A stretch of 64,000 nt of DNA, from assembly GCA_963281255.1 (NCBI GenBank), contig OY725489.1, positions 372,001 to 436,000 of the forward strand. Reading direction: 5' to 3'. The DNA comes from Aphrocallistes beatrix (lineage: Eukaryota > Porifera > Hexactinellida > Sceptrulophora > Aphrocallistidae). Below the pieces are notes generated by a model. It searched no databases. It was not told the origin of the DNA and saw nothing but the letters and a program-made list of their open reading frames with translations. Below are positions 1 through 64,000 of this stretch, in pieces (positions within the stretch are counted from its first letter, which is position 1; every line of letters starts with the position of its first letter). Position numbers and translations under genes: made by a program.

Positions 1-217
1 TGAAATGAAGTGCGGATGCATTTCTGCATGGATTGAATCTGATTGGTTGAAATGAAATATAGTTTACAGGTAGGAGGTTAGGAGGTAAATAAATAATGAT
101 TGGTCATTTAATAGAAACCATCCCCTGCATAGTAATTGAGTTAAAATAGCAAAATCTATTTACAAACTACAGTACACATATTCTAATTCACGTAGGTAAC
201 CAATGGGTTTACAAATA

Positions 218-372
218 CAGGTGACTCCGCTTAATCGGGACACTTTGGTTCCAGATATTTTGTCCAGATTAAGCGGAGGTCCCAATTAACCAATGAAATT
301 TAGTATTAGCTTCATGTATGGGAACCATTTCGTTCCTGGAGACTTGTCCCGATTATTAAGCGGAGTTGACTG
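218..372. mobile_element. MITE with TA target duplication (pogo/Tc1-like ends)
   Basis: A 155-base element begins CAG and ends CTG. Its inverted ends share the core ACTCCGCTTAATCGGGACA and its complement, and TA flanks both sides (216-217, 373-374). Relatives with the same core lie at 56502-56686 and 62355-62535. It sits downstream of exon 1 of the second light chain gene, probably in its intron. No coding capacity is seen. Confidence 0.75.
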
Positions 373-418
373 TATGCATATATATGTATATTTTCACACC
401 TCTAAACACCATACTCAC

Positions 419-599
419 CAAGAGAGTCCAACATTTCTTTCAAGTCTTCAGAATCGATGTATCCATCTCTGTTCTGATCGATGATGTTAAACGCTTCCTT
501 GAATTCCTGGATCTGTGATTGGTCCAGCATCGCAAAGATATTCGAGGTAGCTCTCCTCTGTCGAGATTTACTCTTCGTCATTAGTCGATGTTTACTCAT
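419..599 (-). CDS. Myosin regulatory light chain, copy B, first exon only
   Basis: Regulatory light chain of non-muscle or smooth-muscle type myosin II, which binds the heavy-chain neck and controls motor activity by phosphorylation. Visible are a basic N-terminus, the kinase-site context RRATSNIF, and the first EF-hand with loop DQNRDGYID. The exon is 181 bases, the same length and phase as exon 1 of the neighbouring paralogue, and ends at a donor GTGAGT (418-413). The expected second exon, about 330 bases by analogy, does not occur in positions 1-401, so it must lie beyond the window unless the copy is truncated. Start is ATG at 599. Its promoter or leader acceptor must lie in the 164 bases after the stop of copy A. 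Confidence 0.88.
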
Positions 600-763
600 T
601 TGTTGTTGTTTACTAGTTCATATAAACAAACAAAAAGTTGAGAATGTGTTCTGACAGAAGGAAAAGTGGGAGAGATTTCAACAGAATTGTACAATAATAA
701 CTTTTGATTCTAACAAATATACACATTCAACACACTCAATCCCAATCAACCAATCAACGCACT

Positions 764-1469
764 TCAATCGTTTTTAGATCCGTGTTTGAGGATGTGAATA
801 AACTGGAGGTAATCGAACATTCCAGAATCATCAGGTGTTACCGCTTGGAACATGTTGTCCACTTGTTCATGGGAGAAACGATCCCCCATGGTGGTGAGGA
901 GCTCCCTCAGCTTGTCCTCTTGGATCTTCCCGCTTCCTTCCTCGTCGAAACAGGCGAACGCGTTCTTTAGCACGTCTTCAGGATCTGTCCCGCTCAATTT
1001 CTCCCCGAACAGAGTCAGGAACATCGTGAAGTTCAGATTCCCTTTCGCTTCTTCCAGCATTTCTTGGATGTAGTTCTCCGACACGTCTTTGCCTATTGAA
1101 CTGAACTTAAACAGAACCAATGAACACTTTAAATGAAAGACAGCTGTTTGTCTGTTTGATTAATATTCCAGAATTTAGCCATAAATAGGCTTAATAAATG
1201 GAATATAAGGATTGGACGTTACACCTTCTTAAAATATTGAAAACTTCAGTGAACTAACTGGAACTGGAACTAAGTTAGTTCTACATACCAAGGGACACCA
1301 TTATCTCCTGCAGATCTTTCCCGTCAATGAATCCATCTCGATTCTGATCGATGATATTGAAGGCCTCCTTAAATTCCTGAATTTGAGTCTGGTCGAACAT
1401 AGAAAATATATTCGAAGTCCGTGGACGGCCGCCGCCATGCTTTGATTTCTGCGCGCGTGATCTGCTCAT
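764..1469 (-). CDS. Myosin regulatory light chain, copy A
   Basis: Two exons, 1289-1469 and 764-1092, joined in phase 1, give 169 residues, close to the usual 170 or so. The N-terminus carries RPRTSNIF, the expected light-chain-kinase target context. EF-hand 1 has the calcium or magnesium loop [12 protein letters not shown]. The second exon carries the remaining, mostly degenerate EF-hands ending [10 protein letters not shown]. The protein would sit on the myosin II neck and act in contractility and cytokinesis, alongside RACGAP1 in this window. It is a head-to-tail tandem duplicate of the gene at 599. Only 116 bases separate its ATG from the stop of the NACHT-WD gene. An acceptor-like AATTAG stands 3 bases before the ATG. 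Confidence 0.93.
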
Positions 1470-1585
1470 TGGCTAATTCGGAACTGAAACCGGAAATTGG
1501 AACTAAGTTTATAATGGGATAGGAACTAAAGGCGTTAAATATTAAAATATATTTGTAAATAAATACATTAAAAGATAAAAAAAGT

Positions 1586-4500
1586 TTATAGAATGCTACA
1601 TATCTTCGAAGTGATCTGTTCACCAGTGTTACTATTTTTAGATTTCCCGCCATTTCCTGCATTCCCTGCGTTATATGGCGCCTGAATTCCTTTGGAACTT
1701 TTCCCTTTATTAGTTTCAGTTCCAATATCCTCCAATTCTTCCTCGCTCCTCTCAGTGATTGGGGCGAGGGTGCCTTGTCGTCTCGGAACTAAGAAAATTG
1801 GTTCCAATCCTTCTCTGTCAATCAAATCTGGCATCTCATTGGTTGGTTCAGACGCTGCTTCAAAATTATCCGCGAATTCCAATAACCCATTTTCGCTGTC
1901 AAGATTATCCAACAGGGTAGGGTAACTCTGTGTATACTCACCTAAATTGGAACTAAAATGAATGCATAGTTCCAATATAATTGAGCCATTATAATTGGAA
2001 CTAACTCACCCAATAGTTCCATTTTGTTGTCCTGTTTGAACAGGTACGGTCCCCTCTCAAATAAACCCGCAGACACGTCAGAATCGGAACTAACACCTAT
2101 AATCCCAACCACTCCACTGACAGTTCCATATACAACCAGACTACCAATCAGATTCGTGTCAATCGAAGTAATGCTTTCCCCGAGACAGAAACTGGCCAAT
2201 CGAATCAGACTCTGAGACTCCAGTAAATGGATGTATCCGTCGAACCCGGAACTAACGAGGAGGCATGGTTCCACTTTGTTGAGGTACCGCAGGGAGGACA
2301 CTCTGTCCTTGTGGACACCGGACTGGGTGTGAAGTGGTGTGTCTGAATCCAATTGCCATCTAATAACAATCCGTATAAACAGATAGACAAAACTGCAAAG
2401 GGACGAAAGTGTTTCACTTAACATTGGTTAATTAGACCATATTTCACTACCAAATTTGATCTACAAAATTTAAATTTTAAGCAAAACAAAGGAAGTTTTG
2501 TACATTGAAAGGAAATTTTATACTTCTAGTACATAAGCAGTGAAAACCTGTCTTTAAACTTTTTCCCTACTTTCCAAAAACTTGTTAATAGAACTGAACT
2601 AAATCGGGACATTATTATTTGATTTGTCCTATAAGGATATTCTATTCTATAGCATAAATGATTACCTCATAATTGTGCCACTTTGAGTGCCACTTATCGC
2701 CTGCCACTCGTGTGAAATTGTGTCCAGGCATGTGATACCTTCGTTAGTGTCAAAACGCGACACTAAACACCCTTTGTCAACATTCCAGAGAGTTAAAGAC
2801 CCATCTTGGCAACCACATAAGAGATAAGTGTTATTTGATCTACAATAATACATTCCATAAAACCACTCCTTAGCAACATAAGAGCACAATATGAATTCAG
2901 AAAACTGATTACAGAACAAAATCCCTAATAAAACCTCAAAATTACTTCAGAAAGAATTAAGTTGCAATTCCAGCTACGGAATGAGTAATGTGATATTTAG
3001 TTACGTATCGTTCTATAAGTGAATACTTTCAAGCGGGCTGTTTCTATTTTAGAACAATTTACCCGGGGAATGCTCACTAAGTTAGTAAAGCTATTTATAA
3101 TCTCCGCTTTTGAACGGATTAGGGTTTTATCTAAGTTTGCCTGTAAATAAACTGAAGCTCAGAAATGGGTTGAGTCAGTTCGGATGGAAATTCCATGTGC
3201 CATTCAGGGTTGTCAAGCTTCCATATGAAGATATTTCCCTTCTTGTCTCCAGAACCAATCAGCTCTCCTTCTTGAGTGATGGCTATGCTCGAGATGGGCG
3301 CGTGATGGCCTCGGAATTCAGCCAATGAAGTTGCATCCTCTCCATGCCACAATTTCAACACCCTGAACAATGGATAACACTCATTGAATTGGAACTAAGT
3401 AAATTATTAGTTCCATATCTACCTGTCATCTCCAGCCGTTAAGAAACGAATCGAATCACGATGACAAGCCAGGTCATTGATTGGCTGAGAATGTGCAGAC
3501 AGAGATAGTTCCACTTTACTCGTCTCTAGTTCTAGAACTGAAGCATACCCATCTACCCCTACGGTTGCTATGAACTGCTCGCAAGGTGAGAACCTAACTC
3601 GACTAATCACACCTTCATGTGTCGCCTTTGTTCTAGTTCCTATTTATAGTCTCAGATAAATTATATTCTATTTTTAGAATGAGTGTGTATTCATACTCGC
3701 CTGCTAAAAATAGCTCTTTCCCAATCGTCCAGACTTTGATAGTTCCAGTTTCATCCCCACTCACTCCCCAAATTCCATTCGGTGCCATAGCAACGCACGC
3801 GACACAGGAATGCGCATTTATGGAATTCTTACAAATTCCTATTTTCGGGTCTATCACTAGGATAGCGCCATGACTGCAGGCGACCAATCCGATCACTCCG
3901 TTAGAGTGCGCCAGACTGACACTATTTATAGCATAGGAATTGGCGGGAAAAGTTTGAATGAGGGTGAGCCTATCTTTGGACCAAGATTTGACAGTTCCGT
4001 CCAAACTGGAAGTGAGGATAATCGTGTCGAGGACTGAAACTGAAACTATAGACCCGCTGTGTCCCTCTAGAGTGCCACAATTAGAACTAGAAGCCACATT
4101 CCAGATCTTCACTGTGTTGTCATCTGAACCTGTCAGCAGCAGTTGTTCATTGTCTGAGAGAGCGAGCGATCTGATTGGCTGTCTGTGTGCGTGTAAAGTA
4201 TAAATAAGATCTCCGAAACAGGAACTATCCCTGTGACAGTTCCAGATACAGACATTTCCATCCGAACTCCCAGAAATCCCCGTCCGTCCGTTCTTAGTCA
4301 GTCTCACTGAGTTCACAGAGTCTAAACAACAAACAAATGAACAAACAAGTAAACAAATAAACAAACATCCCAAACAGTTTCAGTCGATTAGATTCGGATC
4401 GGCCAGTTTAATAGAACAAAGTGATAAATAAATAAATAAAAAATGATTTGGGACAGAAAAATATCAATAATCGGGGTCGAATCGCATACTTCTAGTTGCT

Positions 4501-7500
4501 ACGATGCGATTAGGAATGTTGGCTAACTCTTCCGCCTTCCAGGGATCCCCTTCGTCATGGAATCTTGACACCTTTTGCTGGGCACTGACAGCCCTTCTCA
4601 CACCCAATCGAGTGCTACCCGATTCTGCCATTCGAACCATGGATGGACTCTCCTCGAGGATCGATTCTAAATTTTTACTCTTAGTAACAGCGCTTGAAAT
4701 TCGCTTTTGGCGCGTGTCTGAGAGAAAAGTGGCAGGCGACACAAATGTGTCGAGCACGTGGAAGTGTTTGTCCAACTCGTCAAAGGACACATCCCGCTTA
4801 GGCTTCTGGAATTCTTTCAGGGCGGCGGACTGTTCCTGAGAATGGCGCGTGGCGGAGGAATGCGGCATTTTGATTGGCAGAGCTGAGACTAGCTCATCTT
4901 CATCAGAACTATCGGATTCTTCTTTGGCGCCTAACATCAGGAAATCTGACAGATCTCCCGGGGTCACCCTGAGGCTATCGTCCAATGAGATCTTCCGCTG
5001 CTTATCCACTATCGGAGCTAGGTTCGTCTTTAGTTCCACTTCGAATTGGGCGCGAAAGTTAGGCGGGGATGAATTCAGGTCTGGATTATCGAATTTTTTC
5101 CTAGTCTCAGCTATCGTGTCGGAAATACGCATTCCTCGACTTGATATCAATACCGGAACGTTCCTGGGGTTGCTATGGGAAACCTTAGGCGAGAATCTAT
5201 GTTCGTAAGGGGCGGGCTTTTCGTAGGAAATTTCTGTCAGAAATTCCTTCTTCTCCACGCGGGAGGTACGCATACTTTTCGATCTTTTAATCTCCGGGGT
5301 GGGTTCCAAATCCTCAACTGGTTTAAGCTCCAAATCATCACTCGAGTAGTGTTTCCCGCCCGTCGTGGAACCAGCCAATGAGAGATGCGAAGTCCGCTCT
5401 GTTTCCAACTGAGTCTGAGGTATGCCTATCAGGTTACTGAACGCCCGCCCCTTCTCATTGGCTATTCCCTCAATGAATACCGGGTTGTCGTGTACGATGC
5501 CGTCTTGCACGAACAAATCAGTGATGGAGTTTCTGTGCGAGCTGGAGTGGATAATGGATTTCTTCTGTCTCAATTTTGATTGGTCAGAATAAAGGCTGCC
5601 ACGACTGGAACCACTTTTAGAACCACGGATAACTGTGCGGCAATACTTTCGCACCTGAATGCAAGCGACGAACCCGCACGTTATGCTCATAAACAGACAG
5701 AGAATGACAACTACCACGATCCCAATGATGGCGCCCTGTGACAGCTGAAAGGTATTTATAGTAATCATAGAGACAGAGATCGTAAAAGTGACTTTTTCAC
5801 ATTTATTGGTCACTTGGCATTCATAAGTGCCTATGTCGTCAGGTGAAACAGATGGAATGTAGATATTCTTGGTGTTAGGCGGGAGATTCAACGGGATGTT
5901 ATTCAGGACCCAAGAAAAATTCAGTTCCGGTCTGCCAGTAACGCTACAGAGAATGTCAGCTGTCTCGTTAAGTACGACAGTATACGAGAGAGGAGAGTGG
6001 ATTCTGATTGGTTCAAATGCTACGAGAGTATAGTTCGAATACACTTCGAGGGTGTTGAAATGAGCACAGACGTAAATACCGGAATTTGATTCGGTGAAAA
6101 CATTTATTTCGAAATGTGGAGACCTTTGGAAGATGGAACTGTTTCGATACCAAAAAGCATTTGAATCATTGGAACTACAATTTTTCCGCAAAGTAGAACC
6201 GACCAATACACACTCAAGTTTGTTTACGACAGCATAAACACCTCCAGTTACAAGTAAATAAAACAGAAATAAACAAATTCGATATTCCATGAGAGCAATT
6301 AGAGAAGTAAATAAGCATCTAAACCAATTTAAAATTCACACCTCTAAGTTATGGGTCCGTAATAAGTATCTAAAAATAAGTACAATGTACATTCCTTACA
6401 TACCAGAGTGTCCATTCATCTCCTGGAGACAGATGGCAGTCTGGAGGTCCCAAAGTCTAATTTTAGAATCCGCACATCCCGAAATAGCGACACTGGCGCT
6501 TGTTGATAGGTCACAGCTCTTGACACCTCCCCCATGCCCAACTAGAACTAGCAACAGCTTTCCTACAATGGAATGCAGTATAGAATGTGAATATAGAAGT
6601 TTGCTAATTATAGAACAAACCTAAATTTAGATCCCAGAGTCGGACGGTACAATCATCTGATGATGTCAATAGCAACATTCCTTTCTTGTCGTTCGTATCC
6701 TTGATACGAATACAGGTTATGGCGCCGAAATGGTTAGAAAGTTCATAGACAAATTCCGAACCGATTCGTGCGTTGCTAGGAGAGAGCGGAATGAGATTAG
6801 GCGGGGTTAAGGAATGTACAGCTGACTTGAGGTAGCCAATCAACAGCGCGTACTTGGTGTCGATCTTAGGATTGCGCAACTTCACACTTCGACTCTGCTC
6901 ACTTTGGAACACAATCCCCATCAGATGATTGGCCAGCTTCTGAGCTAGGCAGCTGGCGTCCTGGCCAATAGAATCGAAGCAGCAGCCAATGATCTCCTGC
7001 AGGATTCTCAGCTGGCCAATCAGATCCGATTCCTCGGAATGTGGCAGTTTGTCAAACAGAAGTGCGAAATCCCTCAACACCTCAGACACACCGACTGATT
7101 CTATTTTGAGTCTCATCCATTCAAGGTTGGTAAGGCGACCAATGAGTGCTCGGGATTGCCCAGTCTCGACCAAATTTAGCGGCAACTCCAACAAATTCCT
7201 CGGGTTGAAATAATCACATTCCTTGCTGGTTTCCTGGTCGCTAGGATCTGAGGGGTGGAACACATTCCTAAGTTTGGTATCCAGGAAGTAGCGACACAAC
7301 GTCTGATGGCAGTGCATAATCCTCTCAGGAGTCGACAGATATCGTTGTTGTGCCACTTTTCTAAAAATAGGATGCCCCCACTTCAAGACACAATAGGCTC
7401 CTGGTGCCATCACGTGGACCAAGAGAGGGAAGCTTAGTTCCGATTTGAGTCTGGACCAGAATATCGGAGAGAGGGTTTGGTTGCTATGTGTTAGTTCCTG

Positions 7501-9686
7501 TCTTAGTTCCATATTGCTCGAGACGATATCTCCCAACTCACACTCAGTGACTCCAAACCTAAAATAGAGGCTATAAATACCTATAATTGCATTCCTATTG
7601 CGGCTAATCGTTGTTATGCTCCACCTGCGGGCTAAGTTCTACATCAGCAACCAATGAATGTGCAACTTCTCACTTAGTTCCAATTTGGAAATGCGCAGAT
7701 GGTTCTGTGACCTAATACAACCAATCAAATTTAGTAACAGCCATTTTAGACCTACCTAGCAACGGTAATGATGGAAAGGCATTCGCTCACAAATAAGGTA
7801 GAATATTTCTGTTCCAGTTTCGCGAATATGCAATGCAGCATTCCATTGACACTAACACTGAGTTCTGATTGGCTGACGCGCGAGAAAGATTTCCACCTGA
7901 CAGCGTCCTTGAGGAGAATGGCGGCGTAGAAAGGAGTGACGTAATCGGAACTACGCAGGAAGCCGAGCACAACCTGGAACTGAGATGACGTCATCTTGCG
8001 GTTGTGAGCTGACAGTATGCCGGAGAGAAACTGGCTTAGTTCCGGGTCTGGGATAGGTGTTAGTTCCAGAAAGGTGGCATGGGTGCCTTGGAGAATGGAT
8101 CGGGCGCCAGAAAGCGCCAAACGGTGCACTTCCGGTCTGGTGGTCATAATCAGGCGCGCATTTGGCGGGAGGGATTTGGGTAGCCAATCAGCGCTGGCGC
8201 CATTATCGGAACTGTCCAAGTAGTCCACTCCGTCCAGGATGATGAGCAGCTGCTGGTTGGTCGGCTGACCAATCAGCTGATGGAAGAATGCCTTCAGCTC
8301 TGGATAGGTGTTAGGTGGATTCTGATTGGTCAATCCTAGAATGGACAACAGCTGTTCACAGACACTCCGTAAGAGCGTGCAGATTGATTGGGTTTCCATT
8401 GTCAATCCTACAAACCTGACAACCAATCGGATTTGAGAGTTCGCGGTATTCAATAGGCCTGCAACGATGCGGGAAATGACAGCTGACTTTCCCACACCCT
8501 GTTCCCCATATAGCACAAGAGGTGTCAAGTGTTCTGCGCTCTCGATGTAGCTACTGATGGTAGCGACACAATTCTCTGTGCCACTCAGAAAACCACTTTT
8601 CAACTCTGCCATATTTCTAGCATATTGCAAATGCGTTTCCACCTCGTTGCTAAGACGAGACGCAAGAATGTCAGGAATGTTCTTAGCACAATCTATAATT
8701 AGCTTCGTTACAGAACTTTTCAAATCATCTTCGAATTGAGCCAAATATTTCTTAAAAGTTTCAGATTTTTTAGTGTCGATTAAATCCTGTCCGAACACCA
8801 AAGAAAACTCGGAAATATTCTCAGTTCCAATTCCTGCGTCGGTTTGTGGTATTTTTAGTTCCTTCAAAACACCTAGCGCCTTTTGTGCCTCTTGGTCCAC
8901 TTCTCGAGTCCCAGGAACCATGTCGATATATTTAGCAACAGAATCGTGGGACAACAAAAATTTGTTTATGTCAATAATTCGCGTTTTGTAGCATAAGCAA
9001 TGTTCATTCGGGTTGCCAGGGTGATTGAGTAGGCCATCAACTATTTCAGTCTCGAATATGGAACTAGTGAAGGTGTATAGTTTCAGTTTGTCATCTTTGT
9101 AGACAGTTTTGGCTGCGCGACGCAGTGACCTGCCGACCAGGTGGATTTCATTCTGCCATTCATCTCGTTCTTCCAATTTCCGACCAATCAGATTCGCGTC
9201 TGCAGAGAAAAAGTGCGGGAACCTAGAAGAAACCGGAACTATGGTGTAATCCTTGGTTAGAGAATTGGCATCAATTCGGAACCAATCTTGGAACAGCGCA
9301 CTGACTTTAGGCGCGTCCATAGAAGCGACCAATCGGATCGCTTCCTTTCTATTGATGCTGTCAGGCAGACATCTGTAGCCGTAGCGCATTCCCGCCAAAA
9401 TCACCAAACTCGGTCCCAAACTAATCTCCCGCGAGTATGCCACTTCCTGGCGACACAATTGTGACACAAGAATGTCGTTGACCACTTCATCACTCATGCC
9501 ATTTCTCAGATCCACAATCTGGAACTGAATTCCTGAACTGTCACAAAGCTCTCTGAAATAGGAACTAAGATCGGCTAGGATTTGGCGCTCGAAATGTTTG
9601 TCTTGGAACACGGAACTAACGTAAATTCTCACATGAGAAAATCTCAGTTCTACAGCCGACACTCGATTGGTGGTTTCCTCTGGCAT
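1586..9686 (-). CDS. NACHT and WD40-repeat protein (NWD1-like), 9 exons
   Basis: Exons: 7756-9686, 6621-7558, 6404-6562, 3701-4321, 3423-3639, 3141-3362, 2666-2839, 2010-2359, 1586-1941. Phases close to 1655 residues. The N-terminus has a DUF4062-like start (RIYVSSVFQDKHFE, then GPSLVILAGMRYGYR) typical of NWD proteins. Walker A is GEQGVGKSA near residue 393 and Walker B LLIILDGVDYL near 480, giving a STAND-class NACHT ATPase. A helical winged region follows, then WD40 repeats from about residue 930 to 1540 (many end in VRLWD, VKIW or IRLWD), then an acidic and glycine-rich tail. Such proteins are cytosolic scaffolds that oligomerise on stimulus; the ligand is unknown. Two introns look GC-AG (donors at 3700 and 3140). 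Intron 3 (4322-6403) contains a complete Ig-receptor gene. The start was chosen because the DUF4062 match begins just after this ATG, which stands 4 bases after a CTATTTATAG acceptor. Confidence 0.88.
4464..6290 (-). CDS. Single-exon Ig-domain type I membrane receptor, nested in an intron
   Basis: An uninterrupted 608-residue reading frame from ATG to stop. A hydrophobic signal peptide fills the first 20 or so residues. Two Ig-like folds follow: a divergent one at about 25-95 with the C-strand motif FWYRN and closing SGIYVCAH, and a clearer one at about 98-175 with ILCSVTG, FSWVLNN and the closing DIGTYECQV. A transmembrane helix lies near 184-212. The cytoplasmic tail is about 395 residues, rich in Ser, Arg and acidic clusters, with no recognised enzyme domain. 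The likely role is adhesion or cell-surface recognition. The whole gene lies between a donor at 6403 and an acceptor at 4322 of the NACHT-WD gene, on the same strand, so the host transcript must splice it out. I do not recognise a specific orthologue. Confidence 0.85.
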   Translation of the reverse strand: MEYRICLFLFYLLVTGGVYAVVNKLECVLVGSTLRKNCSSNDSNAFWYRNSSIFQRSPHFEINVFTESNSGIYVCAHFNTLEVYSNYTLVAFEPIRIHSPLSYTVVLNETADILCSVTGRPELNFSWVLNNIPLNLPPNTKNIYIPSVSPDDIGTYECQVTNKCEKVTFTISVSMITINTFQLSQGAIIGIVVVVILCLFMSITCGFVACIQVRKYCRTVIRGSKSGSSRGSLYSDQSKLRQKKSIIHSSSHRNSITDLFVQDGIVHDNPVFIEGIANEKGRAFSNLIGIPQTQLETERTSHLSLAGSTTGGKHYSSDDLELKPVEDLEPTPEIKRSKSMRTSRVEKKEFLTEISYEKPAPYEHRFSPKVSHSNPRNVPVLISSRGMRISDTIAETRKKFDNPDLNSSPPNFRAQFEVELKTNLAPIVDKQRKISLDDSLRVTPGDLSDFLMLGAKEESDSSDEDELVSALPIKMPHSSATRHSQEQSAALKEFQKPKRDVSFDELDKHFHVLDTFVSPATFLSDTRQKRISSAVTKSKNLESILEESPSMVRMAESGSTRLGVRRAVSAQQKVSRFHDEGDPWKAEELANIPNRIVATRSMRFDPDY

Positions 9687-9916
9687 GAAACTATAAATAG
9701 CTACAAAGGTGACTGGAAAACAATCAAAATTAGTAGTTTTCCACCCAAATGTGCCGCAAAAGTGAATACTTGACAACCATTCCGGGAGGATGGCATGTAA
9801 GTGTGAAATTTTGAAGTGGAATACTTCCATTAAAAGGTTGATAGGTTTAGAAGGAAAGGAAATAAACAACAAATTTATTCAAAAAATGCATTCAAAATAA
9901 ACACAAACAAACAAGA

Positions 9917-11967
9917 CTAAGCTTTATTTTCAGTTTCAGTTTCAATTTCAGAATCAATCGTTTGGTTTTCCTTTCCAAACCGTTTCAAGAATAATACGCC
10001 AGTCAGTCTCCTGGTCATAGTCGCGGTATGGGAACTGTCAGTTGGAGCCGAGACAGGTTTTCTCCGAAAACAGAGACACTTTTTGAAAACCTCATACCAG
10101 AAAACGCGCGCGTCTTTCACACCTAGAGTAGAGAGTGCCACCAGACCCCACGCCGAGAAGAAGAAGTCGTTCATAACAGTTAGTTCCGGTTTGTAGAACT
10201 GTACATAGTTGTTTACACAACAGGAAGTGTTAGTTCCATATCTGGTGATGCAAGCCCAGAATAGCTCCACATAGGACTCATACAGATCGGAATCAGAAAC
10301 CCTAGTTCCGAATTCAAGCGACAAAAATAGATTTATGGCAGTGAATATGACAGTGACGCCTAGCGTTCTAATTATAAACTGGTTCTGCTCATCGGACAGT
10401 GCATTCATGCTCACTTTATGGTTGCGCAATCGTAGCTTATTTATAATTAGCTGCGCTATGATCAAGGAGATGGAAGAGAGAGATAGGAATTGCATCAAGG
10501 AGAGTGGAATTAATATTGTAATCGCAATGGCTGTTGGTTCGGGCAGACACACGACTGGATGGTTCACTATCTCGTAGTACACGTCATCGAGACCCCAGAA
10601 TATCACTAAGATTAGCAGAGGAACAAAGGTGGCGAATATAAATAGGACAAGGTGCATCTTCCAACTGCTGTCATTCACAAAGCGGAGTTTGAACGGGAAA
10701 GAAAGGACCAATAGAACAGAGATGACATAGATGAGATACCAGAACACGAATATCATGCTAGCGTAGTGGAATACCGCGCCTAAACAGGAATAGAATTCGA
10801 TAAATAGATGTAGTGCTGCATAAAGAATTTTTGTCAATTCGACTAATACACAAAATCGTTAATAGGATACAATTACTTAGAACTTCAGGTGAAGAAAAGG
10901 AATTTGTAATAAGTATGACAAAATTTCCTGAGCTAATTTGCAAAAATAAAATTCCATTTAGGATAAAGTGTTACCTTGCACGTAGCACTGGATTGTCGGT
11001 TGTTGTCGCGAGCCAATCAGATTCTCCTCGCTACAGTAGAACTTCTCATAGTGAATCTGACCAACCAGAATGCACAGAGCTAAAAAAGAAAAGATTAAAC
11101 GAGGTGTATTGGAGAAATTACATATTTCAGGTTGCCAGGTTACCTTGTATTGCAGCACAAATGAGGAGATAGAATGGAATAACTTGTGGAAACTCGAATC
11201 TATAAATAGAAGTGTAAGAAATCAGAAGATTAATAAAATTTATTATTAAACAATGGAATCCATCTCTGAATAAGAACTAACAGTTTCTTTCCAATCTTTA
11301 TCCAAGTAAAGATTCCCAAAATGCAGCCAATCAGAGAGATGGAAGCCGCTAGACAGGTGATAAAACGAGCAGCTACTCCATACCCAAGACCACCCGGATG
11401 CCACGTGCCACAAACTGGGACACATAAGCTGCCATTGCTGGTGTAAGGGAACTCGCACTTCAGTGTCAAATTGGAACTGCGGTTACCTAAAAATAGCAAC
11501 GAATAAAGGATAGTTCCAGTTTAAGTTCCATATGTGTGCATACCATCAAACCCCAGTGGGGAGTTGTTTATGATTTCACATCTGTTGTCTATTCTCTCTG
11601 TTTGCGTGTTTACTGAATCGGAAACATTCACCTATGTATAGAGGCAATAACATAACAACAGTAATAGCAGTAAGGAATGTTGCTATTAATAACTCACCAA
11701 TGGGCTTAAGAAGTAGTTGACGAGACCAGCAAATGGCGCAATAGCGACAATTAAAGATACAAATATGAAGAATCCAGACACGATTTTAACCGCCAGGATC
11801 CGCCAATCAGTTTTGCTCTTTTCGCCCACTCGAGTTGGAGAAATTTTGATGCCAGAATTAGGGCGCGTTTTGAAGTTTATAATATAATCACTTTTTGTTC
11901 TTAAAATAGCATCATCCGACTCAGAGATCGAATTCGAAAGAGTGGCAAGTGTAGTTTTCGAGTCCAT
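9917..11967 (-). CDS. Class F-like (Frizzled/Smoothened-type) seven-helix receptor without a CRD
   Basis: Six exons: 11698-11967, 11544-11631, 11282-11486, 11144-11199, 10975-11079, 9917-10779, giving 528 residues. A short ectodomain motif LCVPVCGTWHP precedes helix 1, as in Frizzled proteins. The segment FEFPQVIPFYLLICAAIQ aligns in layout with the Frizzled loop 1 and helix 2 signature (FRYPERPIIFLS). Five more helices follow, with FIIRTLGVTVIFTAINLFL as helix 6 and a helix-7 segment before a basic tail. There is no cysteine-rich Wnt-binding domain. Instead a separate hydrophobic segment (about residues 57-83) lies N-terminal to the small ectodomain. It could be a signal anchor or an eighth helix. 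Wnt binding cannot be assumed; CRD-less Frizzled-like receptors are known in Dictyostelium. The class call rests on motif layout, not an alignment. Confidence 0.65.
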
Positions 11968-12732
11968 TATTTCAAATTCCGAAACTTAGCTCCATCTCTT
12001 TGGAGTTGTATTTATATGCCAGTGGAGTGTCGTATTACTGGTGGTGTGCATGAGCATATTCTAACTAACCAATCAACCACCAGTATGACGACTCTCTTCG
12101 TATCTGCATTTCCATTCGTGGACAGTACGCCTACATCAAGAAAACAGGCGCCATCAGTGCTAAGTATAGTTTAATTAATTTCCTAATTACAAAAACTAAA
12201 ACAAAGAAACGATTAAAAGCTCTTTGTTCCAATAACAGTCTCTATATGCGTATAACCTGATGATAGTGACATTAGTGGTTGTGTTATTAAAGTGGCTGAT
12301 TGTCTCAAAATGTGTCCTATTAGAACTCGATTAGAAGCATCCAATCGCGGAAAGCTGATTAAAATGGTGATATTGTCACTTTTAGGTTTAGAAATTTGGA
12401 ACTGATCCAAACCACACAAAATAATATTGGTCACTGACATCACCGAAGTGCTCCTACGCGACTATATGTAACAATTGGAATGTAAAGCGTTTTGGTCGCT
12501 ATGGAAATCAGTGGCAAGAAACCATCAGATTGGGTAGTTGCATTGTGAACAGTAGAGATATTTTATCATCAAATCATGCCACCGAAATGGCAGTTCGATT
12601 CCTGATGTGACACAAGAATAGAATATATCTAGATATCAGACCGAACAGTTCAAATAGTAGTGGTAACTGTTGGTTGCTATGAAGAATTAACATGTTATGT
12701 TATATCAGTTGTCTCAAAATAAGTGTTCTTAA
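11968..12732. other. Intergenic, no supported gene
   Basis: Upstream of the class F-like receptor. It holds a short inverted pair around 12033-12085 (ATTACTGGTGGT with ACCACCAGTATGA) and scattered CCAATC words. A 75-residue open frame (minus, ATG at 12440) has no recognisable motif and is not called. Confidence 0.5.
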
Positions 12733-12958
12733 AACCAGAGTCAGACTAGGAATTTTGTTAACTCATTTTGGATGGGGAAACCCTAAAAGTGTGGGGTATA
12801 TTCTATAAATAGAATCGATCCCTAGGCTAAATCGGGTTTGTCTCAGAAGGATTAAAACCCGATTTAGCCTAGGGGCCGATTCTATTTATAGAATACACCC
12901 CACAGTTTTAGGGTTTCCCAAAGAGTTAGCAAAATTCCTAATCTGACTCGGGTTTTAA
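12733..12958. repeat. Foldback (long inverted repeat)
   Basis: Two arms of roughly 100 bases are near-perfect reverse complements around a centre near 12845. Recognisable arm pieces are GGAAACCCTAAAA with TTTTAGGGTTTCC, CTATAAATAG with CTATTTATAG, and CCTAGGCTAAATCGGGTTT with AAACCCGATTTAGCCTAGG. A diverged relative of one arm appears near 52975-53060 in a SERCA intron. It is probably a foldback transposon or a source of hairpin RNA. Confidence 0.8.
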
Positions 12959-13243
12959 ACTCACGAGTGAATCCCGGATCTGGACCAATGATTATCCGTG
13001 TTATTAACTGTGATTTCTCCGTGACTGACCAAGACATTTATCGAATCAGATCCTGGATAGAGACCTCCACTACAAGCGACACATTCCACACCAATCCATG
13101 ATTCAACCTATTGATGTTAAACTGACAGCAGACAAAGTGAATGTCCTCATGAACACAGCCTCTCTGTATCCACATGTTCTCTCACACTGGAGACAAGATT
13201 GTTACGGATGACTCGATCACATGTTATCTTAGACAGTATTATA

Positions 13244-13557
13244 CAGTAGAACCTTGTTAATACGAACACCAGGGATGGTCGAAATTTGTTCTCATTTTAG
13301 GGCATGCCTAATTTCCGGGACGGGACGGAACCATCAGGTACCTAATTTCCGGGACGGGACAAGTCAAGATGCCTAATCTCCGGTACGGGACAGAAAAGGT
13401 ACCTAATTTCCGGGACAGTCCCGTCTCGTCCCGGAAATTAGGCATGCCCCTCATTTTATCCGGAATTCCTATTAACCAGAGTGATCCACATGTATTTTCC
13501 TCCGGAGGGGATGAAATATGTTGTCTTATCCGTGTTTGTATTAACGAAGTTCTACTG
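13244..13557. mobile_element. TA-inserted MITE, host of a nested second MITE
   Basis: Left end CAGTAGAACCTTGTTAATAC and right end GTATTAACGAAGTTCTACTG are inverted, with TA on both sides (13242-13243, 13558-13559). It resembles Tc1/pogo-type MITEs. An unrelated element (13300-13449) is inserted inside. Confidence 0.8.
13300..13449. mobile_element. GGGCATGCCTAATTTCC-family MITE, nested, with 9-base target duplication
   Basis: Ends GGGCATGCCTAATTTCCGGG and CCCGGAAATTAGGCATGCCC are inverted. CTCATTTTA flanks both sides (13291-13299 and 13450-13458). The interior carries short tandem copies of CCTAATTTCCGGGACGGGAC. Related copies lie in the SERCA intron near 52012-52327, near 58125-58212, and at the window end. 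Confidence 0.8.
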
Positions 13558-14150
13558 TATATCCTTACTGTGTCATTGAGGTTCAACAATAAAGTCATCC
13601 TTGGCTTTCATTGGCTGTTACGTAAATCAGTGAGAAGAAAGTGAATCATATTTTGGTTGATATCGTGGAAAGTAAGGAAAGATATGATACAAACACACAC
13701 ACAACCTATCATCTCCCATGATAAGATCGCAAAAGAATGTTTATTCGTAATCTCCAGGCTTCTAGCTTTCCATTCCTCTCTTCCACCAATCTATATTTAG
13801 ACATATTGCAACATTAAAATGGTAACTCTCTGGCATTCCACAGGTGCCAATTCGGTTGATGAACAAATCGAATGTCTGAATTCAATCACGGAGATTTGAA
13901 TACAACCAAATAGCTGAATAAGTTAGAACAGCTGTGCTCGACACATCTAGTGGTTAAGATGGCATAATGTTCTATACATAATTTAATATCTAAACAGGTA
14001 TGATATCCACTGGATTTGTGTTAAAGTCATTAAAAATAAAACTGAAACTAACGTCGGATAGTTCCAATTCTAAAATATAGATATATATCAATAAAGAACA
14101 AAATATTTATTATCACATGAAATGATTGGTCAAATGAGGGGAGCACAAAA
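13558..14150. other. Intergenic, nothing recognised
   Basis: AT-rich sequence between the nested MITEs and the 3' end of the NPC2-like gene. No coding motif or structured repeat was seen. Confidence 0.5.
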
Positions 14151-14606
14151 TCAGTTAATGAATGCCAGATAAGTCACACAAGTCAGAATGTTACTCTTAT
14201 CATCCACTAGTTTCCATACCAACCTCGCTTTGGTGTCTCTAGGCAATTGATTCGGTACTGCGACGTGTTTATTTATAGTAACATTTTTAAATTGCTCCAT
14301 GGGACACTTCATGCAGCAATCGCAGCCATCTTCCCGCATCAGTTTAACCGACACATTCCCGTACTCGAAATAGAATCGGGCAGTAAGCGTCATTGTGACA
14401 TCTTCGACATATTCACGTGGCATGAACACCATGTTCACACTTATATTTTCGTTGCGAGAGAAGTTGCATTTGTTCTTGAAACAGCCAGTAATCCCCACTT
14501 CGAAAAGTGTCGCTCGATCAGAGCCACAGTCCTGGAATGTGGCTATTTTTGGTATCACCCAGGTGAGAATTATCGCGGAGACAATACAGACACAAAAGAT
14601 TCGCAT
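14151..14606 (-). CDS. NPC2-like secreted ML-domain lipid-binding protein
   Basis: A single-exon protein of 151 residues. An N-terminal hydrophobic signal (MRIFCVCIVSAIILTW) precedes the ML fold. The fold is recognised from FQDCGS, a GC...NKC pair, the middle GCDCCMKCP and C-terminal ARLVWKLVDD followed by a last cysteine (LTCV). Cysteine spacing fits the three disulfides of NPC2, and Asn-linked glycosylation motifs occur (NFS, NIS, NVS, NVT). NPC2 proteins bind sterols in lysosomes or are secreted as lipid carriers. The frame extends one alternative codon upstream, but this ATG begins the signal peptide directly. Deltex ends 301 bases upstream on the same strand. Confidence 0.82.
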   Translation of the reverse strand: MRIFCVCIVSAIILTWVIPKIATFQDCGSDRATLFEVGITGCFKNKCNFSRNENISVNMVFMPREYVEDVTMTLTARFYFEYGNVSVKLMREDGCDCCMKCPMEQFKNVTINKHVAVPNQLPRDTKARLVWKLVDDKSNILTCVTYLAFIN

Positions 14607-14907
14607 TTCAACCAATCAGAATTGAAAGAGCCTAGCTTGGATTATATTAAGTACGGTTGATTCGCTGGGAAGACCTATAATTAGAAGCAGATGCGGCCAG
14701 CCAATGAATTCAATGAAAGCTGCATTTGTGGAAATTAGGCTTTCTAAGATTAGCGACACACTGAACTGAACTGAACTGAGTCTATTTTTAGAATATACAA
14801 GAACTGTTACAAAAAAAGTATCACTTTTGAGCAGTATTTAAGAATAATTTTAGAAGTTAAGTTCAAGGTCAAAACCCAATAAAAGTCTTATAATTGGAAC
14901 TATAAAT

Positions 14908-16257
14908 TCACTTTAGTTCCGATTCTGTCACGCCTTGCACTGCTAGTTCCATCTTGATGTTCTTGAGGAAGTTAGGGTCCGGGAAACCATGGCCGGAGGA
15001 GTTGGAATGTGGTTCGGTCTTGTGGTGGATGTTATTCCACACGATGCAATTTGGGCGCCCAGTAGTGACGCTAGTTCCAATTGTGAAGATCAGGCGCCGT
15101 TCCCAAGCTAGCTTCAATAGTTCCAATACCTTTCTACCCTCCGGGTTGTCAGGGATGTAGCAAACGCGCGGGAATCCTGCCGCGGAATAATTAGTTCCAG
15201 TTCCAGTTCGCCCATCAGAGAAACTGTAGTTGATAATTATAGTACGAAATCCTTCGTAACCTGGAACTGAAAAACTGTCGTGTGTGACATTCATATTTCC
15301 AGTTAAGGGTTGGTCGCCCGTTTTGATACCATGGATTGTCTGGCAGATTGGACAGGAAATGGAGAGTTCGTCAGATCTCCCACTTGGACCTGAATCCAAC
15401 ATAGTTCCAATACAGATTGTATGGAACATGTGTGAACACTTTTTGAGCGCCAAAACTTCCTCCTTAGGAAAACCGGAACTAACTGAAGTTTTGGGTACAT
15501 CGACATCAGCTGGTTCCAATAGAGGTGTTAAGCAGATGGGACAAGATTCGTCTTTAGGGATTCCTTTCTGCTCCTTAGTTTCAGAATACCTGTTAAGGAA
15601 TGTGTCATATCGAGTGGCTTTCCTTAGTTCCGATTTGCCTCTCTTCTTGTTCCGAGGTGGCGCGACCGGTGGAGAGTCTCCCGGAACTTTACTCGGGTTA
15701 GTTCCAGTTTGGGACAAATATTTAGGCGCGCCAATGGACCTCCCACCATAGCTGCAGGGCTGTGAGGTGTCAGGTGGCGCGGTAGTTCCAGTTCCAGATT
15801 TGTAGGGAGTGCCTGGTGTGGCAGGAATGGTTCCAGATTTAGGGACAGCAACGGCGGAGAAAGGGACATCTGGAACTCGGGAGCTGATTGGCTTATCTCC
15901 TGGTGGAACTAACGGCAGGCGAACTGGAAGTGAGTACGGAGTGTAAGGGTTAATCGAGGGAAGAACTTTACCGATCAACGTACTGGCAGTGGAGGCCAGA
16001 GATGAGAAGGGAGAAGTCCCAGTTTCATCACGCTTAACATCGCGTACTGTCCTGTAATGGTTGTTCTGCTGCTTGAACGTTCTGAGATTGATTGTGTAGT
16101 TCATCGAGCGGTCGTGTTTAGACAGATTTATACTTACATCTCCATTCGTGTATGCCTCTTCCAGGAGTTTATTGGAGCAAGGGTGGTACGGCTGCCACAT
16201 CTTGTCATCATCCTTGTAGTACCAAATCCCTGTGGATCCAGCGCCATATGCAGCCAT
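14908..16257 (-). CDS. Deltex-like E3 ubiquitin ligase
   Basis: A single-exon 449-residue protein. One WWE domain occupies about residues 1-75 (GIWYYKDDDKMWQPY, then YTINLRTFKQQN and VRDVKRD). Proline/glycine/threonine-rich sequence follows. A RING lies at about 238-303 (CPICLTPLL ... CSHMFHTICI ... CPICQ), then the Deltex C-terminal domain (MNVTHDSFSVPGYEGFRTI ... WNNIHHKTE) to the end. Vertebrate DTX1 has two WWE domains; here there is one. Deltex ligases modulate Notch trafficking and bind ADP-ribose through WWE/DTC. The gene is intronless and its ATG stands 82 bases past the stop of the MPLKIP-like gene. TAATTTTAG precedes the ATG by 6 bases. Confidence 0.92.
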   Translation of the reverse strand: MAAYGAGSTGIWYYKDDDKMWQPYHPCSNKLLEEAYTNGDVSINLSKHDRSMNYTINLRTFKQQNNHYRTVRDVKRDETGTSPFSSLASTASTLIGKVLPSINPYTPYSLPVRLPLVPPGDKPISSRVPDVPFSAVAVPKSGTIPATPGTPYKSGTGTTAPPDTSQPCSYGGRSIGAPKYLSQTGTNPSKVPGDSPPVAPPRNKKRGKSELRKATRYDTFLNRYSETKEQKGIPKDESCPICLTPLLEPADVDVPKTSVSSGFPKEEVLALKKCSHMFHTICIGTMLDSGPSGRSDELSISCPICQTIHGIKTGDQPLTGNMNVTHDSFSVPGYEGFRTIIINYSFSDGRTGTGTNYSAAGFPRVCYIPDNPEGRKVLELLKLAWERRLIFTIGTSVTTGRPNCIVWNNIHHKTEPHSNSSGHGFPDPNFLKNIKMELAVQGVTESELK

Positions 16258-16339
16258 TAAGTTCTAAAATTAGCAACAAAGTTATGATTGGTTAAATATT
16301 GAAAAGAAAGATTATTTAAATTTAATTTAATTATAGCTG

Positions 16340-17246
16340 TCATTGTGAAGTGTCTGTATTCGTTTCTGTGTCTGGAGTCTCTTGAGAATCTGGAAAAGAC
16401 TCGTGAGGAATGTAACTAAGATTAGAAGGTTCCAGTTCTTCGCTAGTAACCGGATAATCAGATGGAATGTACGGTTCGTAGCTTGGTTCTGATTGCTCAT
16501 TGGTTGAAAGAGTTGCTAGTACTTTAGACTCGGAGGCATTGAAAGGACTGATGAGCTCATCAGCCAATGGAATCGCTTCCTGCTGTTCTTCTCTCGGCAG
16601 CGCAGGTATATAAGGCTCCGATTCAGGAACTTGCTCAAGTGGAGAGGTGTCAACAGATAGTTCCGGTTTGTACTCACTCAGAGGTGTCAGTGTGTCTTGT
16701 TTCTGGATTTGAAATCGGGTAAAAGCGGGCTGATCCTTTATAGTTTCAATTTCAAGCGTTTCCGGTTTTGTGACACTCGCTACCACCTCACCACTTGACA
16801 CCTCCATTCGGATCTCGGGATAGGACACTTCTGGTTGGTTGAATTCCTGAATCAGCTGATCCCACGGCTCTTCAAGCATGCTCTCGTTGAAATAGAGAGA
16901 AATGTCAGCAGAGTCCGCACTGTTCTAAAAATAGAATAGTAAAGAGCTATTTATAGCGACATCAGTTAAATATTCACACCTTTTGGAAGTAGCCTCTCCC
17001 GCGTGATCTGCCCCGGTGGGAACCGGAACTGTACCGGTACCTATCGTTGCGCGCGTGATTGTGCTCCTGGAATTGGAACTGGAACCTACTTGGGTGGTCG
17101 GGCGGGGGGTGGAAGGGAGAGCTGAGCTCTGATTGGCCAGGTCTGGGGGGCAGAGGGATGGGTGGCAGGGGCTGGTATTTAGGATGTGGATTGGCGCGTC
17201 TTCTAAAACCGCGCCCACTTCTCCCGCGAAATTCTCTACCAGCCAT
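16340..17246 (-). CDS. MPLKIP: MPLKIP/TTDN1-like protein
   Basis: Two exons, 16980-17246 and 16340-16924, joined in phase 0, give 283 residues. The first exon is rich in Arg, Gly and Pro (RGRSGRGFRRR, PPIPLPPRP), as in TTDN1. The second opens with DISLYFNESMLEEPWDQL, matching the family hallmark ending in YF..SMLEDPW..L at about residues 97-113. The rest is an acidic, Ser/Thr/Pro-rich tail. In vertebrates MPLKIP is linked to lariat debranching and transcription-coupled repair and is mutated in trichothiodystrophy. The acidic tail is longer than in human. The start ATG follows CTATAAATAG by 4 bases. Confidence 0.72.
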
Positions 17247-17430
17247 GTCTCTATTTATAGAACACTAATGAGCTAACGCATTCTCTATTATAAACCAATC
17301 AATTCGAGTCCTCAGATCTATTTATAGAAGTTTTATTATAATAACCGCACCCAAATAGCATACATTGTACATCGAATAGACTTGATCGTGGCTAAATTGA
17401 ATATGGAACTATTCGCGTGACAAATTGGAA

Positions 17431-20400
17431 CTAATAGGCTAGGTCTGGACCGTCCAACTCCAACTCTTTGCAGCAGATGTTGTCATACACCCCAATTGTG
17501 TCCTCAATCTCGTTTAGCTTCTCCGCCACTTCCTGTGACTCCTCAAACTGATTGGCTGTCAGGTTGAAGTGGGTTCTCGGGAAGTAGTCCGATCTTCTGT
17601 CTAGAATGTGCAGATCCTTGCTGCGGAGGATTCCAGCCACGGAGGTGGAAGACTGAGGATCTGCCCTGAACTATGACGTCACAGAATTAATTGCAAACAC
17701 GTATTAGACCAGCGGGTCCCAAACTGTGGTGCATGAACCCCCTAGGGGTGCACGGGTCCTTAGTCGGGGGTGCACGGGGGACAAGGATTCGTCATTATTG
17801 CAATGACAAGTCGGATCGATATAGTTTTTCAGACTTAGGTGGGTCCTGGGGTGCACAAAATAATTTTTAGGTGTCAGGGGGTGCACGAGGTAAAAGTGGT
17901 TGGGAACTGCTTTAGACGAAACAATTCAAACAACAGAGACATTCCTGGTTCGAGGTTCAGGAAATCGGTCATTTCCCTTACACAAATATTTATAATACAA
18001 CCAAGTTTTATGGATAATATTAGAATAGACCCACAACATTGTGTTTGCATGGAAGGTCAAATTATGAATGCGTCTTCCTTCTCCAGTCCTTATCGAGGGT
18101 GGTTTTGGCCAATGAACGCTAAGTGAGGCCACTTTTTGCCGACACCACATTCGACACTTTCACAGAGTGGTCCTACTTCAGACCACTTCTAATTTTTGTG
18201 CTCCTTCAAGGGGCTAAATCGGACACAATTTTCTCACCTGCCAAAAGTCTTTTTCGAATTCGCTTTCTTTTTCTACTGAATAATCTTCTGCGCCAACTTC
18301 TATCGCAAGTTCTTCCAACTAAAATGGAACTGGAACTGAAACTATGCAATTCTATAATTAGTATCAACGGATACAAATATACACTCACATCATGTTCATT
18401 TGGTTCTGGTATTTCCACTTCGATTATTCCTAAAATACAAATCGGAACTAAAAATTACGATTAATCTTAAATATTTCTCTTGGTACATATGTTTCTATGG
18501 TTACAATCGTTTCACATTGGAATGCCTCGTTCTTTGCAACATATTCTTTAAATTCTTTGGTGTTCCCTGACAACCCAAAATATGTCTGTTTTGCAGCTAC
18601 AAAGACAGTTCCATTTGGAACTAAACCATTCTGGATAATGTCGAGTAATGTTTGGTAGTTACTCGTGTCATATATTGTTTCTGCCATCAAAATGAAGTCA
18701 AATTTCAGTGCATTTTGAACTAAAAATAGAATTAAGTTCGACCAAGCGCCGCTCAAAAAAGTTGCATTCTTGAATACATCTTCATAGTTACTGATATTCA
18801 TGAAAGTATGCGGGACGGTTGCACATTCCAGAACCTCAGTATTGTAGTCCTGAAACCAGACTTTGGCGCCTTTTCTTAGCGCCAAAATGCCCGGAATGCC
18901 AATGCCACAGCCAATTTCCAAAACGGACTTTCCTTCGAATGCAACATTCTGATTGGTCAGATACTCCACCAGATCAACTGCCCCCTCCCACAATCTGAAT
19001 CCGCCCTCGTACTCCCCTGCCACTATGTCCGAAGGCCCACTCGACCAATCAATCAGCTGCTTTTCATCGGATTTCGAATTCGGGTACAAATGTTGAATTT
19101 CGATCATTTCCGCTTTTTTGGGTTCAAAAGCAATTGCAAACTCATTTCCAGAAATATTCCTAACTGTCGGAGAGGTGTAAACTGGAACTGTGGTTTGTTC
19201 CAGTTTCAGAAAATCTAAATCGAGCTTTAGTACTGGTTTATGAGATAGTTCCAATTTAGACCCTCCTGTCGCATCCTTGGTGTCTTCTGTGAAAAAGTTA
19301 AACTTAAACTCGGCCATTTTAGAAATTATTTCCAATTCAACATTGAATTATTCCAACTTTTAACTTCGTTTTGGTTGTATTAAAATGTTAATATTAGAAA
19401 ACCACTTGAAAAAGAATATTCAACAGACAAATTGGAACTAACAGCTCTCAAATCAGAACTTAACAGCTCTCAAATTGGAACTTAACAGCTCTCAAATTAG
19501 AACTCAACAGCTCTCAAATTGGAACTTAACAGCTCTCAAATTGGAACTATGACTTTCCAAAATCCATTACGTCGCGAGGTGCTCAGAATATATCGACAGA
19601 TTCTGAAGGCGGGAGTTGATTGGGCAAGCACAGACCCGAGCAAGACCGAAATAGAACAGCAGTACATCCGAGAGGAATCAAGAAAACTATTCAAATCTAA
19701 CAAACATATCAGGGAAATTCCAGATATCCGTAACGGTATCCAAGAAGCTAAAGATAGACTGGAACTAGCCATCCATTACAAGAATCCATTTCCGCGCCCG
19801 ATTAGTTACCCGCTTAAATACGTCCCGAAAAGTCGAGGAAAAGTTAAAAATAGAATATTCCACCAATCGATTCCTTCCTACCTCAAGTCAACGCACAAGG
19901 AAGACTAAATTTAGATAATTTATATTATTAACATGAATAATCGCAAATTAATTGTATACACTTTTTGTTATTTATTTACACTCTAGCACAAAAGTACTAA
20001 AAATAGAAAATACAGCATCTTATCTAAAAATACACACAAACAATTCTATTTCTGGCTACGCTTCCAATATACACACACAAGCAAATCCTTACAAACGTTT
20101 CCAAATTGGAACTAAAAGCAGGACAGTTCCGGTGCCTAGTAGAGATTGACGAACCTCAGTTTCTTCTCATTGTCCTGCATGAACTTGTCCAGCCTTGGAA
20201 TCAGCTCAGTTTTGTCAGCTCGCAACAGAGCTCTCCTCAGCTGAGTGAACTGGAACTCGTCGAGGTAGTCGAAGTGGATTATTATGTCCAGCATATCTGT
20301 CTTGTCGATTATTTCACTCACCGACAGCTGTGGGAGGTATTCCTTCTTCATCTCCTGAAAATCACGTTCAGATATCACCCCGGGTTTCAAGAGATTTAAC

Positions 20401-22445
20401 AGGAAAAACCTAGCTTCTTTGAAACTTTTCAAAGGTGTCCCCATCACAGTTCTGTTCTCCACATCCATCAAGAACTGTACTAGCAGAGCATAACGTTCGT
20501 CCTTGTACACTAATTCTTTGTAGTCCTCCATCAGAATGGCTTGCTGTATGGCATCACTTTGTTGGTCCATCCCCAATAGGGACAACCAGTCCCTGAACAG
20601 AGATAGACAGAAGGCGCGCTTGGTGGATATGGAATAGAACAGACCAACACCTCTGTCCTCCAATGATTCGTCAGGTTTGTTGAAGCGGGGGTAGTCCCAA
20701 ATCTGGAAGTTGTAGATAATCCCAATCCGTTTGACAGTGTCGAAGGTTCCAAACAGATGGCCTTGCTCTTTCAGAAAGTCACGCATTTTATCTGTGAACT
20801 CCGTGTACTGTCCTATCCCGCGCCACTCCGAATCCTCTAGGCGGGGAAAGTTGGATGGCCAGTACTGGATACCACTTGGGAACTTCTCTCTGAGTCTCTT
20901 GAAGCCTTCCGGGATCTCTTCTTCCTTCACGGCCATTTGTTACTAATTTTAGTAACGAGTGGAAAGGGATTAAAAGAGAACGATTTTTAATTGGAAATAA
21001 TTTAGTTCTATATTTAGAGTTGTGGCATGTTATTTCCTTAAATAACAACAGTAAGCAATTACTAATTTAATCGGGTTGAAATTGGATACAGTCGTGTATG
21101 CTAGAGATGTACTCGGAGATTTGAACTAAAATTAGAACATTTCTCTCATCTTCCTGAAAAAGTATTTCAAGAATTGTTTATAACAACACACCACTGTCCA
21201 ACCTTTTCATGTGAATTTCTTAATCTGGACTTCCAAGATTTTATTTTTAAAATCGTATATGAAATATTCCAAAGTTTGTGTGTACCTTTACCTCCCCTAT
21301 CGGGGGGGATTCAAATATTTGGCGGTTCCTTAGTGGAGATCTTCCTCTGTGGTGTGCCTATGGGAGCCAGGGGGCCAACTTGAGCCACAATAAAAGCGGG
21401 ACATGGCGGGACGCAAATGAAAAATATACATTGAATCAAAAAGTAGGAAATAGAATGGAGAAATTTCATGGAAAAGAGGGACACTCGTTTAAATTAGCTC
21501 AATGGAACAGTGAAAAGGAGTGCCAGCCAAGCTTACCAATTGTCGGTTTGCCACTGGTTGGACAGTGCATTAAATCAAAGCCCCGGTTTGTGATACAAAA
21601 GTCCTTGTTTACAAAGTCAACAGTAAATATTAGTAAAAATAAAAACATCAAAATCAATTTCAGTGTATTTACAAGTGTTTGTTCCTAGACTCTCCCCTAT
21701 TGCAGGTCTCAATCAATGAATTCAATTCATTCGAGTCATTCCGGCGCATAATGTCGAGTAGAATGATAACTAGTTTGTCGCAAGCGAACCACTTGTCAGT
21801 TGGGACAAAGTTTCTCTGTTCCATGGATATAAAACCATTCAGAAGAGTTGGATTTCTCTCTCTTTCCTTTTTGGTTAATTCGAAATGATCCAGCATAAAA
21901 ACCTTATCGTCTTCAGTGTACTCGTTATCTGGAAACATCAAAATCTGTACAATAAGAATGCGAACGAGAAGGAATTGTTGCGTGAAAGTTGGCGCCATAC
22001 TTTTATCCAATTTTTTTTTCACACCTGCGTATTTATCTTCATCTTCAGCTTTGTAGTCTGGAAATTTGTCAAAATACTCGTCTATGATTCCAACCAGCCT
22101 ATGCTCTTTGCAAATATCTAGGAATCCTCTGAGGAGTGTTACATTCAGATCATTCTGCTCTTTCAACTTTTTCAATAAATTTGGAAATTCGTAACAATTC
22201 GGGATTTCGAAAAGGAAAGCTAAGGCCCTTTCTACATTATTGTCTAAGCCATCTGGCAGTTTGGTGGTCAAGTACAAGTGGATCTCGTGTGGCGTTTCTA
22301 TTGGAGGGTCTCTCACTGCCATTCTGAGGTGTTAGTTCTAATTGGGTTTGTTAGTTCAAGTAAATGTCCGTAGTAAACAAATAGTACAGCAACAGTATAA
22401 ACCACCAAAGGTGTGAAAGCTTCATGGTTATTTATGTATATATAC

Positions 22446-22508
<63 letters not shown>

Positions 22509-25500
22509 AGCGCGCTTCGCTTGCTTGCGCTGCGCGACTGGCGGACACTTTGTGTCCCCCGGAGGCGCCCTTTGGGCGCCTAGGGTCATATTGATTAATT
22601 AAAAGGAAGATAACATCTCTAAATACGTCTGTTCTGACCAGAGACGAAAATATCGAATCATCATGGAGTTATGACGTCATTGTCACCTTTTTTATAATTA
22701 GAAATTTCAGTTTTTCGACTATAACTCGGCCATTTTAAGTAATAGAAGGCTGAAATTTTTATAGAATGTGTATATTGACATTCTTCACATGTGATATGCC
22801 ATCAAAAAATGATGACTCATCACTCTGTTATGACGCCATCACTACGCATCAAAAAAATTTACAAATTTACAAATTTGATGATTTTTCGAGTGATATCGAT
22901 TTTAACAGCAAGACAGACATATTTAGTGATGTTATATCCCTTATAATTAATCAAAGTGAGCCCAGGCGCCCAAAGGGCGCCTCCAGCGGACACAAAGTGT
23001 CCGCCAGCCGCGCAAAGCAAGCGCGCTTGTTTGTCATTAACTCAATATAATCATGATCCTGAGATTATTTTACCACCAGGGCAGTGGTTCCCAAACTGGG
23101 TTGGGGTGTCCACACTTTCTTATGGTTAATCGAGATGGGCTCACATAGAGCAAGGGTGCAGCCAAGGTCTCATCCAATAATTTTGGGCATAACTCTAAAA
23201 AATAAAGGCCCATATGATTGGTGAAAATTGACATAATAAGTCTCTGAAACAAACTCGGCGAATACGAATTCCATGGGATCCGTACTGGGGCAAAGGAATG
23301 TCTATGTCGGCGCCCAAAATATTTACAAAGCATCTCGCCATTAACATCAGATTAAACCTCAAAAGGAATGGCAGACACTTCGTCGATGGACATTTCATCT
23401 TCTGAACTTTCGTCCCTGGAATTTTCACCCCTTGAAATACGTCTTTCGCACCTACTTATTTCACGATCAAAAAGCCCTCATTTTCTCACCCTTTTTTTCA
23501 AACATATTCCACTCAAAAAGCCTCAACTTCACACATTGGTACATTACCCGTTTATTTTAGTCTCTAATTAGGCAAATTCCCGTGAAAAGAGATAAAAATT
23601 CCGCTACACATTGTTCGGTAACTAATGTTCAGAGAACGAACTGTCCGTCGATGAAGTGTCGGTCGACAAAGTGTCCGATTGCCCCTCAAAGGATCCGGGA
23701 GACTTTATTTAGTTAACACGAGTATATTCTGATTCTAACGGAGGACACAGTCAGAATTAGAACACGACACAATCATAAGTTTCCATATACAGTAGAGTCC
23801 CAAAATGGACACTCATAGAAGCGGACAGCCACTCCACAACGGACAAACCTCGTGGAAGGAATGGCTATATCATATAAGATATAATAGCAGCATTCTCCGA
23901 GAACAGGACATATCTCTAGAAAGGACAAAGCCATGTTCCAAATGTGCCCCTTAATCGGAGACTGCACTGTGTTAGATGCCCGAGCTAAGAGAGAGTACAC
24001 ATCCTAGGGTAGTTTCCTGGGTGGATATTTCTTAGTGTTTACTTGTTTACTTATTAAGGACTTGTTTACATTTTTATTTACGTTTAGGTAACTAGCTAGG
24101 AATTATAAGATGTCCATTTGTTCAAAATACGTATATAGTTTTACCTTAGTTACTGTATATAAGTAAAGTATGTATACACAATTAATCGTAAATATAAATC
24201 TAAAATAGGCTAAGATTAAAATGGAACTGAAACTAACTAGGACCGACCTTTCTCTACAAAAAACGAAGCGCCGGTTCCAGCTGGAAGGATTGTCAACCTA
24301 GAATTGGAACTAAATTAAGAATCAATTCAGAACCATCTCTTATACCAGCAGGCAGTGCATAATAATAGTGGATATTAGGTTTCATGGAGTGGCGTAAAAG
24401 TGGTTTGTGACACAATATCCAACTCTGTAGCCATTTACTAAGCAATTCATTGGTTGGTTAATAACACAAGATTATAAGCCAGGGCTCAGTTATGATCATA
24501 TTCACTGTAGCTATTTTTACAACTCTAAGAATAAGAATAATGATTATATTTAGTTTGTGTTAGAATAAATGAGATATTTATAGTGGCATGGTGTCAATCA
24601 AACCTGTGCTTAGCAACATGATTTCGTAACTGGAATGTGTCAGAAGTGGCACACTGGGCGAGAAAAAAGTGGCTACTAAATTCGTTCAGATTAGAACTGT
24701 GCAGTAAATCCTATAAATAGAACCGTATTGGGTGGCACAGCCTAGCAACCAATGTGACTTACTGGTATTTGCGCGCCACTTTCTTAATTTGTGCCTTGGA
24801 TTGGTTGATACCATTCAGATCTCCAGACAGCGACACCAGAAATGTGAAACCACTCTCACCCCTCAGCGCCACGTGTTGTGTCACAATCTTACCCTATGAA
24901 GACACATTATATATTTAGTACCAGCTCTAGCTATTGGACCAATGGGACCCACCTGTTTGGTGGTGAGGGACCTATCTAAGGTGGATTTAGGTATTTGCAA
25001 TTCTCTCCCTTTCACTATCAGCTGTCTCAGCTCTGTGTTCTGTTCTAGGCTAGCTCCGTTCTCTAAGTAAACAACGGAGTAAACAAACAAACAAACAAAC
25101 AAACAAACAAACAAACAAACAAACAAACAAACAAATAAACAAACAAACAAACAAACAAACAAACAAACAAACAAACAAACAAACAAATAAACAAACAAAC
25201 AAACAAACAAACAAACAAACAAACAAACAAACAAACAAACAAATAAACAAACAAACAAACAAACTCACCTCGAATCGATCGTTTTATTTTGGTTACAAAT
25301 TTAGAGACGAATGTGGCGCGGACACAATCTGCTGCCATTTTTTTCCTCCCAATTTTGGACCACCTATTGTGTCCCGCCCATCTCAGCTGAGTGGCATTAA
25401 ACCGGAACTCAAAGGCCTCCTGATTCGGAACCAAGTGCAGATAGGTTCCAATTTGTCTGATTTTGCTGTGTCTGCAGTTGCAGAGGTGTGAAAATATTGT

Positions 25501-25521
25501 TAATCTATGTAAACTAAGCAT
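17431..25521 (-). CDS. TACO1: TACO1 mitochondrial translational activator (YebC family), 7 exons, hosts nested genes
   Basis: Exons: 25269-25521, 24953-25062, 24763-24893, 24248-24297, 18389-18429, 18238-18318, 17431-17670. All phases agree and give 301 residues, near the 297 of human. Exon 1 encodes a basic mitochondrial presequence and the family start AGHNRWSKI. Exon 2 has LQIPKSTLDRSL. Exon 4 ends in FFVEKG, exon 5 gives IIEVEIPEPNEHD, exon 6 LEELAIEVGAEDYSV, exon 7 FRADPQSS and the closing IGVYDNI. The protein acts in the mitochondrial matrix, supporting COX1 synthesis. Intron 4 (18430-24247) is about 5.8 kb, while the other introns are about 58-567 bases. It contains METTL18, LYRM1 and two death-effector-like genes plus MITEs. 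Intron 1 is almost entirely a TTTG microsatellite. The 50-base exon 4 was found by phase and family match. Confidence 0.9.
17710..17909. mobile_element. hAT-type MITE in TACO1 intron 6
   Basis: A 200-base element begins CAGCGGGTCCCAAACTGTGG and ends GTGGTTGGGAACTG, the classic hAT terminal pattern. It is flanked by the imperfect 8-base duplication TATTAGAC / CTTTAGAC. The interior has repeated GGGGTGCACG motifs. No coding. Confidence 0.78.
18448..19317 (-). CDS. METTL18: METTL18-like protein histidine methyltransferase, nested in TACO1 intron 4
   Basis: A single-exon 289-residue class I methyltransferase. After a family-like start (MAEFKFNFFTED) come SDIVAGEYEGGFRLWE, the SAM-binding VLEIGCGIGIPG near residues 145-157, FQDYN, and MAETIYD, as in METTL18. 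METTL18 methylates a histidine of ribosomal protein RPL3. The stop codon lies about 18 bases before the acceptor of TACO1 exon 5, so the gene occupies the 3' edge of the host intron. It is divergent from LYRM1, with 231 bases between the two ATGs. An in-frame CTATTTTTAG inside the coding region looks like an acceptor, but the frame is intact and the protein matches across it. Confidence 0.87.
   Translation of the reverse strand: MAEFKFNFFTEDTKDATGGSKLELSHKPVLKLDLDFLKLEQTTVPVYTSPTVRNISGNEFAIAFEPKKAEMIEIQHLYPNSKSDEKQLIDWSSGPSDIVAGEYEGGFRLWEGAVDLVEYLTNQNVAFEGKSVLEIGCGIGIPGILALRKGAKVWFQDYNTEVLECATVPHTFMNISNYEDVFKNATFLSGAWSNLILFLVQNALKFDFILMAETIYDTSNYQTLLDIIQNGLVPNGTVFVAAKQTYFGLSGNTKEFKEYVAKNEAFQCETIVTIETYVPREIFKINRNF
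19430..19548. repeat. 22-base minisatellite in the METTL18-LYRM1 divergent promoter
   Basis: About five copies of AATTGGAACTTAACAGCTCTCA with minor changes fill the space immediately before the LYRM1 ATG. The start codon itself arises from the last, truncated unit (TTGGAACTATG). Any promoter elements for LYRM1, and perhaps METTL18, must lie in or next to the array. Confidence 0.8.
19549..19908 (+). CDS. LYRM1: LYRM1 (LYR-motif protein), nested in TACO1 intron 4 on the opposite strand
   Basis: A single-exon protein of 119 residues of the Complex1_LYR family. The LYR-type helix appears as VLRIYRQILKAG, followed by QQYIREESRKLFKSNK and the LYRM1-specific C-terminal AIHYKNPFPRPI. LYR proteins act in mitochondria with acyl carrier protein and iron-sulfur or complex-assembly partners; the exact role of LYRM1 is less settled. 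It is one of only two host genes on the plus strand. The chosen start MTFQNPLRREV matches the family N-terminus. Confidence 0.87.
   Translation: MTFQNPLRREVLRIYRQILKAGVDWASTDPSKTEIEQQYIREESRKLFKSNKHIREIPDIRNGIQEAKDRLELAIHYKNPFPRPISYPLKYVPKSRGKVKNRIFHQSIPSYLKSTHKED
20136..20936 (-). CDS. Death-effector-like protein A, nested in TACO1 intron 4
   Basis: A single-exon 266-residue protein without a confident family match. The C-terminal third (from about residue 165) has death-effector-like helical spacing: ARFFLLNLL, a middle helix, IIDKTDMLDIIIHFDYLDEF, then LRRALLRADKTELIPRLDKF, resembling the last helices of FADD or caspase DEDs. The N-terminal part is rich in aromatic residues and unassigned. 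If the call is right, it would act as a cytosolic adaptor in apoptosis or innate signalling. AAATTAG lies 6 bases before the ATG. It shares the MAV(K/R) start and helical pattern with the gene at 22322, suggesting an old tandem pair. Confidence 0.55.
   Translation of the reverse strand: MAVKEEEIPEGFKRLREKFPSGIQYWPSNFPRLEDSEWRGIGQYTEFTDKMRDFLKEQGHLFGTFDTVKRIGIIYNFQIWDYPRFNKPDESLEDRGVGLFYSISTKRAFCLSLFRDWLSLLGMDQQSDAIQQAILMEDYKELVYKDERYALLVQFLMDVENRTVMGTPLKSFKEARFFLLNLLKPGVISERDFQEMKKEYLPQLSVSEIIDKTDMLDIIIHFDYLDEFQFTQLRRALLRADKTELIPRLDKFMQDNEKKLRFVNLY
21360..21545 (+). repeat. Dispersed AAAAGCGGGACA repeat, copy 1
   Basis: The sequence from GCCAACTTGAGCCACAATAA through AAAGCGGGACATGGCGGGAC, GGAGAAATTTCATGG and ACACTCG recurs at 41635-41830 in the same orientation and at 54714-55045 inverted. 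No open frame is conserved. It is a medium-copy non-coding repeat in TACO1 intron 4. Confidence 0.7.
21669..22322 (-). CDS. Death-effector-like protein B, nested in TACO1 intron 4
   Basis: A single-exon 217-residue protein. Residues about 10-85 look like a DED: LTTKLPDGLDNNVERALAFL, then LLKKLKEQNDLNVTLLRGF and HRLVGIIDEYFDKF, close in pattern to FADD's MLLEQNDLEPGHTELLREL and HDLLRRVDDF. A second helical block (LLDIMRRNDSNELNSLIETC) near the end could be a degenerate repeat. Partner and pathway are inferred only. The ATG stands 1 base after CACCTCAG. Within the host intron it is in the same orientation as the host. Confidence 0.55.
   Translation of the reverse strand: MAVRDPPIETPHEIHLYLTTKLPDGLDNNVERALAFLFEIPNCYEFPNLLKKLKEQNDLNVTLLRGFLDICKEHRLVGIIDEYFDKFPDYKAEDEDKYAGVKKKLDKSMAPTFTQQFLLVRILIVQILMFPDNEYTEDDKVFMLDHFELTKKERERNPTLLNGFISMEQRNFVPTDKWFACDKLVIILLDIMRRNDSNELNSLIETCNRGESRNKHL
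22438..22506. repeat. (TA)n microsatellite
   Basis: Nearly pure TA dinucleotides abut the left end of the palindromic element at 22507. TA runs are frequent insertion targets. Confidence 0.95.
22507..23029. mobile_element. Palindrome-rich element with about 75-base inverted ends
   Basis: The ends are built from a chain of short palindromes (GCGCTTCGCTTGCTTGCGC, GGACACTTTGTGTCC, GGCGCCCTTTGGGCGCC) and are inverted between 22507-22593 and 22962-23029. The interior is AT-rich with no coding. A relative begins at 59257 inside the transposon complex, where the interior is in inverted orientation. Confidence 0.78.
23030..24247. other. Remainder of TACO1 intron 4: degenerate MITE debris
   Basis: It contains a hAT-like terminus (CAGTGGTTCCCAAACTGGG near 23082), an inverted pair of TTCGTCGATGGACA-type words (around 23385 and 23645), and a TA-type MITE candidate from about 23792 (CAGTAGAGTCCC) to about 23970 (GGAGACTGCACTG). 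No host coding is supported. Confidence 0.5.
25078..25263. repeat. (AAAC)n microsatellite filling TACO1 intron 1
   Basis: About 46 AAAC units, read as TTTG on the transcript strand, with an AAAT variant recurring roughly every 52-56 bases, which indicates expansion of a higher-order unit. It occupies nearly the whole intron between donor 25268 and acceptor 25063. Confidence 0.97.
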
Positions 25522-25640
25522 CCTGTACTCAAATAAACGATTTTGTTTATAAATACTCTATCAAACAACAACCAATCAAACGAAAGTATTTAGTCAATAA
25601 AATAATTTCGAAAGTGAAAAAGTTTCAAATTAGAGCGATC

Positions 25641-28271
25641 CTATTGGTTGATTTTTTTCAGAGCGTTTAGCGCCTTTTCAATGGACTCTGGCGTGCGACT
25701 GAAAGAGAAGCGAAGGAAGTTCTCTCCCAGCTCGGCGTGTCCCTCGGAGTAGAACGCGGTGGGAGGTATGGCGCCCACGCCCACCCGTTGGTACATCCAC
25801 CTGGCCAGCTGGTAGTCCCTCCTGCCACCTCCAAATTCTCCAGGTGTGAAGGGAGTGCCCAGTGTCTCCGTGTTAGCCATCAGGAAGTAAGTCCCGGAAG
25901 GAATGATCGGAACAATCCCCACTTTCTCCAACCCAGATGCCAGCTGGTCCCTCCGGTCTATAAATAGAACAGTTCTAAAATTAGAATTGTAGAGCTAATC
26001 TAATATTAGAAATCGGAACGAGGGAATATTTTCCAAACGAATAGCCCTGTTGTGTGGTATTTTGAGATTATAGTATTAACAAACCAGGGATTAATTAGTA
26101 CTTGGTGTTTTGAGATATATTGACAATTTACTATGGTATACCACCATATGGACCATGGATAAAGTATTCTTTTCATTTATGGTCCATATGGGGGTCTACC
26201 ATAGTAAATTGTCGATATATATCAAAATACCACGGTACTAATTAATCCATGGTTAGTTAATACTAAGATCTCAAAATACAACGCAACACTCCAAATGAAC
26301 GACATTTCTTACTTTACAAAAAGTGTTTGTGAAATATTTTATTGAGGAAAAGTCTCATTTTGCCAAAAATAGAGGTGTTAGAATGTGTCACCTTGCAGAT
26401 ACTGTCTGAGTTCCTCGAGGTAGGAAGTGTCTCCGGTGTGAACAAGTTGTCGCTCTCTGTCCAGTCCCTCTGCCAGTGCCATCTGAGTGGGTCTCACAGT
26501 GCAGTAGAGACTGTTCGCGTGGATCACACTCACGGGGTCTATCAGCTCCTGAGGCCCAATCACCCAACCCACTTTCCATCCAGTCACGGAGAATATCTTC
26601 CCTGCGGAGTGAACGGTTAGTGTCCTGTCCCACATGCCATCCAGACATGCCATTCTCGCCTGCTGTAACCCGTCGAACACGTTGAATTCGTATACCTGCG
26701 TTAGCCAATCAGATTAACGAAGAGCATTCCAAGGGTCCTGAATAGTAATGAAGGATGTGTTTATTAGTGGAGCCAGAAAGATGACAAAGGAATTTCAAGA
26801 ATATTTTGGAACTTGAAAATAAGCAGAAACCTCATTAATTAAACAGGGATGGAGAGAACACAAGTATTTGAACACCCATATCCGTTGTTAAAATTTGGAT
26901 TAGTCACCATATGGTTGCGCAATAGGTTATATTTGTGAGAAATTTAGATTTCCAGAGGCCGTTTAAGGGCACTTTACTAAGTTTACGCATATAACTGAGC
27001 TATGAATGGGTTGATGCGAAAAATTTGGAGATTTTTCATAGAATGTTGTGCCACATTCCAGTGTTGCTATGGATACATCTTTTGGCCAGTTGTGGTCATC
27101 TCTTGGAAACTGCAAGAGCTAGGCATTCAAAATTAATTCCTTTTGATAGCCAATAGACTACAGTGGATGTCGGTTATAAGAACATATCGGTTATAAGAAC
27201 ATGTCGGTTATAAGAACATGTCGGTTATAAGAACATGTCGGTTATAAGAACATATCGGTTATAAGAACATGTCGGTTATAAGAACATGTCGGTTATAAGA
27301 ACATGTCGGTTATAAGAACATGTCGGTTATAAGAACATGTCGGTTATAAGAACATATCGGTTATAAGAACATGTCGGTTATAAGAACATTTTTTTCAACT
27401 CCCAACCATGTTCTTATAACCGGTTTCCACTGTACTTCTTATCAAGTATTAATACATTATCTATGTCTAAATTCAATGGTTTCGAGTTATTAGACAATTT
27501 ATCATATTGGTCATATTTGGTAATTTATCGAATTTCTCATAAGGACCATGAATGAAAAATATAGAATATTCTACTCACCTCGTCTGACACACAGATGGCA
27601 TCAAACTTCTGACACAAATCTGCCACTACTTTCAGCTCAGATTCAGAGTAGACTTTACCCAATGGATTGTTCGGATTATTGATAATAACCATTTTAGTTT
27701 TGTCAGAGAAAGCAGCTTTCAACTCGTCAGGATCCAGAGCCCAATCCTGCGACACTTTCGGGTTCTCACTAGTGGCACGAAGTGGCACATACTTAATCGT
27801 GCCACCAGACAGAATCACCTGATTGATGTAGCAGTCGTAGAATGGTTCTACAATCACAACTTCGTCACCTTTATCCACAAGAGCTTGAGACAGCGAGAAA
27901 AGACACCCATAAGCCCCATTGGACACTAACACGTTCCTACTCGGGTCCAGGATTCTGAGGAAGACACTGGAGTAGAACTTGGCGATGGATTCGAGAAGTG
28001 GCGTGTGTCCTCTGGACAGAGGGTACTGGTGGACAGATGGATCTTTGGCGGCCTTGTCCAGAGCGGACAAGAGGAAGCCAGGTGGGTCAAAGTCTGGGAA
28101 CCCTTGTCCTAGGTTGACTGGGTTATATTTAGCCGCCAGCTGTGAGAATTCCAGCCACACAGACCCTCGCAACCCTCCCAAGCGACGGGATGCGTAGTTG
28201 GAATGCTGGCGACACAGAGTGAGAGGAAGTAAGCGATTTGATTGGTTTAGAACTCGAGTAAGTGATATCAT
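25641..28271 (-). CDS. Kynurenine/glutamine-type aminotransferase (KYAT3-like), 3 exons
   Basis: Exons 27579-28271, 26392-26695 and 25641-25957 give 437 residues, normal for the family. It is a fold-type I PLP aminotransferase of class I/II. Visible are NLGQGFPDFDPP near the N-terminus, NNPNNPLGKVYS for cofactor and substrate contacts, and HSAGKIFSVTGWKVGW with the Schiff-base lysine near residue 264. C-terminal FLRFSFSRTPESI contains the carboxylate-binding arginine. It would convert kynurenine to kynurenic acid and transaminate glutamine and related substrates. The basic first 30 residues, with few acidic residues, suggest mitochondrial import. Intron 1 (26696-27578) carries a MITE with 13 tandem 17-base repeats; intron 2 (25958-26391) carries a long inverted repeat. 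TACO1 starts 119 bases after the stop. Confidence 0.92.
26082..26256. repeat. Long inverted repeat in aminotransferase intron 2
   Basis: Arms TTTACTATGGTATACC / GGTCTACCATAGTAAA and GGGATTAATTAGTAC / GTACTAATTAATCCATGG, together with CCATATGGACCAT and its complement, make an almost perfect hairpin of about 175 bases. It is probably a MITE. Confidence 0.75.
27161..27432. mobile_element. TA-inserted MITE with 13 tandem 17-base repeats
   Basis: It begins CAGTGGATGTCGGTTATAAG and ends CTTATAACCGGTTTCCACTG, with TA on both sides (27159-27160, 27433-27434). The interior 27170-27390 is 13 near-identical copies of GTCGGTTATAAGAACAT, which is the left end itself amplified in tandem. Confidence 0.85.
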
Positions 28272-28449
28272 GCTATCGACCTAATTAACCAATCATAAAC
28301 AAGAATTTTCACACCTTTAAAAATAAATAAAATATTTGTAAACACTGTGCCACATCTTGTAGGATCTTATAGCCACAACAACAAATTAAATTTCAAACAA
28401 ATCGAATTCACTCCACAGTTCTATAATTAGACAATATTAGAAAACAAAC

Positions 28450-30543
28450 AAACAACCAAATAAACATTTTAGAACAATTGTAAACTATAATTAGGATTAT
28501 CAGACAATACAAACAAAATGCCAGAATTAGAAATGGCAATACCACGTGGAGCAATGAATTCTCCTTTCCCGTTCCCTTTCCTTCCAATGGTGTGGAGGAG
28601 CTCCCCGGAGTTTGAGAGTATCTTGATGGCATGGTGTCCAAAGTCACTAACGAGGATATTCTGTTTAAAGTCCAGACAGAAGAACAAAGGATTCCGTACC
28701 AAACATCCCTGATCTTCTCCCTGAGACACGCAGGAGGTAAGGAGGTCTCCACTTCTGGAGAAGAAGTGGATGCAGTTGGGACTCCTGTCTAGTACCACCA
28801 CTTTATCTGTCGTTAGTTTTACGTCTAGAGGTTGAGATAGCGATCCTTGTCCGATAGTCTGTTTGTATTGTAGGAGGTTAGAGAACACGGATACTCTGTC
28901 GTTCCATTGGTCAGCTACAAACACGTCTCCATTCCAGTCCACACTTAATCCCAGTGGATTAAACAGCTGTCCTTCATTACTCCCCTCACCACCAGCTCTG
29001 TTGTGTAGTTGGTGGCTGTTCTTACAGAACTGGAATAGCGTGTCATTACCATGGTCTGTTACGAGGATGTGATTGTCAGTGACTGATATTCCACAAGGTC
29101 CGGATAGTACTTCCTCTCCAAAGTGAGATAGGAACTCTCCTTGGAAGGAGAGTACCTGTACTCGACTGTTCCAACAATCCGCTATATAAACCTTCTCATT
29201 CACTTCGTCTAGAGACAGTCCAGTACCATCAAGCTGTTTATCTCCTTTCCCTCTCGTCCCAGCGGTTAGGATGGGTTGTGTCTTTTGAGAGTAAAGCGGT
29301 GCTTCCAGCTGGACTACCTCCCCGAACTGCTCTATCTGGGTCTGAAGGAGGGAGAGGGTGGGACGGGAAAAGGAGAGGATGGGTAGTGGGGTGGGAACAC
29401 ACAGCTGCTGCTTGTACTGTTCGTACATGAGTCCTGCTTGCTCGTGAGCGGGGAGGTTAATGTTCACTTTACTCATTTCATTCAGATGCAGCAGAGTTTG
29501 ATCCAACTCTTCGATGGCTGCGACACGAGTGGACTCTTTGTTGTGGAAGTCATCGCGAAGATGTGCCACTACTTGGCAGAGAGTGTCTCTCCTCTCGATC
29601 AGCTGATCGATCAGGCCATTCAATGTGTCTGTGATTCGCGCGGCGATGCGATCGAAATGCGCAATTGTGTCGTAAGGGACAATTTCTGGGATATTCTCTT
29701 GAATATTTTCTTGAATATTTTCTTGGATATTTTGCTGAATATTTTCTTGAATATTTTCTTGAATATTGGTTGCCATTGCTTCACTTTTGAGTAGAATAGT
29801 TTGTGTTGAATAGAAATATTATACTCTACAACGAAGACACAATCTATATTATATGTAATATGAGAATACCAATGGACGTCAATGGTTGCTGTGGAAACTA
29901 CTGTAAAGTTAGGGAATTTACAATATTGGTTACGCAAGTTGTTGGAAATATACTGAAAGTTATAATTCACTGATTTTGATTGATATCTAATTTCACGAGT
30001 CTACAAGAATGGATGAAATATTCTAAATTTAGTTGTACAACTAAGAAACTGTCACAGAAGCCAATCGGAACTAAGAATCCCTTGGTTCTAGTTTGCATAT
30101 GGACCAATCAATGACAAGTGTCTCAATCCGATAAGAGTGGATTTCTGGAATTCTTTTCAATCTCAATCGTCACCATTTCAATCAAATCATTGGTCAAACA
30201 CAAATCTTTATTCATTGGCTCTATTTGTAAGAAATGGATAGATGTGTCTTCAAGTGGCAGTCATGCTACATTCCAGAGTTCACAGCGACACTTTTTCAAA
30301 CATTTCTCACTTCTATGTTACAACTAAACATGGTGTCGCTCTACTACCCTAACCCATCGGTTATGTCAGTCACCAATCAAAGTTCACGATTTCTAAGGAT
30401 TTCATTGGTCAATCATTAATTAATAGGACTGGTTTAGCCAATTAATTTAGCAGCTCAAACTGGAACTAAGCCTTAACGAACTCTTAATTATTCTATTTCA
30501 GTTCCAGATTGATTGAGTAATCCTAACTCAAATATAACCAATG
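28450..30543. repeat. Segmental duplication, copy 1
   Basis: About 2.1 kb is almost identical to 34665-36743 in the same orientation. It covers the whole NHL-repeat gene plus about 770 bases of its upstream flank. The right boundaries are sharp (after AACCAATG at 30543 and 36743). Confidence 0.9.
28469..29776 (-). CDS. NHL-repeat protein with coiled coil, copy 1 (TRIM-NHL-like, no RING)
   Basis: A single-exon 435-residue protein. Residues 1-30 are a Gln-Glu-Asn-Ile repeat (QENIQENIQ). A predicted coiled coil follows to about residue 130, including ITDTLNGLIDQLIERRDTL. Six or so NHL beta-propeller blades span about 170-435, each marked by patterns such as NEKVYIADCWNSRVQVL, GDVFVADQWNDRVSVFS and NPLGLSVD. 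Layout resembles the coiled-coil and NHL part of TRIM2/TRIM71-type proteins, without RING, B-box or filamin domains. NHL propellers bind RNA or protein; the target is unknown. This copy is intact. KYAT starts 197 bases downstream. Confidence 0.87.
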   Translation of the reverse strand: MATNIQENIQENIQQNIQENIQENIQENIPEIVPYDTIAHFDRIAARITDTLNGLIDQLIERRDTLCQVVAHLRDDFHNKESTRVAAIEELDQTLLHLNEMSKVNINLPAHEQAGLMYEQYKQQLCVPTPLPILSFSRPTLSLLQTQIEQFGEVVQLEAPLYSQKTQPILTAGTRGKGDKQLDGTGLSLDEVNEKVYIADCWNSRVQVLSFQGEFLSHFGEEVLSGPCGISVTDNHILVTDHGNDTLFQFCKNSHQLHNRAGGEGSNEGQLFNPLGLSVDWNGDVFVADQWNDRVSVFSNLLQYKQTIGQGSLSQPLDVKLTTDKVVVLDRSPNCIHFFSRSGDLLTSCVSQGEDQGCLVRNPLFFCLDFKQNILVSDFGHHAIKILSNSGELLHTIGRKGNGKGEFIAPRGIAISNSGILFVLSDNPNYSLQLF

Positions 30544-32137
30544 GCATAGCATTCTAATACACTAAGGCACTGGCACTGCATGTACCATGGATGGGTTAAT
30601 GCCGTTCAATGTAGATTTTGGAAAATTTTGTTTGCCTCAATTATATCATTCTAATATGAAAGAATAGTATGATCCGAATATGTTATTGACTATGTTAACC
30701 CAGTATTACCCAATCTAATCGCCTAGACTAAATTTTGAGCATATAATAGATGTTTATTGACAATTCTAAGGTAAATTACAAACAAATCAGCAGTTCAACA
30801 ATCACAATAACAACATTAAAACACAAACAAAAGCAGTACACATCTAGTATCTTCAATTGTAATGAGTAATGAGGTCAAGTACAGAATGACATCTAGTGTC
30901 GTTAATGAGTAATGAGGTTACAATACATCGTACATCTAGTATGTTGAATGAGGTGAGTACACATCTACGTCGTATCTTTAGTGAAGATAAGTACACATGA
31001 GGATATAGTACACGTAGACACATCTAGCATAGAATCTTGATTGCACTGAGGTAGATTGTGTAGGAATTAAGTGAGGGTCTTTTGAATATCATCAGGTCAG
31101 CTATAAGAGATAAGTACGAATTAATATCTAAAAGAGAACCAGAATTGGCGTTACCCATATTCATTGTGGGGTAAGTTATCTAAACATATTTTGGGAGAAA
31201 TCGTGCTTGTCAATGTGCAAAAATAATGAACATATGGCGGAAAAACCAAACTAAAATTCATCACGAATTTCTGGGTTTACTAATGTCTGATGAACTTGAT
31301 AAACCTCTTCAGAGTTTACCAATTAGTATAATTTTCAACAATTCCCAGCAAAATATTTTCTCACTCCAACTGGAAGATCTCTTCTTCCACAATCTCGAAG
31401 TATCACTCTAGAAAATTTAGAGAGTACTAGTACAAGTTCTACTGATTCAAATTTTACGTACATTCATACTGAGGAGAGAAACTGTAACTCTATACCTATT
31501 TCGTCCCCAAACAATTATGGTGAATTTGAAAAGTTTTCACTTCTGGATAATTCGATATCAAACAAAACTGCTGAAAGGAAAAACGAGAGCAAATTCGAAT
31601 ATCCAAAATATTTTGAATTCTCACTGAATAAAAGAGAATGGGACGATATTTCGCCACAAATAAATGGAAAACAATTGAAAACCGAATGGACAAACATTTT
31701 CAGTCAAAATCTTTCAAAATTTTCCCCATTTTGCGTCATCAAATTTCACTACCATCGTATCAACAAATCTACTATCCGAAACTGCTCGTATCTTGTTGGA
31801 GAAGCAATTTGTAAATTCAAAAACTGTTTAAAATATGAATTTCAGATACAAAATATTCCTAATCCTGCGACAGAAAATGTTCTTGTTGAGGTACATGTTT
31901 CAGGATCTATTTCTTATCAGCACTTTGATAATAGAACCACATTTTCGCGAAAATTATCCGGCAAAGAAAGGATTTTAGTTGCTGGACAATTGGCTCATAA
32001 TTCTGCGAGTAATTTTTATTACAAACAATTTGAACAATCTAACAGTTTAGACGTTGCGAAACATGGAAATCTGAACTTTCTGAAATCTCAAGAGGCCCTT
32101 CGAAAAGTTAAATCAGAACAATGATTCAAAAAGCAGA

Positions 32138-32515
32138 ATGAGTGATGATATGTGGCAAGATATCATAATCACTCAAAAAACCTATGATAGTAATATTAAA
32201 GGGACAATTCTTAATGGTTACATACAGACGGTATCTCGATATCCAATTGTCATCCATATGCACACAGAGGAACAAATACGCATTATCAAAAAACTTCAAC
32301 CTGGAAACTTGATATTGCATTTGGATGCAACTGGTTCCATTGTAAGAAAAATGGATAAATTCCACAAAAAAATTTTGTATTATGCTTTAACAGTGAGACA
32401 TCCTGAAGCTAAAACTTCTCCCATTCCACTTGCGGAGATGATAGGCAGTGAGCATACTAATGTTGAAATTAGTCATTTCTTAAACAAATGGTTCTATAAC
32501 GTAAAAAGGTATTAA
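32138..32515 (+). pseudogene. Transposase catalytic fragment
   Basis: An open segment of about 125 residues containing LILHLDATGSIVRKMDKF and YYALTVRHPEAKTSPIPLAEM, the first catalytic Asp context of a DDE-type transposase. The coding continues after a break with VDFNWAMLHSV (second Asp) and NSIVENW (candidate Glu). Not functional as it stands. Confidence 0.55.
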
Positions 32516-33721
32516 CTAAAGAAATTATTCCTACACATGTTGAAGTAGATTTTAACTGGGCTATGTTACATAGTGTTTGTAACTGCTTTAATTCTCAAAC
32601 TCTAGACATATACTTGGATGCGTGCTGGCAAAAAGTTAACCAAAAGGAAATTGGTAGCAACAGGATAGAAACTATGATTCATATATGCTCCGCACATATA
32701 ATGAACTGTTTCAGCTACAAGATTGAACATAAATTAAGGCCCACGAAAGAAACTAAACGAGTGATGATGTTTATAATGGCGGATTACAAGTTGTACAACT
32801 CTAGAAGAAGTGGACCAATTATTTACGTCCTTGTGCATATCATGTTTATCCCGAATGAGACACCCTGAAGTAGAGCAGTACATAAAAAAGCTTGAGAATG
32901 CAATATTTCACTGTAATGAAAATCATGAGCTCGGAATGGATTATTTGTCAGAAATTGATGAGGAATTATCTAATGAACTAGGAGATTGTATGACATATAG
33001 AATTAAGTCTCCTTTTGGAAAACATTTTGATTCCATTCTACAGAAGAGTAAATCTTTCGTACAAGATTTACAAACTCGACCCCAAACTATATCTCTAGAA
33101 GTGAACCACAGATATTATTCACCTGATTTTCCTGGGTTTCACATTATATGCCAATATGTCCTTTATGGACCGGGGTGATTATTGGTCCGACTTTGCTCCC
33201 TGGAAAGTTAGACGTCACTTTTACAAACTCGATTGTGGAAAATTGGATTAAAATTGTTAAGCATAATATTTTGAAAGACGAAATAAAACTGAGACCGGGT
33301 GATTTTATTAGACGAATTTATGAAGGGCTTTGTGGTAGAATTAAAGCATTTGATTTTGTTTTCTTCAAATTAGCAGCAAATTGTTGAAAATAACCAAGAT
33401 AAATAGGGAAAAAGACAACACACAATTTGAAGAAATTTGGGAACGACGCAAAAGAAAGCGAAGTTATTTCAAACAATGTCAATTGTCCAAAACAAAATTT
33501 AATGAAATAAGTACGAAACAAAAAAACCTTTTTTAACCAAGAAAATAAAAAGAGGGAAACCGATTAAGAAAGTACAAATATCTGAAATAAATTCCAACGA
33601 TGTCCAAAGTGATGACAGTATCTTCGATCTTGTAAAAAATTCAAGTGATGTTATTTTTCATGATCAAGGACAATTTTCTCCTGTTACTTCTGATTGGCAA
33701 CGCCAGAAATGTAAAGAATTC

Positions 33722-34293
33722 ATGTTTACATACGCAAGCGGTGTAATTTATGAAAATGAGGCCTTTGATAAAAGTTTAGAAATTAGAAAGTTAGCTCCTT
33801 CAAAGGAAAAGCGAGTATCTCCAGATGGGAATTGTATTTTTAGTTCGTTATCTTATGTTGTAACTGGTTCAGATCATTATCAAAAAGAATTTAGGAGTTA
33901 TTAATCAAGAATATGAAAAATAAATATCGAACCGAATGTACAAACTATTGCACATCGCATTGCGATTTACTTCCTGAGCAACAATGTAATACCATAGAAG
34001 AATACATTTCTGTAAGTATGATGGATAGAGTAGGGTCGTGGGGGACCGACTTAGAATTGTTTTTAGCTGCTCAACTCCTTCAAAGGGATATTTTCGTATT
34101 TAAAGATGTACTTCGTTGTTGGAACAAATTTTCAGGATATGGATTCAATGGCAAGCAAAATGTACATTATTTAACTGAGAAGAGGTTGCATTTACGTTTA
34201 TACTTCAGTCATTTTCAACCAGCGACAAAAGTCAATACAGTGAAGAATGTAATGACTGAAAGTTACGTAGAAGAATTTGATCCAATTCAATGA
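33722..34293 (+). pseudogene. OTU-like cysteine protease fragment of the transposon
   Basis: Two adjacent open segments (33722-33904 and 33913-34293), separated by a stop, encode PDGNCIFSSLSYVVTG, which contains the D-G-N-C catalytic cysteine motif of OTU proteases, and WGTDLELFLAAQLLQRDIFVF, the usual middle helix. A candidate catalytic His lies in LYFSHFQPATK. OTU domains occur in several transposon lineages. Confidence 0.6.
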
Positions 34294-34664
34294 GATATTT
34301 CCTAGCTCTACATAGATAAAAGTTTAGAAATCAGTTTGAAATAGCAGCTGTACAGGCTAATATCTAGTTAGTAATCTTTCATATTAGTAGACTTTAACAT
34401 ATTGTAATGAATAGCAATACTAGCCTAGATAGGAAATACATACTATACTGGGATGTCGCTGAAATGACAGAAACCTCCTAGGCTAGTATTGTTATATTCC
34501 AAATGACACCCCTCTACGTGTCCAGGAATGTGTCGTTTTGTGACACTTCTGGAACTTCTAAAGTCGGGAGTAAAAGCGAGTAGATTGATACACAAAGTGT
34601 CTCCATGGTCTCTGCTGTTTACGAACTTATTTAGAAAATAATTAGAAAATAATAGAAACTAACA

Positions 34665-36743
34665 AACAACTAAATAAACATTTCAGAACAATTGTAAACA
34701 ATAATTAGGATTATCAGACAATACAAACAAAATGCCAGAATTAGAAATAGCAATACCATATGGAGCTATGAATTCTCCTTTCCCGTTCCCTTCCCTTCCA
34801 ATGGTGTGGAGGAGTTCCCCGGAGTTTGAGAGTATCTTGATGGCATTGTGTCCCCAGTCACTAACGAGGATATTCTGTTCACTGTCTAGACAGAAGAACT
34901 GAGGATAACGTACCAAACATCCCTGATCTCTTCCCTGAGACACGCAGGAGGTAAGGAGGTCTCCACTTCTGGAGAAGAAGTGGATGCAGTTGGGACTCCA
35001 GTCTAGTACCACCACTTTATCTGTCGTTAGTTTCACGTCATGAGGGAAAGATAGCGATCCTTGTCCGATAGTCTGTTTGTATTGTAGGAGGTTAGAGAAC
35101 ACAGAAACTCTGTTGTTCGATTGGTCAGCTACAAACACGTCTCCATTCCAGTCCACACTTAATCCCAGTGGATTATACAGCTGTCCTACATTACTCCCCT
35201 TATCACCAGCTCTGTTGAGTAGTTGGTGGCTGTTCTTACAGAACTGGAATAGCGTGTTATTACCCCAGTCTGTTACGAGGATGTGATTATCAGTGACTGA
35301 TATTCCCCAAGGCATGGATAGTACTTCCTCTCCAAAGTGAGATAGGAACTCTCCTTGGAAGGACAGTACCAGTACGCGACTGTTCCCAAATCTGCTATAT
35401 AAACCTTCTCATTCACTTCGTCTAGAGACAGTCCCATACCAATAAGCTGTTTATCACCTTCCCCTTCCGTCCCAGCGGTTAGGATGGGTTGTGTCTTTTG
35501 AGAGTAATGCGGTGCTTCCAGCTGGACTACCTCCCCGAACTGCTCTATCTGGGTCTGAAGGAGGGAGAGGGTGGGACAGGAGAAGGAGAGGTTGGGGAGT
35601 GGGGTGGGAACACACAGCTGCTGCTTGTACTGTTCGTACACGAGTCCTGCTTGCTCGTGAGCGGGGAGGTTAATGTTCACTTTACTCATTTCATTCAGAT
35701 GCAGCTGAGTTTGATCCAACTCTTCGATGGCTGCGACACGAGTGGACTCTTTGTTGTGGAAGTCATCGCGAAGATGTGCCACTACTTGGCAGAGAGTGTC
35801 TCTCCTCTCGATCAGCTGATCGATCAGGCCATTCAATGTGTCTGTGATTCGCGCGGCGATGCGATCGAAATGCGCAATTGTGTCGTAAGGGACAATTTCT
35901 GGGATATTCTCTTGAATATTTTCTTGAATATTTTCTTGGATATTTTGCTGAATATTTTCTTGAATATTTGTTGCCATTGCTTCACTTTTGAGTAGAATAG
36001 TTTGTGTTGAATAGAAATATTATACTCTACAACGAAGACACAATCTATATTATATGTAATATGAGAATACCAATGGACGTCAATGGTTGCTGTGGAAACT
36101 ACTGTAAAGTTAGGGAATTTACAGATTGGTTACGCAAGTTGTTGGAAATATACTGAAAGTTATAATTTACTGATTTTGATTGATATCTAATTTCACGAGT
36201 CTACAAGAATGGATGAAATATTCTAAATTTAGTTGTACAACTAAGAAACTGTCACAGAAGCCAATCGGAACTAAGAATCCCTTGGTTCTAGTTTGCATAT
36301 GGACCAATCAATGACAAGTGTCTCAATCCGATAAGAGTGGATTTCTGGAATTCTTTTCAATCTCAATCGTCACCATTTCAATCAAATCATTGGTCAAACA
36401 CAAATCTTTATTCATTGGCTCTATTTGTAAGAAATGGATAGATGTGTCTTCAAGTGGCAGTCATGCTACATTCCAGAGTTCACAGCGACACTTTTTCAAA
36501 CATTTCTCACTTCTATGTTACAACTAAACATGGTGTCGCTCTACTACCCTAACCCATCGGTTATGTCAGTCACCAATCAAAGTTCACGATTTCTAAGGAT
36601 TTCATTGGTCAATCATTAATTAATAGGACTGGTTTAGCCAATTAATTTAGCAGCTCAAACTGGAACTAAGCCTTAACGAACTCTTAATTATTCTATTTCA
36701 GTTCCAGATTGATTGAGTAATCCTAACTCAAATATAACCAATG
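34665..36743. repeat. Segmental duplication, copy 2
   Basis: A direct-orientation copy of 28450-30543, including the NHL gene and its upstream flank. Differences are scattered substitutions, fewer QENI repeat units and one single-base deletion in the NHL coding region. Confidence 0.9.
34683..35977 (-). pseudogene. NHL-repeat protein, copy 2, frameshifted
   Basis: It is the same gene as at 29776, but near 35386-35390 one base is missing: GACTGTTCCCAAATCTGC here against GACTGTTCCAACAATCCGC in copy 1. The frame carrying the QENI repeats, coiled coil and first propeller strand therefore ends in a wrong-frame tail, and the remaining NHL blades continue in another frame to 34683. The rest of the gene is free of stops, so the change is recent or a sequencing error. 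If real, the copy could make only a truncated coiled-coil protein of about 234 residues. Confidence 0.8.
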
Positions 36744-37516
36744 AATTCACTCGATTCTCAGATAATAATTGGAGCAAGTTCTTTCTAGTATTTCTCTGCC
36801 ACTGATCAACCGGAATAATATTCTATGCCGGTACGAGGTCGATCCGGGATTGTGGAATGTTTCCCGGGATTTAAAAGTACATAAACATATATAAACACTA
36901 GTTTATACTACTTTATTGATATAGCACCCTAACTTTAATGTAATAATTATCACACCTAATGGTTGCTTTTCAATTTGATGGACTAATACAGTAATGACGA
37001 AGGTTGAAATTAATATGTTTAACTATAAATTATATTTAGTAAATATTAACTCATCCCTAGTACCGCTCTATCTAAACCAATTGATTCTATTTTTAGCCAT
37101 ATATACTTTCCAAGATTGAGTGACCTAAATATATATGCAAGGTCGTTGTCACAGGTGTGAAGTGGTCCAGTTGAAACCATTCCGATCTTACAAAATGGTC
37201 GCTTTGAGGATAAATTGGTCAAAATGGTCAGGTTCAAACGGACCAATGGACAGGTAGCTACGGTCCTGTCCACTTAAGAGGTATTGTGATCCACAACGAC
37301 ACAATATTCACACCCTTCCACAATAGTTCCAATTCCTACTCAGTTCCATATTCAAATAGTGACATTAATATTTCATAGATCAATGCGATGTGTGAAGTGG
37401 TGTAATTCATTCATAAGTGATAGGCCTAACAATCAAAACGCTAAAACATTAAAATTACGTCACTCGATATGTACTAAAAACGACTCCAAAATATGATTGG
37501 CCTAAAAGCTGGCTGG
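36744..37516. other. Intergenic, no supported gene
   Basis: AT-rich sequence between the NHL duplication and the 3' end of RACGAP1. Short open frames lack ATG starts or motifs. Confidence 0.5.
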
Positions 37517-40388
37517 TTACGAGGGAGGGAAGAAGGAATGCTCTTTGTGGAGTTTCCCCCTCCGTCTCTCTGGGCTGACAGAACCGAGATAGTTGCTGGA
37601 AGGCGCGCTGAGACCACCGGGTGTGATGGGAGGCGACACTATTCCACGCGGGATATTCATCGCCCGCATTGCCCGCCCAAAATACTCTTCCAGCCCATTC
37701 ATCTGCAGCATTCGAGACACAACGATTGGTCGCTTCTGCACATCGTCCCATATGTCCTTGTTGTCGGGGTTGGGGGTGGAGTTTCCGATTAGTGTCGGTC
37801 CGAACACGCGCCCTAAGCTGCCGTCCGACATGTGGTTCCGTTCTGAGTTCTGCGACACGTGTTGGAGGTGAGTGATTATGTAGGCCAGCGTCATTTGATT
37901 GGCTCTTGGGAGCCGCGTAAAGAGGTCTCGAAGCGCTTCTTGGGCCTATTTCAGAGACAGGTTAATATGGAACTAAGAATGGTACAATATGGAACTATGG
38001 AATTTTGATTCCAGTACCTGATCTTCTGGCATTTCTGCCACTTTCACAAAACTTGGTTGCAAGTCATGTGTCACAATGGGCTCATCTAAATTTAGAAGAA
38101 ATGTTTTGAGAGAAGAGCAGACGACATTGATGTCTTCGATTCTGTCTAAATTTGGCAACTCTCCCAGTCTGAATTGTTCCACCAACTCCTTCACCTCGCG
38201 ACTCGAACCATTCACACGATAAATGCCACCTTTATCCAGTCCATTCCTCTCCACCTAATACGTAACTATGTAAGTTATAGTTCCAATTAGAAGTAATTCT
38301 AACTAAATTGAAACTAACCTGCTCCACACAAGCCATCACGATGGGAGGGATCTTCATCTTCCCTCGGGAACAATGTGACTCCAAAAAGTTGTCGCCGACA
38401 CTTGTGCCACCTGGACTCTTGACAGAGAATCCCTTGCAAGGGGCAGACACTTTTCCTTGGCATTCCTTGTGCGACAACAAGCCACAATCGCGACACTTCA
38501 ACGCCTTGTTACTGAAGCCAATTTTCTTCTGACATCCATCACACTTCTCAACTTTTATGACTGTCTTAGTGAACCACGTGTGTGGCCTCTTGGGCGACAT
38601 CTTCTTGGGTGTCCGGGGTGTCCTAGCTGGGAATGCTAAAAATAGAACATGATAAAGTCCAAATAAATTTCAGGGCGACACATTCCATTCGCCTTAACCG
38701 TTGTTATAGTCTGAAATAGCTACTCACGGAAGTGCACATTCTAATTAATCATAACCGTTGCTATAGCTTAAAATACTCCGGAAGAATACATTCCAATTAA
38801 TCCTCAACCGTTGCTATGGCCCAGAATAGACTCACGGAAGAACACATTCCAATTACCCCTAACCGTTGCTATGGCCCAGAATAGACTCACGGAAGAGCTT
38901 GGGGTTGGCGTTGAAGATGGGGTGTTCGTCTGAGCTGGTGCAGCTGCTGGTTCCAGTGCTGGTCTCAGTGCTGGACTCGGTTCCAGAACTCACGTAGAAA
39001 TGCTCCAGGAAATTCCCGTCGTGGAACCGAGACTTCAGATGCTGTACGCTAGGCTTCCTTCTGCCTTTCATTGCCGGAGGGCGCGAGAACTCAGCGAGCT
39101 TTTTGATTGGGTGAGAGAGCGGTGGGAGAGGGGAAGATTTCCTGATGTTATTCGCGAGGATCTCGGCCAATGGGTCTTCAGGCTTTGTGCGTTTGGAAAT
39201 GCTTCTTTGGGTGTTGTCTGATAGGCGTTTGGCGCCCATTGAGCCACGGTGCGACGGCTTCCTGTACCTCATCTTGCTCCTCAGCACCGTCATGTCCACG
39301 TCTGCATCTGCCACCTGGAGGTGTCAAATGCCACTTAAACCAGCTCGTAAGCCACCAAATACTTATCACATATTTCAAGAATTCAGAACTTGAGACATAT
39401 TAAGGAATTCTTAGCATATAACAGGGTTGCCATGGGAATGGAATTTCAATTCCCATTCCCACAGAAACCCACACAGAATTTTCACAGAAACTAACAGAAA
39501 CTCACAGAAACTCACATGTGGGAATCCCCATAGGCTTAAAGTCATCCCATTCCCACGGCAACCTTGCCATATAAAGATGTTTAGAGAAAATATATTTTTT
39601 ATAATATTTATTAAAAAAACTGCAATTTAAGCCTACTAACATCTCTCTAAGGTCTATAAATAGACTCACCTCTAAACTCCCATCAGTGAGTGAGACACTC
39701 AGAGACAGACTCTCAGTTCCAGAAGTGGAGTCCTCTGTGGAGGAGAGAAAGTCATTGGTCTTCTTGAAATTCAGAATCGGGTCGAATCTTCTATCCCGCA
39801 TTAACAGTCCCGAGTATTTCACATCAGTGCAGAGGAGATCTCGCATCCTGTAGAACTATATGGAGCTAATTATAGAACAGTTCCGGTTACGCAGTTCTAG
39901 TTCCATTTGGCGAGCGCGGGAATGATTAAATAGGCGGGAAATGAAGAGTATTAGAAGCGAAAAAAATATATTTCTTATTAAAGAAATAAAAACTTAAGAT
40001 ATTTACGAAATTAGTCCAAGGTTAACAAGCTATGGAACACTTTTACCCACCCCTACATTCCATTATCGCATACCGGTTGCTATGAACTCACCCTGGTCAC
40101 TTCCTCCTGCATCTGTCTCATCTTCAGCTCAGCTTGCTCTCTCATCCAAAACTGATCGTCCAATCGTGCACGGACATGTTTCAATGTAATCTCAAGTTTC
40201 TCCGATTTCGTTTGCTCTAGCCCCAAAGCCTTCTTCAATTTCGCTATTTCTTTGTCCTTCGATTCGCTCATGAGGCTGAGAATCGATTGGTCGGTTAGAA
40301 ACCGGAGGAATTCATTCTCAGTGCCAATTGAGAGTGGCTCGAATGCATCACAAATGTCGTCAAACGCGTGTACTAGGCCCGAAGTCAT
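37517..40388 (-). CDS. RACGAP1: RACGAP1 / MgcRacGAP, centralspindlin subunit, 6 exons
   Basis: Exons 40092-40388, 39670-39855, 38891-39314, 38319-38635, 38018-38254 and 37517-37945 are consistent in phase and give 629 residues (human 632). The N-terminus (about 45-95) is a coiled coil (KDKEIAKLKKALGLE). A C1 zinc domain lies at about 320-372 (HTWFTKTVIKVEKCDGCQK ... HKECQ). The RhoGAP domain spans about 385-560, with arginine finger Arg421 in KGGIYRVNG and later LGRVFGPTLI. The protein pairs with kinesin-6 at the spindle midzone and directs RhoA activation in cytokinesis. Exon 2 uses acceptor CATATAG (39857-39856); the nearer CTACAG would break the frame. The start is the first in-frame ATG. 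Intron 3 contains a tandem repeat; intron 2 contains a palindromic MITE. Confidence 0.93.
38650..38885. repeat. About 60-base tandem repeat in RACGAP1 intron 3
   Basis: Four degenerate units share CATTCCAATTA, AACCGTTGCTATGGC and GAATAGACTCACGGAAG. The last unit runs into the exon 3 donor, so part of the exon boundary (CGGAAGAGCTT) belongs to the repeat. Confidence 0.75.
39423..39567. mobile_element. Palindromic MITE in RACGAP1 intron 2
   Basis: Ends AGGGTTGCCATGGGAATGG and CCATTCCCACGGCAACCTT are inverted. The interior holds tandem ACAGAAACTCACAG units. About 145 bases, no coding. Confidence 0.7.
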
Positions 40389-40784
40389 TTCGGGAATAAC
40401 CAATCGAATTCGTTCACAACTAACCAATCAAATACTGACTTTGTAAAGTGCGGAATTTATATGTTCCTATTGAGCGAGGTATTTACTAAGAATGCCTGAA
40501 CATTGTGTCGCTTTTGTGTCTTGATGTAGCGAAACCATTTGGGATTCACAATCAATCATATTCAATAACCAAGAATAATTAGTTTATTGTCCTGGTAAAC
40601 ATTGAAATTAGAACCTATATATGTCGTACGAGCGCCAAATGGGTTCAGTTCAACCACATTAGGACACAAAGGACACACTAATCCATTTTTAATATTTAAG
40701 AATTCAACCATTTAATTTAAACAAAATTGGTACAAGTACAAATTCATGGTTAGTGAGTGAGGTAGCTAATTGGAACTATAAAAA

Positions 40785-41210
40785 CTAATTCTTATCCTTG
40801 GTTCCAATTTGAACTAAAGTGGCTGGGATTGGTGGTGCAACGAAAAAGGCGCCATCTGTCGCTCCCGAATTCGACAGGATTTCACTTCTGGATGGAGTCT
40901 CCCCTTTTATATCGTCGCGACACGCGATAGGCCTACTGTCATTCACTTGGTACATAGGCTCGTATTCTGATAGGTCAATTTCGAGAAGTTCTTCACACAA
41001 CTTCTTTCCGTATCTTAGATTCTGAACTTGCCATTCATCACCATTAGTCCAAGTGTCACTATTTGTGGCCCTCAAAAGTGCCAATCTTTGTAGATATTTC
41101 ATATTTTCGCGTTCTTCATGAGTTGAATGAAGATTCGTGGCATCCGTCGAAAACCCATTACGACACATTCGTGCCACTAGCCGGACACTTTGTATTGAAA
41201 CTCGCATCAT
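40785..41210 (-). CDS. GATC: GatC, mitochondrial glutamyl-tRNA(Gln) amidotransferase subunit C
   Basis: A single-exon 141-residue protein. Residues 1-30 are basic with few acidic residues, fitting a mitochondrial presequence. The GatC core shows LQRLALLRATNSD, then YEPMYQVNDSRPIACRDD and the ending GAFFVAPPIPA, as in human GATC (EPM...VL, YFVAPP). It stabilises the GatCAB complex that converts Glu-tRNA(Gln) to Gln-tRNA(Gln). GGTTTAG lies 2 bases before the ATG. It is divergent from the ArfGAP gene across about 2 kb. Confidence 0.85.
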   Translation of the reverse strand: MMRVSIQSVRLVARMCRNGFSTDATNLHSTHEERENMKYLQRLALLRATNSDTWTNGDEWQVQNLRYGKKLCEELLEIDLSEYEPMYQVNDSRPIACRDDIKGETPSRSEILSNSGATDGAFFVAPPIPATLVQIGTKDKN

Positions 41211-43271
41211 TTCTAAACCTTAAAATTACAATATTGCAGTATCAACATATGTCTAAATTTAGATATATTTTCGAAAGAATCACCGTGTCCTATAAAAAAA
41301 TGTGTTAGTTCAGTTTCATGTTAAAAACAAAAATATTTGTAAGATCAGCAGTTTCACTTGATTACGCATATTCCATAGTTCATATGAGATAATGAAAATA
41401 AAGTGTCGAGTGGACTGGATGGAATGGTTGTCAGTAGTAATTATGGTTCTAATGCCAGTTCGTGATAAGACTGAAAGTGGATTTTAAGTGTCAGCGTTTA
41501 GTGTCTTCTGTCACTCGAGTTGTGTCATATTCAAACTGAAACTCATTTTGTACGGTCGTACTGATTCAATTGAACCACTTTTTATCCCAACTGAACCACT
41601 CCAAATCTGGCGCCTACAGCCCTGGAAGAGATTTGTCAGTGCATGCCAACCTGAGTCACGATAAAAGCGGGAGGCAGCGTTGATTTCGCGGGACATGGCG
41701 GGACACAATAAAAATTATTATACATATAATGCAAAAAAAAGCGGGACATAATGGGGAAATTTCATGTAAAAGCGGGACACTCGAGAAAATTAGCTGAATA
41801 GAAAGGTGAAAAAAGCGGGACGCCCCGCCAAAACGGAACAGTTAGCATATATGCAGTGAAAATTCCCCCGCATTATCACTCTATTCAATATCAACTGAAT
41901 TAAAAAACCTTTGAAGAAATTAAATCTTAATCCATACCTTTTTAGGCGGGTTAATATTCTGGGTAATGTTTCTAGAAAGTCATTATATTTGTAATGTTTT
42001 TTGAGTTGACACTTTGCTAAGGAAAAGTTATGCCACTTCTTTACATCATATCGATATCTGATTTCTGATAAAACATCCGCTAGGTAGGCTTCTTATGCAA
42101 AGTTAAATTAACCAATCAGATTACAATGCTCGTAAACAATTGTGTCACAAATATATTTGAGAAATCAAACAAACAATTCATCCTACGACGTAATAAGCTA
42201 TTAGAATTAAAAATTCTGTCAACTCAGTAGCCAATTAAATCAGAAGATTGGCATTAGGAACTATTCAAATATTATATTTCTAAATATGGTTATATTCTGT
42301 AACTTGAACCAAAATGCATGAAGTCTATTGGTCAGGTTTTTCCAGACAAAAGTGCACCTAATTTGGTGAGCAAGTCAGTTCTACTTCTATGGATTAGTAA
42401 TTTGAGAAAATAACTTTATAGTATCGGTTTTCTAAGATCCTCGACACATTTTGAGAGTCTATTCTGTAACCTGGAGGCCACTGGTCCACTATTGTTATGT
42501 GGTTGTGGTGTCCTGGAGAGTGTTAAAGTGTCAGAAATTCAAGTGGATCTAGACAATATTGGTTAGTATTTCAGAATTTATTCCAAATTCAATTGAATCC
42601 AAATTATAACTTTATTTTTAGATATGTGGTTTATTTAAGTTTGAAATGGCGCAACGCGACACATTTATGCCACTTCTAGGTACACTTGGAAATTGTTTCC
42701 AGTCCATTGACAATAGTTCCTATTCTAGTAAACTCGAAGTGTCAAAACACAAAAACGATCTACTATAGATTCTCTCTAAAGAGAGGATATAAATTTACTT
42801 CCATTGATTGAGAATTGTGTTATGGGTTTAAAGTGGCATTAAATGGTACGGGTGGTGGCTGAGTTTCAAATATTTGTTATCATTTGGTACTTGTTTAAAC
42901 CAATGAAATTAAGTGTTGAGTCTAGTTCAGTGCTGTAAATTAGAATCTGTTCAATTAAGAGGTGTGAACATGCACCAACAACTCGTTTCAACCAATCAAG
43001 TTCCAGTATTTCAAAGGCTTTTGCAGAGAACAAGCTGCTCCATATTGACTCAATAAACTCTAGTTCTTATTGGCTAATCAGGTAGTGTTCGTGGCTTTTC
43101 AAAGACAACTCTCGAGGACAAAAACTCCTGAAAAATGCAAAACATTCCACTAATCTGATTGGTTAACTTACTGTATAATTCATAGTCAGTCCTAAAATAG
43201 GCGATGTGAAACTCAGCCATTGTATAAATAGTGGCGGCAAGCCTATGGACTGGAACTAAACTGAAAAACAG
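41211..43271. other. Intergenic between divergent genes
   Basis: Contains the dispersed AAAAGCGGGACA repeat, copy 2 (41635-41830, see its entry). The rest is AT-rich with scattered CCAATC and GTGTC words; no other gene is supported. Confidence 0.55.
41635..41830 (+). repeat. Dispersed AAAAGCGGGACA repeat, copy 2
   Basis: Same order of blocks as at 21360-21545: GCCAACCTGAGTCACGATAA, AAAGCGGGA, CGGGACATGGCGGGACA, GGGGAAATTTCATGTAAAAG, ACACTCGAGAAAATTAGCT. Non-coding. Confidence 0.7.
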
Positions 43272-44123
43272 ATGGATACTTCAATAAGTAGCATTTCATT
43301 GGACGAGAGCAAAAAAGCGATTGAATCGCTTTTAGAGAGAGATGAGAATCACTTTTGTGCAGATTGTGATGAGCCTAATCCGACGTGGGTGTCCGTGACA
43401 TGGGGATGCTTTGTCTGCGACAATTGCGCGAGAGCTCACCGTGCATTAGGCGCACACAACTCTTTCCTGAAATCGGGGAAACTAGAGATATTTACTCAAG
43501 AACAAATAGACTGTTTGTCTCTACAAGGAAACATACACGCAAACGGGATCCTCGAATACCACGTACCAGATGAGACACAAGTGCCACATGGCTCTAGTGA
43601 CAAGTGGCAGAGAAGGAAGACTTATATACAGAAGAAATACGAAGATTTATCTTTCATCAAACTGGAAGGTATTGAGAAGAAACGAGTAAATCGGGAATCG
43701 CTGATCAGTATTTTTGAAGATGACAGTTTTATGCCATGGGCTGACCACTTCATGAGGATTATAGACGTGAAGATTGTGTCGCTAAGTGGCTTAAACAAGT
43801 CTAAATTTAGTAACAGTGCCCTGTATGCGCATACGAAAATAGGTCCACAGCAGTGGAAAACAGAAGTAAAAGAATTCCAGGAGGAAACGCGATTTGAAGA
43901 AAATTTCGTTTTTTCTTGGAACGGGCAAGATGAGATGTTACTAAAAATATGCGATAAACAGAGGAAGCCACTGAGCAAGACTGTTTCAGAAGTGAGAATA
44001 CAGTTAACTTGTTTACTAAACAACGAAAGGAAGATCAAAGGAACTTTCCCTTTGTACACGAAATCAAAAAAATCAGCTGGTTCTATCGAACTGGAGATTA
44101 GCTATTTGTCACTTTTAGATTGA
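43272..44123 (+). CDS. ArfGAP with C2 domain, single exon
   Basis: A 283-residue protein. The ArfGAP zinc finger is Cys29-x2-Cys32-x16-Cys49-x2-Cys52 (FCADCDEPNPTWVS ... CFVCDNC). The presumed arginine finger Arg57 is in CARAHRALGAHNSF. The finger domain runs to about residue 130. From about 160 to the end is a C2-like sandwich (RIIDVKIVSLSGLN, then FVFSWNGQDEMLLKICD, ending ELEISYLSLL). It would stimulate GTP hydrolysis on Arf GTPases at membranes. The ArfGAP-plus-C2 order is best known from plant ZAC/AGD proteins. Several usual C2 calcium aspartates are not obvious, so calcium binding is uncertain. AACAG abuts the ATG. Confidence 0.85.
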   Translation: MDTSISSISLDESKKAIESLLERDENHFCADCDEPNPTWVSVTWGCFVCDNCARAHRALGAHNSFLKSGKLEIFTQEQIDCLSLQGNIHANGILEYHVPDETQVPHGSSDKWQRRKTYIQKKYEDLSFIKLEGIEKKRVNRESLISIFEDDSFMPWADHFMRIIDVKIVSLSGLNKSKFSNSALYAHTKIGPQQWKTEVKEFQEETRFEENFVFSWNGQDEMLLKICDKQRKPLSKTVSEVRIQLTCLLNNERKIKGTFPLYTKSKKSAGSIELEISYLSLLD

Positions 44124-46654
44124 TTAACTTTTGAACACAAATTTTGATTTGTTTGATGTTAAAATAAAATATTTATCAAAGTTTTAAATGTTATTTACGA
44201 ATCCATTCTAATAATAGGAATGCCATTAACGATCGACTTAAGTGAAGACTTATTGATTCGTTAATGTGTCTTTCAATGGCGCGTGTCAAAAACTGACACT
44301 TTAAGGCTGCATGAAAAACCTAAAAATTTGTGAAATTCTTTTTATATGACTCAGAAGAGCTTCTGTTATTCTCTTAGCTCTGAAGTAATTGATTGGTGGA
44401 TTACAAAGCCTTAGTAGATGTTACATAATTATCTTGAAATATCGTATTGCATTTCGTAAGCTTAGAAATGTTCTGACGAATCAACCAATCAATTCAAGTA
44501 TTTTTAATCATTACAAATCCTCAACAGATTGAACCAACAGATTCATTGCGTTGCATAATCAAAGTGTTTATTACGCTAATCAATTCTATCAAATATGCAA
44601 TTTTGGTTTTCAGTACAATTAATGATTAAAAGGACATCTGTTGCAAATATTTGGCGATGCACTGGTTGTGAAGGAAAGTCTAAAGGTGATAAAAAAAGAC
44701 AGACTTGGTATTTTTGTGGATATTTCCTTAGATACCAATTATATTAATAAAATGTGCATATTAATTCAACACATATAGACTGGAAGACGCGCTCATGTCA
44801 TCTTACGTCGAAATGTAAATATTCGAACTTCTTATATTGATTCGCAAAGAGTCGAAATGATTGGTTATTCTTCATAAAAGCAGAAACGGTTAGAAGACAC
44901 GAATGATTCGATTGGATAAGAAATCTTGCAATTGACAATACACTGAACTAAGGTTTCATTCCGGTGAGTCTTAATTGGTTATAAATCTATAATTAGACTG
45001 ATTAACAGTGTACTTACTGATGAGAGCTAATTCAAGCTACAATACTGAATATAACGGTAATTATCCTAAGAATAAGAACCAATCAAATTCGAATTTCGTA
45101 AAAAACTGTTAGGAAAATCCGAACAAATAATAGGTCAGTTCAGTTAGTAGCTTTTTCCTGGAAAGCGGTTGAACCAATCAGTTTACTGTTATGGAGTGAT
45201 GATATGGACATGTTTGCAGGATATTATGGACATAAATACACATTCTAAGCAATAATATGATTGGACGTAGATCGCCGACGCAAAACTGAACAGATAAAAA
45301 ATGCTTAGCGCGTAAGCTATCATTGTACTCAGAAAATAATTCGATTGGCTGTCAGCTAGTTTAGGCAATATAAAGGATACCAGCTAATGATTGAGGAAAC
45401 GCAAAATTATTAAATTGGAAAGAAATGAATAAATCAAAGTGCACATGTTTCCACGTGGTTTGCTATCCATTTAACATAATGGTGGAGTTTCCTACGATTT
45501 GATTGGGTAGAGATGAAAGAACTTTCCCGATTTGCTCCATCTCAGCCAATTAATTCCGTTTTTTCCAAAGAATCTGATTGGGTAATACTATGCTATGCTT
45601 ACAAAAATCTTGCCACGAACTGACCAATCAGATGCTTGAATATTGATAGCCCTAATATGATTTTAACATCGAACTTCAACAACCAAATTTGAATAATTCC
45701 ACGGACACAATTCTAACACGTTCTCATAAAACCAGCCAACGTGAATACTGTAGAAACTGCATCTGATTGGATGACATCTCTTTTGTCTAAGCAACCAATG
45801 AATTTCCATTTTGTCTCTCGATAAAGAATAATCATATTTTCTATCCTTTCATTACATGGATGCAAGGTGTGAAGTGATTAATCAGAAAACCATCTGATGC
45901 CATGTGTGAAGCAAACCTTTTCAAAACCAAAAATATATATTCAATTTTAACATTCCTAATTCGTGTATGGTTGCGAGTAAGCTTCCGTATTCAGATCCTA
46001 TAGCCAATCAGCTGTTAGGAAATGATGTGTTATTTTATCAGTTCACGACGTAAAGTCCTTTCAGAACTGAAACTATTTTAAATTGGAGCTTTTTAATTAC
46101 AGACGCGAAAGGATGTTTATTCTAACTTTGAGTAAATAAGAAAACGCAAAAAGGAAGCGTCCCAACAAAAGTAAACATGTAACCTTTCAATGTGGAACTA
46201 AGACGCTTAAATCGGAACCAAGGCTGGATCCGGCTAACCGCCGTCAATCTCGGTTAACGGTTTAGAAAATATTCAATCGGTTAGCCGATCTGCTTTATTT
46301 TCTAAATATTTACACTAATTTCATTGTTTTTCTTCGGAGATTCATGAATATTGCTTCTAAAAATTTGAAATACAGTATACTTCCTATTTTCTAATCATAC
46401 GTAAGTATATTTCGAGACCACTGAAAATAATTAAATTTATAATTCTAAGTTAAAGATTGGTCCAAAAATCCATTATCTGTGTCACCCAGCCAATAAAACA
46501 AACAACCCTAACCAATCAAATAATCGCATTCAAATAAGGCAAAATAAGTTCTATTTATAGGAGAATAACAGAACAGACAACTAAAGCACCCTAATCTATT
46601 ATAAGAATCACACTACAAGGCGCCAACACCACTGTTACTATTTTTAAACACACG
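44124..46654. other. Gene desert of 2.5 kb
   Basis: No open frame with motif or MITE with clear ends was recognised. AT-rich sequence, many CCAATCA/TGATTGG words, and a short inverted CGGTTAACGG region near 46235-46285. Confidence 0.5.
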
Positions 46655-54081
<7,427 letters not shown>

Positions 54082-54713
54082 CTAACATAACACCTTCAAG
54101 CTACCTATGCAAATGTATAATTAGCCAATCAGAAGCAGTGCTATTATATAGCTAGGATGATGGACAATTTGAAGAATCCGATTGGATAATTCTTCAAAGT
54201 TTGGAACGTTGTTACGTACTATTATTATCTGCTGACATTATATCGCAAACTTTTATGTATTTACATGGAAGATAGCGACACAACGACACAACTAAAAGTG
54301 GTACTAAGTGGAAAACATTCCAAGAACCGGCCAATCGAATTGAACGTCTAAAAACAAATTCCAATTTATACCTGAATAACCTAGTTACAATTAGCTCAAA
54401 AAGGCATGCATGCTACGTATCAGTGAGTTCTAGTTTCAGCGTCCCTTTTTGAAAGTATCGACGCGACAGATAAGGACTATGAAAGTAAAACGTAACTCAA
54501 GCAAGTGGGCATTCGATTGGATAACGATTGTGAGAGGATGTTTGGATTTAAAATATGGACACAATAGCGCTTTAACGACACTTCTTTAAAAGTGGTCGCG
54601 ACACAAGTTGGAAGTGTCACCAAAACCACTCTACGAAATGACTACTAAGATATTATTCAAAAATCTTTTCTCAAATATATAATATCTTGCATTAAATAAA
54701 ATACTTCTCACAC

Positions 54714-55045
54714 ACAGAACTGTCTCGTTTTTTATCTTTTTCATGGGCCAATTTTCTCAACTGTCCCGTTTTTACATGAAATTTCCCTATTATGTCCCGC
54801 TTTTTTGAGTGCATGTAGGTATGGTGGAAATAGTTCGCACAAAAAAGGAAATAGTTCACATGAAAACCAACATTAATCCTAATGCTAAAAAGTCGAACTA
54901 TTTCCTAAATCTGCAATTCGAACCATTTCCTTTTTCGAAAAGTCGAACCATTTCCGCATTACCTCCATGTGTAATACTTTCCTATTGTGTCTTGCCATGT
55001 CCCACGAAACTCTTTTATCGTGGCTCAAGTTGGCATTTATGCAAA
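54714..55045 (-). repeat. Dispersed AAAAGCGGGACA repeat, copy 3, interrupted
   Basis: Inverted relative to copies 1 and 2: GGCCAATTTTCTCAACTGTCCCG, ATGAAATTTCCC, TGTCCCGCTTTTTT, then CATGTCCCACGAAACTC and TTATCGTGGCTCAAGTTGGC. About 150 bases of a GGAAATAGTTCG-type element (54816-54962) interrupt it; a relative of that insert lies at 58559-58640. Confidence 0.7.
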
Positions 55046-56140
55046 GCCTAAAACTGCAAAAAAGCCAAGGCCAAAGCCAATTAAAAAGTGTCAAAATGCA
55101 TGCGTAATGAGATAATCTCTGTAAGGTGTGATATCATAAAAGTTTTCGAGATTAGGTAACAAAGAATTCCAACTGACCTTGTTATGATAACTCAATTTGA
55201 TTGGCTAATAATTAACAGAATCACAGATTCCTACTTGCAACTTGCTTATATAAGAGCAGATTTTAGTATGCACATTTCTTGAATAAATTCATTATTGGAA
55301 GCCGTGGTGGAAAGCAAATGAATTCATTTCCGTTTTGGCAAGGAAGACGAAAACTGAGTCATTATTTAAACATTAAATCACTGGAGTGTGATAATTCAGT
55401 TAAGGCATTTGTTCCACTTTAAATGGCTTTTTAAAATCAGTTCCATATCTCTTGCCTACTTGGTTCTATTTCATCGTCACGGTTAACTGAATAGAGTGAA
55501 TGAGATTAAAACGTGATGAAGTTGATACAAAGACAAATTTATGCATGACGATACTTCATAAATGAGCGTTAACCTTGGTTATAGCAATAACAGCCATTAT
55601 CTCTCCATAAAACCAGACTATTGGGTAATGCTCCTTGAAAATGAAAGCCATCAGCTCATATCCCTTCGAAATGAACACATATCTCCTTATTTCCTTTTAG
55701 AATTAAGTTTATGTGAAATGGATTTATCGTCAGTATAATTGTTATATATCTGATAATATTGTATCAGTTTCATTCATGGTTTCTTACCATTAATTACACC
55801 CTTCGTTGTCCTTGGAATATGTCGCGTCGTTTCCGGTTTAACCGTAGAATGCCCACTGGGGACACAGTGTCCCCGATATCGCGATGTCTCCCAGCCATTT
55901 AATGCTGGACATTCTCAGTTAAGCCATTTTAGTAGGGAAGCCATATAAGTTTGGGGGTAGTTACTATAAAAAGTAAAATCCCAGAACCAAGGAAGGGTTT
56001 TAATCCACTGTTCTCATAGGTCATTAGGTGGATACATGTATAATGGCAGCTAGATTCTATCAACTCTAGCTCATTTAATCCATGGTCTAATTTTCTAGTG
56101 AGGCTTGCCGAAGGCAAATTTGTGGAGATGATGCTCTCTA
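55046..56140. other. Intergenic, no supported gene
   Basis: AT-rich sequence between the interrupted repeat and the OGFr duplication unit. A 62-residue minus-strand frame at 55929-56117 has no motif. Confidence 0.5.
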
Positions 56141-56501
56141 CCTAAGTATGCAAGAGTATCATGTCACGCTGTGCTATATTACTCAATAGTTTACAATCAA
56201 AGTCATAATACTCTTCGAGATTAGATCATCTAGACCAATCAACTATCGGACTTTAATAAAGTAAATAAACTTTGGTTCGAAAGTTTCAAATTTAATTAAA
56301 TATTAGTGAACAGGTGTATTATATGTTAAGGGTGAGCTTAAGCTATATGATGTATGATCCTATAATACGTAATTTTATAGCCTTAGCTCATCAAACTATT
56401 GCTCCCAAAGAATTTGATACATCAAATCTCTCTAGGTTAAATCTCACAGGAATAACAGGAATTGAGGAATAATAAATATATCTACAGTCTATCTACATCT
56501 A

Positions 56502-56686
56502 CAGACTCCGCTTAATAGGGTCACTGTTTAATCGGGTTAACCGCTCAATCGGGTCACTTTTGGCAGGACCGGAATAGCTCTCACACATAGAAGCTAATAC
56601 AAAATATTTTCAGTTAATAAGGTTCTCCGCTTAATCGGGACAAAATGTCCTCTGACCGATGTGACCCTATTAAGCGGAGTCGACTG
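56502..56686. mobile_element. MITE with TA duplication, relative of 218-372
   Basis: Ends CAGACTCCGCTTAATAGGGT and ACCCTATTAAGCGGAGTCGACTG with TA on both sides (56500-56501, 56687-56688). The duplicate in unit 2 (62355-62535) has lost a few bases at the right end. Confidence 0.78.
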
Positions 56687-57165
56687 TATTTATATATGTG
56701 GAATCCTTACGGGGAAAACCAATTTAAAGATTGGCAGTCTCTTAGACACAGCTACTTTCGATATACCGTCTTTCCCAGAATAAATGCTGGGGACTTGAAT
56801 AAGCGCCAAAGACGGTATCTCAATTGCATAAATCTATTAATAGAATGGAATCGGGCCTCAGAACTTCTTAGAGACAAATCATGGATAATCTTTATAGAAT
56901 GTGTCTTCATCAGCCAATGAATAATCTAACTCTCCCAAACTATGCGAGCACAGTACTATACACGTTTGAGGTTAGATAATAAATCGAAATATTTCAGACC
57001 GTTAACATTAAAAAATGTTAACGTCAGGAGTTAGCCTTAAGGGTCAAAATATGATAAAATATCACTCCATGTTTACAGGTGTCCTTTATACACTAATCCC
57101 AAACAACAACAACAACAATAACAACAAATCAACAACACATTATAAGCTAATCACATTCTCAGCGC

Positions 57166-59045
57166 CTAAAAGAAAAACTTGTTCAATTCTCTCTTCACAA
57201 TCCCGCCTTTTTTAGCGATATCTGCTTGCACGAAGCTATCAGCAATTTCATAGAAACTTTTCCTAGCATCAAAATCCTTAATCACTTTTCCCCAGTAAGA
57301 CAAACAGCTCTTCAACGTGTTCGTTAATTGTTTTTCCCCAAAAATCTCAGAAAGTACAAACGCACAGAACGGTGCTTGATAGTTCTCAAGTCCGAATTCC
57401 CCAAGGCATTTCAGTATCCTAGTGATCCTAAGGTAGTTATGGAATGAGCTATTGAGTAATGAGTACTGCTGCTTTTGATTCTTATCAGAACGCGCGATTT
57501 CTCCTGATTCCCTACCAACCAATTTCATCCCAAAGAAATCCAGCATCAACTCGTAGCTACGTATAAGCCTATCTTTCAGATCCTCGTCTTGTCTTAACTT
57601 ATTTATTTCGTGTTTCTGTAATGGATGTGCTCTATTGTTCAAATCTTGTTCTTGGATTGGGAATAACCACTGAATGTAGCCGTGATGCTGTTCTAGCCAA
57701 TCATAATTTCCGAACCAACTTTTATGGATGTCGTCTATGTAATCGCCGTTTGGTTGTGACTCGATTTGGTTCAGGTAAAATTCTAAATTTAGATTCAGCG
57801 CAGGGCTATCTTCAGCTTCAGGATAGCCATCCAAATACCTAAAAATAGAAAAAATAAAAGGGACGATATGGGAGTGACAGCGGTCTGTCATAAAGGAACT
57901 TACCCCCGAAGTAAAGTGTCCGGGGGGCAACGTATTTCGAAGTAAGTTTCCCCTGGGGGACACTATACTTTGGGGGCAAGTTACTTCGTGAATCGTGACA
58001 GGTGTTAAATGTACCTCAAAACTGCTCCTCCTAGATATCTCCACAGACATATGACACTAGGGTGAGCAGTCTTTGGGTCAGATGCACCCCTACCCTCTCT
58101 CCTAAATTCAGATTCCCTCCAGTGGAGGGCATGACTAATTTCTGGGATGGGACAGTCCCGGAAAATCTAGATACCTAATTTCCGCGACGGGACGAAAATT
58201 AGGTACGTCCCCAGAAGATCGCCTAGATTGGGTAATTAACCCCAGTACTCCGTTACCGTTTCATCGGTACCTAAGTACCATCAGTCCAGAGAGAGTGGGG
58301 GGAAGCTAGGAAAGCTACTAAGGGAAGGAAACTGGGAAGGAGCCAGTGGCGGCGCGAGGGTGGGACTAGGGGGCAGGAGGGATACAGCCCCCCCCCGTCT
58401 TAGGAACGTTACCCCCCCCCCTATCGGGAAAATTTATAATCTGCCAGAAATTTAGAAGAGACACTCTAATTTAGCTCCCATCGGAGACCTTAGTCGGGGA
58501 ATTCCTGGCGCCCCCTGTGGTCGGGTGCTCGCGCCCTCTAGTGAGAGCTGATACAGGGGGGTAATGCGGAAATAGTTCGACTTTTAGAAGTCAAACTATT
58601 TCCGGTTTTTTTGCGAACTATTTCCACCATACCATACATGGGTGTCCATGAACACACCAATGAGTGGCAGGATAGAGATATACCTTTCAGTGTCTTCACT
58701 TGCATAGTACCCTCCCATCATTTTCTGCAGCTCCTTTGATAGGTTACTAACGAAATCTTCCCACTCCTTTTGTTGTCTCTGTTTGGTTCTCCGCAGGCCG
58801 TGTCTACTGGGAGATTGGCTGGCGCCTTTGAGCAGACTTTCATCATCAGACACCTTCCCTCTTTTCTTTCCATTCGCTGCCACTATCTGCCACTCGCCTT
58901 CAGATGTCTTTTCTGTGCTATTGTCCAGATCTGGTCCCTCGCTAGATGTCACGGGACAGGTGTCAAGTGGCATATCTTCATTATCATTAGGTGGCACAGA
59001 GGCTTCAGGTGTGGCAGTAGGAGGTGTTGGGTTTATTGTTGCCAT
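57166..59045 (-). CDS. OGFr-domain protein, copy 1
   Basis: Exons 58684-59045 and 57166-57838 join as AG|G in phase 2 and give 344 residues. The first exon encodes an acidic, Ser/Pro-rich leader with a short basic helix (RRTKQRQQKEWEDFVSNL). The second is the opioid growth factor receptor conserved region: NYDWLEQHHGYIQWLFPIQE, NRAHPLQKHEI, SYELMLDFFGMKL and LRITRILKCLGEFGLE. In vertebrates OGFr is a nuclear-envelope-associated regulator of proliferation; a role in invertebrates is not established. The intron holds several MITEs, including a palindrome (57893-57995) and C-tract-rich debris. TATTTAG stands 15 bases before the ATG. Confidence 0.88.
57893..57995. repeat. Palindromic element in the OGFr intron
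   Basis: GGAACTTACCCCCGAAGTAA ... TTTGGGGGCAAGTTACTTCG forms a near-perfect hairpin with repeated AAAGTGTCC / GGGACACT cores. The same element is at about 63750-63850 in unit 2. Confidence 0.75.
58125..58212. mobile_element. Short CCTAATTTCCGGGACGGG-family element
   Basis: GGGCATGACTAATTTCTGGGATGG ... CCTAATTTCCGCGACGGGACG ... AATTAGGTACGTCCCC: a diverged relative of 13300-13449 in the OGFr intron. The unit 2 counterpart begins at the window end (63975). Confidence 0.6.
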
Positions 59046-59342
59046 TAGATAGCGCCAACCTAAATATGCAAGAGTATCATGATCACGCTGTTCTATACTA
59101 CTCAAGTTTACAATCAAAGTCATAATACTCTTTGAGATTAGATCATCTAGACCAGTGTTTCCCAACCTTTCCATTTGTAACGCCCCCTAAGGTGCTTGCA
59201 ACTTTCATCAAGGCCCCCCTACTTCATTATGTATTAAGTTAGTTTTTAATTAGTGACAAGCGCGCTTCGCTTGCTTGCGCTGCGCGGCTGGCAGACACTT
59301 TGTGTCCGCCGGAGGCTCCCTTCGGTCACCTGGAGTCACATT

Positions 59343-60047
59343 CAGCGCCGGCGCCACCGGTCCGGTTGGTCCGGTTTTCACCGGACCACTTTTAATAGTG
59401 GTCCGGTTAGGTTTGGTTAGGTCCGGTTGTTGCGCTTTTAATACGATACGCTAGATCATACAGTTCATTCAATAAGATTGAATAATGTCTACATCTAGTA
59501 AGAAAGAGTGTTGATTGTACTAAGGTAGCAATGTGATGACACAACTGTTTACTATTAGTATAGAACCAATGCTTTCGGACAAGAAAAACCCCGTTTGACT
59601 CTTATAAAGGATGTGTTGGCCCAGCTGTCTAGTAGCCAAAAACCACTGATCAAAAATGGTTGGCGATTGTTTCAACTATTGCTTGTGTTACCTGCCACCA
59701 ATGCCACCTCAGAACGCACATTTAGTGCTTTACGCAGGATTAAATATTATCTAAGGTGCACTATTTCGCAGTCTCGGCTGAACCATTTAATGATTTTACA
59801 CTATCACCAAGATCGAACAGATTGTCTCCAACTTGAGCCAATTGTTAATGAGTATGTTCTCAGAAATGAGGCTCGACAATCAACATTTGCTATTTTTAGT
59901 CACTCCTGTTACTAATATTAATTATTTGTGCTCGTATTAGACTATAAGTTATCAGTAGTCACATCCTATAATCCAACATCTGATTGAACCTGAACCTTCG
60001 TAGTTAAGTTCAACCGGACCACTTCAAATGAGGTGGCGCCGGCCCTG
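59343..60047 (+). mobile_element. 705-base hAT-like element, innermost insertion
   Basis: Ends CAGCGCCGGCGCCACC and GGTGGCGCCGGCCCTG are inverted. CACATT is repeated on both sides (59337-59342, 60048-60053), and removing the element restores a sequence resembling the interior of 22507-23029 (TCACATTGGTTAATTA against TCATATTGATTAATTA). It encodes a hAT dimerisation-domain fragment at 59595-59915. Confidence 0.8.
59595..59915 (+). pseudogene. hAT transposase C-terminal dimerisation fragment
   Basis: About 100 residues with the hAT-C signature LPATNATSERTFSALRRIK, YLRCTISQSRLNHLMILHYH and QDRTDCLQLEPI. The N-terminal catalytic and zinc-finger parts are missing, so the element is not autonomous. 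Confidence 0.85.
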
Positions 60048-60857
60048 CACATTGGTTAATTATAAGGGAGATAACATCTCTAAATACGTCTGGACAACTG
60101 TTATAATCTATATCGCACGAAAAATCACCAAATTTATCAATTTATAAAATTTTGATGAGTAATGATGACGTCATAACAAAGCGATGAGCCATCATTTTTT
60201 GATGATAGTTGCATCATATGTGAGACGTGTTAGTATACAGATTCTATTAAAATTTCCTCCTTCTATCTCCTATAATGGCTGAGTTATGCTCGAATAACTG
60301 TATTGCTTAACTTTTAAAAATGTGACAATGACGTCATAATTCCATGATGAGTTGACATTTTGCTCTGAGCTCTGAGAACTTAGTGGAGTCATAGCCAAAA
60401 CACTCCCACCTGTTAAAAATCAGCTTTCTGCACTTGGCAGTTTCTTCAATCAATTTGTTACAGATATATAGATATATAAATATACATTAAGTTTTAATAG
60501 TAAGGATTACGTATATGTTATTATAAAAGTTAGAGTATTATGGAATGTTGAGACTTTATCATGTTTCTAAGTACTCGTACTTGTAGTAATGTAAGTTGGA
60601 ACATGTGATCCTTAACATTGGTGGCTCTTTGCTAGTTTTACTACATCAGGTTCTAACTGAGTCAGTGAGAGTCGTAAGTCACTCTTTGTGGCTATTTCCA
60701 GGCGATTTCTTTGCTTTGTGAGGAGATTAATAACTACACTAAAACCCTTCTAGGCAAGATATGATGATGGAAATGCGATAAACATCAGCTTTGCTGCTTG
60801 GTATATGTGGGGATAGCGCTCAGATACTTCGTTCTTCATCCAGAATGCACTGTATCC

Positions 60858-61600
60858 TCATTGGGTGAATATGGCTTTACATTTGATGTCATTCTTCAAA
60901 TCGAGGAATTCTTCTTGCAATTGTGAGTCCAAAGTTTCTACATTACTTGCAAATGGATTTACAACAAAATCGGGGATAACTAGTTCTGTCAGATCCTTGA
61001 ACCGAATCAACATATCTTCTCGAAGGGAATCGATATGCGAACAGTAAATGTTAATATTTTCATCTGTAATGGTGATGTTATTTGTCATATCCAATTCACG
61101 CAGACATACTTAGGTCATTTCAAAAGTACTGATCACCCCCCACCAATTTGATATTAAGCAACGACTGATGTGTTATTTAATTACATATTCTCGAAATAGT
61201 CTCCCTTGACGCGAATACACTCCTTTAGACGGTCTACCCAGCAGCAAATGTCTTTTTATACTCCGTCTGTGGGATCGATTACAGGTACTTATGAACGGCG
61301 ATTCCGATCTCCATTCGGCTAGTGAACTACTTATCAGAGAGATGACTTTTCAGCTTTGAAAACAACCAGAAGACAGTGTACTTAGGAAAGATAGAACAAT
61401 TCCCTTCGCTTGAATAAGGGTAGTATTATTCCCTTGTAGCTGTTTATTCATTATATTAAGTTTCTCGAACATGTCGGCTAAGTAAGCGACATCGATCCTT
61501 ACCAGTTTAACCTTTTCTGCCAAAGTTGGATCATGTTCTTCAAAGAATTCGACAATAGAATCAAAAAGTTGATGGAACAGCTAAACAATTACCTTTAGAA
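60858..61600 (-). pseudogene. Decayed ZBED5-like hAT transposase
   Basis: Reading leftward, fragments in shifting frames give VRIDVAYLADMFEKLN with NKQLQGNNTTLIQAKG (about 61430-61500) and later IDSLREDMLIRFKDL, ELVIPDFVVNPF and LQEEFLDLKND (60858-61094). This order is typical of ZBED5/SCAND3-type hAT proteins. Multiple stops and frameshifts make it non-functional. Confidence 0.65.
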
Positions 61601-62354
61601 AGCCACCTAACTTCAGTGTGAAGAAGGAGGCGCTTCTAATTTTCAAAGCGAATCATGTCGTTTGATTGCAGAGTAAACAAAAGGGTAACTGTTGATTAGT
61701 AGGTGAAGGGATGAACCCAAATTTCAAGTAATCTATGGAGTATTGGCGGCATTTTTTCTTGTTCTTTTCAGCCATTATTGGTTATAAGCAGCCATATAGG
61801 TTGTCCAAGATAATATAAACGTGTCTACTATTCAGGATAATTTTTATTCAGATGACATGATATAATCCCTTTATATAATTCTTTACTAAGAAGCCATCGT
61901 AACTGTTGATTCAAAATAGAGACATACGTACCATTAATATATTTAATTGGTTATTAATAAGTTTTTCTTGTGGGTGTTGCTGTGGGGAAATTGATTAACA
62001 CAACTTTGATACAATTATTTAACAATGTTTGCAGTTGTTACAATAAATTCTCATTTAGCGGCCCCCTCCCCCCCCCTTTCTTCTAGACCAATCAACTATC
62101 GGACTTTAATAAAGTAAATAAACTTTGGTTCGAAAGTTTCAAATTTAATTAAATATTAGTGAACAGGTGTATTATATGTTAAGGGTGAGCTTAAGCTATA
62201 TGATGTATGATCCTATAATACGTAATTTTATAGCCTTAGCTCATCAAACTATTGCTCCCAAAGAATTTGATACATCAAATCTCTCTAGGTTAAATCTCAC
62301 AGGAATAACAGGAATTGAGAAATAATAAATATATCTACAGTCTATCTACATCTA

Positions 62355-62535
62355 CAGACTCCGCTTAATAGGGTCACTGTTTAATCGGGTTAACCGCTCA
62401 ATCGGGTCACTTTTGGCAGGACCGGAATAGCTCTCACACATAGAAGCTAATACAAAATATTTTCAGTTAATAAGGTTCTCCGCTTAATCGGGACAAAATG
62501 TCCTCTGACCGATGTGACCTATTAAGCGGAGACTG
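62355..62535. mobile_element. MITE with TA duplication, unit 2 copy
   Basis: Counterpart of 56502-56686, with the same left end and a few bases lost near the right end (GGAGACTG instead of GGAGTCGACTG). Confidence 0.75.
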
Positions 62536-62943
62536 TATTTATATATGTGGAATCCTTACGGCGAAAACCAATTTAAAGATTGGCAGTCTCTTAGACACAG
62601 CTACTTTCGATATACCGTCTTTCCCAGAATAAATGCTGGGGACTTGAATAAGCGCCGGGGTTGAATAAGCGCCAAAGACGGTATCTCAATTGCATAAATC
62701 TATTAATAGAATGGAATCGGGCCTCAGAACTTCTTAGAGACAAATCATGGATAATCTTTATAGAATGTGTCTTCATCAGCCAATGAATAATCTAACTCTT
62801 CCAAACTATGCGAGCACAGTACTATACACGTTTGAGGTTAGATAATAAATCGAAATATTTCAGACGTTAACATTAAAAAATGTTAACGTCAGGAGTTAAA
62901 AATATCACTCTAAGTTAACAGGTGTCCTTTATACACTAATCCC

Positions 62944-62945
<2 letters not shown>

Positions 62946-62993
<48 letters not shown>
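62946..62993. repeat. (AAC)n microsatellite, expanded relative to unit 1
   Basis: About 16 AAC units here; the same site in unit 1 (57103-57130) has about six to eight, with ATA interruptions. It lies 3' of the OGFr stop. Confidence 0.9.
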
Positions 62994-63021
62994 CATTATA
63001 AGCTAATCACATTCTCAGCGC

Positions 63022-63694
63022 CTAAAAGAAAAACTTGGTCAATTCTCTCCTTACAATTCCGCCTTTTTTAGCGATATCTGCTTGAACGAAACTATCAGCT
63101 GTTTCGTAGAAACTTTTCCTCGCATCAAAATCCTTAATCACTTTTCCCCAGTAAGACAAACAGCTCTTCAACGTGTTCGTTAATTGTTTTTCCTCAAAAA
63201 TCTCAGAAAGTACAAACAAACAAAACGGTGCTTGATACTTCTCAAGTCCAAATTCCCCAAGGCATTTCAGTATCCTAGTGATCCTAAGGTAGTTATGGAA
63301 TGAGCTATTGAGTAATGAGTACTGCTGCTTTTGATTCTTATCAGAACGCGCGATTTCTCCTGATTCCTTACCAACCAATTTCATCCCAAAGAAATCCAGC
63401 ATCAACTCGTAGCTACGTATAAGCCTATCTTTCAGTTTCTCGTCTTGTCTTAACTTATTTATTTCGTGTTTCTGTAAAGGATGTGCTCTATTGTTCAAAC
63501 CTTGTTCTTGTATTGGGAATAACCACTGAATGTAGCCGTGATGCTGTTCTAGCCCATCATAATCCCCGAACCAATATTCGTTGATGTTGTCTATAAAATC
63601 GCCGTTTGGTTGAGATTTAATTTGGTTCAGGTAAAATTCTAAATTTAGATTCAGCGCAGAGTTATCTTCAGCTTTAGGATAGCCATCCAAATAC
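63022..63694 (-). CDS. OGFr-domain protein, copy 2, second exon only
   Basis: A 673-base exon identical in length and acceptor position (CTATTTTTAG) to exon 2 of copy 1, intact to its stop. It retains LEQHHGYIQWLFPIQEQ, NRAHPLQKHEI and LRITRILKCLGEFGLE, with about 20 amino-acid differences including NYDWLEQ changed to DYDGLEQ. The loss of that Trp alters a strongly conserved position and may affect folding. The first exon should lie just beyond 64000. Confidence 0.82.
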
Positions 63695-64000
63695 CTAAAA
63701 ATAGAAAAAATAAAAGGGACGATATGGGAGTGACAGCGGTCTGTCATGAAGGAACTTACCCCCGAAGTAAAGTGTCCGGGGGGCAACTTATTTCGAAGTA
63801 AGTTGCCCCCTTGGGGACACTTTACTTTGGGGGCAAGTTACTCCGTGGATCGTGACAGGTGTTAAATGTACCTCAAGACTGCTCCTCCCAGTTCAGATAT
63901 CTCCACAGACGTATGACACTAGGGTGAGCAGTCTTCGGGTCTCCTAAATTCTGCTAATAATTTTAGATTCCCTCCAGATCCCATCCCGGAAATTAGTCAT

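Follow-up and report, generated by a model that had tools for sequence, protein, structure and literature searches.

TACO1 and its fourth intron

The window, by which we mean the whole 64-kb stretch of Aphrocallistes beatrix DNA that was analysed, contains a TACO1 gene of seven minus-strand exons, which together give an open TACO1 frame of 301 residues. TACO1 acts in mitochondrial translation. The coding part of exon 1 (25269..25521, minus strand, as are all exons of the gene) and exon 7 with its stop codon (17431..17670, followed by an AATAAA at 17337) were matched in the genome search. Exon 1 is also present in a public protein record, P0003 (see below), in which exons 2 (24953..25062) and 3 (24763..24893) are spliced and the donor of exon 4 (24248..24297) is used. 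Exons 5 (18389..18429) and 6 (18238..18318) are placed by the exon model. Between exons 4 and 5 lies intron 4 (18430..24247, minus strand), which has four other coding sequences within its 5,818 nt and which would be removed at full length to give the TACO1 mRNA. The donors of introns 1, 2, 3, 5 and 6 read gtgagt, gtgggt, gtaagt, gtgagt and gtgaga, respectively, and that of intron 4 reads gtcggt. Intron 1 (25063-25268) is nearly all a tandem AAAC repeat (25081-25264, 46 copies), and stretches that look like hAT-type terminal repeats occur in intron 6 just before exon 7 (17704-17911) and in intron 4 (23082-23100).

A first-pass annotation of this DNA proposed that the TACO1 exons on either side of intron 4 join in phase and recreate the family sequence, and this proved correct. 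The join of 24248 to 18429 is GT-AG, in phase 1, and gives FFVEKG followed across the junction by IIEVEIPEPNEHD; the spliced protein is collinear with 5ekz (TACO1) over residues 20-287, with an E value of 8e-25. When the two halves of the protein were scanned apart, exons 1-4 matched positions 1-72 of the 73 in PF20772 and had no PF01709 match, and exons 5-7 matched PF01709 only (positions 57-160 of 160, 48.8 bits). In the joined protein the PF01709 match widens to positions 12-160 of 160 (64.4 bits, cut-off 27), and PF20772 scores 44.8 bits (cut-off 36), placing the protein in the TACO1/YebC family. A second TACO1 locus, which would have counted against the annotation, was not found either: when the protein was searched against the entire genome of 100.5 Mb, six places came up, all six at this locus. 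A profile search of the genome with PF01709 gave no match although the locus is present; because an exon-by-exon protein search later matched the locus, that null result is a matter of sensitivity. Since the joined halves rebuild the domains and all of the genome matches fall here, the searches point to one TACO1 gene, of which the large intron is a genuine structural part.

The 24248-18429 junction was not seen in the public protein records recovered, which numbered 2 among 1066 candidates for a full-length TACO1 query and 1 among 139 for a query weighted to the C-terminal exons. On this ground one could propose that exons 1-4 and exons 5-7 are two genes that are never joined in mRNA. However, the two sets of exons together make one collinear TACO1 with both domains, the genome search offers no other copy to which either set could belong, and exons 5-7 have no in-frame ATG codon; two genes are thus extremely unlikely. 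The missing full-length record is itself weak evidence, because the proteins searched were a clustered set and candidates were restricted by their length and by the words they share with the query. Exons 5-7 have retained their match to PF01709, arguing that full-length TACO1 is presumably made, and conservation suggests that its RNA is spliced from 24248 to 18429.

Genes within intron 4

All four nested coding sequences lie wholly within TACO1 intron 4, three of them (METTL18, DED1 and DED2) on the host strand and one, a LYR-family gene, on the opposite strand, just as first annotated. The accompanying description of four complete genes in one intron is accurate for the coding sequences, but the METTL18 stop codon falls 18 nt from TACO1 exon 5. 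In the same way, the description of all four as single-exon genes fits their coding parts, although the transcript underlying P0003 makes use of a 3' splice site that lies 15 nt upstream of the DED2 ATG. Both of these points are taken up below.

The METTL18 coding sequence (18448..19317, minus strand) had been correctly named: it matches PF10294 at 52.5 bits (cut-off 21), its best match among five PDB sequences is 4rfq (E 5.8e-29), and its product is a predicted histidine protein methyltransferase. Elsewhere in the genome, among the best candidates scored, METTL18 has one 29% match, on C7. The LYR-family gene (19549..19908, plus strand, opposite to the host) encodes 119 aa with a Complex1_LYR match of 36.2 bits (cut-off 24.8), which places it in the LYR-motif family; its sole match among PDB sequences is NDUFB9, at E 0.14. 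The narrower name LYRM1, used in the first-pass annotation, is a putative assignment within this family. METTL18 and the LYR gene are arranged head to head with their starts 231 nt apart, and the divergent spacer carries a 22-bp tandem repeat (19428..19548). On the strand of the LYR gene, the first ATTAAA is at 20969 and the first AATAAA at 21389; because these signals are so distant from the end of the coding sequence at 19908, the 3' end of the gene may overlap DED1 in antisense or use a variant signal.

DED1 and DED2 are labels only. The DED1 coding sequence (20136..20936, minus strand) specifies 266 aa and is followed by an AATAAA at 19976, 160 nt past the stop; that of DED2 (21669..22322, minus strand) specifies 217 aa and is followed by an AATAAA at 21245, 424 nt past the stop. 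From the positions of these signals, whole transcripts within the host intron are possible for both genes. Upstream of DED2 is an inverted-repeat element (22507..23033, outer limits set by eye) with arms at 22523-22632 and 22913-23022. It has at least 97 matches in the genome (from scoring the best 40 of 5786 candidate places), arguing that it represents a genome-wide family.

The first-pass annotation had called DED1 and DED2 death-effector-like, a label that turned out to be weak. Both proteins are predicted to be helical, with a weak resemblance to the six-helix death fold. The Pfam DED profile scores 16.1 bits in DED2, below the cut-off of 35.9 and hence outside the family, and DED1 matches no Pfam family. 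Pfam DED also had no match in a DED2 paralogue or in P0002, a 50% relative of DED1 on a 498-kb contig. The predicted models are of low confidence (mean pLDDT 47.7 for DED1 and 42.0 for DED2), and a fold search with the DED1 model gave 205 matches, none of them at E<=0.001. They include 6jcc, a designed CARD-based protein (probability 0.89, rank 6, E 1.1), and 1cy5, the APAF-1 CARD (probability 0.47, rank 30, E 3.2). Against PDB sequences DED1 had no match and DED2 had two chance matches only (E 0.52 and 0.54). With a Pfam score below cut-off, models of low confidence and DED1 fold matches without significance, a death-effector identity was rejected.

Kinship between DED1 and DED2 themselves is not detectable (best E 0.92). 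When the best candidates from genome searches were scored, the LYR gene and DED1 matched only themselves, and DED2 had one paralogue, at 36%, which is itself one ORF. P0001, a near-identical counterpart of DED1 with 266 residues, comes from contigs of at most 1112 nt. For relatives of P0002, nine stretches among the searched genome contigs fit the pattern and none was confirmed. An origin of the nested genes as retrogenes with a surviving parent was also considered and rejected, as no intron-bearing parent was seen among the best candidates scored in the genome searches.

Other features of the window

No RNA families or tRNAs were found in the 64-kb window. The pattern CTA[AT]4TAG, which resembles the MEF2 consensus and frequently sits within TTCTA....TAGAA, has 69 copies in the window, compared to 10 in a 146-kb sample of C1; five controls of identical shape number 0 to 2 in the window and 4 to 27 in the C1 sample. 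Of the two stretches that adjoin the window, one (10.0 kb) has 3 copies and the other (9.9 kb) has 8, and a 9.9-kb stretch of C6 has 1. The sequence TTCTATTTATAGAA is found 216 times genome-wide, compared to 23 for its reversed control. Its positions are known for the first 100 places listed, on C1 to C9, and the following counts refer to these. On C2, which is 7.6 Mb long, 11 of 13 places fall within 0.7 Mb of the start or 0.5 Mb of the end, and two of these belong to the window; on C1 (12.5 Mb), 12 of 20 fall within the final 1.5 Mb. A simple end effect is made less likely by the 8 places on C3, which are spread out, and by C9, where nine places occur within 28 kb and could form a single repeat array. 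CTA[AT]4TAG and TTCTATTTATAGAA are possibly a regional, chromosome-end DNA motif. A third sequence, TTGGAACT, occurs 36 times in the window (3.6 expected) and 9 times in the 146 kb of C1; being dense in the one and sparse in the other, it is regional too.

Several neighbouring arrangements may also be recorded. The next ORF on the TACO1 strand begins 91 nt past the TACO1 AATAAA (17246-17337), an operon-like spacing, and an acceptor-like ctataaatag stands directly before its ATG. An NHL-repeat gene is present as very similar neighbouring copies at 28469-29776 and 34683-35977, the second copy consisting of two overlapping ORFs, and a second gene is likewise present as very similar neighbouring copies at 57166-58050 and 63022-63786.

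A host transcript that enters DED2

P0003 is the sole near-identical TACO1 protein among the public proteins recovered. The full-length query found it at 98% identity, along with P0004, a distant TACO1 at 26%; P0003 was the single hit of the query weighted to the C-terminal exons. The record has the source 'lgn', which we take to mean the Logan assemblies, and one contig of 1947 nt, known here from the protein record alone. P0003 lacks introns 1-3 and follows TACO1 exactly up to the end of exon 4. There it leaves the host at the donor 24248 and resumes at the acceptor 22337, which is 15 nt upstream of the DED2 start codon. The alternative intron removed in this transcript (22338..24247, minus strand) is 1910 nt long, and a DED2 leader of 15 nt (22323..22337, minus strand) remains past the used acceptor. 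A chimera predicted from exons 1-4 plus the sequence from 22337 matches P0003 at 210 of 214 residues; the tail is identical at 33 of 33 residues, and all four mismatches are within the TACO1 part. When both ends of the join were moved by up to 15 nt, three joins yielded the tail, of which a single one is GT-AG; its donor is the one predicted by homology.

The chimeric protein has 181 N-terminal TACO1 residues and a 33-residue tail in which the DED2 leader and the start of DED2 are read out of frame, up to a stop codon at 22237-22239. It keeps PF20772 and has no PF01709 match. The chimeric frame overlaps the DED2 start codon, and the chimeric mRNA is thus a doubtful source of DED2 protein. Measured along the chimera, the TACO1 ATG is 1662 nt away from a point some 20 nt beyond the DED2 AATAAA, and the 1947-nt contig is compatible with an mRNA that ends at DED2's own signal, a matter of arithmetic rather than observation.

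Because introns 1-3 are gone and there is no second genomic copy, the source of P0003 is most simply spliced RNA. The four residues that differ from the window suggest that this RNA came from a different individual, either of the same species or of a very near one. One record from one contig could in principle be an artefact of library making or assembly. This is very unlikely, since the homology-predicted donor is used, the intron ends are GT and AG, and 0 of the 33 tail residues differ. By this one protein record, host RNA splices into the nested gene DED2, and the locus is a case of host exonization at a nested gene. The insulation of host and nested genes assumed in the first-pass annotation is not supported, because P0003 joins exon 4 to the DED2 leader and not to exon 5.

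The 22337 acceptor may exist for a local 5' exon or a trans-spliced leader. A YAG ends 0-14 nt before the ATG in 14 cases in a 26-ORF sample, and the other eight 15-nt bins hold 4 to 13. Spliced leaders have been reported for the ctenophore Hormiphora californensis (PMC8527503) and the glass sponge Aphrocallistes vastus (PMC10282587), according to the available portions of both reports.

The 3' end of METTL18

Nested METTL18 has almost no room for a 3' end of its own, which is the second point of interest at this locus. Its last codons occupy the region expected for the host branch point. The expected positions follow from the usual spacing rules for branch points and poly(A) signals. Past METTL18 on its strand, the first AATAAA is TACO1's own, at 17337, and the first of the weaker poly(A) variants is at 18400, within exon 5. 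The lack of a nearer AATAAA is weak evidence by itself, because more than half of 26 long ORFs sampled likewise have none within 700 nt past the stop. The spacing of 18 nt between the METTL18 stop and exon 5 is the stronger argument, and from it the METTL18 mRNA probably overlaps host exon 5 or continues to the host 3' end.

How the locus may work

The best explanation is probably that this is an ordinary animal nested-gene locus in which insulation is incomplete and the exon 4 donor has two outcomes. TACO1 transcription would pass through the 5.8-kb intron that holds the four other genes. In the first outcome, 24248 would be spliced to exon 5 at 18429 to give full-length TACO1; in the second, seen at the protein level in the one public record, 24248 would be spliced to 22337 to give a chimeric mRNA. 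The likely cause, suggested by uncalibrated donor strength and distance, would be that gtcggt is a weak donor and pairs with the closer of the two acceptors, at 1.9 kb, before exon 5, 5.8 kb away, has been synthesized. The choice of 22337 would turn the DED2 poly(A) signal from intronic and silenced to exonic and active. At the other end of the intron, the METTL18 transcript would probably terminate inside host exon 5 or past it.

The first-pass annotation instead pictured separate, insulated transcription units, in which case P0003 would be rare noise without consequence. The AATAAA signals past the stops of DED1 and DED2 agree with this picture, the head-to-head starts of METTL18 and the LYR gene suggest a promoter within the nest, and nested pairs in Drosophila were found to be insulated in the part of that report at hand (PMC3890989). 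However, the chimera is the one near-identical TACO1 protein that the searches brought up, and METTL18 stops 18 nt short of host exon 5, and so full insulation is unlikely. The annotation saw in the locus a strong test of insulation; the general question has already been addressed in the available part of the same Drosophila study.

Another view is that the sharing is programmed, with the promoter and exons 1-4 serving both TACO1 and DED2 and the choice at 24248 being regulated. The junction in P0003 does fall on exact splice sites, and a precedent in which a single set of 5' exons gives rise to two proteins is provided by CPNE1/RBM12, as described in the accessible part of that report (PMC2568002). 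Yet the exons shared here are coding, and their reading frame extends across the DED2 start codon, so that DED2 would be poorly translated from the chimera; programmed sharing is an improbable, though not negligible, reading. It is quite unlikely that the nest as a whole is one regulated unit, in which the TACO1 promoter would feed a choice at 24248 between exon 5 and DED2, and METTL18 would share the TACO1 3' exons. If that were true, making a DED2-type mRNA would cost full-length TACO1, and mitochondrial translation would be coupled to a possible death or immune adaptor.

The favored reading of a leaky but otherwise ordinary nest makes a simple prediction, namely that the acceptor chosen by the exon 4 donor decides whether a nested poly(A) signal is intronic or exonic. 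It also carries a warning for annotation, in that a transcript from such a locus can mimic a truncated host protein.

Comparison with known nested genes

Animal genomes commonly contain nested genes, which tend to be viewed as sealed units, and the TACO1 locus provides a compact leaky case with exact coordinates. In the open-licence literature (most subscription papers fall outside this scope), no paper contained 'TACO1' together with 'nested gene', nor 'METTL18' together with 'single-exon'. Multi-gene nests, same-strand nesting, host exonization and splice-dependent silencing of poly(A) signals have nevertheless all been published already, and the comparisons that follow draw on the available portions of the papers cited.

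The ctenophore Hormiphora californensis has 2357 nested genes in 1654 hosts, many of them parallel with the host, and mobile elements are on at least one flank of 1109 of the 2357 (PMC8527503). One example there has four genes in one host, two of them doubly nested, whereas the four genes here lie side by side in one intron; a splice junction from host to nested gene, as found here, is not described in the portion of that report at hand. The glass sponge Aphrocallistes vastus has a compact genome with 2432 nested genes, but the accessible text describes no chimera of host and nested gene (PMC10282587).

Leakage from host to nested gene has a human counterpart. At CHML in OPN3 and KTI12 in TXNDC12, forced exonization takes place at the nested gene, and, as here, an upstream host exon is joined to an acceptor near a single-exon nested gene on the same strand (PMC3192792). 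The exonized part in the human cases is upstream of the nested gene, whereas the acceptor here is 15 nt from the start codon and the frame enters the DED2 coding sequence. CPNE1/RBM12 resembles the TACO1 locus in that two unrelated proteins draw on a common set of 5' exons, but those shared exons are non-coding and here four coding exons precede DED2 (PMC2568002).

A mechanistic comparison is provided by Drosophila, in which 727 of 1651 nested genes are parallel to their host (PMC3890989). Drosophila hosts ignore nested poly(A) signals as long as these are intronic, and removal of the 5' splice site restores the signals. The arrangement is alike in the two systems, with same-strand nested genes and poly(A) signals inside a host intron, but both of the Drosophila pairs tested were insulated whereas the TACO1 locus leaks (PMC3890989). 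The locus is thus a real and well-resolved, but leaky, case of a known nested arrangement.
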